Of a stretch of 64,000 nt of DNA, positions 1 to 64,000 are shown in pieces. This stretch comes from Actinokineospora auranticolor (GTDB lineage Bacteria; Actinomycetota; Actinomycetes; Mycobacteriales; Pseudonocardiaceae). The stretch's first letter is position 1. The number at the start of each line of letters is the position of its first letter. A model generated the notes under the pieces. It had not been told where the DNA came from. It did not search any database and worked only from the letters and a program-made list of their open reading frames with translations. The stretch is taken from NCBI RefSeq assembly GCF_002934265.1, contig NZ_PTIX01000005.1:372001-436000 (forward strand), written 5' to 3'. Both the position numbers and the translations under genes were made by a program.

Positions 1-1
1 G

Positions 2-2467
2 GACCCACTGGTCCACCGCAGCGGCTCCCGTTGGCAACTCGCCGACCCGTTCGACGCCTGGTCCCAACTGGTGTCCCGGATGACCGGCACCGACCTGGCG
101 CGGTTCGCCGACGCCGCGGCCGAGGTGCTCGGCGAGGTGGACCCGGTGCTCTCGCTCCCCGAGGGGGAGGCGTTCACCGCCGGGCTGCGGGACATCCGGC
201 GGCGCTGGTCCGACGACCTGCGCCAAGGCATCGCCGAAGGCTTGGCGCGCCTGGGTGACACCGGGGCCGTGGCGGGCGACACGGGCGAGAACCACGCGTC
301 CCGGATCGTCGGCGCGCTGCTGCGCGAGGCGAACGACGACCGGACCGGCCTGCTCTGGCGTTCGCTCGCCGACGTGCTGCCGCTGCTGGCGGAAGCCGCG
401 CCCGGAGTCTTCCTCGACGCTGTCCGTGCGGGGACACGGGCGCCGGATCCCTTGCTCCGCCTGATATTCGACGACGGCGTGGCGGGACACCACTCCCCGC
501 ACTCCGGGCTGCTCTGGGCATTGGAGACCCTCGCCTGGTCGGCGGATCACCGCTCGCTCGCGACCCTGTCGGTCGCGCGGCTGGCCGAGATCGATCCGGG
601 TGGCCGCCTGGCGAACCGCCCGTCCAACACCTTGGCGAGCCTGCTCACGGCAGCGCCGATCAGCCCCATCCCGGTCGAGGGTCGCTCGGCCTTGATCAAC
701 CAGGTGCGCAAGCGCTACCCCGAGGTGGGCTGGCGACTCCTCGACGACCTGACCCGCCACGGCGGGTTCCTGGCCCACCCGGCGCGTCCCCGCGTCCGGC
801 AGGACTGGGCCAGCGCGGAGTCCGCCGCACCGGACGGGTTGACCGCGTACGGGGCGGCACTGCTCGACGCCATCGAGGCCGATCTGATCACCGACCCACG
901 CCGCTGGGCGGACTACCTGCCCAGGGTTGCCCGGTTCCCCGAAAGCTGGCGCGAGCGGCTCCTGGGTGCCCTCGAGAACGCCTCTCTCAGCCCACTCCAC
1001 CAGCACGAGCTGGGCGAGCTGTGGACCCAGGTGACGACGATCCTCAACCGCGCCATCGACGGTGACGCTGAACCCAAACACCGCACGCCTGCCGAGGTGG
1101 AGCGCCTGACGCTCTTCGCCAAGCGGATCGAACCCGTCGCGGACCCGACCAGGCACGCCTGGTTGTTCTCCTGGCACCCCGCCTTGCCGGGAGTTGACCG
1201 GACCGATCATGAGGCCCACCACGCGGCGGTGGACGCCCGCAGGCAAGAGGTCGTCGCTGAGGTGTTCGACCACCAAGGGTTCGAGGGCCTGGCGCGCTTG
1301 GCGGAGGCAAGTACGCGGGGTGATTCCGTCGGGTGGGCGCTGGCGCGGGTGACGGGCGACGCCGCGCGCGAAGAGGTCTTCAACGTCCTTGGCAGCGAGT
1401 TGGCGGAGGGCTGGGTTCGTTGCCGCGCCCGTGTCGGTGGTGCCGAATGGTGCGCGGAAGTCGTCGACAGCGTTCCTGATGACGTCTCGCGCCGTGTGGC
1501 GTTCCTGCTGGCGGTGCCCGTGGACTGGGCGTACGAGCGGGTGGCGGCGGAAAGCGAGGAGACCCGACAGCGCTTCTGGGAGATCACCCCGGCTTACCCG
1601 TTCCCCACGGGGGCGGTTGAGGGATACCTCGCCAAGATCCTCGGAGCCTGCCGCGCCGGTGCGGCCATCGACGGCCTGGTCATGGTGCTGCACGACCACA
1701 ACAGTTCGTGGCGCCCTCCGGTGGAGTTCGTGGTTGCCACCTTCCAGGCACTCGTGGACGCCCCGGGCACAGCGCGGCCCGACATCTCCTACGAACTGGA
1801 GAGGCTTCTGGCGTACCTGCGCGAGACCGACTGCGCCGCGCGCGAAATCGTCCGGTGGGAGGTGATGTTCGCGGGCCTGTTCCACGACTGGCAGCCCCAG
1901 ACGCTGCTCGACTTGATCTCCGGCGATGCCTCCGCCTTCGTCGAACTGCACCAGTTCCGCTACCTCCCGAACGGAAAGCTGAACCCCGACGCCACGGGTT
2001 TCTACCTGACCGCCGAGCGGATGCGCCGCGTCCCCGGCCACCGAGACGACGTCGTGGACGGGAAGTTCCTGCACGGCTGGGTCTCCGCGGCGCGGGAGCT
2101 CCTCCTCCAGGCAAACCTTCGAAAGAGCGGTGACCGGTCCATCGGGGCGCTGATCTCGGCAGGTCCCGTCGGCGCCGACGGGGCTTGGCCTGCGGAGGCG
2201 ATCCGCGACGTCCTGGACCTGGAGGACGCCGACGAGATCCGCATCGGCTTCCTGACCGGCATGAGCAACGACATCGGCATGACGACCCGAGGCGTGTACG
2301 ACGGCGGGCAGCAGGAGCGGGCCTCAGCCGCGAAGTACCTGGCCTGGGCCGCCGACGTCGAACTCGACTGGCCGCACACCGCGCGGGTCCTCCGCGACCA
2401 CGCCGAGTCCCTGCGCGCGCAGGGCAGGCACTGGGACAGGGAGGCGGAGGACGACCACGACGAGTGA
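2..2467 (+). CDS. Large protein of unknown function, 5' end outside the window
   Basis: The frame is open from the window edge to the stop at 2467, so at least 821 C-terminal residues are present and the true start lies upstream; the GTG at 71 and the ATG at 80 are internal. The protein is soluble-looking, with no signal peptide or membrane helix, rich in Trp, Arg and Leu, and composed of helical stretches. A segment with ALETLAW, a Leu/Ala-rich helix, then AEIDPGGRLANRPSNTL resembles, from memory, the C-terminal helical region of very large ATPase-type proteins sometimes seen in defence or conflict loci. I cannot see a nucleotide-binding motif in this part. It ends with no gap to the convergent ABC ATPase gene. 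Function unknown. Confidence 0.75.
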   Translation, partial: DPLVHRSGSRWQLADPFDAWSQLVSRMTGTDLARFADAAAEVLGEVDPVLSLPEGEAFTAGLRDIRRRWSDDLRQGIAEGLARLGDTGAVAGDTGENHASRIVGALLREANDDRTGLLWRSLADVLPLLAEAAPGVFLDAVRAGTRAPDPLLRLIFDDGVAGHHSPHSGLLWALETLAWSADHRSLATLSVARLAEIDPGGRLANRPSNTLASLLTAAPISPIPVEGRSALINQVRKRYPEVGWRLLDDLTRHGGFLAHPARPRVRQDWASAESAAPDGLTAYGAALLDAIEADLITDPRRWADYLPRVARFPESWRERLLGALENASLSPLHQHELGELWTQVTTILNRAIDGDAEPKHRTPAEVERLTLFAKRIEPVADPTRHAWLFSWHPALPGVDRTDHEAHHAAVDARRQEVVAEVFDHQGFEGLARLAEASTRGDSVGWALARVTGDAAREEVFNVLGSELAEGWVRCRARVGGAEWCAEVVDSVPDDVSRRVAFLLAVPVDWAYERVAAESEETRQRFWEITPAYPFPTGAVEGYLAKILGACRAGAAIDGLVMVLHDHNSSWRPPVEFVVATFQALVDAPGTARPDISYELERLLAYLRETDCAAREIVRWEVMFAGLFHDWQPQTLLDLISGDASAFVELHQFRYLPNGKLNPDATGFYLTAERMRRVPGHRDDVVDGKFLHGWVSAARELLLQANLRKSGDRSIGALISAGPVGADGAWPAEAIRDVLDLEDADEIRIGFLTGMSNDIGMTTRGVYDGGQQERASAAKYLAWAADVELDWPHTARVLRDHAESLRAQGRHWDREAEDDHDE

Positions 2468-4207
2468 CTACCCCGCGTGCTCGAAGGTGTCGGGGACGTC
2501 GAGGGTGGCGGCCACCAGCGAGCGCGTGTAGGGGTGGGTGGGGGAGGAGAGCACGGCGTCCGCCGTGCCCTTCTCCACGACTCGGCCCTGGTTGAGGACG
2601 GTGACGGTGTCGGCGATGCTTCGGACGACAGCCAGGTCGTGCGTCACGAAGATCATCGACAGGCCCTCCGCCAGGAGGGAGCGGAGGAGTTCGACCACCG
2701 CGGCCTGGACCGAGACGTCCAGGGCGGAGGTGATCTCGTCGCAGATGAGCAGCTTGGGTCGGCAGACGAGGGCTCGGGCGATGGCCACGCGTTGGCGTTG
2801 GCCGCCGGAGAGTTCGGCGGGGTAGCGGTTCGCGAGGTGGGTGGGGATCTCGACGCGGTCCAGGGCCTCGTGGGCACGCCGTCGGGCTTCGGTGCCCTTC
2901 AGGCCGAAGTAGTGCCTGAGCGGAACCAGGAGACTGCTCTCGACAGTCCGCTGTGGACTGAGTGAGCCGTACGGGTTCTGGAAGACGTACTGCAACTCCC
3001 GCCGCAGGTCCTTGTCGCGCCGAGGAGCGAGCACCTGGCCGTCGAAAACAATCTTCCCTTCCTGCTCCTCGTGCAAGCCCACCAGACACCGCGACATCGT
3101 CGTCTTCCCACTGCCCGACTCACCCACCAACGCCAGGCACTCGCCCCGCGCCAGGCCGAAGGACACCTCGAACAGGGTCTGTCGACCGCCGTACCCCGCG
3201 TTCAACCCGGACACCGTCAGAATCTCGTCGCCGGAGAACGGGGGAGCCGCATCGACGACAACGGCAGGCCGGGGTGACCGCGCCACCTCCGCCGTCCGCC
3301 AGCACCGCGCCAACGTCCCCGACGGAACCTCGACCAACGGCGGACGCGACGAGCACTCCTCCGCCGCGTGCGCGCACCGCGGCGCGAACACGCACCCCGA
3401 CCGGTCCGCGCCGATCCCCGGCGCCCGGCCCGGGATCGGCACCAGCCGGTGCCGGTGGGTCGACGACGGCACCGCGGCCAGCAGGGCCCGGGTGTACGGG
3501 TGCGCCGCGCGGGCCAACGACCCGTGCTCCACCACCTCGCCCCCGTACACCACCAGCACCCGGTCCGCGACCTCCGCCACCACCGCCAGGTCGTGCGAGA
3601 CGTAGATCGCCGCCAGGTCCCGCGACCGGCACAGCTCCCGCACCACCTCCAGCACCCGCGCCTGCGTCGACACGTCCAGGCCGGTCGTCGGCTCGTCCAG
3701 CACGATCAACCGGGGACCCGGCGCGACCGCCATCGCGATGGCCACCCGCTGCTGCTGGCCCCCCGACAGCTGCCGGGGCCGCCGCCGCAGGAAGGCGTCG
3801 TCGCCGGGCAGCCCGACCGCCTCCAGCAACGACCGGACCCGGGCCAGCGCCTCCCGCCGGGGCAACCGCAGTCCCTCGGTCAGCTGCGTCGCCAGGCTCA
3901 GGCTCGGGTTCAACGCCGTCGCCGGGTCCTGCGGCACGTACGCGACCCTGCTTCCCCTGGCGCGCCGCAACTCCTTCTCCGGCAGGGCGAGCAGGTCGAC
4001 GTCATCGACCACCACCCGGCCGCCCGTGATCGTCGCGCCCTTGCGCGCGAAACCCAGCAACGCCAACGCGAGCGTGCTCTTGCCCGACCCGGACTCGCCG
4101 ACCACGCCCAGCACCGAGCCCCTGGCCAGCTCGAACCCGATGTCCCGGACGATGTCGTGCCCCGTGGCGTCCGCCCGGACCGTGACACCGGAAACCTCGA
4201 CCTCCAC
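2468..4207 (-). CDS. Peptide-type ABC transporter, fused double ATP-binding protein
   Basis: This 579-residue protein joins two oligopeptide-type ABC ATPases (DppD-like then DppF-like), as in YejF or GsiA. Each half has a Walker A (GESGSGKST near residue 37 and GESGSGKTT near 367), a signature (LSGGQQQRVAIAMAV and LSGGQRQRVAIARAL), a Walker B and switch His. The first half carries the oligopeptide C-terminal extension with Cys residues (CVFAPRCAHAAEEC). It hydrolyses ATP to drive uptake through the permeases encoded just upstream, on the cytoplasmic face. GTG start; one nucleotide separates it from the stop of the upstream permease, so translation is probably coupled. Last gene of the operon. 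The substrate cannot be told from the ATPase. Confidence 0.93.
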   Translation of the reverse strand: MEVEVSGVTVRADATGHDIVRDIGFELARGSVLGVVGESGSGKSTLALALLGFARKGATITGGRVVVDDVDLLALPEKELRRARGSRVAYVPQDPATALNPSLSLATQLTEGLRLPRREALARVRSLLEAVGLPGDDAFLRRRPRQLSGGQQQRVAIAMAVAPGPRLIVLDEPTTGLDVSTQARVLEVVRELCRSRDLAAIYVSHDLAVVAEVADRVLVVYGGEVVEHGSLARAAHPYTRALLAAVPSSTHRHRLVPIPGRAPGIGADRSGCVFAPRCAHAAEECSSRPPLVEVPSGTLARCWRTAEVARSPRPAVVVDAAPPFSGDEILTVSGLNAGYGGRQTLFEVSFGLARGECLALVGESGSGKTTMSRCLVGLHEEQEGKIVFDGQVLAPRRDKDLRRELQYVFQNPYGSLSPQRTVESSLLVPLRHYFGLKGTEARRRAHEALDRVEIPTHLANRYPAELSGGQRQRVAIARALVCRPKLLICDEITSALDVSVQAAVVELLRSLLAEGLSMIFVTHDLAVVRSIADTVTVLNQGRVVEKGTADAVLSSPTHPYTRSLVAATLDVPDTFEHAG

Positions 4208-4208
4208 G

Positions 4209-5042
4209 TCACACCCTCCCTTCCGTGCGGCCGACGGTCCGCGCGACGGACTCGGCGACCAGGTTGCCGCCCAAGGCCATCATCAGGATCAACGCGATCG
4301 GCGCCAGGACCGGCAGCGGCGCCACCGACAGCCCGTCCTGGTTCTCACCCACCATCAGCCCCCAGTCCGCGGCGGGCGGCGCGATGCCGAAACCCAGGTA
4401 GCTCAACGACGCGATGGCCGACACCGCCCACACCAGCCGCGTCCCGGCCTCCACCATCAGCGGCGAGGTCACCCCCGGCAGCACCTCGCGCAGCAGGATC
4501 CGCCCGGCGGGCAACCCGTTCACCCGCGCCCACAGCACGTAGTCGCTGCCGACAACGGGAATCGCCGCGCCGCGCAGCACCCGCGACACGCCCGGCACGA
4601 ACGCCACACCGACCAGCGCCGACGTCAACACCGTGCTGCGGCCGAGCATCGACACGAACAGCAGCACGAAGATGATCTCCGGGAAGCTCAGCAGCACGTC
4701 CATCGCCCGCATGAGCACCGCGTCGACCGCGCCACCCCGGTACGCGGCCGTGAGCCCGACCAGAGACCCGAGCACGACCCCGATCCCCGCCGCGAGGACC
4801 GCCATCCAGGTCAGGTTGACCCCACCGTCGAGCAAGCGGCTCAGCACGTCCCGACCGAGGATGTCGGTCCCCAGCGGGAAAGCCCCGCTCGGGTCCGCCA
4901 GCGGCGGCCCGACGATCGCGTCGTACGGGTGCGGAGCGAACACCGGCCCCAGCACCACCACGAGCGCGACCACACCGAGCAGGCCCACCCCCAGACGGGC
5001 CCGCCCGGTGCGCGCGGCCCGACCCAGCACCGAAGTACTCAC
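4209..5042 (-). CDS. Peptide-type ABC transporter permease (DppC-like)
   Basis: A 277-residue membrane protein of the DppC/OppC class with an N-terminal helix (LGVVALVVVLGPVFAP), the short periplasmic loop with the GTDILGRDVLSRLL motif typical of the family, and further helices with the EAA-type loop around SYLGFG. The open frame runs further upstream, but the start is placed at GTG 5042 because it overlaps the stop of the DppB-like gene (GTGA, 4 bp), the usual arrangement in this operon type. It forms the membrane channel together with the DppB-like protein. Confidence 0.92.
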   Translation of the reverse strand: MSTSVLGRAARTGRARLGVGLLGVVALVVVLGPVFAPHPYDAIVGPPLADPSGAFPLGTDILGRDVLSRLLDGGVNLTWMAVLAAGIGVVLGSLVGLTAAYRGGAVDAVLMRAMDVLLSFPEIIFVLLFVSMLGRSTVLTSALVGVAFVPGVSRVLRGAAIPVVGSDYVLWARVNGLPAGRILLREVLPGVTSPLMVEAGTRLVWAVSAIASLSYLGFGIAPPAADWGLMVGENQDGLSVAPLPVLAPIALILMMALGGNLVAESVARTVGRTEGRV

Positions 5043-6007
5043 CGCGACCTCCCCAGTGTCGTGAACACATCCGCCAGCAGGTTGAACACGTAGTACGCCG
5101 TGGCCAGCACCAGCACGCACGCCTGCATCACCGGCAGGTCGTGGGCGTTGACCGCACTCACCAACTCCGTCCCCAGCCCCGGGTACGAGTACACGTACTC
5201 GACCACCACGACGCCCGTGATCGTCACCGCCGCGACCAGGCTCGCCGCCGGGAGGCTCGCCGCGACCGCGTTGGGCAGCGCGTGCCGGAACAGCACCCGG
5301 CGCCCGCTGAGCCCCTTGAGCACCGCCATCTGCGCGTACTCGCTGTCCATCGCGTCGATGAACGACGCCCGCACGAGCCGCCCCAGGTACATGACGCCCA
5401 TCAGCGTCAGCGTGGTCACCGGCAGCACGAGTTCGGCCGGGTGCCACCACGGCAGGTCGCCGGGCGGGATGTTCGACACCCCCGGCAGCACCCTGAACAC
5501 CGACGTCGCGAAGAACGCGATCAGCAGCATGCCGACGACGAACGCGGGCAGCGCGGTGAACAGCGACGACACCGCCACAAAAGCCCTGTCCGGCAGGCTG
5601 TCCCGCTGGTACGCGGTGAACACGCCGATGAGCACCGACAGCGGCAGGATCAGGGCCATCGACATCAGGCCCAGGGTGAACGAGTTGAGCACGCGGGGCG
5701 CGAGGATGTCCGCCACCGGCCTGCCGTTGTCCAACGACGTCCCCAGGTCGCCGCCGAGCACACCGGTGAGCCAGTGCCAGTACTGCGCCACGAGCGGCCG
5801 GTCCAACCCGAGCCGCCCCCGCAGGTCGGCCACCTGCGCCGCCGTCGCGTCCTTGCCGAGGATGATCCGCGCGATGTCCCCGGGCAGCGCCTGCGTCACC
5901 AGGAACAGCAGCACCGACACCAGGAACAGCACCAGCAGGCCGACAGCCAGGCGCCCCAGCAGCCACCGGGTCGGCGAACCCCGGCGCGGCGCGGTCGACG
6001 AGGCCAC
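5039..6007 (-). CDS. Peptide-type ABC transporter permease (DppB-like)
   Basis: A 322-residue inner-membrane permease of the DppB/OppB class. The first helix (LLVLFLVSVLLFLVTQ) is followed by the conserved LPGD motif, and a second helix group contains the GVFTAYQ and AFVVGMLL segments typical of the family. GTG start at 6007, four nucleotides after the stop of the substrate-binding protein gene; the 3' end overlaps the next permease by 4 bp. Length matches the family (about 310-330 residues). Confidence 0.92.
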   Translation of the reverse strand: MASSTAPRRGSPTRWLLGRLAVGLLVLFLVSVLLFLVTQALPGDIARIILGKDATAAQVADLRGRLGLDRPLVAQYWHWLTGVLGGDLGTSLDNGRPVADILAPRVLNSFTLGLMSMALILPLSVLIGVFTAYQRDSLPDRAFVAVSSLFTALPAFVVGMLLIAFFATSVFRVLPGVSNIPPGDLPWWHPAELVLPVTTLTLMGVMYLGRLVRASFIDAMDSEYAQMAVLKGLSGRRVLFRHALPNAVAASLPAASLVAAVTITGVVVVEYVYSYPGLGTELVSAVNAHDLPVMQACVLVLATAYYVFNLLADVFTTLGRSR

Positions 6008-6011
6008 GGCG

Positions 6012-7544
6012 TCAGCTCCCGACGGACACGTTCGACAGGAACGACAGCGGGCGCCCGTTCACGTCCGTGACCAGCCCGCGCACCCGGCTCCGGTACGGCA
6101 TCAGCACGTTGACGAACGCGGGCACGACCGTGGCGCCGTCGCGGTACTCGATCTCGTGCATCCGGTTCATGATCGAGCACTGCCCGGCCGCCGGGGCCAG
6201 GAACAGCTCGTCGGCCAGCCGGACGAACTCGGGGTTGTCCCAGTGCGTGGCGTTGCCGACCCGGTCCGGCAGCATCGACCCGATCACGGTCGGCAGGTAG
6301 GGGATCGGGTTGAAGTCGATGAACGCGGGCCACTTTCCCCACTTCGACAGCAGTTCCGGCACGGGCACCACGTTGACCTCGACCTTCACCCCCGCCTTGG
6401 CCGCGTTCTCGGCGAACACCTGGGCCAGCTCGCGCATGCCGGGCAGCAGGCCGTCGGTCGTGATCGCGAAGGAGAGGTTCGGCTGCCCGGCCTCGGCCAG
6501 CAGCTTCTTGGCCTGCTCGATGTCCTGCTTCCGCTGCGGCACCCCCGGCGCGGGGCACTGCGGCGTGCCGCCCTCGTGGTCGTTCGCGACGCGGGCGTAT
6601 CCGCCGAACGCGTTGGCGACGACCTGGTCGCGGTCGACGAGCAACCGCAGCGCCTGCCGGACCCGGACGTCGTCGAACGGCGCGACATCGGTGTTGAGGC
6701 CGATCCTGAGGGTGAAGTCGCCCTTGCTGTCAAGGAGCTGGATGCCGTCCTTGCCCGCGAGGGACCGGGCGATGGTGGGGTTGGCGCCCGAGGCGATGTC
6801 GACCTGGTCCGACAGCAGCGCGTTGGCCTGGGCCTGCTGGTTCTGGAACTCGGTGATCTCGACGGTGCCGACCATCGGCCGGGTGCCCCAGTAGGCGTCG
6901 AACCGGGTCACTGTGGACTGACGTCCGGGGGTGAAAGCCTTCACCGCGAAGGGACCCGTGCCGACCGGCTTCTCCGGCGCCGTACCCGCCTTGGTCATCG
7001 GCAGCAGGACGTTGGCCCAGATGTCCTTGAACGGGCCGAATGGCGCGCTGAGTCCGATGCGGACGGTGAGCGGGTCGACGGCCTCGACCGCGTTCGGGTC
7101 GATCTTCTCGATGAACGCCAGCCCCTGCGCGGCGTGTTGCGGGTCGCGGAGGTATTTGACGCTGGCCACGACGTCCGCCGAGGTGAACGCGGTGCCGTCG
7201 GTGAACTTGACGTCGGGTCGGAGCTTGATCGTCCACCGGGTGAGGTCCGCGTTCGGCGTCATCTCCGTGGCCAGCGCCCACTCCACCTTGCCGGTGGGGT
7301 CCAGGCGGGTCAGGCCCTCGTAGAGCAGCGCGCTGCGCAGCTGTTGCGTCGGGCTTTGGTTGCTGGCGTAGGGGTTGAGGGTCTCGCCGGGGTCGGTGGC
7401 TGCGGCGATGCGCAGCGTGGCGTCCTCGCTCCCGGCGGCGGTCGTGCGGTCCGGGGCGGAGCAGCCCGCCAGCGTCGTGGCGGCGAGCGCGGTGGCGGTG
7501 AGTGCGCGGGTCAGGTGTCCGGGGCGGTGGTGGGTGCGCGTCAC
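6012..7544 (-). CDS. Peptide-type ABC transporter substrate-binding lipoprotein
   Basis: A family-5 extracellular solute-binding protein of about 510 residues. The N terminus has basic residues, a hydrophobic core and a lipobox (TTLAGC), so it should be a membrane-anchored lipoprotein that delivers ligand to the DppB/DppC-like channel. The SBP_bac_5 signature region (near FVFTDGTAFTSADVV) is present. An in-frame ATG at 7577 would add 11 residues, but a dyad (7577-7590) that looks like an operator overlaps that codon; GTG 7544 has GGAG seven nucleotides upstream and gives a normal-length signal peptide, so I prefer it. First gene of a four-gene operon. Ligand unknown; the neighbouring LacI regulator hints at a small metabolite rather than generic peptides. 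Confidence 0.88.
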   Translation of the reverse strand: MTRTHHRPGHLTRALTATALAATTLAGCSAPDRTTAAGSEDATLRIAAATDPGETLNPYASNQSPTQQLRSALLYEGLTRLDPTGKVEWALATEMTPNADLTRWTIKLRPDVKFTDGTAFTSADVVASVKYLRDPQHAAQGLAFIEKIDPNAVEAVDPLTVRIGLSAPFGPFKDIWANVLLPMTKAGTAPEKPVGTGPFAVKAFTPGRQSTVTRFDAYWGTRPMVGTVEITEFQNQQAQANALLSDQVDIASGANPTIARSLAGKDGIQLLDSKGDFTLRIGLNTDVAPFDDVRVRQALRLLVDRDQVVANAFGGYARVANDHEGGTPQCPAPGVPQRKQDIEQAKKLLAEAGQPNLSFAITTDGLLPGMRELAQVFAENAAKAGVKVEVNVVPVPELLSKWGKWPAFIDFNPIPYLPTVIGSMLPDRVGNATHWDNPEFVRLADELFLAPAAGQCSIMNRMHEIEYRDGATVVPAFVNVLMPYRSRVRGLVTDVNGRPLSFLSNVSVGS

Positions 7545-7576
7545 TGGGCGACTCCGGTCTGTGCAGAGTGGACTCA

Positions 7577-7590
7577 TCTAAGCCTTTAGA
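7577..7590. promoter_or_regulatory. Dyad TCTAA-N4-TTAGA, putative LacI-family operator 1
   Basis: TCTAAGCCTTTAGA is an inverted repeat with 5-bp arms and a 4-nt centre, just upstream of the preferred start of the substrate-binding protein. The same arms and spacing recur at 7674-7687 in front of the divergent cupin gene. The only regulator nearby is the LacI-family protein at 8241-9248. Assignment of that protein to the site is inference. Confidence 0.5.
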
Positions 7591-7672
7591 CCAGGTCCCG
7601 ACGTCTGGTCTCGGTGAGGTTCGGATCAGGTTACGACCGATACCGGGACAAAGAAAGGGGTCTCGGCGAACT

Positions 7673-7688
7673 TTCTAAACGATTAGAA
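7673..7688. promoter_or_regulatory. Dyad TTCTAA-N4-TTAGAA, putative LacI-family operator 2
   Basis: TTCTAAACGATTAGAA has perfect 6-bp arms around ACGA. The central A-A-x-C-G-x-T layout is that of LacI/CcpA-type operators. It lies about 50 bp before the cupin gene start; a possible -10 box TACGGT follows at 7694-7699, so a bound repressor would block the promoter. Confidence 0.55.
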
Positions 7689-7739
7689 CGTGCTACGGTC
7701 GTGTCGTGTTGCCAGGGGGCTGACCAGGAAAGAGGACCG

Positions 7740-8198
7740 ATGACCAGTCCGTACGAGCACCTGTTCGTCAGGAAGATGCCGAACTGCCTCGACGACCTCG
7801 TCAACGAGGGTTCCGCCGCCGGGGTGGTGGAGCCGCCGAACATCGGCGAGGCGCTCGCGCTGATGCGGTCCGAGGAGGTGCCGGAGAGCAAGATCCACCT
7901 GACGTACTGCTGGATCAAGGAGTGCGACAGCCCGGTGGAGTGGGTCAAGGAGCACGTGCACGACTACGACGAGGTCCTGATCTGGCACGGCAACGACCCC
8001 GAGGACCCGGACTACCTGGGCGCGGAGATCTACTTCGACATCGAGGGTGTCCGGCACACGGTCACCACCAGCGGTTCGGTCTACATCCCGGCGGGCGTGA
8101 AGCACTGCCCGCTCGGGTTCACCAAGGTCGACCGGCCGTTCCGGTTCAGCGCGCTGTCGCTGGCCCCGAACTACGCGTCGGCCGACAAGAAGGCGTAG
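7740..8198 (+). CDS. Cupin-like protein of unknown function
   Basis: A 152-residue soluble protein. The frame is open further upstream, but ATG 7740 is preceded by a GGAAAGAGG ribosome-binding site and gives a typical N terminus (MTSPYEHLF). It contains EHVHDYDEVLIW, a cupin motif 1-like stretch with His and Glu/Asp metal-ligand candidates, and later GSVYIPAGVKHCPLGF, like cupin motif 2 (PxGxxH). A small-molecule binding or enzymatic role on the compound imported by the divergent ABC transporter is plausible. It is the only gene between that transporter and the LacI regulator, which suggests a three-part regulon. Confidence 0.8.
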   Translation: MTSPYEHLFVRKMPNCLDDLVNEGSAAGVVEPPNIGEALALMRSEEVPESKIHLTYCWIKECDSPVEWVKEHVHDYDEVLIWHGNDPEDPDYLGAEIYFDIEGVRHTVTTSGSVYIPAGVKHCPLGFTKVDRPFRFSALSLAPNYASADKKA

Positions 8199-8205
8199 TC
8201 GCGCG

Positions 8206-8240
8206 CACCGCGCCCGCCCCGGACCGGGGCGGGCGCGGTG
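8206..8240. terminator. Perfect 17-bp hairpin between convergent genes
   Basis: The segment 8206-8222 and its reverse complement 8224-8240 pair over 17 bp with a single-base centre. It fills the whole gap between the cupin gene and the convergent LacI gene, so it probably ends transcription from both sides. No U tract follows, as is common in actinomycetes. Confidence 0.75.
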
Positions 8241-9248
8241 TCATGTCCGGGGTTCGCAGCCGCAGGTCACGCCGACGCTGAGGGTGCCGTCGAGGATGGC
8301 GTCCCGGGGCGCGTCGCCCGCGTGGACCCGGTCGAGCGCGTCGAACGCGCGCGCCGCGAAGGTCTCCAACGGGAGACGGACCGTGGTGAGCGGGAAACCG
8401 CCCAGCACCGCTTCCCGGATCCCGTCGAAGCCGACGACCGCCAGGTCCTCCGGCACCCGCAACCCGAGGTTCGTCGCGGTGCGGATGGTGATGAGCGCCT
8501 GCTCGTCGGTCGTGGCGTAGATGGCGCGGGGGCGGTCGCGGCCCCGCAGTACCCGCTTGACGGCCTGCTCGGCGGCGACCCGGTCGAAGGACGAGCGGAC
8601 GAGCCTGCCCGCGGTCGGCAGACCCGCGTCCGCCATCGCCCGCCGCCAGCCACCCTCACGGCCGACCGCCGGACCCACCTCGATCTCCCCGGCCAGGCAG
8701 GCGATGTCGGTGTAGCCGTGCTCGACGAGGTGCTCGACGACGAGCCGGGCACCCTCGTGGTCGTTGAAGGTCACGTTGGGCGAACCCGCACCGGGAACGG
8801 CCCACTGCAAGAACACCCGTGGCGTCTCGTCGTCGCCGCGGGGCGCTTCGCCGGTGGTGACGAAGATGCCGCGGGGGCGCAGCTCGGAGAAGGCCTCGCC
8901 GTACTCGTCGCCGAGGGACGAGCCGTAGCCGGTGTTGCCGAGCAGGGTCAGCAGCCCCCGGCCGCGCCCCTCGGCCTCGATGCAGCGGGAAAGCTCGCCG
9001 TAGAAGGCGTTCGCGGTGTCGGGGACCAGCAGGCCGATGAGGTTGGAGCGACCGCCGCTGAGCGCGCCGGCCAGCGGGTTGCGCCGGTAGCCGAGCATCT
9101 GGATGGCTTCCTCGACCTTGACCCGGGTCTTCTCCGACACGGGCCGGGGCCCGCCGTTGAGCACGTAGCTGACCACGGCGGTGGACGTACCCGCCAACCG
9201 CCCCACGTCGAGCAACGTGGGCTTCCGCGCCGACCGCTTCCCACCCAC
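8241..9248 (-). CDS. LacI-family transcriptional regulator
   Basis: A 335-residue protein with an N-terminal LacI helix-turn-helix and hinge (PTLLDVGRLAGTSTAVVSYVLNG, then the YRRNPLA hinge around residues 55-62), followed by a periplasmic-binding-protein-like sensor domain (SNLIGLLVPDTANAFYGEL and later FDRVAAEQAVKRVLRG, with IYATTDEQALITIRTATNLG in the conserved position). Binds DNA as a dimer; a sugar or related small ligand usually releases it. GTG start. It should control the ABC operon and the cupin gene through the two dyads at 7577-7688; it has no such dyad visible in front of itself. Confidence 0.9.
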   Translation of the reverse strand: MGGKRSARKPTLLDVGRLAGTSTAVVSYVLNGGPRPVSEKTRVKVEEAIQMLGYRRNPLAGALSGGRSNLIGLLVPDTANAFYGELSRCIEAEGRGRGLLTLLGNTGYGSSLGDEYGEAFSELRPRGIFVTTGEAPRGDDETPRVFLQWAVPGAGSPNVTFNDHEGARLVVEHLVEHGYTDIACLAGEIEVGPAVGREGGWRRAMADAGLPTAGRLVRSSFDRVAAEQAVKRVLRGRDRPRAIYATTDEQALITIRTATNLGLRVPEDLAVVGFDGIREAVLGGFPLTTVRLPLETFAARAFDALDRVHAGDAPRDAILDGTLSVGVTCGCEPRT

Positions 9249-9319
9249 GCCGCCACTCCCCTGCCTTGACCGGAGCGACCACTGTAATCCACCGGCTGCC
9301 TGCCCGCGCCCACGACAAG

Positions 9320-9357
9320 CGGGCGCCCGCCCCCGCCGGTGCGGGAACGGGCGCCCG
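9320..9357 (-). terminator. Hairpin downstream of the S8 protease gene
   Basis: CGGGCGCCCG at 9320-9329 and again at 9348-9357 can pair over 10 bp with an 18-nt loop that itself contains a short GC hairpin. It starts 9 bp beyond the protease stop codon on the minus strand. Confidence 0.5.
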
Positions 9358-9365
9358 AGGGGATA

Positions 9366-10532
9366 TCAGGCTCCGGTGTAGACGAGGTTGTTGGGGCTCT
9401 TCGGGTCGGTGACCTTGTTCTTGGTGGCGCTGGCGACCAGGGCGTCGCGGACCTGGGCGGGGGTGGCGGTGCGGCCCGTCAGGTACAGCGCCGCGGCGCC
9501 CGCCACGTGGGGGGTGGCCTGGGAGGTGCCGCTCACGGTCTGGGTGGCGGTGTCGGACGTGCGCCAGGCCGAGACGATCGAGACGCCCGGGCCGAAGAGG
9601 TCGACGAGGTCGCCGTAGTTGGAGAACGACGCCCGGCGGTCGGTGTTGTCGGACGCGGCGACGGTGATGGCCTCGGGGACGCGGGCGGGGGAGAAGCCCG
9701 CGGCGTCGGCGTTGGAGTTGCCCGCGGCGACCGCGTAGGTGACGCCCGAGCGGATGGAGTTGCGCACGGCGGTGTCGACCGTGTCGTCCTTGCCGCCGCC
9801 CAGGCTCAGGTTCGCCACGGCCTTCTTGCCCGCCGCGTCCTTGGTGACCCAGTCGATCCCGGCGATGACGCCCGCGAGCGTCCCGCTGCCGTTGTCCCCG
9901 AGCACCCGCACCGCGACGATGCCGACCTTCTTGGCCACCCCGTACGTGCGGCCGCCGACGATCCCGGCCACGTGCGTGCCGTGCCCGTGGCCGTCCTGCG
10001 CGACGTTGTCCTTGTCCACCGCGTCGTAGCCGTTGCGGGCCCGGCCCTCGAACTCCTTGTGGCTGATCCGCACGCCGGTGTCGACGATGTACGCGGTCAC
10101 GCCGCTGCCGCCGTTGTCCGGGTACGTGTAGGTCTTGCTCAACGGCAGATTCCGCTGGTCGATGCGGTCCAGGCCCCACGGCGCGCTGCTTTGGGTGCCC
10201 TCGGCGGTGATGACGTGGTCCTGGGTGACATAAGCGACCGACGGGTCCGCCGCGATTCGCCGGGCGGCCCGCTCGGAAAGCCGCGCGGAATACCCGTTGA
10301 GCGCCGAGGAATACGTGTGCTCGACCGTGCCGCCATACCGCCCGGCGTGGTCGCCCGCCGCCGCGTGCACGGCGCCGTCCTTGAACACCACCACGTACGA
10401 GCCGGTCACCGCGGTCCCGGATGCGGCCCTGACCTGGCCCTCCTCCGCCTGGGCCGGGGTGGCGACGGCGAGCACGGCGGCCGCGGCCGCGACGGCGGCG
10501 ACAGCGGTTCTGGCGCGGAAATGCGTCGACAT
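9366..10532 (-). CDS. Secreted subtilisin-family (S8) serine protease
   Basis: A 388-residue preproprotein. Residues 1-29 are a Sec signal peptide (Ala/Val core, cleavage after AQA). Residues 45-110 form an inhibitor I9 propeptide (SYVVVFKDGA, then DPSVAYVTQDHV). The mature domain is a proteinase K-like subtilase with the full triad: Asp151 (YIVDTG), His184 (GHGHGTHVAG) and Ser337 (SGTSQATPHVAG), plus the oxyanion Asn in AAGNSN. It is made as an inactive zymogen, exported and autoprocessed to digest extracellular protein. Length is normal for the family. No partner gene; a long hairpin occupies its upstream region. Confidence 0.95.
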   Translation of the reverse strand: MSTHFRARTAVAAVAAAAAVLAVATPAQAEEGQVRAASGTAVTGSYVVVFKDGAVHAAAGDHAGRYGGTVEHTYSSALNGYSARLSERAARRIAADPSVAYVTQDHVITAEGTQSSAPWGLDRIDQRNLPLSKTYTYPDNGGSGVTAYIVDTGVRISHKEFEGRARNGYDAVDKDNVAQDGHGHGTHVAGIVGGRTYGVAKKVGIVAVRVLGDNGSGTLAGVIAGIDWVTKDAAGKKAVANLSLGGGKDDTVDTAVRNSIRSGVTYAVAAGNSNADAAGFSPARVPEAITVAASDNTDRRASFSNYGDLVDLFGPGVSIVSAWRTSDTATQTVSGTSQATPHVAGAAALYLTGRTATPAQVRDALVASATKNKVTDPKSPNNLVYTGA

Positions 10533-10570
10533 CGGTAAGCCTTCCCGTCATGGCCCACGCTCTCGGGGCC

Positions 10571-10632
10571 GTTGGGAAAAGCCTGACATGAATGCGCGCG
10601 GCGGCGGAGTTCGCGCATTCCCAATTCCCAAC
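10571..10632. promoter_or_regulatory. Extended hairpin upstream of the S8 protease gene
   Basis: GTTGGGAA (10571-10578) pairs with TTCCCAAC (10625-10632), and inside it GAATGCGCG (10590-10598) pairs with CGCGCATTC (10612-10620). The nested structure sits 39-100 bp before the protease start on the minus strand, so it could fold in the 5' UTR or be a regulator site. No further evidence. Confidence 0.35.
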
Positions 10633-10898
10633 TCGTAACGGAAAGCGCGTCGGTGTCCTGCGTTTATGTCGACCTCGTTACCCGGAATGCGGCGGTGTCC
10701 GGGTTCCGCGCACTGGGATCACCCATTCGCGCTCTGTGACGGTGGACGTCGTGGTGTAACCGTGGTGGGGGAGCGGATAATTTCAGGGGGTAAATAACGG
10801 AAGTATTCCGGGGTGCCCCCTAGGTGATCTCCCGGGATTGTCCCTGAACCGCGGGAACGGCCCCGTGCCCCGTGTGGGGTCCCGCTACGGTCACGGCC
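10633..10898. other. Intergenic region between divergent protease and oxidoreductase genes
   Basis: No open frame with a convincing start was found. The stretch around 10776-10812 is AT-rich for this genome (GGATAATTTCAGGGGGTAAA). Promoters of both flanking genes must lie here. TACGGT at 10886-10891, 7 nt before the ATG at 10899, looks like a -10 box giving a leaderless oxidoreductase mRNA. Confidence 0.5.
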
Positions 10899-11870
10899 AT
10901 GAGAGCTGCGGTGCACACCAGGTTCGGTCCGCCGGACGTCGTGCGGGTCGTCGAGACGCCCGTCCCCGTTCCCCGGGCCACCGACGTGCTGATCAAGGTG
11001 CACGCCACCACCGTCACCTCCGCAGAGTGCACCATGCGCCGCGGCGAACCCCGGTGGGGCCGCGTCATCCTCGGCCTGCGGAAGCCGCGGCGGGGGCTGC
11101 GCACCCTGGGGCTGGAGGTGGCGGGCGTGGTCGAGTCGGTCGGCTCGGCCGTGCGCCGGTTCGCCCCGGGCGACGAGGTCTTCGGCTTCACCGGGTTCGC
11201 CGTCGGCGGCCACGCCGAGTACCTGCGGATGCCCGCCACCGGGTCCCTCACCCTCAAGCCGATCGGGCTGTCCTTCGCCCAGTCCGCCGCGGCGGTCGAC
11301 GGCGCCACCACCGCGCTGTTCTTCTTGCGGGACAAGGCGAAGGTCATCCCCGGCGACCACGTCCTGGTCAACGGCGCGTCCGGCAGCATCGGCACCTACG
11401 CCGTCCAACTCGCCAAGCGCCTCGGCGCCCGCGTGACCGCCGTCTGCGGCCCGTCCAATGTGGACCTGGTCCGCTCCCTCGGTGCCGACGCGGTCATCGA
11501 CTACACGACCACCGACTTCACCGCGAACCACGACACCTACGACGTCGTCTTCGACGCCGTGGGCAAAAGCTCCTTCCAGGCATCGCGCGCCGCGCTCAAG
11601 CGCCGCGGGAAGTACGTCCCGACAACGGGGTTGACCAACAACGTCTGGTCGCTGTGGACATCGGTCCGCGGTGGCAAGAGGGTCGTGACGGGCATGTCCG
11701 TCAACAAGAGCGCCACCCTGCCGGTCATCAAGGAACTCCTGGAGACCGGCAAGCTCCGCGTCGTCATCGACAAGACCTACCCGCTGGTCGACATCGCCGA
11801 GGCCCACCGCCACGCCGACACCGGCCACAAGCGCGGCAACGTCGTGGTCTTGGTCGTCGACGATCAGTAG
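10899..11870 (+). CDS. Zinc-type alcohol dehydrogenase / quinone oxidoreductase family, NAD(P)-dependent
   Basis: A 323-residue medium-chain dehydrogenase/reductase. It has the GroES-like N-terminal half (VLIKVHATTVTSAECTMRRGEP, then LGLEVAGVVESVGSAVRRFAPGDEVFG) and a Rossmann half with the cofactor motif VNGASGSIGTYAVQLAKRLGA around residue 150. The structural and catalytic zinc Cys/His sets of true alcohol dehydrogenases are absent, so it is closer to zinc-independent quinone/enone reductases. ATG 10899 is chosen because a -10-like TACGGT ends 7 nt upstream and homologues begin MRAAV. Its 3' end overlaps the convergent TetR gene by 7 bp. Substrate unknown. Confidence 0.87.
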   Translation: MRAAVHTRFGPPDVVRVVETPVPVPRATDVLIKVHATTVTSAECTMRRGEPRWGRVILGLRKPRRGLRTLGLEVAGVVESVGSAVRRFAPGDEVFGFTGFAVGGHAEYLRMPATGSLTLKPIGLSFAQSAAAVDGATTALFFLRDKAKVIPGDHVLVNGASGSIGTYAVQLAKRLGARVTAVCGPSNVDLVRSLGADAVIDYTTTDFTANHDTYDVVFDAVGKSSFQASRAALKRRGKYVPTTGLTNNVWSLWTSVRGGKRVVTGMSVNKSATLPVIKELLETGKLRVVIDKTYPLVDIAEAHRHADTGHKRGNVVVLVVDDQ

Positions 11871-12427
11871 TGGCGCAGCCCCGTGCGGAGGGTGCTCGCC
11901 CAGGGCGCGTCGATGGTGTCGGCGCCGAGCGCCAGCACGGTGTTGCAGAGGAACCCACGCGCGAAGAACCGCTGGATCGCCTCGTCGTCGGCGCCGGTGA
12001 CCGCGCGGACGTACTCGACCTCCCGGGCGTAGCAGGCGCGGATCGCGTCGCCGATGGCGGGCTCGGTGGCCGCGCACGTGGCCTGGAGCAGGACCAGCAG
12101 CAGGTCCCGGTCGACGATCAGGCGGGCGTACGCCTCACCCAGGGCGTCGAGGACCGCCGCGGGGGCCGTGCCCTCCGCCTTCGCCGCGGCGTCGGCGAAG
12201 GCCTCCCGCATGCGGGTCGAGCAGTGCTCGATGACGGCGACGAACAGCGACTCCTTGTCCGGGAAGAGCCGGTACACGTAGGCCTGCGAGATCCCCGCGG
12301 CCTTGGCCACCTCGGACGTGGTCGTGCCGTAGTACCCCCGGGTGGCGAACGCCCCGATGGCGGTCCGCAGCACGACCTCGCGGCGTTCGTCCGCAGTGGA
12401 GAGCTGCCTGGAGCTCGTACGTGCCAT
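11864..12427 (-). CDS. TetR-family transcriptional regulator
   Basis: A 187-residue TetR protein. Residues about 12-58 are the helix-turn-helix domain (RREVVLRTAIGAFATRGYYG, then SEVAKAAGISQAYVYRLFPDKESLF); the rest is the all-helical ligand-binding and dimer domain. ATG 12427 is used because upstream in-frame sequence covers the preceding gene's end and lacks family similarity. It lies 32 bp after the epimerase gene on the same strand, with a dyad in the gap. Related dyads stand before the epimerase gene, so it probably represses both. Confidence 0.9.
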   Translation of the reverse strand: MARTSSRQLSTADERREVVLRTAIGAFATRGYYGTTTSEVAKAAGISQAYVYRLFPDKESLFVAVIEHCSTRMREAFADAAAKAEGTAPAAVLDALGEAYARLIVDRDLLLVLLQATCAATEPAIGDAIRACYAREVEYVRAVTGADDEAIQRFFARGFLCNTVLALGADTIDAPWASTLRTGLRHY

Positions 12428-12428
12428 G

Positions 12429-12446
12429 TGACTAATCAACCACTCA
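12429..12446. promoter_or_regulatory. Dyad related to TetR operators, in front of the TetR gene
   Basis: TGACTAATCAACCACTCA has imperfect arms (TGAnT / AnTCA) and shares the CCACTCA half-site with the perfect dyad at 13422-13439. It immediately precedes the TetR ATG, fitting autoregulation. Confidence 0.45.
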
Positions 12447-12459
12447 TACTCTGTCGCTG

Positions 12460-13404
12460 TCAACCGAGTAGCTGCCGGTACCACGCGATCGTGGCCGCGA
12501 TGCCCTCCTCGAACGGCGTCGGCCGCAGCCCGAACGCGTCCTCGACGGCCCGGCAATCCACGATCTGCGGCTCCAGGTACTGGTAGAACAGCTCGGCGTA
12601 TTCACGCATGAACACCTCGTCGAACGGACCCCAGGCCCGGTCGGTCGCCGCGGGCAGCACGTCCCGTGTCAGCTCGACGCCCAACTCCCGCTCGATCAAA
12701 CCGTGCACCTGGCGCGTCGACAGGGTCGAGATGGTGGGAACGTGCCACACCCGCCCGAGTGCTTCCGGTCGCTCGCCCAGGGTCGCGAGCGCGCGGGCCA
12801 CATCGCCGATGTGGCTGAAGGCGTGCGGCTGGTCGATGTCGCCCAGCGCCACAACGGGCTCGCCGTGCAGTGCGGGTACGAAGACCGCGCCGCCGAGCGC
12901 GGAGTTGAGCACTCGCGGCCCGTAGAAGTCCGCGGCCCGCGCGATGGCCACCTCGGCCACCCCGTCGGTGTGGGCGCGCAGGTAGCGGTCCGCGACCTCC
13001 GCCCGCAGCCGCCCCTTGTGCGAGGTGGCCCGGTGCGGCGTCCGCTCGGTCATCGGCTCACCGCCGGTGGGCCCGTACATGTACAGCGTGTCGGTGACCA
13101 CGAGCCGCGCCCCGCTGCTCGCGGCGCCCGCGAGGAAACCCGCCTGGAGCCGGGGGAGCAGGTCGTCCCACAGGTGGTACGGGGCGTGCGCGCAGTGGTA
13201 GATCGCCGTCGCGCCCGCGCAGACCTCGCGCATGCGGGGTTCGTCGGTGATGTCGGCGGCGACGAGCTCCGCCGCCCGCGGCACCGACGCCGAGCCGCTG
13301 CGGTTGACCGCGCGCACGCGGTGTCCACGGGCCAGCAGCTCGTCGACCAGGGTGAGCCCGGCGGGGCCGGTGCCGAACACGACGTGCAGCTCAAGAGCGT
13401 TCAT
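12460..13404 (-). CDS. NAD-dependent epimerase/dehydratase family protein
   Basis: A 314-residue extended short-chain dehydrogenase. The N terminus carries the Rossmann motif GTGPAGLTLVDELLARGH (residues 8-25), a variant of GxxGxxG, followed by ITDEPRMREVCAGATAIYHCA, the usual cofactor-adenine and NNAG-type positions, and an active-site Tyr in LYMYGP with a downstream Lys in SHKGRLRAE. Likely reduces or epimerises a sugar or ketone; substrate not predictable. ATG 13404 is preferred to the upstream in-frame codon at 13494, which would put the operator-like dyads inside the gene. Transcribed with the TetR gene. Confidence 0.87.
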   Translation of the reverse strand: MNALELHVVFGTGPAGLTLVDELLARGHRVRAVNRSGSASVPRAAELVAADITDEPRMREVCAGATAIYHCAHAPYHLWDDLLPRLQAGFLAGAASSGARLVVTDTLYMYGPTGGEPMTERTPHRATSHKGRLRAEVADRYLRAHTDGVAEVAIARAADFYGPRVLNSALGGAVFVPALHGEPVVALGDIDQPHAFSHIGDVARALATLGERPEALGRVWHVPTISTLSTRQVHGLIERELGVELTRDVLPAATDRAWGPFDEVFMREYAELFYQYLEPQIVDCRAVEDAFGLRPTPFEEGIAATIAWYRQLLG

Positions 13405-13421
13405 CGAATCCTCCGCGGTGA

Positions 13422-13439
13422 TGAGTGGTAGACCACTCA
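13422..13439. promoter_or_regulatory. Perfect dyad TGAGTGGT-N2-ACCACTCA, probable TetR operator
   Basis: Eight-bp perfect arms around AG, 18 bp upstream of the epimerase start. Arm composition (GAGTGG) is shared with the dyad before the TetR gene, and an AT-rich relative, AGTAATTAATCACT, lies at 13482-13495. Confidence 0.6.
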
Positions 13440-13481
13440 CTCTTGTCCTCGTCGGACGACGAGCGAGGGCGTGGGCATAGA

Positions 13482-13497
13482 AGTAATTAATCACTCA
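13482..13497. promoter_or_regulatory. AT-rich dyad AGT-N8-ACT, possible second TetR site
   Basis: AGTAATTAATCACTCA is nearly palindromic (AGTnATTAATnACT) and shares the ACTCA end and the AGT-N8-ACT frame with the operator at 13422-13439. It would flank the promoter of the epimerase-TetR unit from upstream. Confidence 0.4.
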
Positions 13498-13516
13498 CAC
13501 CTGCGGGTGTCAACCG

Positions 13517-13547
13517 GGCCGAGAGGGGGTGGTGCCCCCTCTCGGCC
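13517..13547 (-). terminator. 13-bp hairpin after the methyltransferase gene
   Basis: GGCCGAGAGGGGG (13517-13529) pairs perfectly with 13535-13547 across a 5-nt loop. It lies 110 bp beyond the methyltransferase stop on the minus strand and before the epimerase promoter. Confidence 0.65.
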
Positions 13548-13656
13548 ACGGGGCGCGGCGAGCCGGACTCGGCGCGTCGAGGAGTGCGCCGAACAGGTTT
13601 TCCAGGCGCTGCACCGGATGTAGCGGCCCGGGAAACCTGTCCGGTCGCTCCCGGCG

Positions 13657-14391
13657 CTAGCGGATGGCGGCCAGGACCCGGCTGTCGCCGTGCTGCCAGA
13701 TGGTGTCGATCTCGGCGAACCCGGCGTCGGTCAGGGCGTTGACGTGGGTGCGCAGCCCCTGGGTCTCGGTGTGCGGGTCGTGGCCCGCGCGGGGCTTGAC
13801 CAGCTCGCCGAAGGTCGGGTCCTGGGCGATCGCGTCCCACCACTGCTCCCAGTTGTCTCTGGGCTCCTCGGCGGTCGACCGACCGAGGGCCGCGTGGACC
13901 CGGGCGAGGGTGGGGGCGAAGTCCTCGGCGGTCAGGTGGTCGCCGTCGAGGAAGACCGCGCCGGGCGCCAGGACCGAGTGCAGTTCGGCGTACGCGGCGC
14001 GCAGCCGGTCCTCGGGCAGCCAGTGCAGGGCGGTCGTGCTGACCGCGGCGTCGACGGGGCCGTCCAGGTCCAGCACCGCGGTCCAGTCCGGCCGCGCCAG
14101 GTCGGCCGAGACGAAGCGCAGTTCCGGAGTGTCGGCGTACGCGGCCTGGGCCAGCCCCAGCAGCAGCGGGTTCGTGTCGACGGCGACTATCCGCGCCTTC
14201 GGGAGGCGCTCGCGTAGTCGCACGGCGAGCGACCCCGGGCCGCAGCCCAGGTCGAGCACGAGCGGGTCGGGCTTGTCGACGACCTCGACGAGCGCGTCGG
14301 CGATGACGCCGAACAGCGTCTCGCGGTGGGGGACGTAGAACTCCTGCTGGGCGTCCCAACGGGCGATCCAGGACCGGGCGTGCTCGCGCAC
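13657..14391 (-). CDS. Class I SAM-dependent methyltransferase
   Basis: A 244-residue soluble methyltransferase. Motif I is LVLDLGCGPGSLAVRL (residues about 44-59), motif II-like acidic end is VAVDTNPLLL, and the post-I aspartate is in SADLARPDW; TTALHWLPEDRL matches motif IV/V of the Methyltransf_25-type fold. It transfers a methyl group from S-adenosylmethionine to an unknown small acceptor. GTG start with GGAGG 8 nt upstream. Divergent from the CGNR regulator gene, with a 9-bp inverted repeat in the 70-bp gap, so the two are probably co-regulated. Confidence 0.9.
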   Translation of the reverse strand: MREHARSWIARWDAQQEFYVPHRETLFGVIADALVEVVDKPDPLVLDLGCGPGSLAVRLRERLPKARIVAVDTNPLLLGLAQAAYADTPELRFVSADLARPDWTAVLDLDGPVDAAVSTTALHWLPEDRLRAAYAELHSVLAPGAVFLDGDHLTAEDFAPTLARVHAALGRSTAEEPRDNWEQWWDAIAQDPTFGELVKPRAGHDPHTETQGLRTHVNALTDAGFAEIDTIWQHGDSRVLAAIR

Positions 14392-14401
14392 GGCAACCTC
14401 C

Positions 14402-14431
14402 GTGACTGGCGTGGACTAGACTGCCAGTCAC
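14402..14431. promoter_or_regulatory. Inverted repeat GTGACTGGC-N12-GCCAGTCAC with -10 box
   Basis: Nine-bp perfect arms separated by 12 nt sit in the divergent gap between the methyltransferase and the CGNR regulator. A good -10 box for the regulator, TAGACT at 14417-14422, lies inside the spacer. The likely ligand is the CGNR protein itself; the second CGNR gene has a repeat of the same spacing. Confidence 0.6.
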
Positions 14432-14461
14432 AAACCTGCCGGAAGAGGTGTCACTGGTCAA

Positions 14462-15037
14462 GTGCGATTCGACAGTCACTACGACGGCCCGGTCCGCGCC
14501 GCCGCCCACCTGGTCAACGCGGTCACCACGGGACAGGCCCGGGGCCGCGCCTACGCGCCGCCCGACGGCACAGCCCTGCGCGACGCGGTCGCGGAGGCCC
14601 TGCGCACGGCGGGCGCCGAGGACCTGACGGTCGTCACCGCCGCCGCGGCCGACCGCCTGCGCCGGGCCGCCACGACCCTGCGCGGCGTCTTCGCGGCCGT
14701 GGCCGACGACCGCCTGTCCGAGGCCGCGACCCTGGTCAACGACGAGCTGGTCGACCACCAGGTCCGGCCGGTCCTGCTCCGCCACGACGACGACCCGACC
14801 TGGCACGTGCACCAGTTGGGCACCGTGGGCGGCCTCGCGGGCCAGTGGGCGGGCACCTGCGCGGCGGCCCTGTCCGTCGTCATCGGCGGCCCGTCCGCCG
14901 ACCGCCTCGGCGTCTGCACCGCGCCCCGCTGCGACCGCGTCTACGTGGACACCTCCCACAACGGATCGCGCCGCTTCTGTTCCACTGCCTGCCAAAACCG
15001 CGTCAAGACCGCCGCCTACCGGGCCCGCGCCACATGA
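14462..15037 (+). CDS. ABATE-domain, CGNR zinc-finger transcriptional regulator
   Basis: A 191-residue protein of the ABATE/zf-CGNR family, a group thought to be stress-related transcription regulators. An N-terminal ABATE-like helical domain leads to a C-terminal zinc finger with Cys at CTAPRC and CSTAC; the eponymous CGNR motif is here CQNRVK, a one-residue variant of the G. GTG start; the -10 box TAGACT is 40 bp upstream. It faces the methyltransferase gene across a strong inverted repeat and probably controls it and itself. Confidence 0.85.
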   Translation: MRFDSHYDGPVRAAAHLVNAVTTGQARGRAYAPPDGTALRDAVAEALRTAGAEDLTVVTAAAADRLRRAATTLRGVFAAVADDRLSEAATLVNDELVDHQVRPVLLRHDDDPTWHVHQLGTVGGLAGQWAGTCAAALSVVIGGPSADRLGVCTAPRCDRVYVDTSHNGSRRFCSTACQNRVKTAAYRARAT

Positions 15038-15078
15038 TTGCCTTGCGCGGACGGGGTGGTTGCTGCCACGATGGCGCC

Positions 15079-15117
15079 ATGTCTACGCGAAGGGGCGGCT
15101 GCGCCCTCGGCCGATGA
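15079..15117 (+). CDS. Possible 12-codon leaderless upstream ORF
   Basis: ATG 15079 encodes MSTRRGGCALGR and its TGA overlaps the ATG of the next gene (ATGA at 15114-15117). CACGAT at 15067-15072, with TTGCGC 18 nt before it, could be a promoter starting transcription at or next to this ATG, so the small frame would be read as a leaderless mRNA and couple translation to the DUF6745 gene. No ribosome-binding site precedes 15114. The peptide itself resembles nothing I know. Confidence 0.35.
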   Translation: MSTRRGGCALGR

Positions 15118-16196
15118 GCCGCCGCACGCGGCGGAGACCGCGTGTTCCCACTGTTGCACCCTTTCCCGATCCCGAGCCGATTCGGCGCGAGTGGACCGCG
15201 CACGCGACCTCGTCCGAACCGGCCGACCGGGACACCGCCGAAGCGGCCATCCGCGGGGCTGTACTCCCTGGTCGGGCCGATCCGCCGCGTTTCCGCTGGG
15301 TCGGGTCCCCGAGCGCGGGTGCCGTCCTGGCCGCCGCGCCCGTGGAGTCCACTGTGGCCTACCGGCTGCGGGTCCACGTGCACGAACGCCAGGAGTTGTT
15401 GCGGCGCGTCTGGACCAAGCACTGGCACGGCGCCGCGGTGTTCCGGTTCGAACACATGTCCATTGTGGACAAAGCGGTCCGCGCCGCGCTGGACCGCGAC
15501 TTCCGCCGCGGCCTCGTGCCCGCCCTGCTGGGCGCCATCGGTGGTGTGCGGTACGTCCGGTACGGCCAGCACGACGTCGGCTGGGTGGCCGGGCTCGACG
15601 CGCACCGGCGGGTCTTCGCGCCCGACCGCCCCGACCCGGCCCTCGACCTGTGGACCGCGCTGGCCCGCTCGTGCGGGTGGTGGTGGCCGGGGGACGGGGA
15701 ATGCGTTGTCGCGGAACGACCTTCGGTGTTCGCGCTCGACGACGTCGACGACGCGATCCGCCCGCACCGCGCGGATGGCCCCGCGGTGCGCTACCCGGAC
15801 GGCTGGTCCGTCCACTTCTGGCACGGCACCGCGGTGCCCGCCTGGGTGATCGAGGACCCGACCCCCGAGCGCATCGACGTCGAGCGCAACGCCGAGGTGC
15901 GCCGCTGCGCCATCGAGCACCTCGGCTGGCCCGCGTACCTCGAGCGCTCCGGCAGCGCCCTCGTCGCCACCGCGCCCGACCCCGGCAACCAGGACGCCGA
16001 ACTGCGGCTCTACGACCTGCCCGCGTGGGCAGGCGCGCGAATGCTGTTGGCGGTCAACGGTTCCCTCGAACGCGACGGGACCCGACGCCGCTACGGCCTG
16101 CGCGTCCCGCGGTGGGTCGACTCGCCGCTGCAAGCCGCCGCCTGGACCTACGGACTGACCACCGAGCAGTACGCGACCCTGCTCCGACGCACATAG
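15114..16196 (+). CDS. DUF6745-type protein of unknown function
   Basis: A 360-residue protein resembling the actinobacterial DUF6745 family. Characteristic stretches are RLRVHVHERQELLRRVW, a Trp-rich CGWWWPGDGECVVAERP segment, GPAVRYPDGWSVHFWHGTAVP and EVRRCAIEHLGWPAYLE. No catalytic motif is obvious. The start is uncertain: ATG 15114 overlaps the stop of a 12-codon frame, while TTG 15060 is an in-frame alternative. It forms a two-gene unit with the next gene (9-nt gap), an association I recall from other actinomycetes. The N terminus is very basic (RRTRRRPR). Confidence 0.75.
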   Translation: MSRRTRRRPRVPTVAPFPDPEPIRREWTAHATSSEPADRDTAEAAIRGAVLPGRADPPRFRWVGSPSAGAVLAAAPVESTVAYRLRVHVHERQELLRRVWTKHWHGAAVFRFEHMSIVDKAVRAALDRDFRRGLVPALLGAIGGVRYVRYGQHDVGWVAGLDAHRRVFAPDRPDPALDLWTALARSCGWWWPGDGECVVAERPSVFALDDVDDAIRPHRADGPAVRYPDGWSVHFWHGTAVPAWVIEDPTPERIDVERNAEVRRCAIEHLGWPAYLERSGSALVATAPDPGNQDAELRLYDLPAWAGARMLLAVNGSLERDGTRRRYGLRVPRWVDSPLQAAAWTYGLTTEQYATLLRRT

Positions 16197-16205
16197 GTGA
16201 CACAC

Positions 16206-16670
16206 ATGAGACTTGGCCAACTGCTCGACCACACCGGACTCGACGTCCTCGACCACCTCGAACGCGAGGTCGCCGTCCCCGTGATCGACGGCCCGCAAGC
16301 CCAGGGCGACCTGATCGTCCTCCCCGCCGTCGAACTGGCCTACGTCAAGCCCTGGCGGGAATCCGGCTGGTCGCAGGTCCCGCCGGAGGGCGTGGACCTG
16401 ATCCGCGGGGGCAACGGTGCCAACCCGCACACCCTCGTCGGCGACCCGGGCACCTGCCGCTTCACCTGGGAGGTGCGGGATTCCCTGGGGCTCGCCTTGG
16501 CCCTCCTGGAGAACACGGCACCGGTCTACCTCATCCACCCCGAGCACGGTGGAACCGGCATCGCCCCGGGCCGGTGGGTCGTCCGCAGGCAGCAGGAACG
16601 CGGCCGTCCGCGCAGGGGCAGCGGGTTCACCTGGGGCGACGGCCTGAGCCCGAACTTCGTCGTCGACTAG
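16206..16670 (+). CDS. Small protein of unknown function paired with DUF6745
   Basis: A 154-residue soluble protein beginning MRLGQLLDHTGLDVLDHL. ATG 16206 is preferred to the GTG at 16197 because AGGTGA lies 5 nt upstream of it. The central part has the hydrophobic pattern QGDLIVLPAVEL and a His in the LIHPEHGGTGIAPG segment; no known fold is recognisable. Its position 9 bp after the DUF6745 gene implies co-transcription and a shared, unknown role. Confidence 0.75.
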   Translation: MRLGQLLDHTGLDVLDHLEREVAVPVIDGPQAQGDLIVLPAVELAYVKPWRESGWSQVPPEGVDLIRGGNGANPHTLVGDPGTCRFTWEVRDSLGLALALLENTAPVYLIHPEHGGTGIAPGRWVVRRQQERGRPRRGSGFTWGDGLSPNFVVD

Positions 16671-16673
16671 GGC

Positions 16674-16705
16674 GGGGTGGCGCGCCCGGCCGGGCGCGCC
16701 ACCCC
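16674..16705. terminator. 16-bp perfect palindromic hairpin
   Basis: Bases 16674-16689 are the exact reverse complement of 16690-16705. It lies between the convergent DUF6745-pair gene and the M28 peptidase gene and should terminate both. Confidence 0.75.
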
Positions 16706-16710
16706 GGCGG

Positions 16711-18786
16711 TCAGCAGTCGGCGGAGCGGGTGGCGGATTCCAGGGACTTGGTGAGCAGCTTCAGCCACTGCGTGGCGGTGGCCGTGTCGTTCTGGTCGAG
16801 GGGTTCGTTGACACCCGGCAGAACCTTGACGGCGTAGCCGGTGTACGTGCCGGGGGCGTAGATCTGGTGGCGGTACCAGGCCCGGTCCGGCAGGCCCTCG
16901 GACCGGGTCAGCGCCCGTTCCTGGGCCAGCACCGACCGGTTGAGCCGGTCCAGCCCGTCACGGCCGCCGAAGGACTTGTCGCGCAGCAGTTTGTCGCGTG
17001 TGGACTCCAGTTTCTCGGTGGCTCGCAGCCAGTCCTGGGCGGCCTTGGTCGCGGCCGTCACGTCGACCCCGCGCTTGCCCGCGGCCGCCAGGTAGGTCAG
17101 GGTCTCGCGGGCGTAGTCGGAGTAGTTGAGGGGGATGACGTCGGCCTGGGCCAGGCGCAGGCCGACCAGGCCCGTGGTCTGGGCGGACACGGACTGGTAG
17201 CGCGAACCGGGGTCGACGAAGCGCTCGAGGTTCTGCGGGTCGTCGATGGTGCTGTGGTAGTTGCCGCCGGGGGAGTCGAAGCCGAGGTCGGCCGACGGGA
17301 CGCCGAGCCGGTCGAGGAACGCGGTGTAGTCCGAACCGCTGCCGAGGCGGGTGGGCACCGGGGCGCCCTGCGCGGTCCAGTTGGCGTAGACCGTGCCCTT
17401 CTCCGGGTCCGGCACCACCTTGGTGACGTCGGTGATCACGTCGTCGAGCGCCGGGACCGACGACGCGCCGAACGAGCGGCCCGCCGTGCCGTCCATGTTC
17501 AGGTACGCGACCGCGCCCCGCCGCAGCTCGGGGGCGAGCTGCTCGACCCACTCGGTGGAGCCGAGCAGGCCGTACTCCTCGCCGTCCCAGCCCGCGATCA
17601 CGATCGTGCGCTCGGGTCGCCACCCGGTCTTGAGCAGCCGCGAGATGCCGTAGGCGATCTGCAGCGCCGAGGTCCAGCCGCTGGTGTTGTCGACGCTGCC
17701 GTAGGTCCAGGCGTCCCGGTGGGCGCCGATGATGACCTTCTCGTCGGGGCGGCCGCGCCCCTTGATCTCGGTGATGATGTTGTCGACCGGCAGCTGCTGG
17801 TACTCGATGTCGAGGTCCAGCCGGGCCTCGGTGGGGCCGGGCCCGACGTGGTACGGGAAGTCGAGGCCGCCCTGCCAGTTCGCGGGCACCGCCGGGCCGC
17901 CGAGGGCGCGCAGCAGGTGCTGGGCCTCGCCGTAGGAGATCGGGGTCGTGGGGATGCGCGGCAGGTTGTCCGCGTCCTCCGGGTCGATCCGCTCGGTACC
18001 GGGCACCGACGGCTCGCCCGGGGTCAGCGGGTCGCCGGGGTATTCGAAGATGTACTGCACGCTGCCGCGCTGGATCGAGTCCGCGGGCCGCCACGGGCCG
18101 TCGGGGTAGACCGGGCCGCGCACGAACCCGTCGTCCTTGGGGTCGGAGTAGATGATCACGCCCTTGGCCCCGTGCTCCTGCGCGACCTTCGACTTCACGC
18201 CGCGGAAGCTGCCGCCGTAGCGGGCCAGCACGATCTTGCCCCGGACGTCCACCCCCAGGGAGGCCAGGTGCTGGTAGTCCTCGGGCAGGCCGTAGTTGAC
18301 GTAGACCACCTGTCCGGTGACGTCACCGGCGGGTGAGTACGCGTTGTAGCCGACGACCGCCTCGTCGAGGTACTTCTGCCCCGGGTAGGGCTTCTCCTTG
18401 ACGCTCAGCGTCCGCTTCGTCGGGGCCGTGACCTCGACCTTGATGTCCTTGGCCACCGACCCGTACACCGAGTACCGCACGTGCCGGGCGGGCAGGCCCC
18501 ACTCGCGCAGCTTGCCTAAGGCGTACTCACCGGCGACCCGGTTGCCCTCGGTCCCGATGAGCTGGGGCCTCGACGACATCGTCGTGTTCAGTTCCTTGGC
18601 CTGCGCCGGGTCGATCGCGGCCAGGAAATCCTTCTCCGCTCGTCGCTGCGCGGCCGAGTGGCCGGCGGTGAACCCGAGCAGGGGCTCATCCCGCGCGGCG
18701 GCGGGCACGGTGGCCAGGGAGGTCAGCAGACCCACCACGGCCGCACCCGCGACAACCTTCGAACTGCGTTGGGTGATGCTTCGCAT
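16711..18786 (-). CDS. Secreted M28-family metallopeptidase (glutamate carboxypeptidase II-like)
   Basis: A 691-residue secreted protein. Residues 1-31 are a signal peptide (AGAAVVGLLTSLATVPAAA). A PA domain follows (VRGKIVLARYGGSFRGVKSK and GAKGVIIYSDP). The M28 catalytic domain has the dinuclear zinc set: His in IGAHRDAW, Asp in VDNTSG, Glu-Glu in WDGEEYG, Asp in NMDGTAG and His in GGNYHSTIDD. A C-terminal helical dimerisation-like domain matches the transferrin-receptor/PSMA architecture. It should remove C-terminal residues from peptides or poly-glutamates outside the cell. ATG 18786 is chosen over an upstream codon because it gives a clean signal peptide. Confidence 0.93.
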   Translation of the reverse strand: MRSITQRSSKVVAGAAVVGLLTSLATVPAAARDEPLLGFTAGHSAAQRRAEKDFLAAIDPAQAKELNTTMSSRPQLIGTEGNRVAGEYALGKLREWGLPARHVRYSVYGSVAKDIKVEVTAPTKRTLSVKEKPYPGQKYLDEAVVGYNAYSPAGDVTGQVVYVNYGLPEDYQHLASLGVDVRGKIVLARYGGSFRGVKSKVAQEHGAKGVIIYSDPKDDGFVRGPVYPDGPWRPADSIQRGSVQYIFEYPGDPLTPGEPSVPGTERIDPEDADNLPRIPTTPISYGEAQHLLRALGGPAVPANWQGGLDFPYHVGPGPTEARLDLDIEYQQLPVDNIITEIKGRGRPDEKVIIGAHRDAWTYGSVDNTSGWTSALQIAYGISRLLKTGWRPERTIVIAGWDGEEYGLLGSTEWVEQLAPELRRGAVAYLNMDGTAGRSFGASSVPALDDVITDVTKVVPDPEKGTVYANWTAQGAPVPTRLGSGSDYTAFLDRLGVPSADLGFDSPGGNYHSTIDDPQNLERFVDPGSRYQSVSAQTTGLVGLRLAQADVIPLNYSDYARETLTYLAAAGKRGVDVTAATKAAQDWLRATEKLESTRDKLLRDKSFGGRDGLDRLNRSVLAQERALTRSEGLPDRAWYRHQIYAPGTYTGYAVKVLPGVNEPLDQNDTATATQWLKLLTKSLESATRSADC

Positions 18787-18962
18787 ACGGCCAGTCAACC
18801 GGTCCCGCCGGTGGGGCACCACCCACTGATCGTCCGGCGTCTTACCAGTTGGAACCCGGGAACGCCCCGAACGAGTGGCACCCGACCCGGGGATTGCCGG
18901 GTCCGTGCGGACCGCACCACGATCGGGAGTCCACAGTGGTCCGATCCGGAAGAGGCGCGGCG

Positions 18963-20024
18963 ATGTCGAAGTGCGGGAGAGTCCTGGGCTTGGTCCTGTC
19001 CCTGGTGGCGGCGGCGGTGGTCACGGCGACACCGGCCCAGGCGCTGCCGGCCGGGTGCGCCAAGCCCGGGTCGCTGAACTGCCTGCGGATCACCAGCGGC
19101 GCGTTCGCGGGGAGCCTGGACATCGAGAACCCGGACGACCCGCACGCGTACTTGCGGTTCCGGGGCGACAACGGTGAGCGCTCGTTCTGGAAGCTGGAGC
19201 AGAACGCCGACTTCACCTTCCGCATCCGCAACCTGGCCAGCGGCAACTGCGTCGACGTGTGGCGCACCAACGGCTACCTGGACCAGTGGGAGTGCGTCGG
19301 GCAGAGCAGCCAGCGCTGGCACCTGGTCCCGTTCGCCGCCGACCTGTCGAGCTACTTCGTCAAGCAGGAGGACACCGGCCGCTGCTTCACCCTCGACAAC
19401 GACGGCTACGTCTACGTCGGCGACTGCGCGGCGGGCGACACCCGCCAGTCGTTCACCCTCGGCGTCGACGGCAGCACCCTGGCGGGCACGAAGAACCTCG
19501 CCGTCCGGTACGCCATGAAGGTCTGCGACAGCAAACCGGAGACCTGCGGCTGGAAGGAGGACAAGACCAAGTACCCGGCCTACCTCGCCCCGGCCGAGTG
19601 CGTGAGCCAGCTGGTCAAGAACGCCACCCCGAACGAGGCCACCTACACCCGCACCTGGACCCAGACCACCGGCTGGCAGAACACCGTCGGCGGCAGCGTC
19701 ACGGTGTCCACCGACATCGGCATCGATCTGGGCATCAAGGCGAAGGTGACGACCGCGATCCAGGCCAACTACCAGCACGCCTGGATCGGCTCGGAAGCGG
19801 TCTCCGACGCGGTGTCCATCAAGCTGAAGCCGGGGGAGTACGGCTGGGTGACGCGCGCGGCCCTGGTGAAGAAGGTGACCGGCACCTGGACCCTCGACCT
19901 CGCGGGCCAGAGCTGGACCCAGAAGGCCACCATCGTCATCCCCGCCAAGGACGGCACGGACAGCAAACTCAGCGCGGTCGTCCTCAAGGCTGGCAAGACC
20001 CCGCCCACCGACTGCAAGGGCTGA
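18963..20024 (+). CDS. Secreted beta-trefoil lectin-like protein with aerolysin-like C-terminal region
   Basis: A 353-residue exported protein. Residues 1-27 are a signal peptide (LVLSLVAAAVVTATPAQA). Residues about 30-170 form a beta-trefoil with ricin-like repeats (FRIRNLASGNCVDVW, QRWHLVPF, DTGRCFTLDNDGYV); such domains bind sugars. The region from about 220 is rich in Thr/Ser with alternating hydrophobic residues (TYTRTWTQTTGWQNTVGGSV, then VTTAIQANYQHAW and YGWVTRAALVKKVTGTW), the pattern of aerolysin/ETX-type beta-pore-forming modules. Several Cys could form disulfides. A secreted toxin or surface-binding protein is plausible. It is transcribed divergently from the M28 peptidase gene. 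Domain assignments are by pattern only. Confidence 0.75.
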   Translation: MSKCGRVLGLVLSLVAAAVVTATPAQALPAGCAKPGSLNCLRITSGAFAGSLDIENPDDPHAYLRFRGDNGERSFWKLEQNADFTFRIRNLASGNCVDVWRTNGYLDQWECVGQSSQRWHLVPFAADLSSYFVKQEDTGRCFTLDNDGYVYVGDCAAGDTRQSFTLGVDGSTLAGTKNLAVRYAMKVCDSKPETCGWKEDKTKYPAYLAPAECVSQLVKNATPNEATYTRTWTQTTGWQNTVGGSVTVSTDIGIDLGIKAKVTTAIQANYQHAWIGSEAVSDAVSIKLKPGEYGWVTRAALVKKVTGTWTLDLAGQSWTQKATIVIPAKDGTDSKLSAVVLKAGKTPPTDCKG

Positions 20025-20044
20025 CGGGGGGAATCCACAGTGGA

Positions 20045-20079
20045 CGGGTGTGGGGTCGGGAGCGTCGACCCCACACCCG
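20045..20079. terminator. 14-bp perfect hairpin between convergent genes
   Basis: CGGGTGTGGGGTCG (20045-20058) pairs with 20066-20079 across a 7-nt loop, between the lectin gene and the convergent PPOX gene. Likely bidirectional terminator. Confidence 0.75.
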
Positions 20080-20080
20080 C

Positions 20081-20968
20081 TCAGACGGCCGGGTTGAAGC
20101 GGGAGAACTCGGGGGCGGACCAGTGCAGCGGGATGGCGTCGGCCACCTCGACCACGTCCGCCACGGTGAACCGCACCACGCGCTGGGCACCGGGGTGCCG
20201 GGCGGCGGACTCGGCGGACCAGTCGACGACGGCCGTGCCGGACAGGTGCAGTGCCGTGCCGGTGCTCCAGTCGGGGAACAGCAATCCCGCGCGCGGGTCG
20301 AGTTCCAGGTTGCCCAGCGTGAGGAACATGGCGTTGCCCGAGTAATCGGGCCACTCCAACTCGGCGCCGGGACCGACCTGGACGAATCCCGGGTTGCCGC
20401 CGCGGTGCGAGGTGTCCACGGACTCGTCGGCAGCGGTCGTCACGAAGAACGTGTCGGCCGCCGCGATCACCCGCCGCTGCGCCTCGGACAGCGACTCGCT
20501 CCAGGTCGCGGTGGGGGAGCCCGGCGCGACCGGTAGTGGTGACCGGCGCTGGATGTACTGGGGGCAGTTGGCCACGACCTGTTCCACGTCGACGGCGAGC
20601 CCGTCCGGCGTCGGCCGGGCCAGTCCGTTGACCCGCATCCGCCGCCGGGTGTCGGGCTCGATCGCGATCGTGCCGACCTGGGTCGGTCGGGTCAGGGCCG
20701 CCGCCAACGGATCGGCGGCGTTCGGCCGGGCGGCGACGGAGATGGTCCGTTCGTCCGGCGCGGCCAGGAATCCGGGGCGGCCGGTGAGCGCGGTGGACCA
20801 CAGGCGGCCCGCCGCGTCGGCCGCGCCGAGGAACAGCACCGGCTGCCGGGTCAGGAACTCCGCCGCGACGCGCGGCACGGTGTCGCGGGCGACCCGCTCG
20901 ACGCGCGCGGACTCATCCCGGACCCCGGCGCGGACCTGGACCGCCAACTCCCCGCGGTGGTAGGCCAT
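20081..20968 (-). CDS. Pyridoxamine 5'-phosphate oxidase-family flavoprotein
   Basis: A 295-residue protein built from two split-barrel units of the PNPOx-like fold: residues about 35-125 (FLGAADAAGRLWSTALTG, then GTIAIEPDTRRRMRVNGLA) and about 165-265 (TFFVTTAADESVDTSHRGG, then MFLTLGNLELDPRAGLLFPD). Such proteins bind FMN or F420 and reduce small electrophiles or act in oxidative stress. ATG 20968 overlaps the VOC gene stop (TGATG), so the two are translated together. The open frame extends far upstream but only through the VOC gene. Confidence 0.85.
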   Translation of the reverse strand: MAYHRGELAVQVRAGVRDESARVERVARDTVPRVAAEFLTRQPVLFLGAADAAGRLWSTALTGRPGFLAAPDERTISVAARPNAADPLAAALTRPTQVGTIAIEPDTRRRMRVNGLARPTPDGLAVDVEQVVANCPQYIQRRSPLPVAPGSPTATWSESLSEAQRRVIAAADTFFVTTAADESVDTSHRGGNPGFVQVGPGAELEWPDYSGNAMFLTLGNLELDPRAGLLFPDWSTGTALHLSGTAVVDWSAESAARHPGAQRVVRFTVADVVEVADAIPLHWSAPEFSRFNPAV

Positions 20969-21408
20969 CAGAAGAACCCGCAGGTCGGGGCACCCGGGGT
21001 GGGCGCGTCGCCGGTGGCGCCGGTGGGCGCGTAGATCTCCAGCCGGATCCCGTCCGGGTCGTGGAAGAACACCCCGCCGGAGTCGGCGCCTTCTCGGTGT
21101 GGCACCACGCCGTCGTGGGCGAACCGCACGTCCAGTTCCTTGAGCAGCACCTCCGCCGCGCGCACCTCCTCGATGGTGTCGACCTGGAACGACAGGTGGT
21201 GCAGGCCCGGGAGCCCGGTCGGGAACTCCCCGCCGCTCTGCTGCCACAGCGTGACCAGCAGGCGGCCGTCGCGGCCGAGGAACGCGTACCGCCCCGGTTC
21301 GGTCGCGGTGACCTCGAAGCCGAACACCCGCCGGTAGAACTCCACCGACCGTTCCAGGTCCGTGACGTTCAACCCGATGTGCCCGGTGCTGACCTTGTCG
21401 ACCGCCAT
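20968..21408 (-). CDS. VOC-family (glyoxalase/dioxygenase-type) protein
   Basis: A 146-residue single-chain vicinal-oxygen-chelate protein with two beta-alpha-beta-beta-beta units. Metal-ligand candidates are His in GHIGLNV, His in LHHLSFQV and Glu in RLEIYAP. Typical motifs include FYRRVFGFEV and FFHDPDGIRLE. It may isomerise, cleave or sequester a small reactive compound; the coupled PPOX reductase and the adjacent CGNR regulator suggest detoxification. ATG 21408 is used; the promoter TTGACC-N17-TAACTT lies upstream and overlaps an inverted repeat. Confidence 0.87.
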   Translation of the reverse strand: MAVDKVSTGHIGLNVTDLERSVEFYRRVFGFEVTATEPGRYAFLGRDGRLLVTLWQQSGGEFPTGLPGLHHLSFQVDTIEEVRAAEVLLKELDVRFAHDGVVPHREGADSGGVFFHDPDGIRLEIYAPTGATGDAPTPGAPTCGFF

Positions 21409-21442
21409 CAACCGCCCCTCTCGTTGTCTAACCCTTATTCTC

Positions 21443-21471
21443 AAGTTAAGCGGTTAGGTGCGGGCGGTCAA
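21443..21471 (-). promoter_or_regulatory. Promoter TTGACC-N17-TAACTT of the VOC-PPOX operon
   Basis: On the minus strand, TTGACC (21471-21466) and TAACTT (21448-21443) are separated by 17 nt. One arm of the 21454-21479 inverted repeat lies in the spacer and the other just upstream of the -35 box, the layout expected for repression. Confidence 0.6.
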
Positions 21472-21479
21472 CCACCTAA
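21454..21479. promoter_or_regulatory. Inverted repeat TTAGGTG-N12-CACCTAA, probable CGNR operator
   Basis: Seven-bp perfect arms with a 12-nt spacer lie in the divergent gap between the VOC gene and the CGNR regulator. The spacer length equals that of the repeat at 14402-14431 next to the other CGNR regulator, although the arm sequence differs. Confidence 0.6.
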
Positions 21480-21539
21480 ATCGTTTTTGCCGGTGACGGT
21501 AGTTTGGACGGGTCGGTGTCTCGCGGGAAGGAGCGTGGT

Positions 21540-22034
21540 GTGTCCGCACGGCCCCTGGTTGGCGAACCCCTGTCGCTCGACCTGCTCAACACGCGGTGGG
21601 CGGGTCCGAGCGGGCCGCACGACGCGCTCGACACGGTCGACGGGTTGCGGGCTTGGCTGAGCGAGGCCGACTTGCCGGGGACGGTCGACGAGCCGACCCT
21701 TGCCGCGCTCCGTGAGACGAGGGATTCGATCCTCGCCGCGATCGGCGGTGACACCGCCGGTCTGGACGCGGTGCTCGACCGCGGCCGGGTGCGGTTGTGC
21801 GTCGAGGGGGACCGGATCGAGGTCGACCCCGCGTGGCTGCCGTCCTGGCTGGCCGCCCGGCACTGCCTCGACCTGCTGACCACCGTGCCGGACCGGATCA
21901 AGGCGTGCGCGGGCCCGACCTGCGTCCTGCACTTCCTCGACACGTCGAAGAACGGCAGCAGGCGCTGGTGCTCCATGGCGGGTTGCGGCAACCGCGCCAA
22001 GGCCAACCGCCACTACACCCGCTCGCGGGGGTGA
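21540..22034 (+). CDS. ABATE-domain, CGNR zinc-finger transcriptional regulator
   Basis: A 164-residue regulator of the ABATE/zf-CGNR family. The N-terminal part has the family motif EPLSLDLLNTRW; the C-terminal zinc finger has CAGPTC, then FLDTSKNGSRRWCSMAGCGNRAK, including the canonical CGNR. GTG 21540 has AAGGAG about 8 nt upstream and is preferred to TTG 21504. Divergent from the VOC-PPOX operon, which it most likely represses or activates through the repeat in the shared gap. Confidence 0.88.
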   Translation: MSARPLVGEPLSLDLLNTRWAGPSGPHDALDTVDGLRAWLSEADLPGTVDEPTLAALRETRDSILAAIGGDTAGLDAVLDRGRVRLCVEGDRIEVDPAWLPSWLAARHCLDLLTTVPDRIKACAGPTCVLHFLDTSKNGSRRWCSMAGCGNRAKANRHYTRSRG

Positions 22035-22037
22035 GAG

Positions 22038-22054
22038 TTTCCACGATATGGAAA
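22038..22054. promoter_or_regulatory. Dyad TTTCC-N7-GGAAA upstream of the organosulfur operon
   Basis: Perfect 5-bp arms (TTTCC ACGATAT GGAAA), extended by one base on the inner side (A/T). A related dyad with spacer 8 follows at 22096-22113. Both stand upstream of the promoter at 22128-22156, a position suited to an activator. Confidence 0.4.
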
Positions 22055-22095
22055 GCCGTTGCGCGAAGGTCGGCTATATCGCCTGTTCAGCGGCC

Positions 22096-22113
22096 TTTCC
22101 ATGATGCGGGAAA
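22096..22113. promoter_or_regulatory. Second dyad TTTCC-N8-GGAAA upstream of the organosulfur operon
   Basis: TTTCCATGATGCGGGAAA repeats the arms of the 22038 dyad, 58 bp further down and about 15 bp before the -35 box. The shared CATGAT/CACGAT core strengthens the relation. Confidence 0.4.
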
Positions 22114-22127
22114 CGTCAGGGGCGTGG

Positions 22128-22156
22128 TTGACGGTCGTCGTCGGCATGCCTAGCGT
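22128..22156 (+). promoter_or_regulatory. Promoter TTGACG-N17-TAGCGT of the organosulfur operon
   Basis: TTGACG (22128-22133) and TAGCGT (22151-22156) are 17 nt apart. The -10 box ends 7 nt before the leader-peptide ATG at 22164, so the transcript should start at or next to that ATG and be leaderless. Confidence 0.65.
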
Positions 22157-22163
22157 TCCCGGC

Positions 22164-22241
22164 ATGAGGTTGCCCCGGCTGACGACCCGTCAGCACGTCG
22201 ACCTGGTCCGGGTGGCCAGCGCGCTCTGTTCGCGCGGCTGA
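22164..22241 (+). CDS. Putative leader peptide of a sulfur-metabolism operon (25 aa)
   Basis: The 25-residue frame encodes a short basic peptide with the stretch RQHVDLVRVASALC followed by three residues. The (R/S)xHVDLxRVxSAxC pattern is known from short actinobacterial leader peptides placed before sulfonate and sulfur-assimilation transporters. It starts directly at a predicted transcription start. The Cys codon near the 3' end fits a cysteine-sensing attenuation mechanism: stalling there would change folding of the downstream hairpin at 22269-22297. The mechanism is inference; the family resemblance is strong. Confidence 0.8.
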   Translation: MRLPRLTTRQHVDLVRVASALCSRG

Positions 22242-22268
22242 GCGACCCCGCTCCCACACACCGCCGGT

Positions 22269-22297
22269 AGCCGCGCCCGAACTCGGGTCCCGCGGCT
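22269..22297 (+). promoter_or_regulatory. Hairpin between leader peptide and operon, possible attenuator
   Basis: AGCCGCG (22269-22275) pairs with CGCGGCT (22291-22297); inside, CCCG (22276-22279) pairs with CGGG (22284-22287), leaving a 3-nt bulge. It begins 28 nt after the leader stop codon and 55 nt before the next gene. Confidence 0.45.
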
Positions 22298-22351
22298 CCC
22301 CGGCGACCCCTCCCTCACCTGATTCCTCGCGACAAGGCGACAGGCACGCTC

Positions 22352-23371
22352 ATGGGCATTTTCGCGCACTCCTCCAGACTTCCCCGACTCGCCGCGGCGG
22401 TCGTCCTCGCCACCGCGCTCGCCGCCTGCGGCACCGCGGACGCGGGTTCCGGCACCGACTCGAACACCGTCGTGGTCAAGCTGACCGACCCCGGCAACTA
22501 CGGGCCCCTGGCCTACGCCAAGAAGAACGGCAGCTTCGACGCGCCGCTGGCCAAGCTCGGCGCCAAGGTGGAGTGGGGCGGCTCGTACGTCTCCTTCACC
22601 GCCACCACCGACGCGATCCACTCCGGCGCGGTCAACTTCGCCGAGGGTGCCTTCTCGCCCGCGCTCGGCTACCTCGCCACCTCCGACGACATCCGCGTCG
22701 TCGCGGTCAAGGACGTGGTCACCGACTCGCGCGCCGGCGCGGGTGACGGGCTGGTCGTGCGCCCGGACAGTCCTATCAAGACGATCCAGGACCTGCGCGG
22801 CAAGCGGGTCGCGGTGAACAAGGCCGGGCGCGGCGAGTACCTGCTGCTGCTCGCGCTCAAGGAGGCGGGCATCCCGGCGAGCGAGGTGCAACGCGTCTAC
22901 CTGCAACAGGACCAGGCCGCGTCCGCCTTCGCCTCCGGCCAGGTCGACGCCTGGGTGGCCATCGTCCGGGCCTTCCCGCAGGCGCTCGCCAAGGGCGCCC
23001 GGGTGATCTTCCGCGGCCGTGACCTGCCCTCGGACGACCTGAACATGTTCGTCGCCCGCACCGACCTGCTCGACAAGAACCCCGAGGTGGTCCGGACCCT
23101 GATCGACGTGCTGTCCCAGTTGGACGAACAGGAGAAGGTGGAGCCGGAGAAGTTCCAGAACGTCTTCGCCGCGGAGGGGCCGACCGCGGCGACCGGTCTG
23201 CAACTGGAGAACAACATCGCCGTCGCCCGCTACGACAACGTGCTGCGGTTCCCGAAGCCCGAGGACGAGGCCCGGCTCAACGGCGTGTCCAAGGTGTTCG
23301 TGGACAACAAGGTCCTGGAGAAGGCGTCCGACCCGAAGAAGGTGTTCTACACCTGGGGTGAGCGGAAATGA
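22352..23371 (+). CDS. Sulfonate-type ABC transporter substrate-binding lipoprotein (SsuA-like)
   Basis: A 339-residue solute-binding protein of the SsuA/TauA group. Residues 1-26 are a lipoprotein signal with the lipobox LAAC. The mature part has the family pattern TDPGNYGPLAYAKKNGSFDAPL near the N terminus, DLRGKRVAVNKAGRGEYLLLLAL in the hinge region and ASAFASGQVDAWVAI. It should capture an alkane- or aryl-sulfonate, or a related organosulfur compound, outside the membrane. First structural gene after the leader peptide; its stop overlaps the permease start by 4 bp. Confidence 0.9.
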   Translation: MGIFAHSSRLPRLAAAVVLATALAACGTADAGSGTDSNTVVVKLTDPGNYGPLAYAKKNGSFDAPLAKLGAKVEWGGSYVSFTATTDAIHSGAVNFAEGAFSPALGYLATSDDIRVVAVKDVVTDSRAGAGDGLVVRPDSPIKTIQDLRGKRVAVNKAGRGEYLLLLALKEAGIPASEVQRVYLQQDQAASAFASGQVDAWVAIVRAFPQALAKGARVIFRGRDLPSDDLNMFVARTDLLDKNPEVVRTLIDVLSQLDEQEKVEPEKFQNVFAAEGPTAATGLQLENNIAVARYDNVLRFPKPEDEARLNGVSKVFVDNKVLEKASDPKKVFYTWGERK

Positions 23372-24216
23372 CGTTGGCGCCCGCCCGCGTGAACCGCGCG
23401 GAAGCACCGGCGCTGGCCGAACCGGAGTTCCTCGGCGCGAAGTCCCGCAACCGGTGGCTGTCGCTGGCCATCCGGGGCAGCGTCCCGGCGCTGATCCTCG
23501 TCGCGTGGTGGTACACGACCACGCACGGACACGTGTCCACCGAGGTGCTCGCGTCGCCGGGGCAGGTGCTCCAGGCCCTGGTGGAACTGGTGAACACCGG
23601 CCAGCTGTGGGACTTCGCGGTCGCCTCGTTCGGCCGCGCCGGGTTGGGCGTCGGCATCGGCGTGAGCGCCGCGCTGGTGCTGGGCCTGATCAGCGGGTTG
23701 AGCAGGCTCGGCGAGGAACTGGTGGACGCGACCGCGCAGATCATCCGCGTGGTCCCGTTCCTGGCCCTGGTGCCGCTGTTCATCTCCTGGTTCGGCGTCG
23801 ACGAGGCGTTCAAGGTCGCGCTGATCGCGGTCTCCTCCGCCTCGCCGATGTACGCCTACACCTACCTGGGCGTGCGCTCGGTCGACCGGAAGGTGGTCGA
23901 GGCGGCGCGCGGGTTCGGCCTGCGCGGCTGGCGGCTCGCGGTCGGCGTGATCGTGCCGAGCGCGCTGCCGAACATCCTGATGGCGCTGCGCATCTGCCTC
24001 GGCATCAGCCTGGTCGGCCTGATCGCGGCCGAGCAGGTCGGCGCCACCGAGGGCATCGGCTACCTGGTGACCCTGGCCCAGCAGTACTACCGCAACGACT
24101 ACATGGTGCTGTGCATCGTGATCTACGCGCTGATCGGGATCGCGGTGGACCTGCTGATCCGGCTGGCGGAGCGCACCGCCATGCCGTGGCGACGACACGG
24201 GACGGCGAGCGGATGA
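23368..24216 (+). CDS. Sulfonate-type ABC transporter permease (SsuC-like)
   Basis: A 282-residue integral membrane protein of the SsuC/TauC class. About six helices are visible, beginning SVPALILVAWWYTT, and the ATPase-contact EAA loop reads VVEAARGFGLRGWRLAVGVIVPSA, typical of the family (EAARTLGAS...). Overlaps both the SBP stop and the ATPase start by 4 bp, so the three are translationally coupled. Confidence 0.92.
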   Translation: MTLAPARVNRAEAPALAEPEFLGAKSRNRWLSLAIRGSVPALILVAWWYTTTHGHVSTEVLASPGQVLQALVELVNTGQLWDFAVASFGRAGLGVGIGVSAALVLGLISGLSRLGEELVDATAQIIRVVPFLALVPLFISWFGVDEAFKVALIAVSSASPMYAYTYLGVRSVDRKVVEAARGFGLRGWRLAVGVIVPSALPNILMALRICLGISLVGLIAAEQVGATEGIGYLVTLAQQYYRNDYMVLCIVIYALIGIAVDLLIRLAERTAMPWRRHGTASG

Positions 24217-24956
24217 CCACCGAGAACCCCGTCGTGCGGCTGCGCGGCGTCCGCAAGTCCTTCGGGGACAAGCGGGTGCTCGACGGCATCGACCTGGACA
24301 TCGCGCCCGGCGAGTTCGTCGCGCTGCTCGGCCCCAGCGGCACCGGCAAGACAACCTTGCTGCGATTGCTGTCCGGCCTGCAACGCGCGGACGCCGGAAC
24401 CGTGCTGGTGCCCCCGGTGCGCACGGTCGTCTACCAGGAACCCCGGCTGGTCCAGGCCCGCCGGGTGCTGGCCAACGTCACCATCGGCCAGCGCGGCCGG
24501 GCGGTCCGCGAGCCCGGTCTCGCCGCGCTCGCCGAGGTGGGCCTGGCGGACAAGGCCCGCGCCTGGCCCGCCACCCTCTCCGGCGGCGAGGCGCAACGGG
24601 TCGCGTTGGCCCGCGCCCTGGTCCGGCAGCCGCAGCTGCTGCTGCTCGACGAGCCGTTCGCCGCGCTCGACGCGCTGACCCGCTTGCAGATGCAGGAACT
24701 CGTCGCCGACCTGTGCGCCCGGCACCGCCCGGCGGTGCTGCTGGTGACCCACGACGTCGACGAGGCGCTGCTGCTCGCCGACCGCGCGATCGTCCTGCGC
24801 GACGGCGGCTTCGCGCTCGACCGCCGCCTCGACCTGCCCCACCCGCGCGACCGCGACGACCCCGCCGTCATCGCCCACCGCAAGGACTACCTCTCCGCGC
24901 TGGGCGTCACGTCCCGGCCATCCCCCAGGAGCACCGATGAGCACGCTCACGCTTGA
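24213..24956 (+). CDS. Sulfonate-type ABC transporter ATP-binding protein (SsuB-like)
   Basis: A 247-residue ABC ATPase. Walker A is GPSGTGKTT (about residue 40), signature LSGGEAQRVALARAL, Walker B LLLLDEPFAALD, and switch His in LLVTHDVDEAL. The Q-loop reads VVYQEPRL, the form seen in SsuB/TauB. ATG 24213 overlaps the permease stop. The frame is open far upstream but only as an alternative reading of the permease gene. Its 3' end overlaps the desulfinase-like gene by 20 bp. Confidence 0.93.
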   Translation: MTTENPVVRLRGVRKSFGDKRVLDGIDLDIAPGEFVALLGPSGTGKTTLLRLLSGLQRADAGTVLVPPVRTVVYQEPRLVQARRVLANVTIGQRGRAVREPGLAALAEVGLADKARAWPATLSGGEAQRVALARALVRQPQLLLLDEPFAALDALTRLQMQELVADLCARHRPAVLLVTHDVDEALLLADRAIVLRDGGFALDRRLDLPHPRDRDDPAVIAHRKDYLSALGVTSRPSPRSTDEHAHA

Positions 24957-25962
24957 GCAGAACCGGATCTGGTACACCCGCTGCCCGGTGCCCACCGCCA
25001 GCGGCCTGGCGCACAACCTCGGCTGGCTGACCGAGGAGTACGCCGCCGACGGCCTCGACGTCGGTGTGCTGCAGGACGCCGCGCCCGAGATCGCCGCCCG
25101 GCACTTCGACCACCGCCTCGTCGGCCTGTTCCGCGAGGGCGGCAACGTGCCCGCCCTGGTCGCCAAGTCCGAGGGCGCGCCGACCCGGCTGATCGGGCTG
25201 ACCTGGATCGACGAGTCCCAGGTGATCGTCGTCCGGCCCGACGCGGGCATCACCGCCCCCGAACACCTCGCGGGCAAGCGGGTCGCGTTGCCCGCGCTGG
25301 CCGCCGACCGGGCGCGCAGCTTCCCGCGCGCCATGGCGCTGCACGGGTTCGTCGGCGCGCTCGGCACCGCCGGGCTGACCATCGCCGACGTCACCCTCGT
25401 CGAGGTGCCGACCGGTCAGGGCGACGTCGGCCGCGGTGCCGAAGGCGGGTCCTCCCTGTTCGGCATCGAGGCGCTGACCGCGGGCGATGTGGACGCCGTC
25501 TACATCAAGGGCGCGCAGGCCGCCGAGCAGGCGGTGGCGCACGGCCTGGTGGTCGGCATCGACCTGGATTCCTTCGCCGACAAGCGGTTCCGGGTCAACA
25601 ACGGCACGCCCCGGCCGATCACCGTGCACGAACAGCTCCTCGACGAGCGGCCCGACCTCGTCGAGCGGTTCCTCGTGCGGACGCTGCGCGCGGCGGACTG
25701 GGCGGCGGAGAACCTCGACAGCGTGCGGGAGATCCTGGCCAGGGAGACCCGCTCCGGCGCCAAGGGCGTCGAACTCGCGTACCGGGACGGCTTCCACCGG
25801 TCACTGCACCCGGACCTGTCCGAGGCGCGGCTGTCCCTGCTGACCCGGCAGAAGAACTTCCTGCTGGCGCACGGGTTCCTCGCCCGGGACATCGACGTCG
25901 ACGCCTGGGCCGCGCCCGAGCCGCTGGCCCGCGCCTGGGCACGGCTGGAGGCGGACCGGTGA
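24937..25962 (+). CDS. DszB-like sulfinate desulfinase (SBP-fold enzyme)
   Basis: A 341-residue protein with a periplasmic-binding-protein fold but no signal peptide. From memory it matches Rhodococcus DszB (2'-hydroxybiphenyl-2-sulfinate desulfinase): the Cys of SNCPVPNA corresponds to Cys16 in TRCPVPTAS, and the DszB His60...Arg70 pair, ten residues apart and followed by FGG, corresponds to His56...Arg66 followed by EGG. The C-terminal stretch with Gln/Asn-Phe-Leu-Leu and WAAPE is shared as well. It would cleave a sulfinate C-S bond and release sulfite. ATG 24937 has CAGGAG upstream; overlaps the ATPase gene by 20 bp and the next gene by 4 bp. The natural substrate is unknown. Confidence 0.8.
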   Translation: MSTLTLEQNRIWYTRCPVPTASGLAHNLGWLTEEYAADGLDVGVLQDAAPEIAARHFDHRLVGLFREGGNVPALVAKSEGAPTRLIGLTWIDESQVIVVRPDAGITAPEHLAGKRVALPALAADRARSFPRAMALHGFVGALGTAGLTIADVTLVEVPTGQGDVGRGAEGGSSLFGIEALTAGDVDAVYIKGAQAAEQAVAHGLVVGIDLDSFADKRFRVNNGTPRPITVHEQLLDERPDLVERFLVRTLRAADWAAENLDSVREILARETRSGAKGVELAYRDGFHRSLHPDLSEARLSLLTRQKNFLLAHGFLARDIDVDAWAAPEPLARAWARLEADR

Positions 25963-26861
25963 GCGGACCACGGATCATCTGGACCATCCCCACCCGGGGC
26001 GACGGCAAGACGGCTCGCGGCTGGGCCCCGGCGCCCGCGCTGCCCGGGTTCCTCACCGACGGTCGCGTGGGCGGCCCCGCGTTCACCCCGTTCGACTACC
26101 TGCACCAGATCTCCCGCGCCGCCGAACTCGGCGGGCTCGCCGGGGTCTACACGCCGTACGACCCGCACGGAGAGGAGTCGCTGGTGGTCACCGGCTCCCT
26201 CGGCCGCGACAGCCGGTACCTGGAGGTCGTCGCCGGGTTCCCGGCCGGGATCGCGACCCCGGTCTACGCGGCGAAGCTGTCCGCGACCCTGCAACGCGCC
26301 TTCGGCGGCAGGCTGTCGTGGCGGCTGGAGGTGGACCTCGACGAGCGCGTGCAGCGCGCCCAGGGCGACTTCGTCACCGGCCCCGACCGCTACGCCCGCG
26401 CCGCCGAGTTCCTGACCGTGGCCAAGGCCGTGTGGCACGGGCGGGACGTCGACTTCACCGGCCGGTTCTACGAGGTCGTCAGGGGCGGCTTCGAGGGCCC
26501 GCTGGCCGGGCTGCCGTTCCCGACCGTGTACCTGTCCGGCACCTCCGACGAGGCGTTCGCGCTGTCCGCCGAGCACGCCGACGTGCACGTGTTCGACCTG
26601 GCCCCGGACCTCGACGCGCACCTGGCGCGCCTCGACCCCCGGGTCCGGCCCGCGCTGCAAGCGTCCGTGCACACCCGCGAGGACGAGGTCGAGCTGCGCG
26701 GCCCGGCGGGGCTGCGCGGCACGTACCAGCAGGTGGCGGACCGGATCCTGGCCTACGCGGACCGGGGCGTCGACACCTTCTTCCTCTCCGCCGAGCCCCG
26801 GCTGGAAGAGGCACTGCGGATCGCGCAGCACGTGCGGCCACTGCTCGCCGGGAGGGCGTGA
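25959..26861 (+). CDS. LLM-class flavin-dependent monooxygenase
   Basis: A 300-residue TIM-barrel oxidoreductase of the luciferase-like group, related to alkanesulfonate monooxygenases (SsuD). Shared features are the FDYLHQISRAAELGGLAGVYTPY segment, the GRLSWRLEVDLDE region in the position of the conserved barrel strand, ADVHVFDLAPDL, and RYARAAEFLTVAKAVWHG. It is shorter than SsuD (about 380 residues), missing part of the insertion loops. With FMNH2 and O2 it probably oxidises the organosulfur substrate or an intermediate. GTG start overlapping the upstream stop (GTGA). A separate flavin reductase is not seen in the window. Confidence 0.85.
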   Translation: MSGPRIIWTIPTRGDGKTARGWAPAPALPGFLTDGRVGGPAFTPFDYLHQISRAAELGGLAGVYTPYDPHGEESLVVTGSLGRDSRYLEVVAGFPAGIATPVYAAKLSATLQRAFGGRLSWRLEVDLDERVQRAQGDFVTGPDRYARAAEFLTVAKAVWHGRDVDFTGRFYEVVRGGFEGPLAGLPFPTVYLSGTSDEAFALSAEHADVHVFDLAPDLDAHLARLDPRVRPALQASVHTREDEVELRGPAGLRGTYQQVADRILAYADRGVDTFFLSAEPRLEEALRIAQHVRPLLAGRA

Positions 26862-26862
26862 C

Positions 26863-28026
26863 ATGAGCATCGACATCTGGTGGCGGATCGGCATGGCGGG
26901 CGACCCCGGCTCGCTGCGCACCGCCCACCGCCAGTCCCGCGGCGACTGGGCGCCCGCCGGACCGGACAGCATCACCCCGGGCCTGCGCGGCGGCGAACCC
27001 GACGGCTACGGCCTGCTCGACTACCTCGTGGAGACCGCGAAGGCGGCGGAGGGCCTGGGCTTCCACGGCGGCCTGCTGCCCTCGTTCGCGGGCACCGACG
27101 ACCCGTGGGCCGTGGCGGCGGCGCTGGCCAGGGAAACCAAGACGTACAAGTTCATGATCGCCTTCCAGCCCGGGTTCCTGAACCCGGTGCAGGCCGCGCG
27201 GATGACCGCGAGCCTGCACCGCGCCTCGGCGGGCCGGGTCGCGTACAACATCATCACCGGCGGCGGCGGACCCCCGCAGCTGTGGTGGGGCGACAAGGTC
27301 GCGCACGACGACCGCTACGCCCGCACCTCGGAGTTCCTCGACGTGCTGCGCGGCGTGTGGGACGGCGGACCGTTCGACTTCGACGGCCGGTTCTACCGCG
27401 TCGAGGGCGCCGGCCTGCCCGGACCGCTCGCCGGGCTGCCGTTCCCGGAGGTCTTCTTCTCCGGCTCCTCGCCCGCCGCCATCGCGGCCGCCGGGCGGCA
27501 CGCCGACAACTACCTGTCCTGGTTGGAGCCCTTCGACGCCCTGCGCGCCAAGTTCGACGCCGTCCGCGCGCACAGCGCCGCCCCCAGGTTCGCCGTCCGG
27601 GTCGACGTCCTGGCCCGGCCGACGGCCGAGGAGGCGTGGGGCGAGATCGAGCGCGGCTGGCGGCACGTGCGGCCCGAGGCGGTCCGCGCGCAGCTCTCCC
27701 GCGACGGCGGCGACTCGTTCGGGGTGCGCCGCGCGGTCGGCTTCCAGCCCGAGTCGTTCACCGGCTACCGCGACTTCGAGGTCGAGCCGAACGTCTTCGC
27801 CGGGCTCGCGCTGATGCGGCCCGGTCCGGCGTTCGGCCTGGTCGGCAGCTACGAGCAGGTCGCCGAGCGGCTCGACGGGCTCATCGACCTGGGTGTGGAG
27901 TCGTTCATCCTGGCCGGTGGGCCGCACCTGGAGGAGGCGTACCACGTCGCCGAGGGGGTGTTGCCGCTGCTGCGCGGCAGGCCCGGGGAGCGCGCACCGG
28001 CCGAGTCGGTGACGCTGAGTGCGTAG
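26863..28026 (+). CDS. LLM-class flavin-dependent monooxygenase (SsuD/DszA-like)
   Basis: A 387-residue luciferase-like monooxygenase of full SsuD length. Diagnostic parts are YLVETAKAAEGLGFHGGLLP, the flavin-site segment RVAYNIITGGGGPPQLWWGD, DRYARTSEFLDVLRGVWDG and FYRVEGAGL. It would use FMNH2 and oxygen to break a C-S bond or oxidise sulfur, upstream of the desulfinase step. Begins one nucleotide after the previous gene, so it belongs to the same operon. Confidence 0.9.
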   Translation: MSIDIWWRIGMAGDPGSLRTAHRQSRGDWAPAGPDSITPGLRGGEPDGYGLLDYLVETAKAAEGLGFHGGLLPSFAGTDDPWAVAAALARETKTYKFMIAFQPGFLNPVQAARMTASLHRASAGRVAYNIITGGGGPPQLWWGDKVAHDDRYARTSEFLDVLRGVWDGGPFDFDGRFYRVEGAGLPGPLAGLPFPEVFFSGSSPAAIAAAGRHADNYLSWLEPFDALRAKFDAVRAHSAAPRFAVRVDVLARPTAEEAWGEIERGWRHVRPEAVRAQLSRDGGDSFGVRRAVGFQPESFTGYRDFEVEPNVFAGLALMRPGPAFGLVGSYEQVAERLDGLIDLGVESFILAGGPHLEEAYHVAEGVLPLLRGRPGERAPAESVTLSA

Positions 28027-28059
28027 ACTGACCGCCGACGACGGAGCGGGAGGCCGGTG

Positions 28060-28818
28060 ATGGCGACCAGCGCGGCCCCGGCGGGCGCGCAGGCCGTGCA
28101 ACGCGCCCTCGGGGTGTTGCAGTGCTTCCGGTACCTCGGTCCCGAGCTGGGCGTCAGCGACATCGCCCGCGCGCTGGAGCTGCCGGTCAGCACCGCGCAC
28201 CGGCTGGTCCTGACCCTGGTCGCCGCGGGTTTCCTCGAACGCGACGCGGCCACCGCCCGCTACCGGCTCGGCACCACCGTTGCCGAGCTGGGCCAGCTGC
28301 ACTACTTCCGGCACGGCCTGCACCGGCTCGACCCGGTGCTGGCCGCGCTGGGCCGGGCCACCAGGGCGTCGGCCAGCATCGCGGTGCGCAGCGGCCACGA
28401 CGCGCTCGTGCTGATCGGCGGCACGGTCGGCGCCGAGTCCTCCGACGGCATCCGCACCCCGCTGCACTCCACCGCCATGGGCAAGGTGCTGCTGGCCTGG
28501 GCGCCACCCGGCGAGGACGACCTGGACGCGCTGCCCGAGCTGGTCCGGCTGACCGACCGCACCATCGGCGACCGCGCCGAACTGCGGGCCGAGCTGGCGC
28601 GGGTGCGGGTGGCCGGGTACGCGGTCAACGACGGGGAGAGCGAGGTCGGCATCCGGTCGGTCTCGGTGCCGGTCCTCGACGCCGACGGCTTCGGCTACGC
28701 CGCGCTCACCCTCCGGGCCACCCCGGAACTGATCACCGACGACCGCGTCCGCTGGTTCGTCGACCAGGCACTGGCCCGTGTGGACCGGGTCGCCGCGCTG
28801 CTGCTGCCTGGCAAGTAA
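28060..28818 (+). CDS. IclR-family transcriptional regulator
   Basis: A 252-residue regulator. An N-terminal winged helix (AVQRALGVLQCFRYLGPELGVSDIARALELPVSTAHRLVLTL, residues 10-52 in outline) is followed by an IclR effector domain (STAMGKVLLAWAPPGEDDL, then AELARVRVAGYAVNDGESEVGIRSV). GGAGG lies 6 nt before ATG 28060 and only 3 nt before GTG 28057, so the ATG is preferred. It sits inside the organosulfur operon, 33 bp after the monooxygenase gene, and presumably senses a substrate or intermediate. Confidence 0.9.
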   Translation: MATSAAPAGAQAVQRALGVLQCFRYLGPELGVSDIARALELPVSTAHRLVLTLVAAGFLERDAATARYRLGTTVAELGQLHYFRHGLHRLDPVLAALGRATRASASIAVRSGHDALVLIGGTVGAESSDGIRTPLHSTAMGKVLLAWAPPGEDDLDALPELVRLTDRTIGDRAELRAELARVRVAGYAVNDGESEVGIRSVSVPVLDADGFGYAALTLRATPELITDDRVRWFVDQALARVDRVAALLLPGK

Positions 28819-28873
28819 CTCTCCCTTCCCCTGTTTTCGGGGTCTCTTCACCGTATCCGCATGGAGGTTTGTC

Positions 28874-29815
28874 ATGTCCGTTCGCGTTGGGTACTTCCCG
28901 CACAACAACTCGCTCTTCGTGCTGCGGCACACCGGAATCCTGGAGCGCGAGCTGCCGGACGTCACCTGGGTGGACCTGCGGTCGCTGCCGCAGGGCGAGC
29001 AGCCCGACCCGCGGTCGGGCCTGCCGACCGTGCACAGCGACCAGCTCTTCGCCGACGGCGGCTACGACGTCATCGGCACCGGCTTCACCCCGCCGATCAC
29101 CGCCCTCGGCGCCGGCCACGACGTCGTCTACCTCGGTGTCTCCGGCCCGCGCGTGGAGAACGGCCGGATCGTGGTGCGCGCCGACTCGCCGATCAAGGAG
29201 GTCGCCGACCTGCGCGGCAAGCGCGTCGGCGTCGCGCACGGCTCGTGGCAGACCACCCTGCTCCTGTTCGCCCTCGACCAGGCGGGCCTGACCTGGGCCG
29301 ACGTCGAACCGGTCAACGCCGGCGCGAACGCCGCGCGGCTGTTCCTCGACGGCGACATCGACGCGTGGACCGGCTCCTACCCGGACCTCGACCAGGTCGA
29401 GGCGCGGACCGAGGTGCGCACCCTCATCCACACCGAGGGCCTGTTCAGCCACCCGTCCCTGTGGTTCACCCGCCGCGACTTCGCCGAGCACAACCGTGAG
29501 GCGCTGACCGCGATCGTGGCGGCGTTGCAGGAGTCGGACCGGTGGATCACCGAGAACCCGCGCGCCGCCGCGCGGTTCTTCGTCGACGACGCGGAGGCCA
29601 GGGGAGTGGCGGCCGATCTCGACGCGTGGGAGCGGGCCCTGCGCAACCGGCCGTTCGGCATCAACCCCGTCGACGCGGCGTTCCTGGACGAGCAGCAGCG
29701 CGCCGCCGACCTGCTCGCCGCCAACGGCCTGCTGCCCCGGCGGGTGCGGGTGCGGGACGCGGTGCTGCCGTGGGTGAACGACGTGGTGGCGGGCACGGTG
29801 GCCACGCCCGCCTGA
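28874..29815 (+). CDS. SsuA-like substrate-binding fold protein without signal peptide
   Basis: A 313-residue protein with the sulfonate/nitrate SBP fold: N-terminal VRVGYFPHNNSLFVL, hinge ADLRGKRVGVAHGSWQTTLLLFAL and ARLFLDGDIDAWTGSYPDL. It begins MSVRVGYF with no export signal or lipobox. An extended open frame upstream carries a Cys-rich, non-family sequence, and GGAGG precedes ATG 28874. It lacks the Cys of the DszB active site. It may be a cytoplasmic binding protein, an enzyme of the same fold, or a SBP that has lost its signal. Last gene of the organosulfur cluster. Confidence 0.8.
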   Translation: MSVRVGYFPHNNSLFVLRHTGILERELPDVTWVDLRSLPQGEQPDPRSGLPTVHSDQLFADGGYDVIGTGFTPPITALGAGHDVVYLGVSGPRVENGRIVVRADSPIKEVADLRGKRVGVAHGSWQTTLLLFALDQAGLTWADVEPVNAGANAARLFLDGDIDAWTGSYPDLDQVEARTEVRTLIHTEGLFSHPSLWFTRRDFAEHNREALTAIVAALQESDRWITENPRAAARFFVDDAEARGVAADLDAWERALRNRPFGINPVDAAFLDEQQRAADLLAANGLLPRRVRVRDAVLPWVNDVVAGTVATPA

Positions 29816-29822
29816 TCCGGTA

Positions 29823-29862
29823 CCCGGTGGTGGCGGGCCCCTGCAAACCCGCCACCACCGGG
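29823..29862. terminator. 15-bp perfect hairpin closing the organosulfur operon
   Basis: CCCGGTGGTGGCGGG (29823-29837) pairs with 29848-29862 across a 10-nt loop, between the SBP-like gene and the convergent LLM oxidoreductase gene. Bidirectional terminator. Confidence 0.8.
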
Positions 29863-29884
29863 GACGACCCCGCCGCGAGCGGCG

Positions 29885-30913
29885 TCAGGTCGTCGGTCGC
29901 CAGCCGAGGGCCGGGCCTAGGCGGGTGGCGATGTCGGTGAGGATCTGGACGTAGTCGTCGTGGTCGAAGGTGAACGGCAGCGCGAACGCGACCTCCGACA
30001 CCTCGCCGAAGGCGGTGTTCGCGGCGAGCCGGTCGACGATCTCCGCCGAGCTGCCCACCAGGTCGCGGGCGAACAGCATCCGGGCCGGTCCCTGCGGGGA
30101 GTTCGTGCGCGGGGTGCGGCTCTCGGCGTACGCCAGGTACTTCGCGCGCTGCTCCGGGGTCGCCGAGTCGGTCGGGATGACGACCAGGCCCTGCGAGACG
30201 CGGGCCTTGTCACCGTCGGGGTGGTGCGCGCGGAACTCCCGGATGAGCCGGAGTTGGATCCGGTCGAAGTCGGCCGAGTCCTCGGCCTTGACGACGTTGC
30301 TGGTCAGCAGGTTCAGCCCGGTCTCGCCTGCCCAGCGCGCGGAGCCGAGGCTGCCGCCGCCGTACCAGATCCGGCTCGCCAGGCCGGGGGAGTGCGGCTG
30401 CACGCGGTCCGAAAAGGACTCGAAGCCCTCGGTGCCGCTGAAGTCGGACGCGGGCTCGCCGCGCACCAGGTCGAGCAGCCTGCGCACCCGTGGGTAACCG
30501 AAGTCCTCCTGGTCGGCGGTGTCCGGGTACAGCGCGTCGCGCACGGCGGCGAAGTGCCCGGGCGGCCCGACGCTCACCCCCGGGTTCAGCCTGCCGCCGG
30601 AGAGCACGTCCACTGTGGCCAGGTCCTCCGCGAGGCGCAGCGGGTTCTCCCAGCCCAGCGGGATGACGGCGGTGCCGAGGTCGATCCGGCTGGTGCGCTG
30701 GCTCGCCGCGGCGAGCACCGCCACCGGCGAGGAGATCCCGTACTGCAGGTGCCGGTGCCGCACCCAGGCGCTGTCGAACCCGAGCCGCTCACCCAACTCG
30801 ATGATCCGCAACGTGCTCTCGTGCCCCGCCCGCGGATCCGCACCGTCGAACAACCCGATGGTGAGGAAGCCCAACCTCCGCAGCGGTTCCACGACCACAC
30901 CTCTCGTTGACAC
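29885..30913 (-). CDS. LLM-class flavin-dependent oxidoreductase
   Basis: A 342-residue luciferase-like enzyme of the alkanal-monooxygenase type. The barrel begins RLGFLTIGLFDGADPRAGHES, followed by ELGERLGFDSAWVRHRHLQYG, the characteristic TSRIDLGTAVIPLGWENPLRLAEDLATVDVLS region and GLNLLTSNVV. GTG 30913 has GGGAGG 4-5 nt upstream. The frame is open for another 2 kb upstream, but that is the shadow of the sigma-repeat gene. Convergent to the organosulfur operon, so it may serve the same pathway under separate control. Confidence 0.87.
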   Translation of the reverse strand: MSTRGVVVEPLRRLGFLTIGLFDGADPRAGHESTLRIIELGERLGFDSAWVRHRHLQYGISSPVAVLAAASQRTSRIDLGTAVIPLGWENPLRLAEDLATVDVLSGGRLNPGVSVGPPGHFAAVRDALYPDTADQEDFGYPRVRRLLDLVRGEPASDFSGTEGFESFSDRVQPHSPGLASRIWYGGGSLGSARWAGETGLNLLTSNVVKAEDSADFDRIQLRLIREFRAHHPDGDKARVSQGLVVIPTDSATPEQRAKYLAYAESRTPRTNSPQGPARMLFARDLVGSSAEIVDRLAANTAFGEVSEVAFALPFTFDHDDYVQILTDIATRLGPALGWRPTT

Positions 30914-31573
30914 CCGTCCTCCCGGATTCTCCCGCCGCCGGGCCGCGCGGTCACGCCGTTCCACCAACCGGACGCTTGGCCCACCGGATGACAAACGACC
31001 CTGGCGTGTGCTGCGCACCGGGTGACACGGCAACCGGTGCGCCACACCCGAAGGCTGGTGACAGAAGCAGGCCATTCGCCCGGAGGCGGTTCCGATCGCC
31101 GGTGCGGGTCGAGAGGATGGCGTCCTGGTCGGCAGCGGGCATCCGGCCAGGTGGCACGACCTCGGGAGAGATGTCGTGAGCGGCGACCCGGTGTTGGCGG
31201 AGCGGCTGTGCGCGAGGTGCGGGCAGGGCCACTGCGCGCCGCGACGCGGCGGATCCGCTCGGGCGGTTTCGCCGGAGACGCGCCCGGACCGGAACCGGGC
31301 TCTGGCGCGACCTCGGGACAGACACCGTGCTGTCCGGTCGGTTGCGCGCTGGGTAGCGAGCGGCCTGTTCGGGGAGGGCGGCGCCCGGGCGGCTCGAAGG
31401 TTCCGGCCGCGTGGCGCTGCCCCAGGGGGCGGGACGGGTGACCGGGTGCCGGTCGGGCCGCTGTTCGCCGGGGTGTGGGCGCGTCCGCGGAATTTGTTCA
31501 GGCGGTTTCGGGGAGAACGGCGTCCGTGCCCGCACAGGACTTCCGACCAGGCGGAACGACCTCGGAGGACGTC
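30914..31573. other. 660-bp intergenic region with degenerate repeats of the sigma gene 5' end
   Basis: No convincing gene. Two elements recur three times each. GGCGGTTTCG or a one-base variant is at 31085-31094, 31262-31271 and 31501-31510. ACGACCTCGG or a variant is at 31157-31166, 31308-31317 and 31557-31566, the last directly before the sigma gene ATG. After the first ACGACCTCGG copy, a GTG-initiated frame reads SGDPVLAERL, resembling the sigma start DDERALVERL; after the second copy VLSGRLRAG then a stop resembles ALVERLRAG. The region looks like decayed tandem copies of the promoter and first codons. Confidence 0.5.
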
Positions 31574-34500
31574 ATGGATGACGAGCGGGCGTTGGTGGAG
31601 CGGTTGCGGGCCGGGGAACCCGCGGCGCAGCGGGAACTGTTCGAGCGGTGGCGGCCGTGGTTGCGCGGCTTCTTCCGGTCCCGGGTGGACCCCGGCGAGG
31701 TGGAGGACCTGGCCAGTGAGGTCATCACCCGGGCGTTGGAGGGGCTGCGCGGCGGCCAGCGGCCCGAGGCGCTCGGCGCCTGGGGCGCGGGGATCGCCCG
31801 CAACGTGCTCCGGCGGTGGTACGAGCAGCGCAGCCGCCGTCCGACCGGGATGCCCGACGAGGTGGCTCAGCCGACCGCCGACCCGGCGTTCGACCTCGAC
31901 CGAACCGAGCTGCCCGACCAGCCCGAGCAGCTGGTCGTCCAGCTGGGCGAACGGCACCTGTGGAACACCGTGGTGGCGGCTGCCGACGGGCTCGGCGGTG
32001 AGCTGGCGCCGATCATGCGCACGCACATCGAGCTGACCCGCAGCCGGGGGCGGATGGTCGTCGGCACCGAGCTGGCGGCGGCCGTGGGGCGGCCGGTGGA
32101 CGTCGTCAACCGGCAGTTCCACCGCTCCCGGACCAAGCTGCTGGACATGCTGTCCGCGCTGGTCATCGCCCGCACCGGGCGCGGCGACTGCACCGCGCTG
32201 GTCGGCACCCTCGACGGTGTCCTGCGCCCCGACCAGCCCGTCGGCCGCGACCTGGTGCTGGACCCGACGCAGGCGCGGAAGGTGCTCAAGCACGCCGACG
32301 GCTGCCCGGCCTGCGCGCTGCGGGCCAAGCAGGCCAAGGACTTCAGCCGGTGGGCGCTGGGCCCGGGACTGGTCGGCCTGCCCGAGGACGACGACGAGCG
32401 CCGTCGCGCGGTCGCCGCCCTGTTCAGCCGCGCCGCCGAGGCACCCGCCGCGCCGGGGACGGTCGCCCTGGGCGCGGTGCCCGCGCCGCTCATCGCCGAC
32501 GAGTCGGGGCTGCTGGGTCGCGTCCGGACGGCGCTGGCGTCGAGGGTGGCCGCGGCACCCCGGCCGGACGCGGCGATCCGGTTCGTGCAGCACCACCCCG
32601 ACGTCGTCCAGCGGATCGTGGCGGTCACGGCGGGCGGTGTCGTGGTGACGGCGGCGGTCGTGCTGGCCGTGCTCGCGCCGGAAGGGGACTCGACGGCCGG
32701 GCCGGTCACGGGCGGACCGCCGACCAGCACCGTCGCGGGCGCCGACCCCGCGCGGCCCGGCGACGGCGTGAACCCGGTGGTGCCGGTCGCGGTGACCAGC
32801 GTGGCCACCACCGAGGCCGCCCCCACCGCCACCGGCCCCCAACCGACCCCGAACCCCACCACGACATCCCCGGCCCCCGCCCCGACCACGGGGACGACCC
32901 ACTCCACGGCCACGCCACCCACCACCACGGAACCCGGCAAGACCACCCCACAGCCGACGACAACTCCACCGCCGACCACCACCATGACCACCCCGCCGCC
33001 GACGACCACAACGACGACCACAACGACGACCACAACCCCGACGACCACAACCCCGACGACCACAACGTCACCACCGACGACCACAACCCCGCCGCCGGTG
33101 ACCACGACTCCGCCGCTGACTACGACAACCTCGCCGCCGACCACGACCACCCAGGCTCCGATGACCACAACGCCACCACCGGCCACTACGACCCCGCCAC
33201 CGACGACGACCACCCAGACGCCGACGACGACCACCCAGACGCCGACGACGACCACCCAGACGCCGACGACCACAACGCCCCCGCCGACTCCGACCACCAC
33301 CACGACCCCGGCGCCGACGACGACCACCCCACCACCCACCCCCGTCGGCGAGACCGTGGTCCTGGACGTCACCGGTCTGTCCTACGAGTCCTTCACCGTC
33401 TCCGGCCAACCCGGCGTGCTGGACGCCCGCCGCACCCACGAGCTACGGCTGACCCCCGGTCAGCACACCCTCACCGTCTCCGCAGGTGCCAAGGTCACCT
33501 TCGAGGTCACCGCCGACCACCACATCGCCTACGACCCCACCCTCCAGGGCACCCTCACCGGCGCGGGCACGTCCACCCTGGCCGTGCACGGGCACGAGTT
33601 GACCCTCGACACCACCGACCTCGACTACGAGAACGTCACGGTCACCGGCACCGGCTGGCTCCCCTACGACCCGGCCCGCCGCCGGTCCCTGCTGCCCGGA
33701 AAGCACTTCGTGGTCCCCGCCGCGGGCAACCAGATCCCGTTCACCGTCACCGGCGACGGCCACGTCGTCTACGACCTCGCCCTCCAAGGCACCCTCACCG
33801 GCGCGGGCACCTCCACCCTGGCCGTCCACGGGCACACGATCACCCTGGACACCACCGGGCTGGACTACCGCGCCACCTCCGTCGCGGGCACCGGCTGGCC
33901 GGTCTACCGTCCCGTCAGCACCCGACGGCTGCTCCCCGGCTCGTACTCGCTCGTCGCCAACAACGGCAACTCCGTCCCGTTCACCGTCACCGACAGCGGG
34001 GACGTCACCTACGCCACGAACCTGGAGGGCCTGCTCACCGGCGCCGGCAGCCCGACCCTCGCCGCGCACGGGCGGCCCGTGGTCCTCGACACCACCGAAC
34101 TGGACCACGCCAACTCGACCATCAACGGCGCCGCGTGGCCGCCGAGGCAGACAACGCGCACCTACCGGGTCCTACCCGGAAACCAGAACGTGGCCACGAC
34201 GAGCGGGCACCTCGTCCCGTTCCGCGTCACCCTCGACGGGAAGATCCAGTACGACGACCCACAAGCGGGCCTGCTCACCGGCGCGGGCACCTCGACCGTT
34301 GCCGTGCACGGTCTCCCCGTCCGCGTCGACGTGTCCGATGTGGACTACTACAACATGACCGTCAACGCCGCCGGGTGGCAGACCGCGACCACGGTGCGCA
34401 CCTACCGGCTCCTGCCCGGCGCGCACCGCGTCGACGCCCCCAACGGCAACTTCGTCCCGTTCACCCTCACCCGCTCGGGCACCGTCGAGTTCGACCCGTC

Positions 34501-36238
34501 CGCGGCGGGCGTCCTCACCGTGAGCGGGTCCGCCCTGGTCGTCCACGGCGTCCCGATCACCCTCGACAACCGGGACATCAGCTACGCCAACACGACCCTC
34601 GGCGGCGTCGCCATGCACGTCCCCGCCGCGACCCACACCTTCCGCGTGCTTCCCGGCAACCACACCGTCGTGACCAGCAACTCCGTCACCGTCCCGTTCA
34701 CCGTCACCACCGGGGGCCGGGTCGCCTACGACCCGGCCCTGGAGGGCAGGCTCACCGGTACCGGCACGGATACCGTCGCCGTGCACGGCTCCGAGGTCAC
34801 CATCGATACCACCGGCGTGGACTGGACTTCTACGACCGTGCCCGGAATGTCCTCGTGGAACGGTCACACGACAAGAACGCTGAAACTGCTCCCCGGCAAG
34901 CACGCCATCTTCGGCCCGGGCAGCGTGACCCTCGCCTTCCAGGTGACCGATACCGGCGCGGTGACCTACGACCCCGCTCTGGGGCGGGTCCTGGCGGGCG
35001 CGGGCACGTCAACCCTGGCCGTGCGCGGCTTCCCGATCACCTTCGACACACGCGGCCTGGACTACGGCAACGTGTCGGTCAGCGGCTCGGGATGGCCCGC
35101 GTACCAACCCGTCGTCACCAGGGCGTTGATCCCCGGCTCGTACTCGCTCGTCGCCAACAACGGCAACTCCGTCCCCTTCACCATCACCGAAGACGGCCAC
35201 ATCGCCTACGCCGCGAACCTGGAGGGCCTGCTCACCGGCGCGGGCAGCACCACACTCGCCGCGCACGGACTGCCCGTCACGCTCGACACCACCGACCTCG
35301 ACCACGCGCAGGTGACCCTGAGCGGCGCGGGATGGCCGCCCAAGCAGGCCGTCCGGACCTTCCGGATGCTGCCGGGCAACCAGGCCGTGCTCACCTCGAG
35401 CGGACACTCACTGCCGTTCCGGCTGACCGCGGACGGAAAGGTCGAGTACGACGCGACCGAGACGGGCCTGCTCTCCGGCGCCGGGACATCGACTGTCGCG
35501 GTGCACGGTCTGCCGATCCAAGTCGACGTGTCCGATGTGGACTACTACACGATGACCATCAACTCGGTCGGCGCGCAGACACCCCAGGCCGTGCGCACGT
35601 ACCGACTCCTCCCTGGCGCGCACCGCGTCGACGCGCCCAACGGCAACGCGGTGCCGTTCGCGGTGACGCGAGACGGCCGGATCGAGTACGACCGGTCCGT
35701 GGACGGCCTGCTCACCGGCCGGGGCACCACCACGGTCGCCGTGCACGGATACCCGGTCACCCTCGACGCCCGGGACCTCACCTACACCAACGTCACCGCG
35801 GGTGGTGTCGCCTTCCACACCGCCGCGCCCACGCACACCTTCCGGCTGCTGCCCGGCGCGCAGACGCTGCTCACCGCCGCCGGGGTCAAGGTTCCCTTCA
35901 CCTTCGCCGCCGACGGAACCGTGCACTACGACACCGGACTGGCGGGAACCCTGACGGGCGGAGGCACCGCCACCCTCGCCGCGCACGGGCGGGAGATCAC
36001 CATCGACGCGCGGGACAGCGGGTGGCAGTCCGTCGTCATCACCGGCGTCGGCGTGATGAACGCGCGGCAGCCGAACGCGGTGCGACTGCTGCCGGGTGAC
36101 CACGTCGTCGTCGCCCCCGGCAACGTCAACCGCCCGTTCCAGGTGACCGAGGCGGGCACGGTCGAGTACGCGACAAGCCTCGACACCGTATTCGCCGGCC
36201 GCGGCACGGCAACGCTACTCGTCCGCAAACCGGCCTGA
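31574..36238 (+). CDS. Membrane-spanning ECF sigma factor fused to anti-sigma zinc motif and extracellular repeats
   Basis: A 1554-residue single chain. Residues 1-175 are an ECF sigma factor: region 2 (FFRSRVDPGEVEDLASEVITRAL) and region 4 (a helix-turn-helix near ELAAAVGRPVDVVNRQFHRS). His240, Cys244 and Cys247 (HADGCPAC) form the HX3CX2C motif of zinc anti-sigma factors. Residues 348-370 are one hydrophobic helix, followed by a Thr/Pro linker (413-590) and twelve repeats of about 80 residues, each ending near LTGAGTSTLAVHG, that fill 591-1550. The sigma part would be cytoplasmic and the repeats outside, so the chain could be a self-inhibited, membrane-tethered sigma factor released on sensing the wall or a ligand. 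ATG 31574 has GGAGG 5 nt upstream; the open frame extends 99 nt further. Fused sigma/anti-sigma proteins are known in actinomycetes; I do not recognise this repeat. Confidence 0.88.
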   Translation: MDDERALVERLRAGEPAAQRELFERWRPWLRGFFRSRVDPGEVEDLASEVITRALEGLRGGQRPEALGAWGAGIARNVLRRWYEQRSRRPTGMPDEVAQPTADPAFDLDRTELPDQPEQLVVQLGERHLWNTVVAAADGLGGELAPIMRTHIELTRSRGRMVVGTELAAAVGRPVDVVNRQFHRSRTKLLDMLSALVIARTGRGDCTALVGTLDGVLRPDQPVGRDLVLDPTQARKVLKHADGCPACALRAKQAKDFSRWALGPGLVGLPEDDDERRRAVAALFSRAAEAPAAPGTVALGAVPAPLIADESGLLGRVRTALASRVAAAPRPDAAIRFVQHHPDVVQRIVAVTAGGVVVTAAVVLAVLAPEGDSTAGPVTGGPPTSTVAGADPARPGDGVNPVVPVAVTSVATTEAAPTATGPQPTPNPTTTSPAPAPTTGTTHSTATPPTTTEPGKTTPQPTTTPPPTTTMTTPPPTTTTTTTTTTTTPTTTTPTTTTSPPTTTTPPPVTTTPPLTTTTSPPTTTTQAPMTTTPPPATTTPPPTTTTQTPTTTTQTPTTTTQTPTTTTPPPTPTTTTTPAPTTTTPPPTPVGETVVLDVTGLSYESFTVSGQPGVLDARRTHELRLTPGQHTLTVSAGAKVTFEVTADHHIAYDPTLQGTLTGAGTSTLAVHGHELTLDTTDLDYENVTVTGTGWLPYDPARRRSLLPGKHFVVPAAGNQIPFTVTGDGHVVYDLALQGTLTGAGTSTLAVHGHTITLDTTGLDYRATSVAGTGWPVYRPVSTRRLLPGSYSLVANNGNSVPFTVTDSGDVTYATNLEGLLTGAGSPTLAAHGRPVVLDTTELDHANSTINGAAWPPRQTTRTYRVLPGNQNVATTSGHLVPFRVTLDGKIQYDDPQAGLLTGAGTSTVAVHGLPVRVDVSDVDYYNMTVNAAGWQTATTVRTYRLLPGAHRVDAPNGNFVPFTLTRSGTVEFDPSAAGVLTVSGSALVVHGVPITLDNRDISYANTTLGGVAMHVPAATHTFRVLPGNHTVVTSNSVTVPFTVTTGGRVAYDPALEGRLTGTGTDTVAVHGSEVTIDTTGVDWTSTTVPGMSSWNGHTTRTLKLLPGKHAIFGPGSVTLAFQVTDTGAVTYDPALGRVLAGAGTSTLAVRGFPITFDTRGLDYGNVSVSGSGWPAYQPVVTRALIPGSYSLVANNGNSVPFTITEDGHIAYAANLEGLLTGAGSTTLAAHGLPVTLDTTDLDHAQVTLSGAGWPPKQAVRTFRMLPGNQAVLTSSGHSLPFRLTADGKVEYDATETGLLSGAGTSTVAVHGLPIQVDVSDVDYYTMTINSVGAQTPQAVRTYRLLPGAHRVDAPNGNAVPFAVTRDGRIEYDRSVDGLLTGRGTTTVAVHGYPVTLDARDLTYTNVTAGGVAFHTAAPTHTFRLLPGAQTLLTAAGVKVPFTFAADGTVHYDTGLAGTLTGGGTATLAAHGREITIDARDSGWQSVVITGVGVMNARQPNAVRLLPGDHVVVAPGNVNRPFQVTEAGTVEYATSLDTVFAGRGTATLLVRKPA
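32811..33343 (+). repeat. Low-complexity Thr/Pro-coding repeats within the sigma-fusion gene
   Basis: The linker is made of ACNACC-type codon runs. A 21-bp unit (GACGACGACCACCCAGACGCC) is repeated three times in tandem at about 33201-33263, and ACGACCACA units repeat around 33000-33070. All stay in frame, so the length can vary without disrupting the gene. Confidence 0.85.
33344..36235 (+). repeat. Twelve tandem 80-residue (about 240-bp) coding repeats
   Basis: Each unit begins near a VxLDTTxLDY stretch, has a central LLPG and a VPFTVT strand, and ends LTGAGTSTLAVHG. Units 3 to 6 resemble 8 to 11 more closely than their neighbours (for example SYSLVANNGNSVPFT in units 3 and 8, and HRVDAPNGN in 5 and 10), showing duplication of a five-unit block of about 1.2 kb. 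Confidence 0.85.
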
Positions 36239-36249
36239 CAGCACGAGAA

Positions 36250-36278
36250 GGGGCCCGGCGACGAGATCGCCGGGCCCC
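36250..36278. terminator. 12-bp perfect hairpin between convergent genes
   Basis: GGGGCCCGGCGA (36250-36261) pairs with 36267-36278 across CGAGA. It follows the sigma-fusion gene and faces the end of the cyclase-like gene. Confidence 0.8.
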
Positions 36279-36287
36279 TGCCGGCGT

Positions 36288-36881
36288 TCAGTGCGCGACG
36301 AGCAGGCGGGCGTGCAGGTCCGCCTCCTTGACCACGATGCGCACCGGCACGTACGCCCCGGGGTCGATGCCCCGGTACCCGTGCCGGACAACGGACTCGT
36401 GGATCTCCTCCGAGACCACGACCACGAGATCGGCCTCCGGCGACCGGTCCAGCTCCACGTACAGCGGCTCCCCGTTCACCAGCCTGCACGCCTTGACGAC
36501 CTCGGTGCTCACCCAGCCGACCTCGCTGCGCAGCACCTCACCCGCGTGCACGGCCATCCGCACCCGGATCCGCAGCCGCGCCGCGACCACCGAGTTGTAC
36601 TCGCGCAACCCGGCCGCCAGCCGCGGCACCACCGGGTCCAGCAGGTCCACCTTGGATATCCCCGGTGGCACCAGGATGATCATCCCGTCCCCGGTGCCCT
36701 CCACCCGCAGCCGCCACCACGGTATCCCGGCGTCGCGGAAAGCCGCCCGCACCAGCAGGTCCAGCGCTCGGCGCGCGCGAACCTGCCCGAGGTTGTCCCA
36801 CCGCGACGACCCCACCATGTCGACCACCACGATCGACCGGTGCTTCGGCCCGCCCCGGCCGGTCCACTGCCGTACCACCAT
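36288..36881 (-). CDS. Class III nucleotidyl cyclase-like protein
   Basis: A 197-residue protein with the outline of a cyclase homology domain. RSIVVVDMVGSSRWDN has the first metal Asp position, GTGDGMIILVP the second (GD), and RIRVRMAVHAGEV the conserved strand that follows. The purine-recognition Lys before GTGD is replaced by Glu, and the usual NxAARL segment near the transition-state Asn/Arg is not recognisable (WVSTEVVKACRLVN instead). It could be a sensor, a degenerate cyclase or an enzyme with other specificity. ATG 36881 gives a compact domain; the upstream frame contains the hairpin at 36961-36990. No membrane segment. Confidence 0.7.
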   Translation of the reverse strand: MVVRQWTGRGGPKHRSIVVVDMVGSSRWDNLGQVRARRALDLLVRAAFRDAGIPWWRLRVEGTGDGMIILVPPGISKVDLLDPVVPRLAAGLREYNSVVAARLRIRVRMAVHAGEVLRSEVGWVSTEVVKACRLVNGEPLYVELDRSPEADLVVVVSEEIHESVVRHGYRGIDPGAYVPVRIVVKEADLHARLLVAH

Positions 36882-36960
36882 CGCCCCGCTCCCTCCTCGG
36901 TTTGACGGTGTTGTGCCGAGTGGAGTGCGGTTCTCCCCGGGATGTCCGCGAAAGACGAAG

Positions 36961-36990
36961 GTGGGGTGGGACCCCACGGTCCCACCCCAC
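36961..36990 (-). terminator. 13-bp perfect hairpin after the double-protease gene
   Basis: GTGGGGTGGGACC (36961-36973) pairs exactly with 36978-36990 across CCAC. It is 36 bp beyond the stop of the M4-M28 gene and upstream of the cyclase-like gene on the same strand. Confidence 0.75.
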
Positions 36991-37025
36991 CTATGCGGCA
37001 CTACCTACCAGACTGCCCTGCCCGG

Positions 37026-40000
37026 TCAGCTGGTCTGCAGGGCCACGTCGTCGATGAGGAAGCTCGTCTGCAGGCTCGCGTCCTCAACACCGTTGAACTT
37101 GACCGTCACCGACTGGCCCGCGTACTGGCCGACGTTGATGGTGCGCTGGACGTAGCCGCCACCGGCGTCGGTGTTCGAGTAGGTCGCCACGGTCGCGTTG
37201 TTGACCGTCACGGTCAGGCGGTCGTAGGCGACGCTCTCGGTCTCCGCGGTGGTGATCCGCAGCCAGTAGGTCAGCGTCGAGTTGGTGCAGCCCGACGGGA
37301 TGCTGACGGTCTGCGCCGCGCTGTCGGTGCGGGGGCTGCCCCACCCGTTCAGCCACGCCTTCCAGGAGCCGGTGCGGGCCGCCTCCTGCGCCGAGCTGTC
37401 GACCACCCCGGAGGTGGTGGTCCACGGCGCGGTGCCGCTCTCGAAGCCGCCGTTCTGGATGACGTTGGCGCCCGAGCAGGTGCCCGGGTTGGTGCCCACG
37501 GTCAGCGTGAACGTCGCCGAGCGGGTCGCGGTGCCGACACCGGAGATGGTGATCGGGTAGGTGCCCGGCGCCACCGAGGACCCGACGGAGATGGACGCCG
37601 CGGCCGACGAACCGGTCTGCACCGAGGTCGGGTTGAAGGACACCGTGACGCCCGTGGGCGCGCCGGTGGCCGACAGGGTCACGGTCTGCGCCGCCCCGGA
37701 CGTGGTCTGGGTCGACACCGTGGTGCTCGCCGTGCCACCCGGCTGGACCGAGGTGGAGGTCGGGCTCAGCGCCACCGAGAAGTCCTGGCCCGGCTGCGGC
37801 GTGCTGGTGACGGCCTGCTTCCACAGCGCGTAGGCGATGCCGTCCGAGGCGCGGTCCAGGTGCGTCGTGCTGATGTTGCTCGTGTTGTCGCACGCCGAGT
37901 GGTAGCAGGAGTCGTACGCCGAGTTGGCCGTGCCGCCCCACTTGGTGGCCTGCGCCGAGGTCTTGCGGGCGGAGGCGCCGGTGGCGTAGCCGGAGGACGG
38001 GATGCCCGCCTGCTGGAAGGAGTAGTCGTCGGAGCGGCCCGCGCCCTCGACGTTCTCCTCCGGGGCCAGGTTCAGCGAGGTCCAGTACTCCCGCAGCGGC
38101 TGCGACTGGGTGGTGTTGATGTTGTTGATGAAGTACCCGCCGTTGCGGGACCCGATCATGTCGAAGTTGTAGTACGCCTTGATCGCGGTCCGCTGCGCGG
38201 CGGTCAGCTGGCCGACGTAGAACTTCGAGCCGTTGAGGCCCTGCTCCTCGTCGGTCCACCAGCCGAACCGGACGTGCTTGGCCATGGTCGGGTTCTTCGC
38301 GGCCAGCTGGAGCGCGACCTCGAGGAGGGCGGCCGAGCCGGAGCCGTTGTCGTTGATGCCCGGGCCCGCGGCCACGCCGTCGAGGTGGGCGCCGAACATG
38401 ATCGTCTGGTTGGCGTCGCCGCCCGGCCAGTCGGCGATCAGGTTGTTGGACCGGTAGGTGCAGCCCGAGGAGCAGGTCTGCTCGACCACGGAGTAGCCCG
38501 CCGCCTGCAGCTTGCCCTTGATGTAGGCCACGGACGCGGTGTAGCCCGCGCTACCGGCGCGGCGGTTGCCGCCGTTCTGCGACGCGATGGTGCCCAGCTG
38601 CGACAGGTGCGCGGAGACCGCGTTCACGTCGATGTTCGGCGCGGTCGGGTCCGGGTCGGGGCCGCCGCCACCGGTCACGGTCAGGCTGTACGTCGCGGTG
38701 TGGCTGGTGGCGCCCGCCGCGGTGACCGTGATGGTGTAGGTGCCGTTGGCGACCGTCGAGGCGACGTTCACCGTGGCGGTCGAGGACGCGCCGGTCTGCA
38801 CCGAGGACGGGGTGAACGACACGGTCACGCCGCTGGGCTGGCCCGAGGCGGACAGGGTGACGTTCTGCGCCGAGCCCGAGGTCGTCTGGGTGGCGACCTG
38901 GAAGGTGGCGGAGTTGCCCTTGACGACCGAGCCCGAGGACGGGTTCAGCGACAGCGAGAACTCGTTGCCGGGCGTGCCGGTGCAGGTGGGCTCACCGGTC
39001 TGCGCGGGCATGGTGATCGCGTCCCACGCGGCCTTGGTCTTGTTGAACAGACCACAGGTCGAGTCCAGGTTCTTCGCCGCGGTGAGCGTCGCGATCCGGT
39101 ACTTGCGGTGCGTCATGCCGGAGGTCTTGAGCAGCATGCCGCCGTAGAAGATCTTGCCCGCGTTCTGGATGCCCACACCGGTCAGCGTGGTGTTGTTGCA
39201 CGTCGGGCTGGTCGGCTTGCCGCCGCCCGGGTTCGTGCCCTCCGCGAGGAGGTAGAACCAGTGGTTCAGCGGGCCCGCCGCCTTGTGCACCTCGGTGTTG
39301 GGGATCGAGGAGCTGTAGCAGTTCGGGTCGCTGTTGACCAGCGAGGGGTTGTACATGTTCCGGATGGGACCGCGGCCCTGCAGGTTGATGGTCTCGCCGA
39401 CCAGGTAGTCCGCCGGGTCCTTCGGGTTGTTGGCGTAGGCCTCGGTCAGCGCGCCGAAGATGTCACCGGTCGCCTCGCCGAGCCCGGCCTCCTGGGAGGT
39501 GCCGCCCGGGGTGTTCTGGTCGAGACCGTGGCCGTACTCGTGGCCGGTCACGTCCATGCCCGCGATCCACTTGTTGGCCGAGTTGTAGCCGATGGTGATC
39601 GTGGAGCCGTCCCAGTAGGCGTTCTGCTGGTTCAGGCCGACCTTGCCGGGCCAGCTGCGGCCCGAGCCGGTGTGGCCGTTGCGGCCCAGCCAGTCGCGCA
39701 GCATGTTCCACTCCTGCTGCGCGCCGTAGAGCAGGTCACCGCAGCCGGTCTCGCGGCTGGTGGCGTTGCCGGTGCCCCAGGAGTCGGTCGATTTCGAGAA
39801 GACCTGGCCGCCGCTGTAGTCCGAGCACTGCAGGCCCGGGCGGTTGGGGTCGACCATGCGGTAGGTGCCACCGGAGTTGGTGGTGTCGATGGTGACGTTG
39901 CCGTTCCACTCGCTGTTCAGCGTGCCGTGGGCGGCGTCCTCGACCTTGTCCAGCACCGCGCCGGAGTTGGCGTCGACCCAGACCGTCAGGTGGCTCGGGC

Positions 40001-40529
40001 CACCCTCCTTGGTGCTGCCGACGACGAGGTGCTCCCACGCCAGGGCGGGCTTGTCGGCGGTGACCTTGACGACCAGGCGGGCGGACTCGACCTTGGTGGT
40101 CTTGCCCTGCAGGCCGCGCGAGGTCGCCTCGGCGGCGGCCTTGGTGACCCGCGCGGTGGTGCCGGGGACGGCCACCTTCGCCTTGGTCGCGGCCATCACG
40201 GCCTGCACGCGCCCCTGGCCGTCGGCCAGGACCGTGGCGTCGCCGCCGACGACCGGTAAGCCGCGGTAGCTGCGCTGGTAGCTCACCGAGTACAGGTTGT
40301 TGAGGTACGGCGTGACCAGGTCGCGCGCGTAGCTCTCGTCCGGGCCCTTGGCCAGGGCGTCCAAGCCGCTGCTCGCGGCCACGTCGGCCGCGGAGACGGC
40401 CAGCGCCTGCGGGCTCTGGCCCTGGGGTTGCTGGCCTTCACTGGCCGATACCGGGCTGACGGTCAGGGCGACCGCCGTCCCGGCCAGCACGGCGAGGGCG
40501 ACACCGGCCGCCATCGTTCTGCGCTTCAT
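37026..40529 (-). CDS. Secreted double protease: M4 (thermolysin-like) fused to M28 aminopeptidase
   Basis: An 1167-residue exported protein. After a signal peptide ([23 protein letters not shown]) comes an FTP-type propeptide, then an M4 metalloprotease with HEYGH (about 329-333), the third ligand in GEATGD and the catalytic-support His in [15 protein letters not shown] first Ig-like domain starts near 523. The M28 domain carries His in FGAHLDGV (about 714), Asp in [13 protein letters not shown], Glu-Glu in WTDEEQG, Asp in NFDMIGS and His in CYHSACD. A second Ig-like domain (about 913-1010) and a C-terminal jelly-roll starting [11 protein letters not shown] follow. Endo- and exopeptidase activity would thus act in one secreted chain. 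ATG 40529 chosen for the signal peptide; an in-frame codon upstream adds a non-signal stretch. Confidence 0.93.
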
Positions 40530-40968
40530 CGAATGCTCCTTAGTGCAGGGTTGCGCACGGCACGGCCGGTTTCCGCCTCGTGGGCAGAGCAGAACACCGC
40601 TGGAGTGGAGTGGGACGACACCGAGCGCGGTGAGCATCGAACTTGGTCAACCAACAGTCAAGAGATCGAAAACTCCACTTGCCAATTGTCAAAGATTTGG
40701 CAAATCTTCGTCGACGCCGCGTGGTGCCGCCTTGGGCTGTTCGGATCAGGGCATCGGCTGGTGGGGGCGCTGGTATCGAGCGCGGTCACCGGTGGTGTCC
40801 GAGTGGGGATCAAGCAAACCGATGGTCAAGGAAATCCCATTAACAGGGATGGTCTGCCAGGTTCCGACCGCGCTGTCTGGGGCGTGAAACTGCTGGAGGG
40901 CCGAGAAGATCGGCACCCGGCCCTCGGACCCTGGTCGGACGTACAGCGGACGGTCCACAGTGGTAAAT
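40530..40968. other. Intergenic region between divergent double-protease and deacetylase genes
   Basis: No gene seen. It holds AT-rich dyads at 40679-40708: TTGCCAA pairs with TTGGCAA (40679-40685, 40697-40703), and AAGATTT-GGC-AAATCTT is a perfect 7-bp repeat (40692-40708). These sit about 150 bp before the protease start and could bind a repressor. TACAGC at 40942-40947 may be the -10 box of the deacetylase gene. Confidence 0.5.
40692..40708. promoter_or_regulatory. Perfect dyad AAGATTT-N3-AAATCTT
   Basis: The 7-bp arms around GGC overlap a second repeat (TTGCCAA/TTGGCAA) in a strongly AT-rich patch, unusual in this genome. No other copy was seen in the window. Confidence 0.45.
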
Positions 40969-42072
40969 GTGGCAACTGGTTACGTTTATCACGAGCTGTA
41001 CGGGTGGCACGACACCGGGACGCAGGCGGGGTTCTTCCCCGCCGACCCACGACGGGGCCTCCAGCCCTTCCACCACTTCGAGTACTCGGAGTCCAAACGC
41101 CGCGCCCACGAGCTGGTCGTGGTGTCCGGCCTGATCGACCGGCTGACGCGGCTCGCGCCGCGACCGGCCACCGACGAGGAGATCCTCGCCGTCCACACCC
41201 CCGCGCAGCTGGAGCGGTTGGTCGGCCTGAACGACACGGGTGGCGACGCGGGGGACGGCGGCACGAAGTTCGGCGTCGGCGGCGTGGACATCGCGCGCTT
41301 GGCGGCGGGCGGGGCGATCACCGCTGTCCAGGCCGTACTGGACTCGGCGGTCGACACCGCCTACGCCCTGGTCCGACCACCGGGGCACCACGCGGTGGCC
41401 GAGCAGGGCATGGGGTTCTGCGTGCTGGCCAACATCGCCATCGCCATCAAGGCCGCGCGCGAGACGCACGGCCTCGAGCGGGTCGCGGTCGTGGACTTCG
41501 ACGTCCACCACGGCAACGGCACCCAGGCCGCGTTCTACGCCGACCCGACCGTCCTGAAGATCTCACTGCACCAGGACCGGTTCTTCCCCGGGAACTCCGG
41601 CTTCAGCACCGAACGCGGCGAGGGCGCGGGCTTCGGCTACACCCTGAACCTCCCGCTGCCACCCGGCACCGGCAACGGCGGCTACCAGGAAGCCTTCAAG
41701 CGGGTCGTGATCCCCGCCCTCGACCGCTTCCACCCCGACCTGATCATCATCGCGGCGGGCTACGACTCCAGCGCGCTGGACCCGTTGGGCCGCATGATGA
41801 TCACACCCAAGGGGTACCGCGCCCTGACCTCGATGCTGGTCGAGGCCGCGGGCAGGCACTGCGGCGGCCGGATCGTCGGCGTGCACGAAGGCGGCTACAA
41901 CGAGTCCTACACGCCCTTCTGCCTCTTGGCCGTGTTGGAGGAGCTGGCCGGTGTGGAGGAACCGTTCCCCAGTCCGTTCGGGCTCGACAACCTCGGGCAG
42001 CAGGAACTCCAACCACACCAGGAGAAGGTCATCAAGGAGGCGGAGAAGCTGCTCAAGGACATCCACTGCTGA
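40969..42072 (+). CDS. Class II histone-deacetylase-family protein
   Basis: A 367-residue member of the HDAC/acetoin-utilisation/acetylpolyamine-amidohydrolase superfamily. The zinc site and charge relay are intact: RPPGHHA (double His), VVDFDVHHGNGTQAAFY (Asp and His) and AGYDSSALDPLGRM (Asp); GGYNESY near the end supplies the active-site Tyr region. It removes acyl groups from acylated amines or Lys; the target is unknown. GTG 40969 (MATGYVYHELYGWHDTG) matches the family's start, preferred to GTG 40960. Convergent with the VWA lipoprotein gene with a 6-bp gap. Confidence 0.9.
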   Translation: MATGYVYHELYGWHDTGTQAGFFPADPRRGLQPFHHFEYSESKRRAHELVVVSGLIDRLTRLAPRPATDEEILAVHTPAQLERLVGLNDTGGDAGDGGTKFGVGGVDIARLAAGGAITAVQAVLDSAVDTAYALVRPPGHHAVAEQGMGFCVLANIAIAIKAARETHGLERVAVVDFDVHHGNGTQAAFYADPTVLKISLHQDRFFPGNSGFSTERGEGAGFGYTLNLPLPPGTGNGGYQEAFKRVVIPALDRFHPDLIIIAAGYDSSALDPLGRMMITPKGYRALTSMLVEAAGRHCGGRIVGVHEGGYNESYTPFCLLAVLEELAGVEEPFPSPFGLDNLGQQELQPHQEKVIKEAEKLLKDIHC

Positions 42073-42078
42073 CCGGGG

Positions 42079-45000
42079 TCAGAACGACTCCATGGACAGG
42101 ATGGTGAGGATCGCGATCACCAGGGTGACGCCGATCCGGCCGGGCAGTGCGGTCTTGCCGGACAGGCCGAGGCCCAGGAGCGTGGAGAACACGCTGAACG
42201 GCACGGTGGTGAAGGTGGGCGGCTTGTCCGGCGGGAACACGCCCGCCGCCGTGAGGGCGATCGACTCGATGGTCAAGCCGATGCAGACGAGGTAGTAGAC
42301 CGGTCCCCGGGACGCGTCGCCGATCAGGTTGCAGCCCAGCCCGGCGACCAGGGTCGCGATGAGGAGCGCGAAGAGCAGCAGGTCGACGTCCTTGTCGGCC
42401 TGCTGCCGCACGCCCCCGGTGCCGTCGGGCAGGACCGCGGTGGCGGTGCCGGTCAACGGTTCCACCACCCAGAACGCGTTCACCGCGCCGTTCGCCGGTA
42501 CGAGTCGGTGGTATCCGGCGTAGCGGTCGAGGGTCCGGGCCAGCACCGCCGCGGCGCTCGGCGGCAACCCGGCCTTCACGTCGTCGGGGACACCGGTGCC
42601 GATCGGCAGGTACCTCAGTGGCCGGTCGAGCAACCTGCCGTGCGCGCTGTCCCCGGACAGGCTCTCCCCGGTGGACAGGGCCAGGGACGCGCGCACGCCG
42701 TCCCGCAGCGCCTGCGCGCGGTCGGCGGCGACCACGCCCACCTTGTTCAGCTCGGGGCTCAGGTCCACTGTGGAGAGAAGGCCCTTCTCGGCCGGGTTCG
42801 GGCGCTGGCTGACCACCACCGTGGTGAACGCGCGCCAGCCGGTGCCGGTGGTGGCTTTCCCGTCCGGTTGGGCCAGTCCGGTCGCGGGCGCGAACAGGGC
42901 CGACAGCAGCCCCGGGTACCGCCGCACCCCGGCGGCGACGTCCGCCAGGTCGTCCGGTTTGAGGTTCGGCAGCTTGGGGCGCACCGGTTCCCAGCTCAGG
43001 TGGGCGCCGACGATGTCGTCCACCACGGCGGCCGGGGTCGGTGTGTCCGGCTCGATGACCAGGGTGGTCAGGCCGTCGAGCACACTGCGCGCGTCGGCGA
43101 CGTCGGCGGCGGTGGGTGGGTCGTCGGTCGGTCGACCGCTGCCGGTCAGGCCCACGCCGCCGAGTCTGCGGATGTCGCGGGTCTCGCCCGTGTCGACCTC
43201 CAGGTACACGCCGACGATCGATGGGGGAGGGATCCGCTGGTCGGCCGCCGGCACGGTGTAGGTGTCCGTGCCGGACGCCGCCTCCACCGCGACCGACACC
43301 GTCCGTGCGGGCTTGCCCTCGAGTGGGGCGCGGTAGCGCAGGCGGTAGATCGTGCCCGTCCGCGACGCCAGGTGCGTGCCGAGCGCGGTGGCCAGCCGTG
43401 TGCCCGCGTCCGGGGCCAGCGGGTCGACCCGGGCGCCGCCGGTCAGCTCCACGATCTTGTCGGTGGTGGCGGCGTCGACCTTGCCGACCGGCAGGCAGAT
43501 GACCGGCACACCGTGCGACCGCGCCTGCGCCTGGTGCGCCGCGATCTTCCCCGGCTCGTCGCCGGAGACGTTGTCGCTGATCAGCACCAGGACGGCGGCC
43601 CCACCGACGGTCCCGCCCGCGGCGACCGACCGCCAGATCTCGGAGAAGCTGAACGCCTCGAACGACGTCGCCAGCCGCTGCTCGTCCGGCGGCGTCCAGT
43701 CGCCCGCGCTCGGGGTGGCGCCGACCGGCGCGACCTGCACGTCGAACGCGCGCGTCGCGGCGGCGTTGACGATCGCCTTGGCCACGGTGTGGTTGAACGC
43801 CGTCCGGGCCGCCTGGTCGGGGAACGCGTCGGTGATCGAGCCGCTGCCGTCGAAGACGACCAGGACGCGCGGTCGGCGGGTGTCCGGCGCGTTCGACAGC
43901 AGCGCGCACGGCCGGGCGGCGCCGTCCTCCGCGCACGCGAACGACGCGGCGTCGAGACCGTCGACCGACCCGCCCGCGCCGTCGGCGACGGTCACCTCCA
44001 GCGCCACCTCCGGGAACGCCGACGGATCGGCCTTGACCCGCACGGTCCGCGCGTTCGCCCGCGCCTTGTCGAGGTCCGCCGCGGAGAGCCGCACCAGGTT
44101 CCCGAAGGGGCCGCTCGGCATGCCCTTGTCGTCGAGCGCCAACACATCGCCGAAGACGGTGATCGGCGCGCCGTTGACGGTGAGCGGGTCCTCCTCGACG
44201 GGACCGAACGGCGACACCGCGTCCGGGATCGCCGCTTGCAGGCGCAGCGACGGGACCCGGGTCGGCACCGCGCTCAGCCCGGCGGTCAGGACGGTCGTGG
44301 GGGAGGCCGCGGCGTCGAAGGTGACCGTGATCGGGTGCCCCGCCACCCGGTCCACCGGCCAGGTCGCGCTCGCGAACGTGACCACCTCACCGCGCGGCGT
44401 CCGACTCCCGGCGGCGGGCTGGCACAAACCGCGCAGCGCCACCGTGATCGTGTCCGTGGTGGGTCGCGGGTCGAGTGCCCGGACCCGCGCGGACGGTTGG
44501 GTCGTGGGGTCCAGGGCGCCGACCGCGAAGGCGTACCGCGTTTGGCCGCCGACCTCGTACCGCACCAGCGGCAGCCGGTCGGGCAGCAGGTCGGTCCGGA
44601 CCGTGACCGCGGCGGCCGCGTCGGCCGGGAGCGCCGCCACGATCGCGCCCGCCAGCTTCTCGATCTCCGCCGCGGCGGACGGCCCGGTGGGCGCGGGCAC
44701 GGTGACCTTCGCCGCCTTGGCGACCTGGTCGAGCAAGTCCTTGTCGGGGGCGAACTCCGGCAGCCGGAGCCGGTACAGGTCGGCCACCGTGACCGCGGCC
44801 GGTCGGTCGGCGTCCATGACCGCCACGGGCACGCCGGCGGCGGTCAGCAGCGCGGCGAGCAGTTCGACGCGGTCGCGGGCCGTGCCCGCGCCCGCCCGCA
44901 GCGTCGCGGCCGGACCCCACCGGCGGTCGGTCTCGGCCGCCCGGTTGGGTCGGTGCGGGCGCACGGTCACGTTGTCCCGCACGAACCGCGTGATGGCGTC

Positions 45001-45213
45001 CGCGTCCTTGGCGGCCACCACGGCCGCCGCCCGCGCGGCCAGGTGGTCCGGACTGCGCCGCACCGCGTCCCGCAACGACCGCAGCGCGTCCGCCGCACCC
45101 GAACCACCGTCCGGTGGCGGCTGGCTCTCGCCGGTGCATCCCTGGAGCAGCCCCAAAAGGCCCAGTGCGCCCACTCCCGCCAGCACGGTCCGCCGGTCGA
45201 CTTCCGCTGTCAT
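42079..45213 (-). CDS. Exported VWA-domain protein with C-terminal membrane helices
   Basis: A 1044-residue protein. The N terminus has twin Arg, a hydrophobic stretch and Cys (RRTVLAGVGALGLLGLLQGC), a Tat-type lipoprotein signal. Residues about 50-140 resemble a transglutaminase-like region, with the usual catalytic Cys not evident. A von Willebrand A domain near residue 450 has the MIDAS motif DGSGS in VLVVFDGSGSITDAF, so it probably binds divalent cations and protein partners. The last 120 residues contain three hydrophobic helices (VDLLLFALLIATLVAGLGC onward). The function is unknown; a surface scaffold or chaperone for assembly is possible. Confidence 0.8.
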   Translation of the reverse strand: MTAEVDRRTVLAGVGALGLLGLLQGCTGESQPPPDGGSGAADALRSLRDAVRRSPDHLAARAAAVVAAKDADAITRFVRDNVTVRPHRPNRAAETDRRWGPAATLRAGAGTARDRVELLAALLTAAGVPVAVMDADRPAAVTVADLYRLRLPEFAPDKDLLDQVAKAAKVTVPAPTGPSAAAEIEKLAGAIVAALPADAAAAVTVRTDLLPDRLPLVRYEVGGQTRYAFAVGALDPTTQPSARVRALDPRPTTDTITVALRGLCQPAAGSRTPRGEVVTFASATWPVDRVAGHPITVTFDAAASPTTVLTAGLSAVPTRVPSLRLQAAIPDAVSPFGPVEEDPLTVNGAPITVFGDVLALDDKGMPSGPFGNLVRLSAADLDKARANARTVRVKADPSAFPEVALEVTVADGAGGSVDGLDAASFACAEDGAARPCALLSNAPDTRRPRVLVVFDGSGSITDAFPDQAARTAFNHTVAKAIVNAAATRAFDVQVAPVGATPSAGDWTPPDEQRLATSFEAFSFSEIWRSVAAGGTVGGAAVLVLISDNVSGDEPGKIAAHQAQARSHGVPVICLPVGKVDAATTDKIVELTGGARVDPLAPDAGTRLATALGTHLASRTGTIYRLRYRAPLEGKPARTVSVAVEAASGTDTYTVPAADQRIPPPSIVGVYLEVDTGETRDIRRLGGVGLTGSGRPTDDPPTAADVADARSVLDGLTTLVIEPDTPTPAAVVDDIVGAHLSWEPVRPKLPNLKPDDLADVAAGVRRYPGLLSALFAPATGLAQPDGKATTGTGWRAFTTVVVSQRPNPAEKGLLSTVDLSPELNKVGVVAADRAQALRDGVRASLALSTGESLSGDSAHGRLLDRPLRYLPIGTGVPDDVKAGLPPSAAAVLARTLDRYAGYHRLVPANGAVNAFWVVEPLTGTATAVLPDGTGGVRQQADKDVDLLLFALLIATLVAGLGCNLIGDASRGPVYYLVCIGLTIESIALTAAGVFPPDKPPTFTTVPFSVFSTLLGLGLSGKTALPGRIGVTLVIAILTILSMESF

Positions 45214-45392
45214 GGCAGCCTCCTCCCCGTGCCCCGGTCCTCGCCCCCGCCGCGCGCGTCGTTACGGGGCGGGGGGAAACCGGGACCGAAGGGCTCGGAA
45301 ACTCCACTTCGGACCGAACGGACAACGCGCCCGACCGTGGTTTACCGCGCAAAGCGGGCAGAACTCGCGCCGCGCCGGGGGATGGTCGGATG

Positions 45393-48300
45393 TCAGGACG
45401 CGCGCGTCCCCGACATGCGCAAGTGGACAGTCGTGCCGGTGTGGTCGGAGGTGACGGTCACCTCCCGCGCCAGGGCGCGCATCAGCGCCAGGCCCCGGCC
45501 GCGGTGCGGGTCGCGGTCCGGGTCCTGCTCGTGCCAGCGGCCGGAGTCGGTGATCGTCAGGTGCAGGTCGGTGACCGCGGCCTCCGCGCAGAACGCGACC
45601 GTGCCCGGGTCGGTGTCGCGGTAGCCGTGCTCGATGGCGTTGGCGCACGCCTCGCCGACGGCGAGCAGCACGTCCTCGACGGTCTCCGCGCCCACACCGC
45701 ACCGGTCGAGCCACGCGCGCAGGTCCGCGCGCAGCGCGCCGAGCCGCGCCGGGTCGGCGGGGAACGACAGCTTCAGCGGACCCGGGTGCCTGCACAGCAG
45801 CACGGCGACGTCGTCGTCGTACCCCGCCGCCGGGGACAGGCGGGTCATGACGTGCGTGGCGAGCTTCTCCAGCGGCAGCTCGCTGCCCTCCCGGACCGCC
45901 ACGCCCGCCACGTCCATCCCGTCGGTCAGCGGCACGCCGCGCCGCTCGACCAGGCCGTCGGTGTACATCAGCAGCGTCGAGCGGACCGGCAGCGGGCAGC
46001 GGGCCTCCGGCCGCGCCGAACCGGGCAGCACCGCCAGCGGCGTGGCCTGGGCCTCGTCCAGCAGCCGGGTCGTGCCGTCGGGGGTGGCCAGCACGGCGGG
46101 CGGGTGGCCCGCGCTGGAGTAGGTCAGCACCCCGGTCTCGGGGTCCAGCACACCGCAGAACACCGTCGTGCAGATGGCGCCGGGCAGGCCCGCGGCGAAG
46201 TCGTCGAGGGCCATCAGGGTGCGCGCCGGGCCCGCGTCCTGCAGCAGCAGCGCGCGGCAGGCGCTGCGCAGCTGGCCCATGACCGCCGCCGCCTCCAGGC
46301 CGCGGCCGACGCAGTCGCCGACCACGATGCCGATCCGGCCGTCCGGCATCGGCGCCGTGTCGTACCAGTCCCCGCCGACCTCCAGCGGGCGCGCGGCGGG
46401 CTCGTAGCGGACGGCGAACCCGGTGGGCAGGTCCGGGCCGAGAATGGCGCGCTGCAGGGCGATGGCGGTCTCGCGCTGCTGGTCGATCTGGTACGCGCGG
46501 CCCAGGCCCTGGCTGAGCCTGCCCGCGAGCAGCGACAGCAGCAGCCGGTCCTGGTCGGTGAACGGCCGCAGCTCGTCGAGGTCCACCCACAGCGCCATCG
46601 GGCCCTCGGGGTGGTCCAGGGGGATGGTCGCGCTGGTCACCCCGTCCGAGACCGGCACGAGCGCGGGCTGGTCGCACAGCGCGAGCAGCCGTTCCCGCCG
46701 CGCGGTGGGCAGCCGGTCCCACACCACGTCCGGGTCGGTGCTGGTGAACGCGGGGTCGTCGGCGCGGACCACGGCGTGCACGCGCCGCGCCCCGAAGAGC
46801 CCCCGGAGCAGGTCGAGCGCCCCGGCGAGGGCCTGCGACAGGCTCGTCGCCTCCGACAGCCGCAGCCCCAGCGCGGCCAGGGCGTTGTCCCGCTGCACGG
46901 CGTGGTGCTCGGTCGTCACGTCGCGGAACGTGCCGACGGTGACCCCGAGCCCGGTGTCGGGGTCCCGCGCCTGGTTGAACGTGACGCTGATCCACAGCCG
47001 GTGCCCGTCGCGGTGCACCACCGGGACCGCGTGGTGGCTGCCGGGCTTGCCCTTGAGCAGGCAGTCGAACACCTCGTTGACCTGCTCGAACCCGACCGGG
47101 TCCAGTTCCGCGGCGGGCCACCACGGGTGCCGCGGCGGGTACGGCAGCCCCTCGGGCCCGAACCCCAGGATGTCGGTGAACGCGGCGTTGACCTCCACCA
47201 CGGCCCCGTCCTGGTCGCAGACGAAGAACGCCTCCTGCAGCGACTCGACCAGCGCCGTCCGCCACCGGGCGTGGTGGCCGCGCAGCCGGGCCATCTGCAC
47301 GTTGACCCGCGCCCGGGCCAGCAGCTCGGCGGCGGCGAACGGTTTGACCAGGTAGTCGTCGGCGCCCGCGCGCAGCCCCTCGATCGAGGCCTCCTGGCCC
47401 GCGCGGGCGGAGAGCAGCAGCACCGGCACGGCCGCGGTGCGCGGGTCGCCGCGCAGCGCCGCCACCAGGGTCAGGCCGTCGAGGCCCGGCATCATCACGT
47501 CGCTGACCACCAGGTCCGGCGGAGTGGCGCGGATCGCGGCCAGCGCCCGCTCGCCGTCGACGGCGGTGCGCGTCTCGTACCCGGCGCCCGCCAGCAGCCG
47601 GACCAGGTACTCGCGCATGTCGGCGTTGTCGTCGGCCACCAGCACGGTCGCCGGTTCGGGGGCGCTCGCGTGCTCGGACCAGATCGGGCCGGGGACGGCC
47701 TGCTCGTCGGGCAGCCAGCGCAGCGCCTCCCGCAGGTACGGGTCGGCCGCGGCGCCTGGGTCGCCGGGGACGTCCCCGGGGTCGACCAGGGCGTCCGCGG
47801 GCAGGTGCGCGTCGCCGAAGGGGAGTCGGATGGTGAACCGGGTGCCCTCGCCCTCGGCGCTCTCGGCGGTGATCGCGCCGCCGTGCAGGCCGACCAGCTC
47901 CCGCACCAGGGCGAGGCCGATGCCGCTGCCCTCGTTGGACCGCGACCGGGTGTTCTCCACGCGGTGGAACCGCTCGAACAGCCGGGACACCTCCCGCTCG
48001 GGGATCCCGACGCCGGTGTCGGAGACGGTGACGACCGCGGCGTCGCCGTCCGCGCGGACCGCGACGCCGATGGCGCCGTCGAAGGTGAACTTCAGCGCGT
48101 TGCTGAGCAGGTTGAGGACGACCTTCTCCCACATGCCGCGGTCGAGCCGCACCGGCTCGGGCAGCGGCGGGCAGTCCACCTCGAACGCCAGCCCCGCCTT
48201 GTCGACCGCCGACCGGAACACGCTGGCCAGCTCGGCGGTGACGGCGGCGAGGTCGACCGGCTCGTACCGCGCCCGCACCCGGCCCGCCTCGATCCGGGAG

Positions 48301-49487
48301 AAGTCGAGCAGCGTGTTCACCAGCTTGCCCAGCCGCAACCCGTTGCGGTGGATGAGGTCCAGGTCCTCGCGCACCCCCGGGTCGGTCCGCGCCAACCGGT
48401 CCCGCAGCTCCGCCACCGGCCCCATGATCAGCGTCAGCGGCGTGCGGAACTCGTGGCTGACGTTGGCGAAGAACGTGGTCTTCGCCCGGTCCAGTTCGGC
48501 CAGCTCCTCCGCGCGGCGCTGCTGCGCGTGGTAGCCGCGGGCGCCCGCGATCCCGGCGGCGAGGTGGCCCGCGACCAGGTCGACGAACCCCCGGTACGCC
48601 TCGTCGAGCGGGCGGTAGCGGTTGAGCCCGGCAACCAGGAAGCCGAAGGGCGCGCCGCCGAGCTGCCGCAGCGGCACGGCCAGGGCCTGCACGGGCGGCT
48701 CCGCCCAGGGGCCGCGCGGCCAGGCGTCGGTCAGCTCGACCAGCGCGGACTCACCCCGGGCCAGGTCGTCGACCGGCCACGACCCGACCGGGGGCACCGC
48801 GCCGAGCCCGGTCGACCCGGCGAGCCGGGCCCCGTCGCCGTCCTCGAACAGGTAGGCCAGGGTGAACGGCAGGTCGCGCGGGTTGCCCGCCAACCGTCCA
48901 CACGCGCGGGCCAGCACCTCGGCCTCGCCGCGGGTCACGTCCGGGTCGGAGCCCAGGTCGTGCAGGGTCGCCATCCGCCGCTCGCCGATGACCCGCTCGG
49001 TGTCCTCGCTGACCACGCACAGCATGCCGACGACCGCGCCCGCGTCGTCGCGCAGCGGGCTGTAGGAGAAGGTGTGGTAGGTCTCCTCGGGGAAGCCGGA
49101 CCGGCCGAGCAGCAGCATCAGCGCTTCGTCCCAGGTGGCCTCCCCGGTGGCCAGCACGGAGTCGACGCGCGGGCCGATGTCGTCCCAGATCTCCGCCCAC
49201 ACCTCCCGCGCGGACCGGCCCAGTGCCCACGGGTACTTGCGGCCCAGCGTGTCCCGCCGGTACGCGGCGTTGCAGAAGAAGGTCAGGTCGGGCCCCCACG
49301 CCAACCACATCGGGAACCGCGACGACAGCAGGATGCTGACCGCCGTCCGCAGGCTCTGCGGCCAGCCGTCGGGCGGGCCCAGCGGCCCCGCCGCCCAGTC
49401 GACCGCGGCGAGGTCGTCCCCGACCTCGCCACCCGCGGCGAACACGTCGACCACCACCGCCTCCGTTCCCTCGTCCCCGCCCAGCAT
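45393..49487 (-). CDS. Multi-domain sensor: hybrid histidine kinase, receiver, PP2C phosphatase and anti-sigma kinase
   Basis: A 1364-residue cytoplasmic protein. Domains in order: PAS (about 15-170), GAF (about 180-330), HisKA with phosphorylatable His345 (FANVSHEFRTPLTL), HATPase (NLLSNALKFT, then GSGIGLALVRELVGLHGG), receiver with Asp663 (VVSDVMMPGLDG) and Lys (LVKPFAA), PAS (about 730-860), GAF, SpoIIE/PP2C phosphatase (GGDWYDTAPMPDGR around 1038, then GDCVGRGLEAAAV) and a C-terminal RsbW-type kinase (EACANAIEHGY, RGLALMRAL). It could sense signals, phosphorylate its own receiver and act on an anti-anti-sigma partner in a stress pathway. ATG 49487 is used; the open frame continues 345 bp upstream through the divergent VOC gene. 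Confidence 0.9.
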   Translation of the reverse strand: MLGGDEGTEAVVVDVFAAGGEVGDDLAAVDWAAGPLGPPDGWPQSLRTAVSILLSSRFPMWLAWGPDLTFFCNAAYRRDTLGRKYPWALGRSAREVWAEIWDDIGPRVDSVLATGEATWDEALMLLLGRSGFPEETYHTFSYSPLRDDAGAVVGMLCVVSEDTERVIGERRMATLHDLGSDPDVTRGEAEVLARACGRLAGNPRDLPFTLAYLFEDGDGARLAGSTGLGAVPPVGSWPVDDLARGESALVELTDAWPRGPWAEPPVQALAVPLRQLGGAPFGFLVAGLNRYRPLDEAYRGFVDLVAGHLAAGIAGARGYHAQQRRAEELAELDRAKTTFFANVSHEFRTPLTLIMGPVAELRDRLARTDPGVREDLDLIHRNGLRLGKLVNTLLDFSRIEAGRVRARYEPVDLAAVTAELASVFRSAVDKAGLAFEVDCPPLPEPVRLDRGMWEKVVLNLLSNALKFTFDGAIGVAVRADGDAAVVTVSDTGVGIPEREVSRLFERFHRVENTRSRSNEGSGIGLALVRELVGLHGGAITAESAEGEGTRFTIRLPFGDAHLPADALVDPGDVPGDPGAAADPYLREALRWLPDEQAVPGPIWSEHASAPEPATVLVADDNADMREYLVRLLAGAGYETRTAVDGERALAAIRATPPDLVVSDVMMPGLDGLTLVAALRGDPRTAAVPVLLLSARAGQEASIEGLRAGADDYLVKPFAAAELLARARVNVQMARLRGHHARWRTALVESLQEAFFVCDQDGAVVEVNAAFTDILGFGPEGLPYPPRHPWWPAAELDPVGFEQVNEVFDCLLKGKPGSHHAVPVVHRDGHRLWISVTFNQARDPDTGLGVTVGTFRDVTTEHHAVQRDNALAALGLRLSEATSLSQALAGALDLLRGLFGARRVHAVVRADDPAFTSTDPDVVWDRLPTARRERLLALCDQPALVPVSDGVTSATIPLDHPEGPMALWVDLDELRPFTDQDRLLLSLLAGRLSQGLGRAYQIDQQRETAIALQRAILGPDLPTGFAVRYEPAARPLEVGGDWYDTAPMPDGRIGIVVGDCVGRGLEAAAVMGQLRSACRALLLQDAGPARTLMALDDFAAGLPGAICTTVFCGVLDPETGVLTYSSAGHPPAVLATPDGTTRLLDEAQATPLAVLPGSARPEARCPLPVRSTLLMYTDGLVERRGVPLTDGMDVAGVAVREGSELPLEKLATHVMTRLSPAAGYDDDVAVLLCRHPGPLKLSFPADPARLGALRADLRAWLDRCGVGAETVEDVLLAVGEACANAIEHGYRDTDPGTVAFCAEAAVTDLHLTITDSGRWHEQDPDRDPHRGRGLALMRALAREVTVTSDHTGTTVHLRMSGTRAS

Positions 49488-49631
49488 CCCAGCCCCACCC
49501 GCTCGCGGCTCGTCCAGTCCGTCGTCCGGGCCGGTCCGCCCGGCGGACAAGTCCGTGCGCCGGTGGCGATCCGTCCGCATGGGACGTCGAACGGGCTCGC
49601 GTGGCCGTTCGCGACCTGCAAGGGTGGGCGG

Positions 49632-50003
49632 GTGCCTTCGACGATCCAGAACGTGAACATCGACGCCGCCGACGCGTACGCGCTGGCCCTGTGGTGGAGC
49701 CAGGTGGTCGACCACCCCGTGCACGAGGAGTGCGCGCCCGGTGACGAAGAGGCCTACGTCGTGCCGCCGGAGGGGCCCACCCTGTACTTCAGCAAGGTGC
49801 CCGAGCCCAAGGTGGTCAAGAACCGGGTGCACCTGTGCCTCACCCCCGACATCCGCCGCGAGGCGGAGGTGGACCGGCTCCTCGCCATCGGCGCCACCCT
49901 GGTCGACGACCGCAGGACCCCCGACGGGAAGGGGTGGGCCGTGCTCGCCGACCCCGAGGGCAACGAGTTCTGTGTCCTGCGCAGCGCGGCGGAACGTGCC
50001 TGA
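49632..50003 (+). CDS. VOC-family protein (glyoxalase-like)
   Basis: A 123-residue small VOC protein beginning VPSTIQNVNIDAADAYALAL. It shows the glyoxalase-like pattern ALWWSQVVDHPV, LYFSKVPEPKVVKNRVHLCL with a His in the metal position, and DPEGNEFCVL at the C terminus (the usual Glu). This actinobacterial subgroup is abundant and its substrates are mostly unknown. GTG start; divergent from the sensor kinase. Confidence 0.85.
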   Translation: MPSTIQNVNIDAADAYALALWWSQVVDHPVHEECAPGDEEAYVVPPEGPTLYFSKVPEPKVVKNRVHLCLTPDIRREAEVDRLLAIGATLVDDRRTPDGKGWAVLADPEGNEFCVLRSAAERA

Positions 50004-50015
50004 TTCCGCGACAGG

Positions 50016-50636
50016 TCAGCGGAGTTCGACGGCGACGTAAGAGACCCACAGCATCGCGGTGATCGCCCCGACGGCCAGGGTGAGGGAACCGGCGGTGCCA
50101 CCCGCCATGGCCCAGAGGTCGCCGAGGAGCAGGGCGGTGCCCGCGATCCGGGACCGGGTCGCGTGGCCGCGGCGGCCGGTGCGGGCGAACGCGCGGGCGA
50201 GGACGTAGCAGGCGGCGATCAGGGTGCCGAACGCGGTGGTGCCCGCGGCCAGGTGGCCGTAGGCGTGCCAGGACAACTCGCCCGTGCCCGCCGGTGTGCC
50301 CGAGGGGAAGCCGTCGGCCGGGTCCATGGTCAGCAGGCCCGCGGCGACCATGGCGATGCCGTTGACGCGGATCAGGCGCGGCGCCCAGGTGCTGGGGAGG
50401 GTTCGGGCCAGGCCGCTCGCGCCGAGGGTGGTGAGCAGGCCCGCGACGACGAAGTTCAGGACCTGCGACCAGCCGAGGTCGCCGGTGGCCAGCAGGCTCA
50501 GCGGGTGGCGGGTGAGGTCGAACCCGTCTCGCGTCGCGGCTTGGGCCAGGGCGACGACGGCCCACAGCGGTGCGGCGACGGCGGCGCAGGTGAGCAGGGC
50601 GCGGGTGTTCGTGGTGGGCGCGACGGTGGTCGTCAT
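50016..50636 (-). CDS. DUF998-family membrane protein
   Basis: A 206-residue integral membrane protein with about six helices (LLTCAAVAAPLWAVVALAQ, VLNFVVAGLLTTLGASGLA, NGIAMVAAGLLT, AAGTTAFGTLIAACYVLA, IAGTALLLGDLWA, AVGAITAMLWVSYVAV). DFxLTRHPLSLLATGDLGW near the first loop is the usual DUF998 motif. Function unknown; often found alone or beside small enzymes. Convergent with the VOC gene. Confidence 0.85.
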   Translation of the reverse strand: MTTTVAPTTNTRALLTCAAVAAPLWAVVALAQAATRDGFDLTRHPLSLLATGDLGWSQVLNFVVAGLLTTLGASGLARTLPSTWAPRLIRVNGIAMVAAGLLTMDPADGFPSGTPAGTGELSWHAYGHLAAGTTAFGTLIAACYVLARAFARTGRRGHATRSRIAGTALLLGDLWAMAGGTAGSLTLAVGAITAMLWVSYVAVELR

Positions 50637-50892
50637 GGCTGCTGCCTTCCGGTCGTTGAGGCTTACCTGGACGTCGATCGACCGAGGTAACAGGTAATGG
50701 CGGCGCCTCGATTGTCGAACCGCTTTGGCGGCAGGATGTTCGACCGTCCAAGATGCCGTGGAGCACCGTGTCGTCGGCGGCTTTCGTTACTTTCCGACTA
50801 CGGACCGGTTTTCACGTTTCCGGGGAACCCGGGCGCATCCGCGCGCGACCTGTGCGGCAGTTGTCCCGGTTTTCCCTGCGAAGAGGTGTCCC

Positions 50893-52263
50893 ATGTCCGC
50901 TCCACCGCTCGACGACGTCAAGCCGGAGGAGGCGCAGGCGCGCGTCCGCTGGTCGGTTGTCCCGTTGTTGCGCCGCTTGCATTTCTACGCCGGGGTGTTC
51001 GTCGCCCCGTTCCTGGTCGTCGCCGCGTTGTCCGGGATGCTCTACGCGTTCTCGCCGCAGCTCGACGACCTGCTCTACGGTGATGTCCTCTACGTCGAGG
51101 AGACCGCCGGGGCGCCGCGTCCGTTGGCTGAGCAGGTCGCCGCCGCGCAGTCCGCCGTGCCCGCCGGTTCCGCCGTGACGACCGTCGGCGTCCCGGAGGC
51201 CGCGGACGAGGCCACGCGCGTGGTGTTCTCCGTGCCCGGACTGCCGGAGGAGCACTCGCGGACGGTTTACGTCAACCCGTACACCGCCGGTGTGCAGGGG
51301 CAGTTGACCACGTGGTTCGGGGCCACCCCCGTGACGACCTGGCTCGACGGGTTCCACCGCGACCTGCGGCTCGGCGAGACCGGCGCGCTGTACTCGGAGA
51401 TGGCGGCCAGCTGGCTGTGGGTGATCTCCCTGGCCGGGGTGGTCCTCTGGCTCGTCCGGCGGCGCAAGGCGCGCGGCCCGCGGACCGGCGTGCGCCGAAC
51501 CCGCGCCCGGCACGGGAAACTCGGCGCGTGGACGCTGGTCGGCGCGCTGTTCCTGTCGGCGACCGGGCTGACCTGGTCCACGTACGCGGGAGAGAACTTC
51601 TCCGCCGCGCTGGAAGCGTTGCACGCCAAGGCCCCGGTCCTCGACACCGCGCTGCCCGGTGGCGCGTCGACGGGATCGACCGGCCACCACGGCGGGTCGG
51701 CGACCGGGTCCGCGGCCGACCCGGCGACGTTCGACCGGGTCCTGGTCACCGCCCGCACCGCGGGTCTCGACGGCCCGCTCGAGATCGGCGCGGCCTCCGG
51801 CAAGGCGTGGACGGCCGCCCAGGTCGACAACACCTGGCCGGTGCGCCTCGACAAGGTCGCCGTCGACCCGGCGTCGGCGAGGGTGACCGCGCGCGCCGAC
51901 TTCGACGACCGGCCGCTCCTGGCGAAGCTGACCACACTCGGCATCCAGGCCCACATGGGGCGGTTGTTCGGCATCGTCAACCAGATCGCGCTGCTGCTCG
52001 TCGCGGGGGCGATCCTCACGCTGATCTTCCTGGGCTACCGCATGTGGTGGCAGCGCCGCCCGACTCGCGGCGACCGCCGGGCTCCGGTCGGTGTGGCGCC
52101 CAGACGTGGTGCGTGGCAACAGCTTCCGCTGTGGTTCCTGGTCCCGGCGCCGCTCGTGGTCATCGCCGTGGGCTGGGCGATTCCCCTGCTGGGCATCAGC
52201 CTGGCCGCGTTCCTGGTCCTGGACGGACTGATCGGCCTCCGCCGCGCCCGCGCCACGACCTAG
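50893..52263 (+). CDS. PepSY-associated membrane protein
   Basis: A 456-residue protein of the PepSY-TM (PiuB-like) family. Four helices are spread over the chain: HFYAGVFVAPFLVVAALSGMLY at the start, ASWLWVISLAGVVLWLV, TLVGALFLSATGLTW, and a final pair from NQIALLLVAGAILTLIFLGY. The conserved HRDLRLGETGALYSE segment lies in the first extracytoplasmic loop, and a second PepSY-like region follows the third helix. Such proteins are often iron- or metal-associated. His pairs in STGHHGG may bind metal. ATG 50893 has GAAGAGG upstream. The reading frame is open further upstream without family similarity. Confidence 0.87.
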   Translation: MSAPPLDDVKPEEAQARVRWSVVPLLRRLHFYAGVFVAPFLVVAALSGMLYAFSPQLDDLLYGDVLYVEETAGAPRPLAEQVAAAQSAVPAGSAVTTVGVPEAADEATRVVFSVPGLPEEHSRTVYVNPYTAGVQGQLTTWFGATPVTTWLDGFHRDLRLGETGALYSEMAASWLWVISLAGVVLWLVRRRKARGPRTGVRRTRARHGKLGAWTLVGALFLSATGLTWSTYAGENFSAALEALHAKAPVLDTALPGGASTGSTGHHGGSATGSAADPATFDRVLVTARTAGLDGPLEIGAASGKAWTAAQVDNTWPVRLDKVAVDPASARVTARADFDDRPLLAKLTTLGIQAHMGRLFGIVNQIALLLVAGAILTLIFLGYRMWWQRRPTRGDRRAPVGVAPRRGAWQQLPLWFLVPAPLVVIAVGWAIPLLGISLAAFLVLDGLIGLRRARATT

Positions 52264-52269
52264 CCGCAG

Positions 52270-52296
52270 GCGGGCGCGGGGAGTCCTCGCGCCCGC
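52270..52296. terminator. 9-bp hairpin between convergent PepSY gene and pseudogene
   Basis: GCGGGCGCG (52270-52278) pairs with 52288-52296 across a 9-nt loop, just after the PepSY gene stop and touching the last codon of the convergent pseudogene. Confidence 0.6.
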
Positions 52297-55200
52297 TAGC
52301 GGGGGCAGCCGTGTGGTTGGTCCGGCATGATCGCGGACCACTCCTGGTCGAAGGTGGGGGACCGGAGGATCGCGCACGCGCGCGCCACGGCGACCTCGGG
52401 GTCCAGCGACCACAGGCGGATAGAGCCATCGGTGGAGGCGGAAGCGAGGGTGGTGTCATCGACGAACATGACGCGTTCGACGGCGTTCGAGTGCCCGGTC
52501 AACCCCGCCCACAAGGTGAGGTCCGATGTCCGGTAGACGGCGATCTCGGACTCCCGTGAACTGGCCGCGAGTAGCGAACCGTCCGGGCTGAACGCGAGAG
52601 CGGACGCGGGGGTGGACAGGTTGGTGAGTTCCGCAGGGACGCGCCGGTCACGGGGTCCCAGAGCCGCAGGGTGTTGTCCCACCCCGCGATGGCGAGTTCC
52701 GTGCCCGAGGGAGTGAACTCCAGTTCGCCGAGCGCTTCCCCAGCGGCTCGCGAACCAGCGACGAGATGGCGGGAGTACCGAAGGGGATCCGCTTGAGCGC
52801 CGGGGGAACCCGCAGGTCCCAATACTCCAGTTCGCCACCGTAGTCGCCCGAGGTGATCTCCCCGTCCCGCCCGGGGCCGAGCGCGGTGACGGGAGGGCCG
52901 CGCGGGCACGCTCGGTGTCAGGTCGCTGGACCACCGTGTGTCGGAAATGGAGTCGTTATAGGAGATGTCGCCTTCGCCGACGTAGGCGACTCGTCGGCCG
53001 TCCGGGAGGAAGACGGGGAAGGGGTACCTCCAGGTCGAGTTCGACAGCACGCGACCGGTTCCCGACTCGATGTCCCACAGCCGCACCGTCGCGTCTGTCC
53101 CGCCGCTGACCAGGTGTCGGCCGTCGGGGGAGAACGCGACCGAGATGGCCTCGCCGCCGTGCGATCCCAGGGTCCGCGTGGTGCCCGCGGCGAAGTCCGT
53201 GTAGCGGATGTCGCCGTTCTCGTGGGCCGACGCGATACCGCGGCCCTCGGGCTGGAAGGCCAGGTCCCAGACGGTTCCCGCGCCGAGGTCGAACCACTGG
53301 CGCAGGCCCCGGTTGTACGGGTTGGTGTTGATCACCCGGACGAGGCCGTTCCCGTCGGCGAAGGCGATGTCCATACTGCCGGGCTGCGGGCTCACAGCGA
53401 GCCCGATCCCGGCCGGGGTGGGGTCGGACAGGTGCGGCAGCTCGACGCCCGTGGTGAGGTCGAAGGCGTGTAGCGCGACATTGTCCGGGGTCGTGGCGTA
53501 AAGGGTCTTGTGGTCGGAGCTGAACTCCAAGGAGAAGATGGCTTTCGCTTCTCCGACGGCGGTGAACCCGCGTACCTGGGCGCGTGTGGTGGTGTCGAAG
53601 ACCTGGATCGTGCCCGCGTTCCCGGTCGCGAGCCGAGTGCCATCGGGGCTGACCGCCAGCGCGGTCGGACTCCTGTGCGCCCCGGGCACCGTGCCCGCGT
53701 ACCGGCTGCCCTGCACGGACAGCAGCGCGCGCCGCGCGGCGTCGCCCTGCTCCACCCGCCACGCGGCCAGGGCCAGCAGCACTGATTTCCGCTGGTTGGT
53801 CACCCGGCTCTCGGCCGAGGTGGCGGCCAGCGCGGTGGACCGGGCCGCGCGTTCTCGGGCGTCGGCCTCGGACCGCTGCCGCAGCGCGATCGCCGCCGCA
53901 CCGGAGGCGACCAGCACCAGGACGGCCAGCAGGGCGATGACCGCGCGCGTGCGTCGGAACCGACGGGTCTCCCGCCGCACCCCGGCGGCGATGAACCGTT
54001 GCTCCACTGTGGACAATTCAGGTCGCTTCTCCCACTCGCGGACGGCGGCCAACCGCACACCGGAGTACAGGTAGGCGTCATCCGTGCCGTGTTCCGTCCA
54101 CGTCCGCGTGGCCTCGGTCAGCTGGCTGTGCAGGAACAGGCGCTCGCGGTCGCGCTCGATCCACTCCCGCAACCTCGGCCACGCGTGCAGGACGGCCTCG
54201 TGCGCCAGCTCGACCCGGTGCTCGCCGACGGTCAGGATGCGCGCGTCCGGTCCCGCGAACGCGTCCCGCACCCGGCACAGGGCCTCGACTTCGGCGGGTT
54301 CGCGTCCGGCGGTGACCTCGTCCCAGGTGATCGGGCGCCGTGAGTGGTCGGTGTGCTCGCCGACGCGCACCATGCGCAGGAGCAGCGTCCGCGCGGTGTC
54401 CTGGTCGTCGCCGAGGGCGGAGTAGACCTTCTCGGCGGTGGCCGCGACCGCCCGGCTTCGAGGCCCAGGCCGACCCGGGCGGCGGGCTCCTCGATGACCT
54501 GGCGCAGCTCGTCGAGCCCCAGGGGGCCGAGCGGGAACTGGCCGGTGGTGAGGGCTTGGCGCAGCGCGGGGTAGGCCAGGCAGTGCGGGTAGAAGTCGGC
54601 GCGGACGGCGAGCACGACCGGTGCGGTGGACTCGCTGACCAGGTCGACGAACGGGCGGCGCTCGGCGTCGTCGTCGCAGGCGGTGAACAGCTCCTCGAAC
54701 TGGTCCACCACCAGCACGGCGTCGTCGGGGCGTTCGAGGTCGGCCCAGGTCTCCGTCGGCCGCGCGCCGGGGGTCATCCGGACGACGCCGACGCCGCGTT
54801 CCCGCAGTGCCGGGTCGAGTCCCGCGTTGAGCAGGGAGGTCTTGCCCGAGCCGGAGGCGCCGATCACGACAACCGGGCCCGACCCGGCGGCGACCCGGTC
54901 GGTCAGCTCGCCGGTGGTGTCCGCGCGGCCGAGGAAATCGGCGGCGTCGTCCGGGGTGAACGGCTCCAGACCTCGGTAAGGGCACGGGACGTCGGCCGGG
55001 GGCTCGGCTTCGGCCTGACCGCGCTCGTACCCCGGGTTGGGCGCGAGGACGAGACCGTCGGCGTTGCCCGCCGCGAACCGGCGGGGGCGGGGCAGGGGCG
55101 GCGAACAGAGCTGCGCGGCGCGGTCGAGGTGGCGCCAAGCGTGGTGGAGGGTGATCCAGGGCGGGCCGGTGGGGTCGCCGTCCCGCAGCAGCGCGACCAA

Positions 55201-55757
55201 GCCGCCGGTGAACCAGGTGCGCGGCTCGCCGGGCGGTGCCCACGCCCGCTCGCTCCCGCCGACCGCCGCCAGCAGGTAGGACCCCGCCGACCGCGCCGCC
55301 TCCGCGGTCACGGCCGCGACGGCGTTCCCGGCCCGTCCCGCGTGGCAGCAGTCGAGCACGACCACGACCGTCGGCGCGGCGCACGTCCGAACCGCCGGCG
55401 CACGGTGTCGAACGGTAGGGAGTCGACCTCCAAGCCCGCCACGGCGTCCCGGGAGGCGGCCGTGGCCAGGTACAACTCGTTGTCGGCACTGACCAACCCG
55501 TGCCCCACGAAGTACACGACCAGCACATCGGTCGCCTCCGCCGCCGCGGCGGAGATCGCCTGCCCGGCCACACGCGGGTCGGCCGGGTCGAGCACGACCC
55601 GCACATCGGCCGCCCCGGCGACCTCGGCGAGCGCGTCGGCCACCTCCCGCACGGACCGCTCCACCGACGGCAGGTCCGGCAGCGCCGACCCCGGCGCGCG
55701 GGTGCCGGTGCCGATCACCAGCACCCGCGCGCCAGGACCAGCCAGCTCAGACCGCAT
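52296..55757 (-). pseudogene. Caspase-STAND-WD40 protein gene, broken by several frameshifts
   Basis: Joined across frames, the gene encodes an N-terminal caspase-like (C14) domain with His in VVYFVGHGL and Cys in VLDCCHAGRAG, an nSTAND1-type ATPase with Walker A GASGSGKTSLLNAGL and Walker B VLVVDQFEELF, a helical arm with HRVELAHEAVLHAW, one membrane-like helix (AVIALLAVLVLVASGAAAIA) and about ten WD40 blades. The frame changes near 55385, 54450, 52890, 52745 and 52650; each segment is otherwise intact and without stops. Such multidomain proteins are thought to sense a trigger through WD40/STAND and activate a caspase as a suicide or defence response. Sequencing error rather than decay cannot be excluded for any one shift. 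Confidence 0.8.
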
Positions 55758-55824
55758 CGACCCTCCGACCCGCCGCCCACCCGTGGCGCGATGTTAGCCG
55801 GCGCGGTCGTGTGCCGTACGGGGT

Positions 55825-57270
55825 TCAGCCGTTCTCGTCGGCCGCCGTGAGGGGCCGGGCGATGTCCTCCAGGGACGCGCGTTCCGCGCGCACGCCGAGG
55901 AACAGCTCCGCGACCCCGCCCAGCGCCATGGCGACCGCGCCGATGCCGAAGCCGACGGCGACCAGGACCCGGTCGCCCGAGTCGATGAGGGTGCCGAACA
56001 GCAGGGGGCCCGCGATGCCGCCGACGGCGGTGCCGACCGCGTAGAAGAAGGCGATGGCCAAGGCCCGGGTCTCCATCGGGAAGATCTCGCTGACCGTGAG
56101 GTACGCGGCGCTGGCACCGGCGGACGCCAGGAAGAACGTCAGCACCACCGCGGTCAGTGCCAGCCGCGCGTTGTCCGGCGCGGCGAGGAACACCCAGATC
56201 AGCGGGACCGTGAGCAGCGCGGAGCCCAGGTAGCTGCCCGCGATCATCGGTTTGCGGCCGACGGTGTCGAACAGCCTGCCCAGCAGGAGCGGGCCGAGCA
56301 TGTTGCCGATGGCGTACACGACGAGGAACACCGGCACGGTGCCGGAATCCACCTTGTAGTAGTCGCCGAAGAGGGTGCCGAGGTTGAAGGTGATGCCGTT
56401 GTAGATGAACGCCTGGCCGATGAACAGCGCGAGACCGAGGATGGCGCGCTTCGGGTACCGCTTGAACGCGGTCGCGGCGATCTCCCGCAGCGAGATGGCC
56501 TTCCGCTGCCGGATCTCGATTTCCTGGTCCGCCGCGGCCAGTTCCGCGCCGGTGCCGTCCTCGACCTCCGCCTCGATCCCGGCGACGATCCGCTCCGCCT
56601 CCTCCGCGCGCCCGTGGATGAACAGCCAGCGCGGGCTCTCCGGCACGTGCCGCCGCACCAGCAGGATCACCAGGCCCAGCACGGCGCCGAGGCCGAAGGC
56701 GATCCGCCACCCGAGGTCGGCGGGGAACAGGTCGGTGTCGAGCAGCACCAGGGCGAGCGCGGAACCGGCGGCGGCGCCCGCCCAGTAGGTGCCGTTGACC
56801 ACCAGGTCGACGCGGCCGCGCAGGCGGGCCGGGATGAGCTCGTCGATGGCGGAGTTGATGGCCGCGTACTCGCCGCCGATGCCCGCCCCGGTGACGAACC
56901 GGACCAGGTAGAAGTACCAGGGGGCGAACGCGAACGCCGTGGCGACCGTGGCCACCACGTAGACCACGAGAGTGATGAGGAACAGCTTCTTGCGGCCGAA
57001 CCGGTCGGTGAGCTGCCCGAAGAACAACGCGCCGAGACACGCGCCCGCGACGTAGCAGGCGGCGGCCACCCCGATGTCGGCCGCGGTCAGGCCCAGGCCG
57101 CTGCCCGGCTCGACCAGCCGGGCCGCGATCGCGCCGATGATGGTCACCTCGAGGCCGTCCAGGATCCAGACCGTGCCCAGACCGATCAGGACCCGCCAGT
57201 GGAACCGCGACCACGGGAGCCGGTCGAGCCGGGCGGGCACCCGGGTGGTGATGGTGGACGTCGAGGTCAT
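55825..57270 (-). CDS. MFS transporter (sugar-porter-like)
   Basis: A 481-residue major facilitator with 12 predicted helices. Between helices 2 and 3 it has GQLTDRFGRKKLF, the MFS signature D-R-x-G-R-R/K-K, and the GRxFDTVGRKPM counterpart in the second half. A long cytoplasmic loop (VRRHVPESPRWLFIHGRAEEAERIV) with the PESPRWL motif is typical of sugar-porter and aromatic-acid-type carriers. It likely moves a small organic solute by proton coupling. The gene starts 67 bp after the pseudogene, on the same strand. Confidence 0.9.
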   Translation of the reverse strand: MTSTSTITTRVPARLDRLPWSRFHWRVLIGLGTVWILDGLEVTIIGAIAARLVEPGSGLGLTAADIGVAAACYVAGACLGALFFGQLTDRFGRKKLFLITLVVYVVATVATAFAFAPWYFYLVRFVTGAGIGGEYAAINSAIDELIPARLRGRVDLVVNGTYWAGAAAGSALALVLLDTDLFPADLGWRIAFGLGAVLGLVILLVRRHVPESPRWLFIHGRAEEAERIVAGIEAEVEDGTGAELAAADQEIEIRQRKAISLREIAATAFKRYPKRAILGLALFIGQAFIYNGITFNLGTLFGDYYKVDSGTVPVFLVVYAIGNMLGPLLLGRLFDTVGRKPMIAGSYLGSALLTVPLIWVFLAAPDNARLALTAVVLTFFLASAGASAAYLTVSEIFPMETRALAIAFFYAVGTAVGGIAGPLLFGTLIDSGDRVLVAVGFGIGAVAMALGGVAELFLGVRAERASLEDIARPLTAADENG

Positions 57271-57319
57271 GCCCGCCTGCTACCCGTTTGCGCGTCCCGG
57301 GAAACGGGTAGCCCGAAAT

Positions 57320-57553
57320 GTGCGATGCGCGTTCCTGGGTCACCGCTACCGCTTCCGCGCGGACGGCCCTCTCATGATCTGGGTCTGTGCCTGCGGCGCG
57401 GGCGGCAGCAAGCGCTACCCGTCGGCCGCCGAGGCGAGCCGGTACGCGGTGGCCTTTGACCGCGAGGACCGGGCCGACCTCGGCCGGCGAGCGCCCCTGT
57501 TCGGGCTGCTGCCGTTGCGCCTGCTCCGGTTGTTGCGCCGGAAGGTCGGTTAG
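57320..57553 (+). CDS. Small zinc-ribbon-like actinobacterial protein
   Basis: A 77-residue protein starting VRCAFLGHRYRF, followed by WVCACGAGGSKRYPS and a C-terminal RREDRADLGRRAPLFGLLPLRLLRLL-type arrangement (shown here as FDREDRADLG, then PLFGLLPLRLLRLLRR). This short protein is a recurrent actinobacterial family, from memory. Cys322-, His- and Cys-containing segments could bind zinc. GTG 57320 is chosen for the family-typical start; the frame is open upstream through the MFS promoter. No ribosome-binding site is obvious. Confidence 0.7.
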   Translation: MRCAFLGHRYRFRADGPLMIWVCACGAGGSKRYPSAAEASRYAVAFDREDRADLGRRAPLFGLLPLRLLRLLRRKVG

Positions 57554-57604
57554 CGCCGGGAACGGGATGCGTCTCCTCCGCGTCGATTCCGTGGGGGTGG
57601 GCGC

Positions 57605-59107
57605 GTGGTCAGGGCGACGTTGGCGGTGGCGGGCGCGGTGTGTGCCGGGGTGTCGATGCTGTTGGACGGGGGAGTGCCAAGGTCGGAGCCCGCGTGGGGT
57701 GGCGTCGGGGTGGGGTTGGTGGTGCTGGCCGCGCTGTGTGTGCTGTGCGGGGCGCGGGTTTTCGCCGTCGCCTTGGCGGTAGTTGGTGTCGGGTATGCCT
57801 GGTACGTGGTCGAGGGGGACCTCGGGTCCGGGGTGGCTGGGCCGTCGTCGTCGGTGTTGCTGGTGGGGGCCTTGGCCGTCGCGGTCGGGGCGGTCGTGCC
57901 TCGACTGGTGCCGCGTCCTTGGGCCGTGGTCGGGCTGGTTCTGGTGGCGGGTGCGGCCCTTGGGGCGCGTGAGGTTCCTCGGGCGGTCGCGGTCGACGCG
58001 GTCACCGTGGGAACGCGGGTGGCGGCGCCGGTGGTTGATCGGCCGACCGGGGCGCAGTGGCGGTGGACCGCCGCCGCGCCGGTTCGGGAGGCCGTGGTCG
58101 CGGGGGCGGGGCTCGTCGTGGGGACCGACGGCGGGCAGGTCGTCGCAGTCACGGCCGGTGGTGTCGAGACCTGGCACTACACCCGTGCGAACGCCAGGCT
58201 GTCGTCGCTCACCGCCACACCCGACAAGGGCCTGGTCGTCGCGGCGTTCGCCGGGCCGGACCGCGCCGGGGACCTGTGGGTACTGCTCGACGCGGGCACC
58301 GGCGCCGTGATCCGGGAGTGGGCCGGACCGGAGGGCGGCCGGAGCGGGTGGGTGCACAACTCCACTGTCTTCGCCGAACCGGACGGCGACTGGCCCGACT
58401 TCCGCGTACGCGCTACCAACCTCCGCAGCGGCGCTCCACTGTGGACCTGGCAGGCCCCGCCGGGGTGCCGGTCACCGTTCGGCCCGGTCGGCGCAGCGGA
58501 CGGGATCGTGCTGGTTTCCCAGGCGTGCGGCGACAGTTGGGCGCTCGTAGCCCTGGATAACCGCGACGGCAAGCAGCGTTGGAGCGACCAGTTCACCGTC
58601 GCGCCAGGCGAAGGCGCCACCTACGCCGTGGGAACGACGACCGACGGGAACGCACTGTTCTTCGTCGCCTCTGGCTACCGCAAGGAACTCCTGCGCGCGG
58701 GCGACGGCGCCCCGGTCGCCAAGGACGCCATCGCCGACCGCTGGGTGTGGCCCGACGCGGGCCCGGTCCCCGTCGCCGACCGCGAGGACGGCGGCAAGAT
58801 CCTCTCGACCGTCACCATCGAGGACCTGGCCGTCATCCCGGTCGACGGCCCCTGCGACCGCCGCCGCGCCGTCGCCACCACCCGCACCACCGTCCTGCGG
58901 GTGTGCGACACCCCCACCGGCGCTGACTTGATCTGGCAAGCCGCCGACGGTTCGGGTCAAGTCCCCCTGCGCAACTGGACCCCGCCCCAGGCACCCCCGC
59001 CCTCCGGCGCCTACCGCTCGGTCTTCAAGTCCGTCGGCGTCTTCCCCGCCCCCGGCTTCATCGCCGTCGTCAGCCGCGGGGACCCCGCGGTCATCGGCTT
59101 TCCCTGA
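57605..59107 (+). CDS. Membrane protein with PQQ-like beta-propeller domain
   Basis: A 500-residue protein. The first 120 residues contain four hydrophobic helices (VAGAVCAGVSMLL, GVGLVVLAALCVL, FAVALAVVGVGYAWYVV, VLLVGALAVAVGAVV). From residue about 145 a beta-propeller is seen with repeated W-containing strands: QWRWTAAAP, VETWHYT, PLWTWQAPP, KQRWSDQF, DLIWQAADG. This resembles the PQQ-binding-like repeat family without the quinone-binding residues of true dehydrogenases, so it may be a scaffold for envelope proteins. GTG start 57605. The 3' end overlaps the convergent phosphotransferase gene by 17 bp. Confidence 0.8.
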   Translation: MVRATLAVAGAVCAGVSMLLDGGVPRSEPAWGGVGVGLVVLAALCVLCGARVFAVALAVVGVGYAWYVVEGDLGSGVAGPSSSVLLVGALAVAVGAVVPRLVPRPWAVVGLVLVAGAALGAREVPRAVAVDAVTVGTRVAAPVVDRPTGAQWRWTAAAPVREAVVAGAGLVVGTDGGQVVAVTAGGVETWHYTRANARLSSLTATPDKGLVVAAFAGPDRAGDLWVLLDAGTGAVIREWAGPEGGRSGWVHNSTVFAEPDGDWPDFRVRATNLRSGAPLWTWQAPPGCRSPFGPVGAADGIVLVSQACGDSWALVALDNRDGKQRWSDQFTVAPGEGATYAVGTTTDGNALFFVASGYRKELLRAGDGAPVAKDAIADRWVWPDAGPVPVADREDGGKILSTVTIEDLAVIPVDGPCDRRRAVATTRTTVLRVCDTPTGADLIWQAADGSGQVPLRNWTPPQAPPPSGAYRSVFKSVGVFPAPGFIAVVSRGDPAVIGFP

Positions 59108-59813
59108 GCGCGGCCACGAATGTCGCCTCGTGCCGCCGAACCAGGGCCCGCGCCCCGGTGGCCCAGTCGATCGCCGTCCGAGCGTGGCGCCGACGGGTCT
59201 CGCTCAGGGCGGTGTCGCGCAGGTTGAGCTGTTCGGCGGCGATGATGTGCTCCTGCCGCCGAACCATCGCCTCGACGAGATCGACGGCGTCGACATCGCC
59301 GTAGCCATCCCGCGCCTCCCGCAGGTGCGCCGCTTGCGCGGCCACAGGCACCCCACCCGACTCCTGCACGCACCACGTCCACGCCAGGTACCCGAGGTCG
59401 TCGAGCCGACCACCCGGACGACACCCGCTCCAGTCGATGAACGCCACCGGCAGTCCATCTTGGACGATCGCGTTGAACGGCCCCGGATCCCCGTGCATGA
59501 CGCAGTCCTCGCCACCCGCCAGCGGATGCCCGGCGGTGACGTCGTGCAGGGCGCGGAGCATCGAACCGGCCAGCCGGTACGCGCCGTCGGCGCGCTGGGA
59601 GGGGTGGTCGGTCGTGTGACCGGGGATGAAGGTGAGGATGTCCCGACCCTTCTCGTCCACCCCGAGGTAGCGCGGAGCGTAGGGGTAGCCCGCGCATTCG
59701 AGGTGCCGCAACACCTGCGCGGCGAAGTCCGATCCTCGCGACCGCCGAACGGTGTCGCCCACCCGAACAACGGTTTCGGTGTTGTTCCCACCTGGAAGGT
59801 CCACTTCGGTCAC
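59091..59813 (-). CDS. Aminoglycoside phosphotransferase-family kinase
   Basis: A 240-residue APH/choline-kinase-fold protein. The catalytic loop is VMHGDPGPFNAIV (catalytic Asp, with Asn as metal ligand) and the metal-binding DFG-like segment is FIDWSGCRPGGRLDDLGYL. The N-terminal lobe has a short glycine-rich VVRVGDTVRR region; the length is slightly below the family average. It may phosphorylate a hydroxyl on a small molecule such as an amino sugar or antibiotic; resistance is not proven. GTG 59813 is preferred to TTG 59849. Confidence 0.88.
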   Translation of the reverse strand: MTEVDLPGGNNTETVVRVGDTVRRSRGSDFAAQVLRHLECAGYPYAPRYLGVDEKGRDILTFIPGHTTDHPSQRADGAYRLAGSMLRALHDVTAGHPLAGGEDCVMHGDPGPFNAIVQDGLPVAFIDWSGCRPGGRLDDLGYLAWTWCVQESGGVPVAAQAAHLREARDGYGDVDAVDLVEAMVRRQEHIIAAEQLNLRDTALSETRRRHARTAIDWATGARALVRRHEATFVAALRESR

Positions 59814-59859
59814 CGGCCCATGATCCCGCCCGGCCGGTCCCGGCGTCAATCGGCACCGG

Positions 59860-62454
59860 CTAGCGGATCGCGGGCATGTCCCGGAGTTGACGGCGCGAGG
59901 TGATGGACAGCTTGCGGAAGATGTTGCGCAGGTGCGCGTCCACCGTGCGGGGACTGAGGAACAGCTTCGCCGCCACCTCCTTCGACGTCGCCCCCTCCGC
60001 CACCAACCGGGCGATGTGGACCTCCTGCACCGTCAACGCGTCCGACGTCGGGGTCGAGCGGCGCCTGGCCTGTTCGCCCGTGGCGCGGAGCTCGGCCGCC
60101 GCCCGGGCGGTGAAGGCCTCGGCGCCGAGGGCGGCGAGGAAGTCGTGGGCCTGGCGGAGTTCCACGCGGGCGTCGCGGCGGCGGCCTTGGCGGCGCAGCC
60201 ATTCGCCGTAGACAAGGTGGGCTCTGCCGCGGTGGATGGCCGCCGATGTCTTGTCCAGCAAGGAAACGGCCTCGCGGTAGGCGTCCTCGTCGTCGTGGAC
60301 CAGTGCTCGGGCGTACGCCTCGATGCCCCGGCTCCACGGGTGGTCGCCGCCGCGGGCGCGGTCGCGCAACGACGTGTACGCGGCGAGGGCCGTCTCCGTT
60401 TCGCCGCACCGGACCGCGGCCTCGACCAGTTCCGGCAACGCCAGGACGGCCAAGCCGAGGTCCTTGGTGGCGACCGTCGCCTTGGCCGCGCGCAACGCCG
60501 CCGGGTAGTCGGCCAGGCCGTTGTTCAACACCGCCGTCGCGTACTGGACGCTCAACGTCATGTGCGGGCCGACCGCCGCGAACAACTCCTCCGCCTCGGC
60601 CCGGCGCCCCCGCGAGGCCACCAGGTGCAGCCGCGGGTAGACCAGGGGAGCGGCGCCCGTCGCCTCCGCGATCGCCTCCTCCTCCGAGATCATCTCCTGG
60701 GCCGCGCCGAAATCACCCGAGTACGTCGCGACGGTGGCGAGCATGGCCAGCCCGATCGGCAGCGCGTGGAACGAGCCCGACTCGCGGCCGAACGCGGTCA
60801 CCCGGGTGGCGATGGCGCGCTGCGCGTCGATGTCCATCAGCTCCAGCGCCAGCAGGAACCCGAGCGTCGGCCACCGGGTCCACGCGTCGTCGCCGCCCGC
60901 GGCCACCACCGGGCGCAGGATCTCCGGGTCCGCCGCGACCATGCCGTCCAGGATCAGGTCCGCGCTGCGCGGCGGGCCCGCGACGGGAGGCGCGGACCGG
61001 GCGGCCTCGATGACCGCGCGCAGGCCGCCGGTGAGGATGCCCATCTCGATGGCGTCCACGTACGTCGTGCGGGCCTCTTCCGGTTCCTTCGCCGCCAGTT
61101 TCGCGGCGGCGCGCAGCAGGTGCTCGGTCGGCAGGTCGTCGCCCCGGAAGCGGGCGAACGAGAGCCGCCCGCGCAGCAGGTCGACGCGGGCGTCGTCGGG
61201 GTTGACCGTGGAGAGCAGCTCGGCCGCGACGTCGAAGTCACCGGCGGAGAGCTTGGCCGCCACCGCCGCCAGCACCCGGTCGAACCGCGGGTCGGCCTCC
61301 GGTGTCAACGCCGCCGCGCGTTCCAGGAACGCCGCCGCGGCCGCCACCCCGCCCCGGGCGCTGGCCCGCGCCGCCGAGTCGACCAGGGCGGCGGCCACGT
61401 CCTCGTCCGGTCCCGCGCACGCCTGGGCGCGGTGCCACGCCACCCGGTCGGGATCGGTCAAACGGTCGCTGACCCGCGCCAAGGCGTCGTGGGCCAGTCG
61501 CCGCTGCCGGTCGGTCGCGGCCCGGTAGACCGCCGAGCGGGCCAGCGGGTGCGCGAACCGGACGCGGGTGCCGAACTCGACCAGCGGCGCGTCGACCGCC
61601 GCGGACTCGTCGATCCCGAGCAGCGCCGCGGCCCGCCACAGCAGGTCCGGGTCGCCGATCGGCTCGGCCGCCGCCACCGTCAGCAGGAGTCGGACCTGGG
61701 GGGCCACCCCGTCCAGCCGGGCCTGGAAGCTGCGTTCGGCGGCGGCCGGGGCGGGCAGGTCGAAACCACCGGCCAGGCCGGTCAGGCCCGCCGTCCTGGT
61801 CAGCTCCAGCAGCGCCAGCGGGTTGCCCCGGGCCTCGGCCAGCACCCGGTCGCGGACCCGCTCGTCCAGCGGCGCGGGGATCTCGCGGGTCAGCAGCTCC
61901 CGGGCTTGCGTCCCGCTCAGCGGTCGGACGTCGACGACCGGCAGGTGGTCGAGCACGTCCCGGCCCTCGCGCGCGGCGAACACCAGCGCGACCCGCTCCG
62001 CGCCGACCCGGCGGGACGCGAACGCCAGCGCCCGCGCGGAGGCGTGGTCCAGCCACTGGGCGTCGTCGATGACGCACAGCAGCGGCTCGTCGGGCTCGGT
62101 CAGCAGGCCCAGCGTCGCCGCGCCCGCCAGGAACGGGTCCGGGGTGCCGGTTTCGAGGCCGAAGGCGATCCGCAGGGCGCCGCGGTGCGGGGCGGGCAAC
62201 GCGGGCAGGTGGTCGAGCAGGGGCAGGCAGAGCTGGTGCAGCGCGGCGTACGGCAGCTCGGTCTCGAACTCGGCGCCCACGGCCCGCAGGACTCGCGTGC
62301 CGTCCGCCGACTCCGCGAGTTCGTCCAGCAATGCGCTCTTGCCGATGCCCGGTTCGCCGCGCACCAGCACGGCGCCGCCCCGCGACGCCTTGGCCTCGTC
62401 CACCAGTTCCCGCAGGCGGGACGTCTCGTCCCGGCGCCCCAGCAACGTGTCCAC
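59860..62454 (-). CDS. LAL-type LuxR-family transcriptional regulator with AAA ATPase
   Basis: An 864-residue regulator. An N-terminal ATPase has Walker A VRGEPGIGKSALLDELAE (about 32-48) and Walker B LLCVIDDAQWLD. The middle is a long TPR-like helical region. The C terminus (about 800-864) is a LuxR helix-turn-helix: LTVQEVHIARLVAEGATSKE, then LFLSPRTVDAHLRNIFRKL. Such LAL proteins often activate antibiotic or catabolic genes in response to a ligand. GTG start. Divergent from the SnoaL-SRPBCC genes, which are candidate targets. Confidence 0.92.
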   Translation of the reverse strand: MDTLLGRRDETSRLRELVDEAKASRGGAVLVRGEPGIGKSALLDELAESADGTRVLRAVGAEFETELPYAALHQLCLPLLDHLPALPAPHRGALRIAFGLETGTPDPFLAGAATLGLLTEPDEPLLCVIDDAQWLDHASARALAFASRRVGAERVALVFAAREGRDVLDHLPVVDVRPLSGTQARELLTREIPAPLDERVRDRVLAEARGNPLALLELTRTAGLTGLAGGFDLPAPAAAERSFQARLDGVAPQVRLLLTVAAAEPIGDPDLLWRAAALLGIDESAAVDAPLVEFGTRVRFAHPLARSAVYRAATDRQRRLAHDALARVSDRLTDPDRVAWHRAQACAGPDEDVAAALVDSAARASARGGVAAAAAFLERAAALTPEADPRFDRVLAAVAAKLSAGDFDVAAELLSTVNPDDARVDLLRGRLSFARFRGDDLPTEHLLRAAAKLAAKEPEEARTTYVDAIEMGILTGGLRAVIEAARSAPPVAGPPRSADLILDGMVAADPEILRPVVAAGGDDAWTRWPTLGFLLALELMDIDAQRAIATRVTAFGRESGSFHALPIGLAMLATVATYSGDFGAAQEMISEEEAIAEATGAAPLVYPRLHLVASRGRRAEAEELFAAVGPHMTLSVQYATAVLNNGLADYPAALRAAKATVATKDLGLAVLALPELVEAAVRCGETETALAAYTSLRDRARGGDHPWSRGIEAYARALVHDDEDAYREAVSLLDKTSAAIHRGRAHLVYGEWLRRQGRRRDARVELRQAHDFLAALGAEAFTARAAAELRATGEQARRRSTPTSDALTVQEVHIARLVAEGATSKEVAAKLFLSPRTVDAHLRNIFRKLSITSRRQLRDMPAIR

Positions 62455-62591
62455 GTGTTGTCCCCCCGACCGCCCGGTCGCCTGCGTACCGGGCCCACGT
62501 GGTTCGAGGATAGGCGATTTCCACCGACGCGAGCGGTGGCCGCCGGACGCGATCGTCGGGGCACACCAGAGAGACGAATCGGAGGCAGCGG

Positions 62592-63017
62592 ATGAACTCG
62601 ATCGACACCGGTCTGCTCGACAACTGGCTCGCGCTGTGGAACGGCGACTACATCCTGGCGTACCGCCTGGTGACCAACGACTTCACCGTGCACGCCGCGC
62701 TGCTCGACGGCGGCGACGGCAGCGCGCTCAACGGCCCCACCGGCCTGGTCGGCTGGATCACCAAGACCCGCGCGGCGTTCCCCGACCTGCGGTTCACCGT
62801 CGAGGTCGGGCCGATCGCCGACGGTGACCACGTCGCGCTGCGCTGGGTCGCCACCGGCACCTACGACGGCGGGTTCCCCGGCGCGACCGCGCGCCCCGGC
62901 ACCCCGGTCCGCTTCACCGGCACCGACTTCCTCCGCATGGCCGGGGACCGGATCGCCGAGTACTGGCTCAACTCCGACACGCACCTGCTGGTGACCCAGC
63001 TCGGCGTCCGTCCCTGA
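62592..63017 (+). CDS. SnoaL-like / ester cyclase family protein
   Basis: A 141-residue single-domain protein of the SnoaL/NTF2-like fold (ALWNGDYILAYRLVTNDFTVHAAL, then VGPIADGDHVALRWVATGTYDG, then FTGTDFLRMAGDRIAEYWLNSD). This family covers polyketide cyclases, ester cyclases and hydrolases. No polyketide synthase is present, so a generic small-molecule role is more likely. Divergent from the LAL regulator. Confidence 0.85.
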   Translation: MNSIDTGLLDNWLALWNGDYILAYRLVTNDFTVHAALLDGGDGSALNGPTGLVGWITKTRAAFPDLRFTVEVGPIADGDHVALRWVATGTYDGGFPGATARPGTPVRFTGTDFLRMAGDRIAEYWLNSDTHLLVTQLGVRP

Positions 63018-63049
63018 AGTCGTTGTCCGACCGCACAAGGAGCGCAACC

Positions 63050-63661
63050 ATGTCCAACACCCGCCGCCGCGCCGCACTCGCCGCGATCCCGCTGGCCGCC
63101 TGCGTGCTCGCGGGCCTCGTGACGCCCGCGCGGGCCGCGCCCGCGCAGACCTCGGTGAGCTGCCAGGGGCAGGGCGTCGACCGGACGGCCAAGGTCCGGT
63201 ACCGGACCGAGCGCCTGGTCAAGGCGCCGCTGTCGGTGGTCTGGAAGCTGCAGACCGACGTCGAGCGTTGGCCGTCGTGGCAGGAGCCGGTCACGACGAT
63301 GGAGCGGCTCGACCCGGGGCCGCTGCGGGCGGGGTCCCGGTTCCGCTGGACGACCCCCGTGCCCGCCACGCCGGTGACCCCGGAGACGACGTTGACGATC
63401 ACGTCGAGCGTGGCGCAGATCCGGGACCGGCGGTGCGTACGGTGGACGGGGCCCGCTATCGGGGTGGGGTTGCGGATCGACCGGGGTGTGCACGTGTGGA
63501 CGTTCACGCAGGTCCCGGGTGGTGTGCTGGTCCGCACGGAGGAGACCCACGCGGGCGCGCAGATCGAGTCGGACGTGCCGCTGGCCACGGAGTTCCTGGG
63601 CAAGGGGCTGGAGGCGTGGCTGGACGCGCTCAAGGTCACCGCCGAGGCCCGTTGCCGGTGA
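63050..63661 (+). CDS. Secreted SRPBCC-family protein
   Basis: A 203-residue protein with a signal peptide (AALAAIPLAACVLAGLVTPARAA) and an SRPBCC/polyketide cyclase fold in the mature part (YRTERLVKAPLSVVWKLQTDVERWPSWQEPVTTM, then FTQVPGGVLVRTEETHAGAQI). The START-like cavity usually binds a hydrophobic ligand; export is unusual for this fold. ATG 63050 has AAGGAG upstream. Probably co-transcribed with the SnoaL-like gene (32-bp gap). Confidence 0.85.
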   Translation: MSNTRRRAALAAIPLAACVLAGLVTPARAAPAQTSVSCQGQGVDRTAKVRYRTERLVKAPLSVVWKLQTDVERWPSWQEPVTTMERLDPGPLRAGSRFRWTTPVPATPVTPETTLTITSSVAQIRDRRCVRWTGPAIGVGLRIDRGVHVWTFTQVPGGVLVRTEETHAGAQIESDVPLATEFLGKGLEAWLDALKVTAEARCR

Positions 63662-63703
63662 GCCGCACCCGCCTACGCCTCGGTGAACAGCGCTGACGAG
63701 GTG

Positions 63704-63733
63704 CCGCCCCCGGTCCCGGTGGACCGGGGGCGG
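63704..63733. terminator. 13-bp perfect hairpin after the SRPBCC gene
   Basis: CCGCCCCCGGTCC (63704-63716) pairs with 63721-63733 across CGGT. Ends the SnoaL-SRPBCC unit before the next promoter. Confidence 0.75.
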
Positions 63734-63746
63734 GTCCGCGCGCGGC

Positions 63747-63752
63747 TACACT
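63747..63752 (+). promoter_or_regulatory. Possible -10 box TACACT of the adenosyltransferase gene
   Basis: TACACT lies 30 bp before the ATG at 63782; AGGAGG at 63771-63776 is a strong ribosome-binding site. No clear -35 box is seen. Confidence 0.4.
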
Positions 63753-63781
63753 GGGGGCACAGCCGAAGCCAGGAGGGTGAC

Positions 63782-64000
63782 ATGTCGATCGTGCTCAGCA
63801 AGATCTACACCCGCGCGGGTGACGAGGGCACCACCGCGCTGGGGGACATGTCGCGCACGTCGAAAACCGACCCCCGCATCGATGCGTACGCGGCCGTCGA
63901 CGAGGCGAACGCCGCGCTCGGGGTCGTGCTCGCGCTGGGCAACCCCGAGGAGGACGTCGCCACCGTCGTCCGGTGGGTGCAGAACGACCTGTTCGACGTG
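63782..64000 (+). CDS. Cob(I)alamin adenosyltransferase, PduO type (3' end outside the window)
   Basis: The first 73 residues are present. They contain the PduO-type ATP-binding motif KIYTRAGDEGTTALGD and the following DPRIDAYAAVDEANAALGVVLAL helix, both diagnostic. The enzyme transfers adenosyl from ATP to cob(I)alamin, making coenzyme B12. Ribosome-binding site AGGAGG precedes the ATG. Truncated by the window end; the remaining helices cannot be checked. Confidence 0.93.
   Translation, partial: MSIVLSKIYTRAGDEGTTALGDMSRTSKTDPRIDAYAAVDEANAALGVVLALGNPEEDVATVVRWVQNDLFDV

Follow-up and report, generated by a model that had tools for sequence, protein, structure and literature searches.

Fused ECF sigma factors

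Extracytoplasmic function (ECF) sigma factors fused to their own regulators are known but little studied. In ECF48, ECF52 and ECF53, the sigma factor shares its chain with a zinc finger and membrane helices (PMC8999054, PMC10766802). The studied ECF52 protein, SCO4117 of Streptomyces coelicolor, combines a sigma factor, zinc finger, membrane region, proline-rich stalk and carbohydrate-binding module on one chain, and autoregulation and proteolytic release have been suggested for this group (PMC5826349). In IutY of Pseudomonas putida (ECF243), a sigma factor is likewise fused to a membrane anti-sigma factor and is freed by Prc and RseP; among fused ECF sigma factors, a proteolytic route has been shown for IutY only (PMC8999054). 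IutY differs from the protein described here in serving Gram-negative iron-starvation cell-surface signalling, with a different sensor and partner. In the RsgI system of Clostridium thermocellum, SigI and its anti-sigma factor are separate proteins and of another kind. RsgI nevertheless offers a parallel in its outside substrate sensor, its membrane helix, which RseP cuts, and its control of a sigma factor (PMC12203970).

The protein under study is encoded in a 64,000-nucleotide stretch of the Actinokineospora auranticolor genome, hereafter the window, by a single unbroken frame of 1,554 amino acids (31574..36238, plus strand, as are all of its parts). It begins with ECF sigma regions 2 and 4 (31574..32173, residues about 1-200), with homology over both, followed by a zinc anti-sigma (ZAS) motif (32189..32314) with ligands C206, H240, C244 and C247, a single membrane helix (32615..32671, residues 348-366), a Thr/Pro stalk (32690..33352, residues 373-593) and twelve beta domains that we describe as CnaB-like (33353..36229, residues 594-1552). 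The initial annotation of this DNA had recognised the region 2 and 4 motifs, an HX3CX2C motif at His240, Cys244 and Cys247, one helix at 348-370, the Thr/Pro stalk and twelve 80-residue repeats, all in one frame. Each of these elements was recovered, with C206 as an additional ligand, the helix at residues 348-366 and one of the twelve repeats 79 residues long. A frameshift or assembly fusion was rejected because the frame is kept in three species of the genus. Novelty had also been claimed for the union of sigma and anti-sigma factor, and this does not stand: ECF48, ECF52, ECF53 and IutY (PMC8999054) and SCO4117 (PMC5826349) precede it. With a sigma factor, zinc finger, membrane region and proline-rich stalk on a single chain, and a domain outside, the architecture is that of SCO4117 and ECF52.

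The four ZAS ligands are invariant across 10 aligned sequences, and the Cys...H-X3-C-X2-C pattern is present in 13 of 13 window-type fusions; Pfam zf-HC2 scored below its cut-off on the window protein, which has the full ligand set. In a model of residues 1-290, regions 2 and 4 are clear, residues 89-121 form a disordered linker, and helices are predicted at 231-243 and 245-261; with a pTM of 0.53, it gives at best a tentative view of how the zinc part packs on the sigma regions. The structure matches listed span about residues 1-195 and so scarcely cover the zinc part.

Outside parts and the clade of window-type fusions

Where SCO4117 carries a carbohydrate-binding module, the window protein carries its twelve repeats, in which the block R3-R7 matches the block R8-R12. 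Each is predicted to be an all-beta domain (pLDDT 95). CnaB-type domains were the top match by both profile and structure search, albeit a weak one, and there was no strong CnaB or carbohydrate-binding match among the structure-search matches listed. The nearest relatives thus appear, weakly, to be CnaB-type beta-sandwich stalk domains, such as those of the Gram-positive adhesins and pilins FbaB (CnaB2) and SpaC. The initial annotation did not recognise the repeat, whose resemblance to CnaB domains by profile and by structure is weak. An isopeptide-bonded CnaB stalk was rejected. A survey took in 37 repeats of five species (for A. diospyrosa, 7 out of 8), and 15 of them have no Lys, so that the intramolecular Lys-Asn/Asp bond of CnaB domains is not a general feature; in the window protein five of the twelve repeats lack Lys, and any given Lys position is shared by two repeats at most. 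Pfam placed no carbohydrate-binding module above cut-off in the window protein, and matches to Seadorna_VP8 and cupin fell below cut-off and were taken as chance.

The 80-residue repeat was found here only in some Pseudonocardiaceae, in 8 of 200 genomes of the family and 4 of 16 of the genus (the window genome counted in both). A widespread repeat was rejected, with none detected in 395 other genomes across the phylum, where each genome contributed few scored candidates (9 in the rows listed). A first contig scan with the single window protein gave 86 pattern matches and no relative.

The fusion belongs to a group that we followed at 14 loci: those of the window, A. inagensis, A. diospyrosa and A. 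enzanensis (all Actinokineospora, Pseudonocardiaceae), A. globicatena, A. terrae, L. albidocapillata, Saccharothrix sp. S26, Lentzea aerocolonigenes, Actinophytocola algeriensis, and genomes G106, G122, G126 and G157. Species of one genus among these are not independent, and the G157 locus, split over two contig ends, is counted as one by inference. In a tree, from which G106 was left out, the 13 window-type fusions form one clade with support of 1.0, apart from 15 fused paralogs. The paralogs have open frames of 428-714 amino acids, occur across the family, and are those of 25 loci tried that gave a usable sigma-to-zinc stretch, the rest being dropped; we presume this common kind to be ECF52-like. 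One of them lies in the window genome itself, which therefore, in a further departure from the SCO4117 case, holds a second sigma, zinc finger and membrane fusion on another contig (L066 1995-3773, minus strand, a 593-residue frame).

Outside the membrane, the 14 loci differ. Nine carry the 80-residue repeat; by our reading, four, in two separate places in the tree, carry Cys/Trp-containing repeats of about 100 residues and one a propeller-like part. The sensor thus appears to be exchanged between species on a constant sigma-ZAS-membrane chassis, and three such unlike outside parts would constitute a natural experiment showing that it is exchangeable.

Pieces of this design were also observed elsewhere. 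In two proteins (L031 8153-11762 and L032 8303-9952, minus strand), a zinc-like motif is combined with an outside part of diverged or Cys/Trp repeats, mostly with a membrane helix as well; Pfam detected no sigma region 2 in the two proteins of this type tested. They lie near genes read as NB-ARC/TPR and look like the sensor and anti-sigma portion of such a fusion minus its sigma factor. A STAND-type NTPase with TPR (L065 5457-9949, minus strand; nSTAND_NTPase5 just below cut-off) has a juxtamembrane and membrane segment of a similar kind (47% over 52 residues), as if the same anchor served another signalling protein, and its start overlaps the end of a distant cyclase-like gene.

A convergent cyclase-like gene

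Unlike SCO4117, the window fusion faces a convergent gene resembling class III nucleotidyl cyclases (36288..36881, minus strand; ATG at 36881, preceded by gaggaggg) and encoding a protein of 197 residues. Four proteins of this family were tried against Pfam and gave no match at E values up to 0.1. A 12-row profile searched against the PDB matched class III cyclases (Ma1120 and 3mr7, E 2e-5 and 4e-5); RecA chains in the same list (E 3e-4 to 5e-3) covered short repeated pieces and were taken as chance. Profile homology places a class III cyclase-like domain with two metal-binding aspartates beside the fusion. All 12 rows have the first metal Asp and the Arg, and 11 of 12 have the second metal Asp; the window protein has all three. 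It differs from Ma1120 and 3mr7 in lacking a Pfam match and is referred to here as a putative cyclase. In the Ma1120 chain 5d0g, Glu, Gly and Tyr replace the wild-type Lys, Asp and Ala; this chain scored 27.5 bits against the profile and the wild type 23.2. At the first two of these three places Glu and Gly are also what the window protein has, a hint from sequence and nothing firmer that GTP may be its substrate.

Alternatively, the protein may be inactive as an enzyme and serve as a nucleotide sensor controlling the sigma factor or another partner, making no messenger. The transition-state Asn-Arg pair is incomplete, with Val at the Asn position of the window protein and various residues there in its relatives, and inactive cyclase domains occur in other actinobacterial systems (Kaur et al. 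2020, PMC7159879). However, both metal aspartates and the Arg are kept, and Ma1120 is an active cyclase with Ala for this Asn (PMC4215837). Three homologues, picked for testing because of the Crp-like look of their neighbours, adjoin Crp-family regulators with cNMP-binding domains (L103 6800-8275, L107 6732-8207, L106 7732-8394), which also argues for a messenger. We regard a dead sensor as unlikely, though it is the alternative we take most seriously. A separate sigma-like gene was seen about 3 kb from the Crp-cyclase genes of G120 and G099 (L103 3618-4598 and L104 4153-4683, minus strand).

A cyclase-like gene with at least 39% identity to that of the window adjoins the sigma fusion in 9 of the 14 loci. 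Eight of the nine pairs are convergent; that of A. algeriensis is head-to-head. By outside part, 8 of 9 fusions with the 80-residue repeat are paired, the exception being A. enzanensis, as is the single propeller-like fusion, and none of the four with Cys/Trp repeats. No close cyclase lies beside the fusions of A. enzanensis (which has the same repeats), A. globicatena, A. terrae or L. albidocapillata, and the G122 fusion (Cys/Trp repeats) has only a distant cyclase neighbour, at 32%. The surroundings otherwise differ: sigma fusions and cyclases aside, just two related-gene groups among the called genes of the 14 stretches have at least three members, one of 8 genes in five stretches and one of 3 genes in two.

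Convergence argues less strongly for joint function than an operon would. Chance or mere synteny could have put a cyclase-like neighbour beside what is otherwise an ordinary ECF52/53-type fusion with a lineage-specific outside part. The domain order of the window protein is, after all, that of SCO4117; the cyclase family has 7 matches in the window genome and is found elsewhere alone or fused to other domains; and 5 of the 14 loci lack a close cyclase. By our reading, the homologues elsewhere in the window genome are fused to NB-ARC-type and vWA-type proteins, and some in other genomes have no sigma fusion nearby. Yet pairing recurs in 9 of 14 loci amid largely different surroundings, and the same motif precedes the sigma and the cyclase-like genes, so we hold this explanation to be improbable. 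Cyclase domains are known in actinobacterial conflict systems, in a report whose main text does not contain the word 'sigma' (PMC7159879), and ECF sigma genes have been described in other neighbourhoods, with no such fusion in the passages at hand (PMC8195603).

Past the cyclase-like gene, the next gene of the window (37026-40637, minus strand) encodes a large protein with a signal-like N-terminus and an HEYGH motif, which we read as a thermolysin-like protease with further domains after it.

A shared promoter motif and a proposed switch

One candidate ECF-type promoter motif, GGGGAGAAC-N14-CAC, lies ahead of both genes with 0 mismatches, at 31510..31535 (plus strand) before the sigma gene and at 36913..36938 (minus strand) before the cyclase-like gene. 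It is distinct from the SCO4117 motif, CSGYN-17bp-SRHA. From AAC to CGT (in CACGT) there are 16 bases, a spacing usual for ECF promoters, and in the aligned sigma genes the motif starts 64-71 bases ahead of the start codon. Its presence at sigma genes is partly circular, because the motif was derived from an alignment of the regions upstream of seven of them; neither the cyclase copies nor the genome-wide counts entered into that derivation.

Both genes are preceded by the motif in all nine pairs, with 0-2 mismatches of 12. On the cyclase side there are 0 in the window, 1 in A. inagensis, A. diospyrosa, G106, G157 and Saccharothrix, and 2 in G126, L. aerocolonigenes and A. algeriensis, these last being weak alone (p 0.02-0.05, mononucleotide shuffles). 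On the sigma side there are 0 in seven pairs, 1 in Saccharothrix and 2 in A. algeriensis. The sigma copy of L. aerocolonigenes lies about 330-350 bases upstream, before a small sigma-like ORF (L115 ~8648-9001) that stands between motif and fusion and has an ATGA overlap at its end. Within 260 bp of the sigma start there is no good match in L. aerocolonigenes (p 0.71), G122 (p 0.63) or L. albidocapillata (p 0.14); in the latter two, the motif instead precedes the gene just upstream of the fusion.

GGGGAGRAC-N14-CAC has 7 sites in the 8.43 Mb window genome, two at this locus and five inside ORFs or near ORF starts, against 1 for the reversed-pattern control, and GGRGAGAAC-N14-CACR has 4, two at this locus, against 0. 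In other genomes the reversed controls gave 0-2 and 0-1 each, respectively. One further GGRGAGAAC-N14-CACR site lies before an ORF for an EF-hand-like protein; the other sites of the window genome yielded no further targets. Among 346 called gene starts, which were set mechanically, a score of 11 or 12 of 12 is reached by ten: three sigma fusions (L116_6, L117_6, L119_5), two cyclase-like genes (L028_1, L100_7) and five genes for secreted-looking proteins beside a sigma fusion (L026_6, L118_8, L064_5, L025_6, L118_10). Five starts score 10, one of them the G126 cyclase and four other genes. Several sigma genes do not figure in this count because they were called with too early a start. The paralog sigma genes, scored at the 15 of 25 loci that gave a start (the rest dropped), reach at most 9 of 12, and the window genome's own paralog has no motif upstream (7/12).

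Of the secreted-looking proteins, so read from their N-termini, those of L. aerocolonigenes (L026_6), L. albidocapillata (L118_8) and G122 (L064_5) are encoded just upstream of the fusion and that of G126 (L025_6) divergently from it. A Saccharothrix homologue of L026_6 (81%) has a motif site at 7797 with 1 mismatch. Two of these five proteins, counting the Saccharothrix one, show a weak resemblance to CBM_4_9 that falls below cut-off (E 0.02 and 0.098). Around the A. globicatena and A. terrae fusions, the only site within 18.8 kb, allowing up to 1 mismatch, is that of the sigma gene itself.

We propose a model, to which we give a probability of about 0.6, where the fusion is a one-protein transmembrane switch. 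Outside, the twelve CnaB-like domains on their Thr/Pro stalk would extend across the wall to encounter a cue, which may be a polysaccharide or some other surface. Inside, the ZAS domain would hold sigma regions 2 and 4 of the same chain in an inactive state. Once the cue is met, the chain would be cut at or near the membrane, freeing the sigma part to read the motif before its own gene, in positive feedback, and the promoter of the convergent cyclase-like gene, giving a burst of a cyclic-nucleotide-type signal. In the two Lentzea species, Saccharothrix, G122 and G126, the same motif would also bring a secreted-looking protein under its control. Comparative evidence supports the anatomy, the zinc ligands, the conserved pairing and the shared motif, and it is on sequence comparison of this kind that the wiring of the switch rests. 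We infer the reading of the motif by the sigma factor, the cue, inhibition in cis, the protease and its cut, and the activity and product of the cyclase. A sugar polymer as the cue is a guess, made because of the co-regulated secreted-looking proteins and of ECF52 (PMC5826349).

A membrane-held sigma factor released by proteolysis had been suggested at the outset; the same mechanism has been proposed for such proteins (PMC8999054), and we likewise propose it for the present fusion. Other ways of switching are conceivable. Some ZAS proteins are redox switches, and the sigma factor could be switched in place, while still membrane-bound, if zinc were lost, if the protein were phosphorylated or if the stalk transmitted a conformational pull. 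SCO4117 is indeed phosphorylated (PMC5826349), but proteolysis is predicted for ECF48, ECF52 and ECF53 and reported as shown for IutY (PMC8999054), and we give switching in place only a slim chance beside proteolytic release.

More novel are two points that the initial annotation lacks, the promoter motif common to both genes and the convergent cyclase-like gene. The literature searched, in the portions available and with the main ECF classification paper outside that search, yielded no mention of the repeat, of the clade, of the motif or of the cyclase pairing. It is tempting to speculate, tentatively and at somewhat less than even odds, that the core regulon is the sigma factor itself plus a class III cyclase, perhaps of the guanylyl type. 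Surface contact would then be turned into a cyclic-nucleotide signal by way of transcription, with the sensor swapped and the chassis and promoter held constant. If the sigma factor drives the cyclase, two signalling modes are joined that were not found joined in the literature searched. Since the sequence itself offers a candidate promoter, a partner enzyme and likely targets, the class is directly testable.

Both L100_7 and L118_10, counted among the ten above, have the motif at 11 of 12. The first, an orphan cyclase-like gene of G122 (L100 6726-7337, minus strand), lies far from the sigma fusion and is a possible target in trans. In L. albidocapillata a convergent gene (L118_10, 12103-12642, minus strand) encodes a secreted-looking protein with Cys-rich segments and occupies the place held by the cyclase-like gene in other loci.
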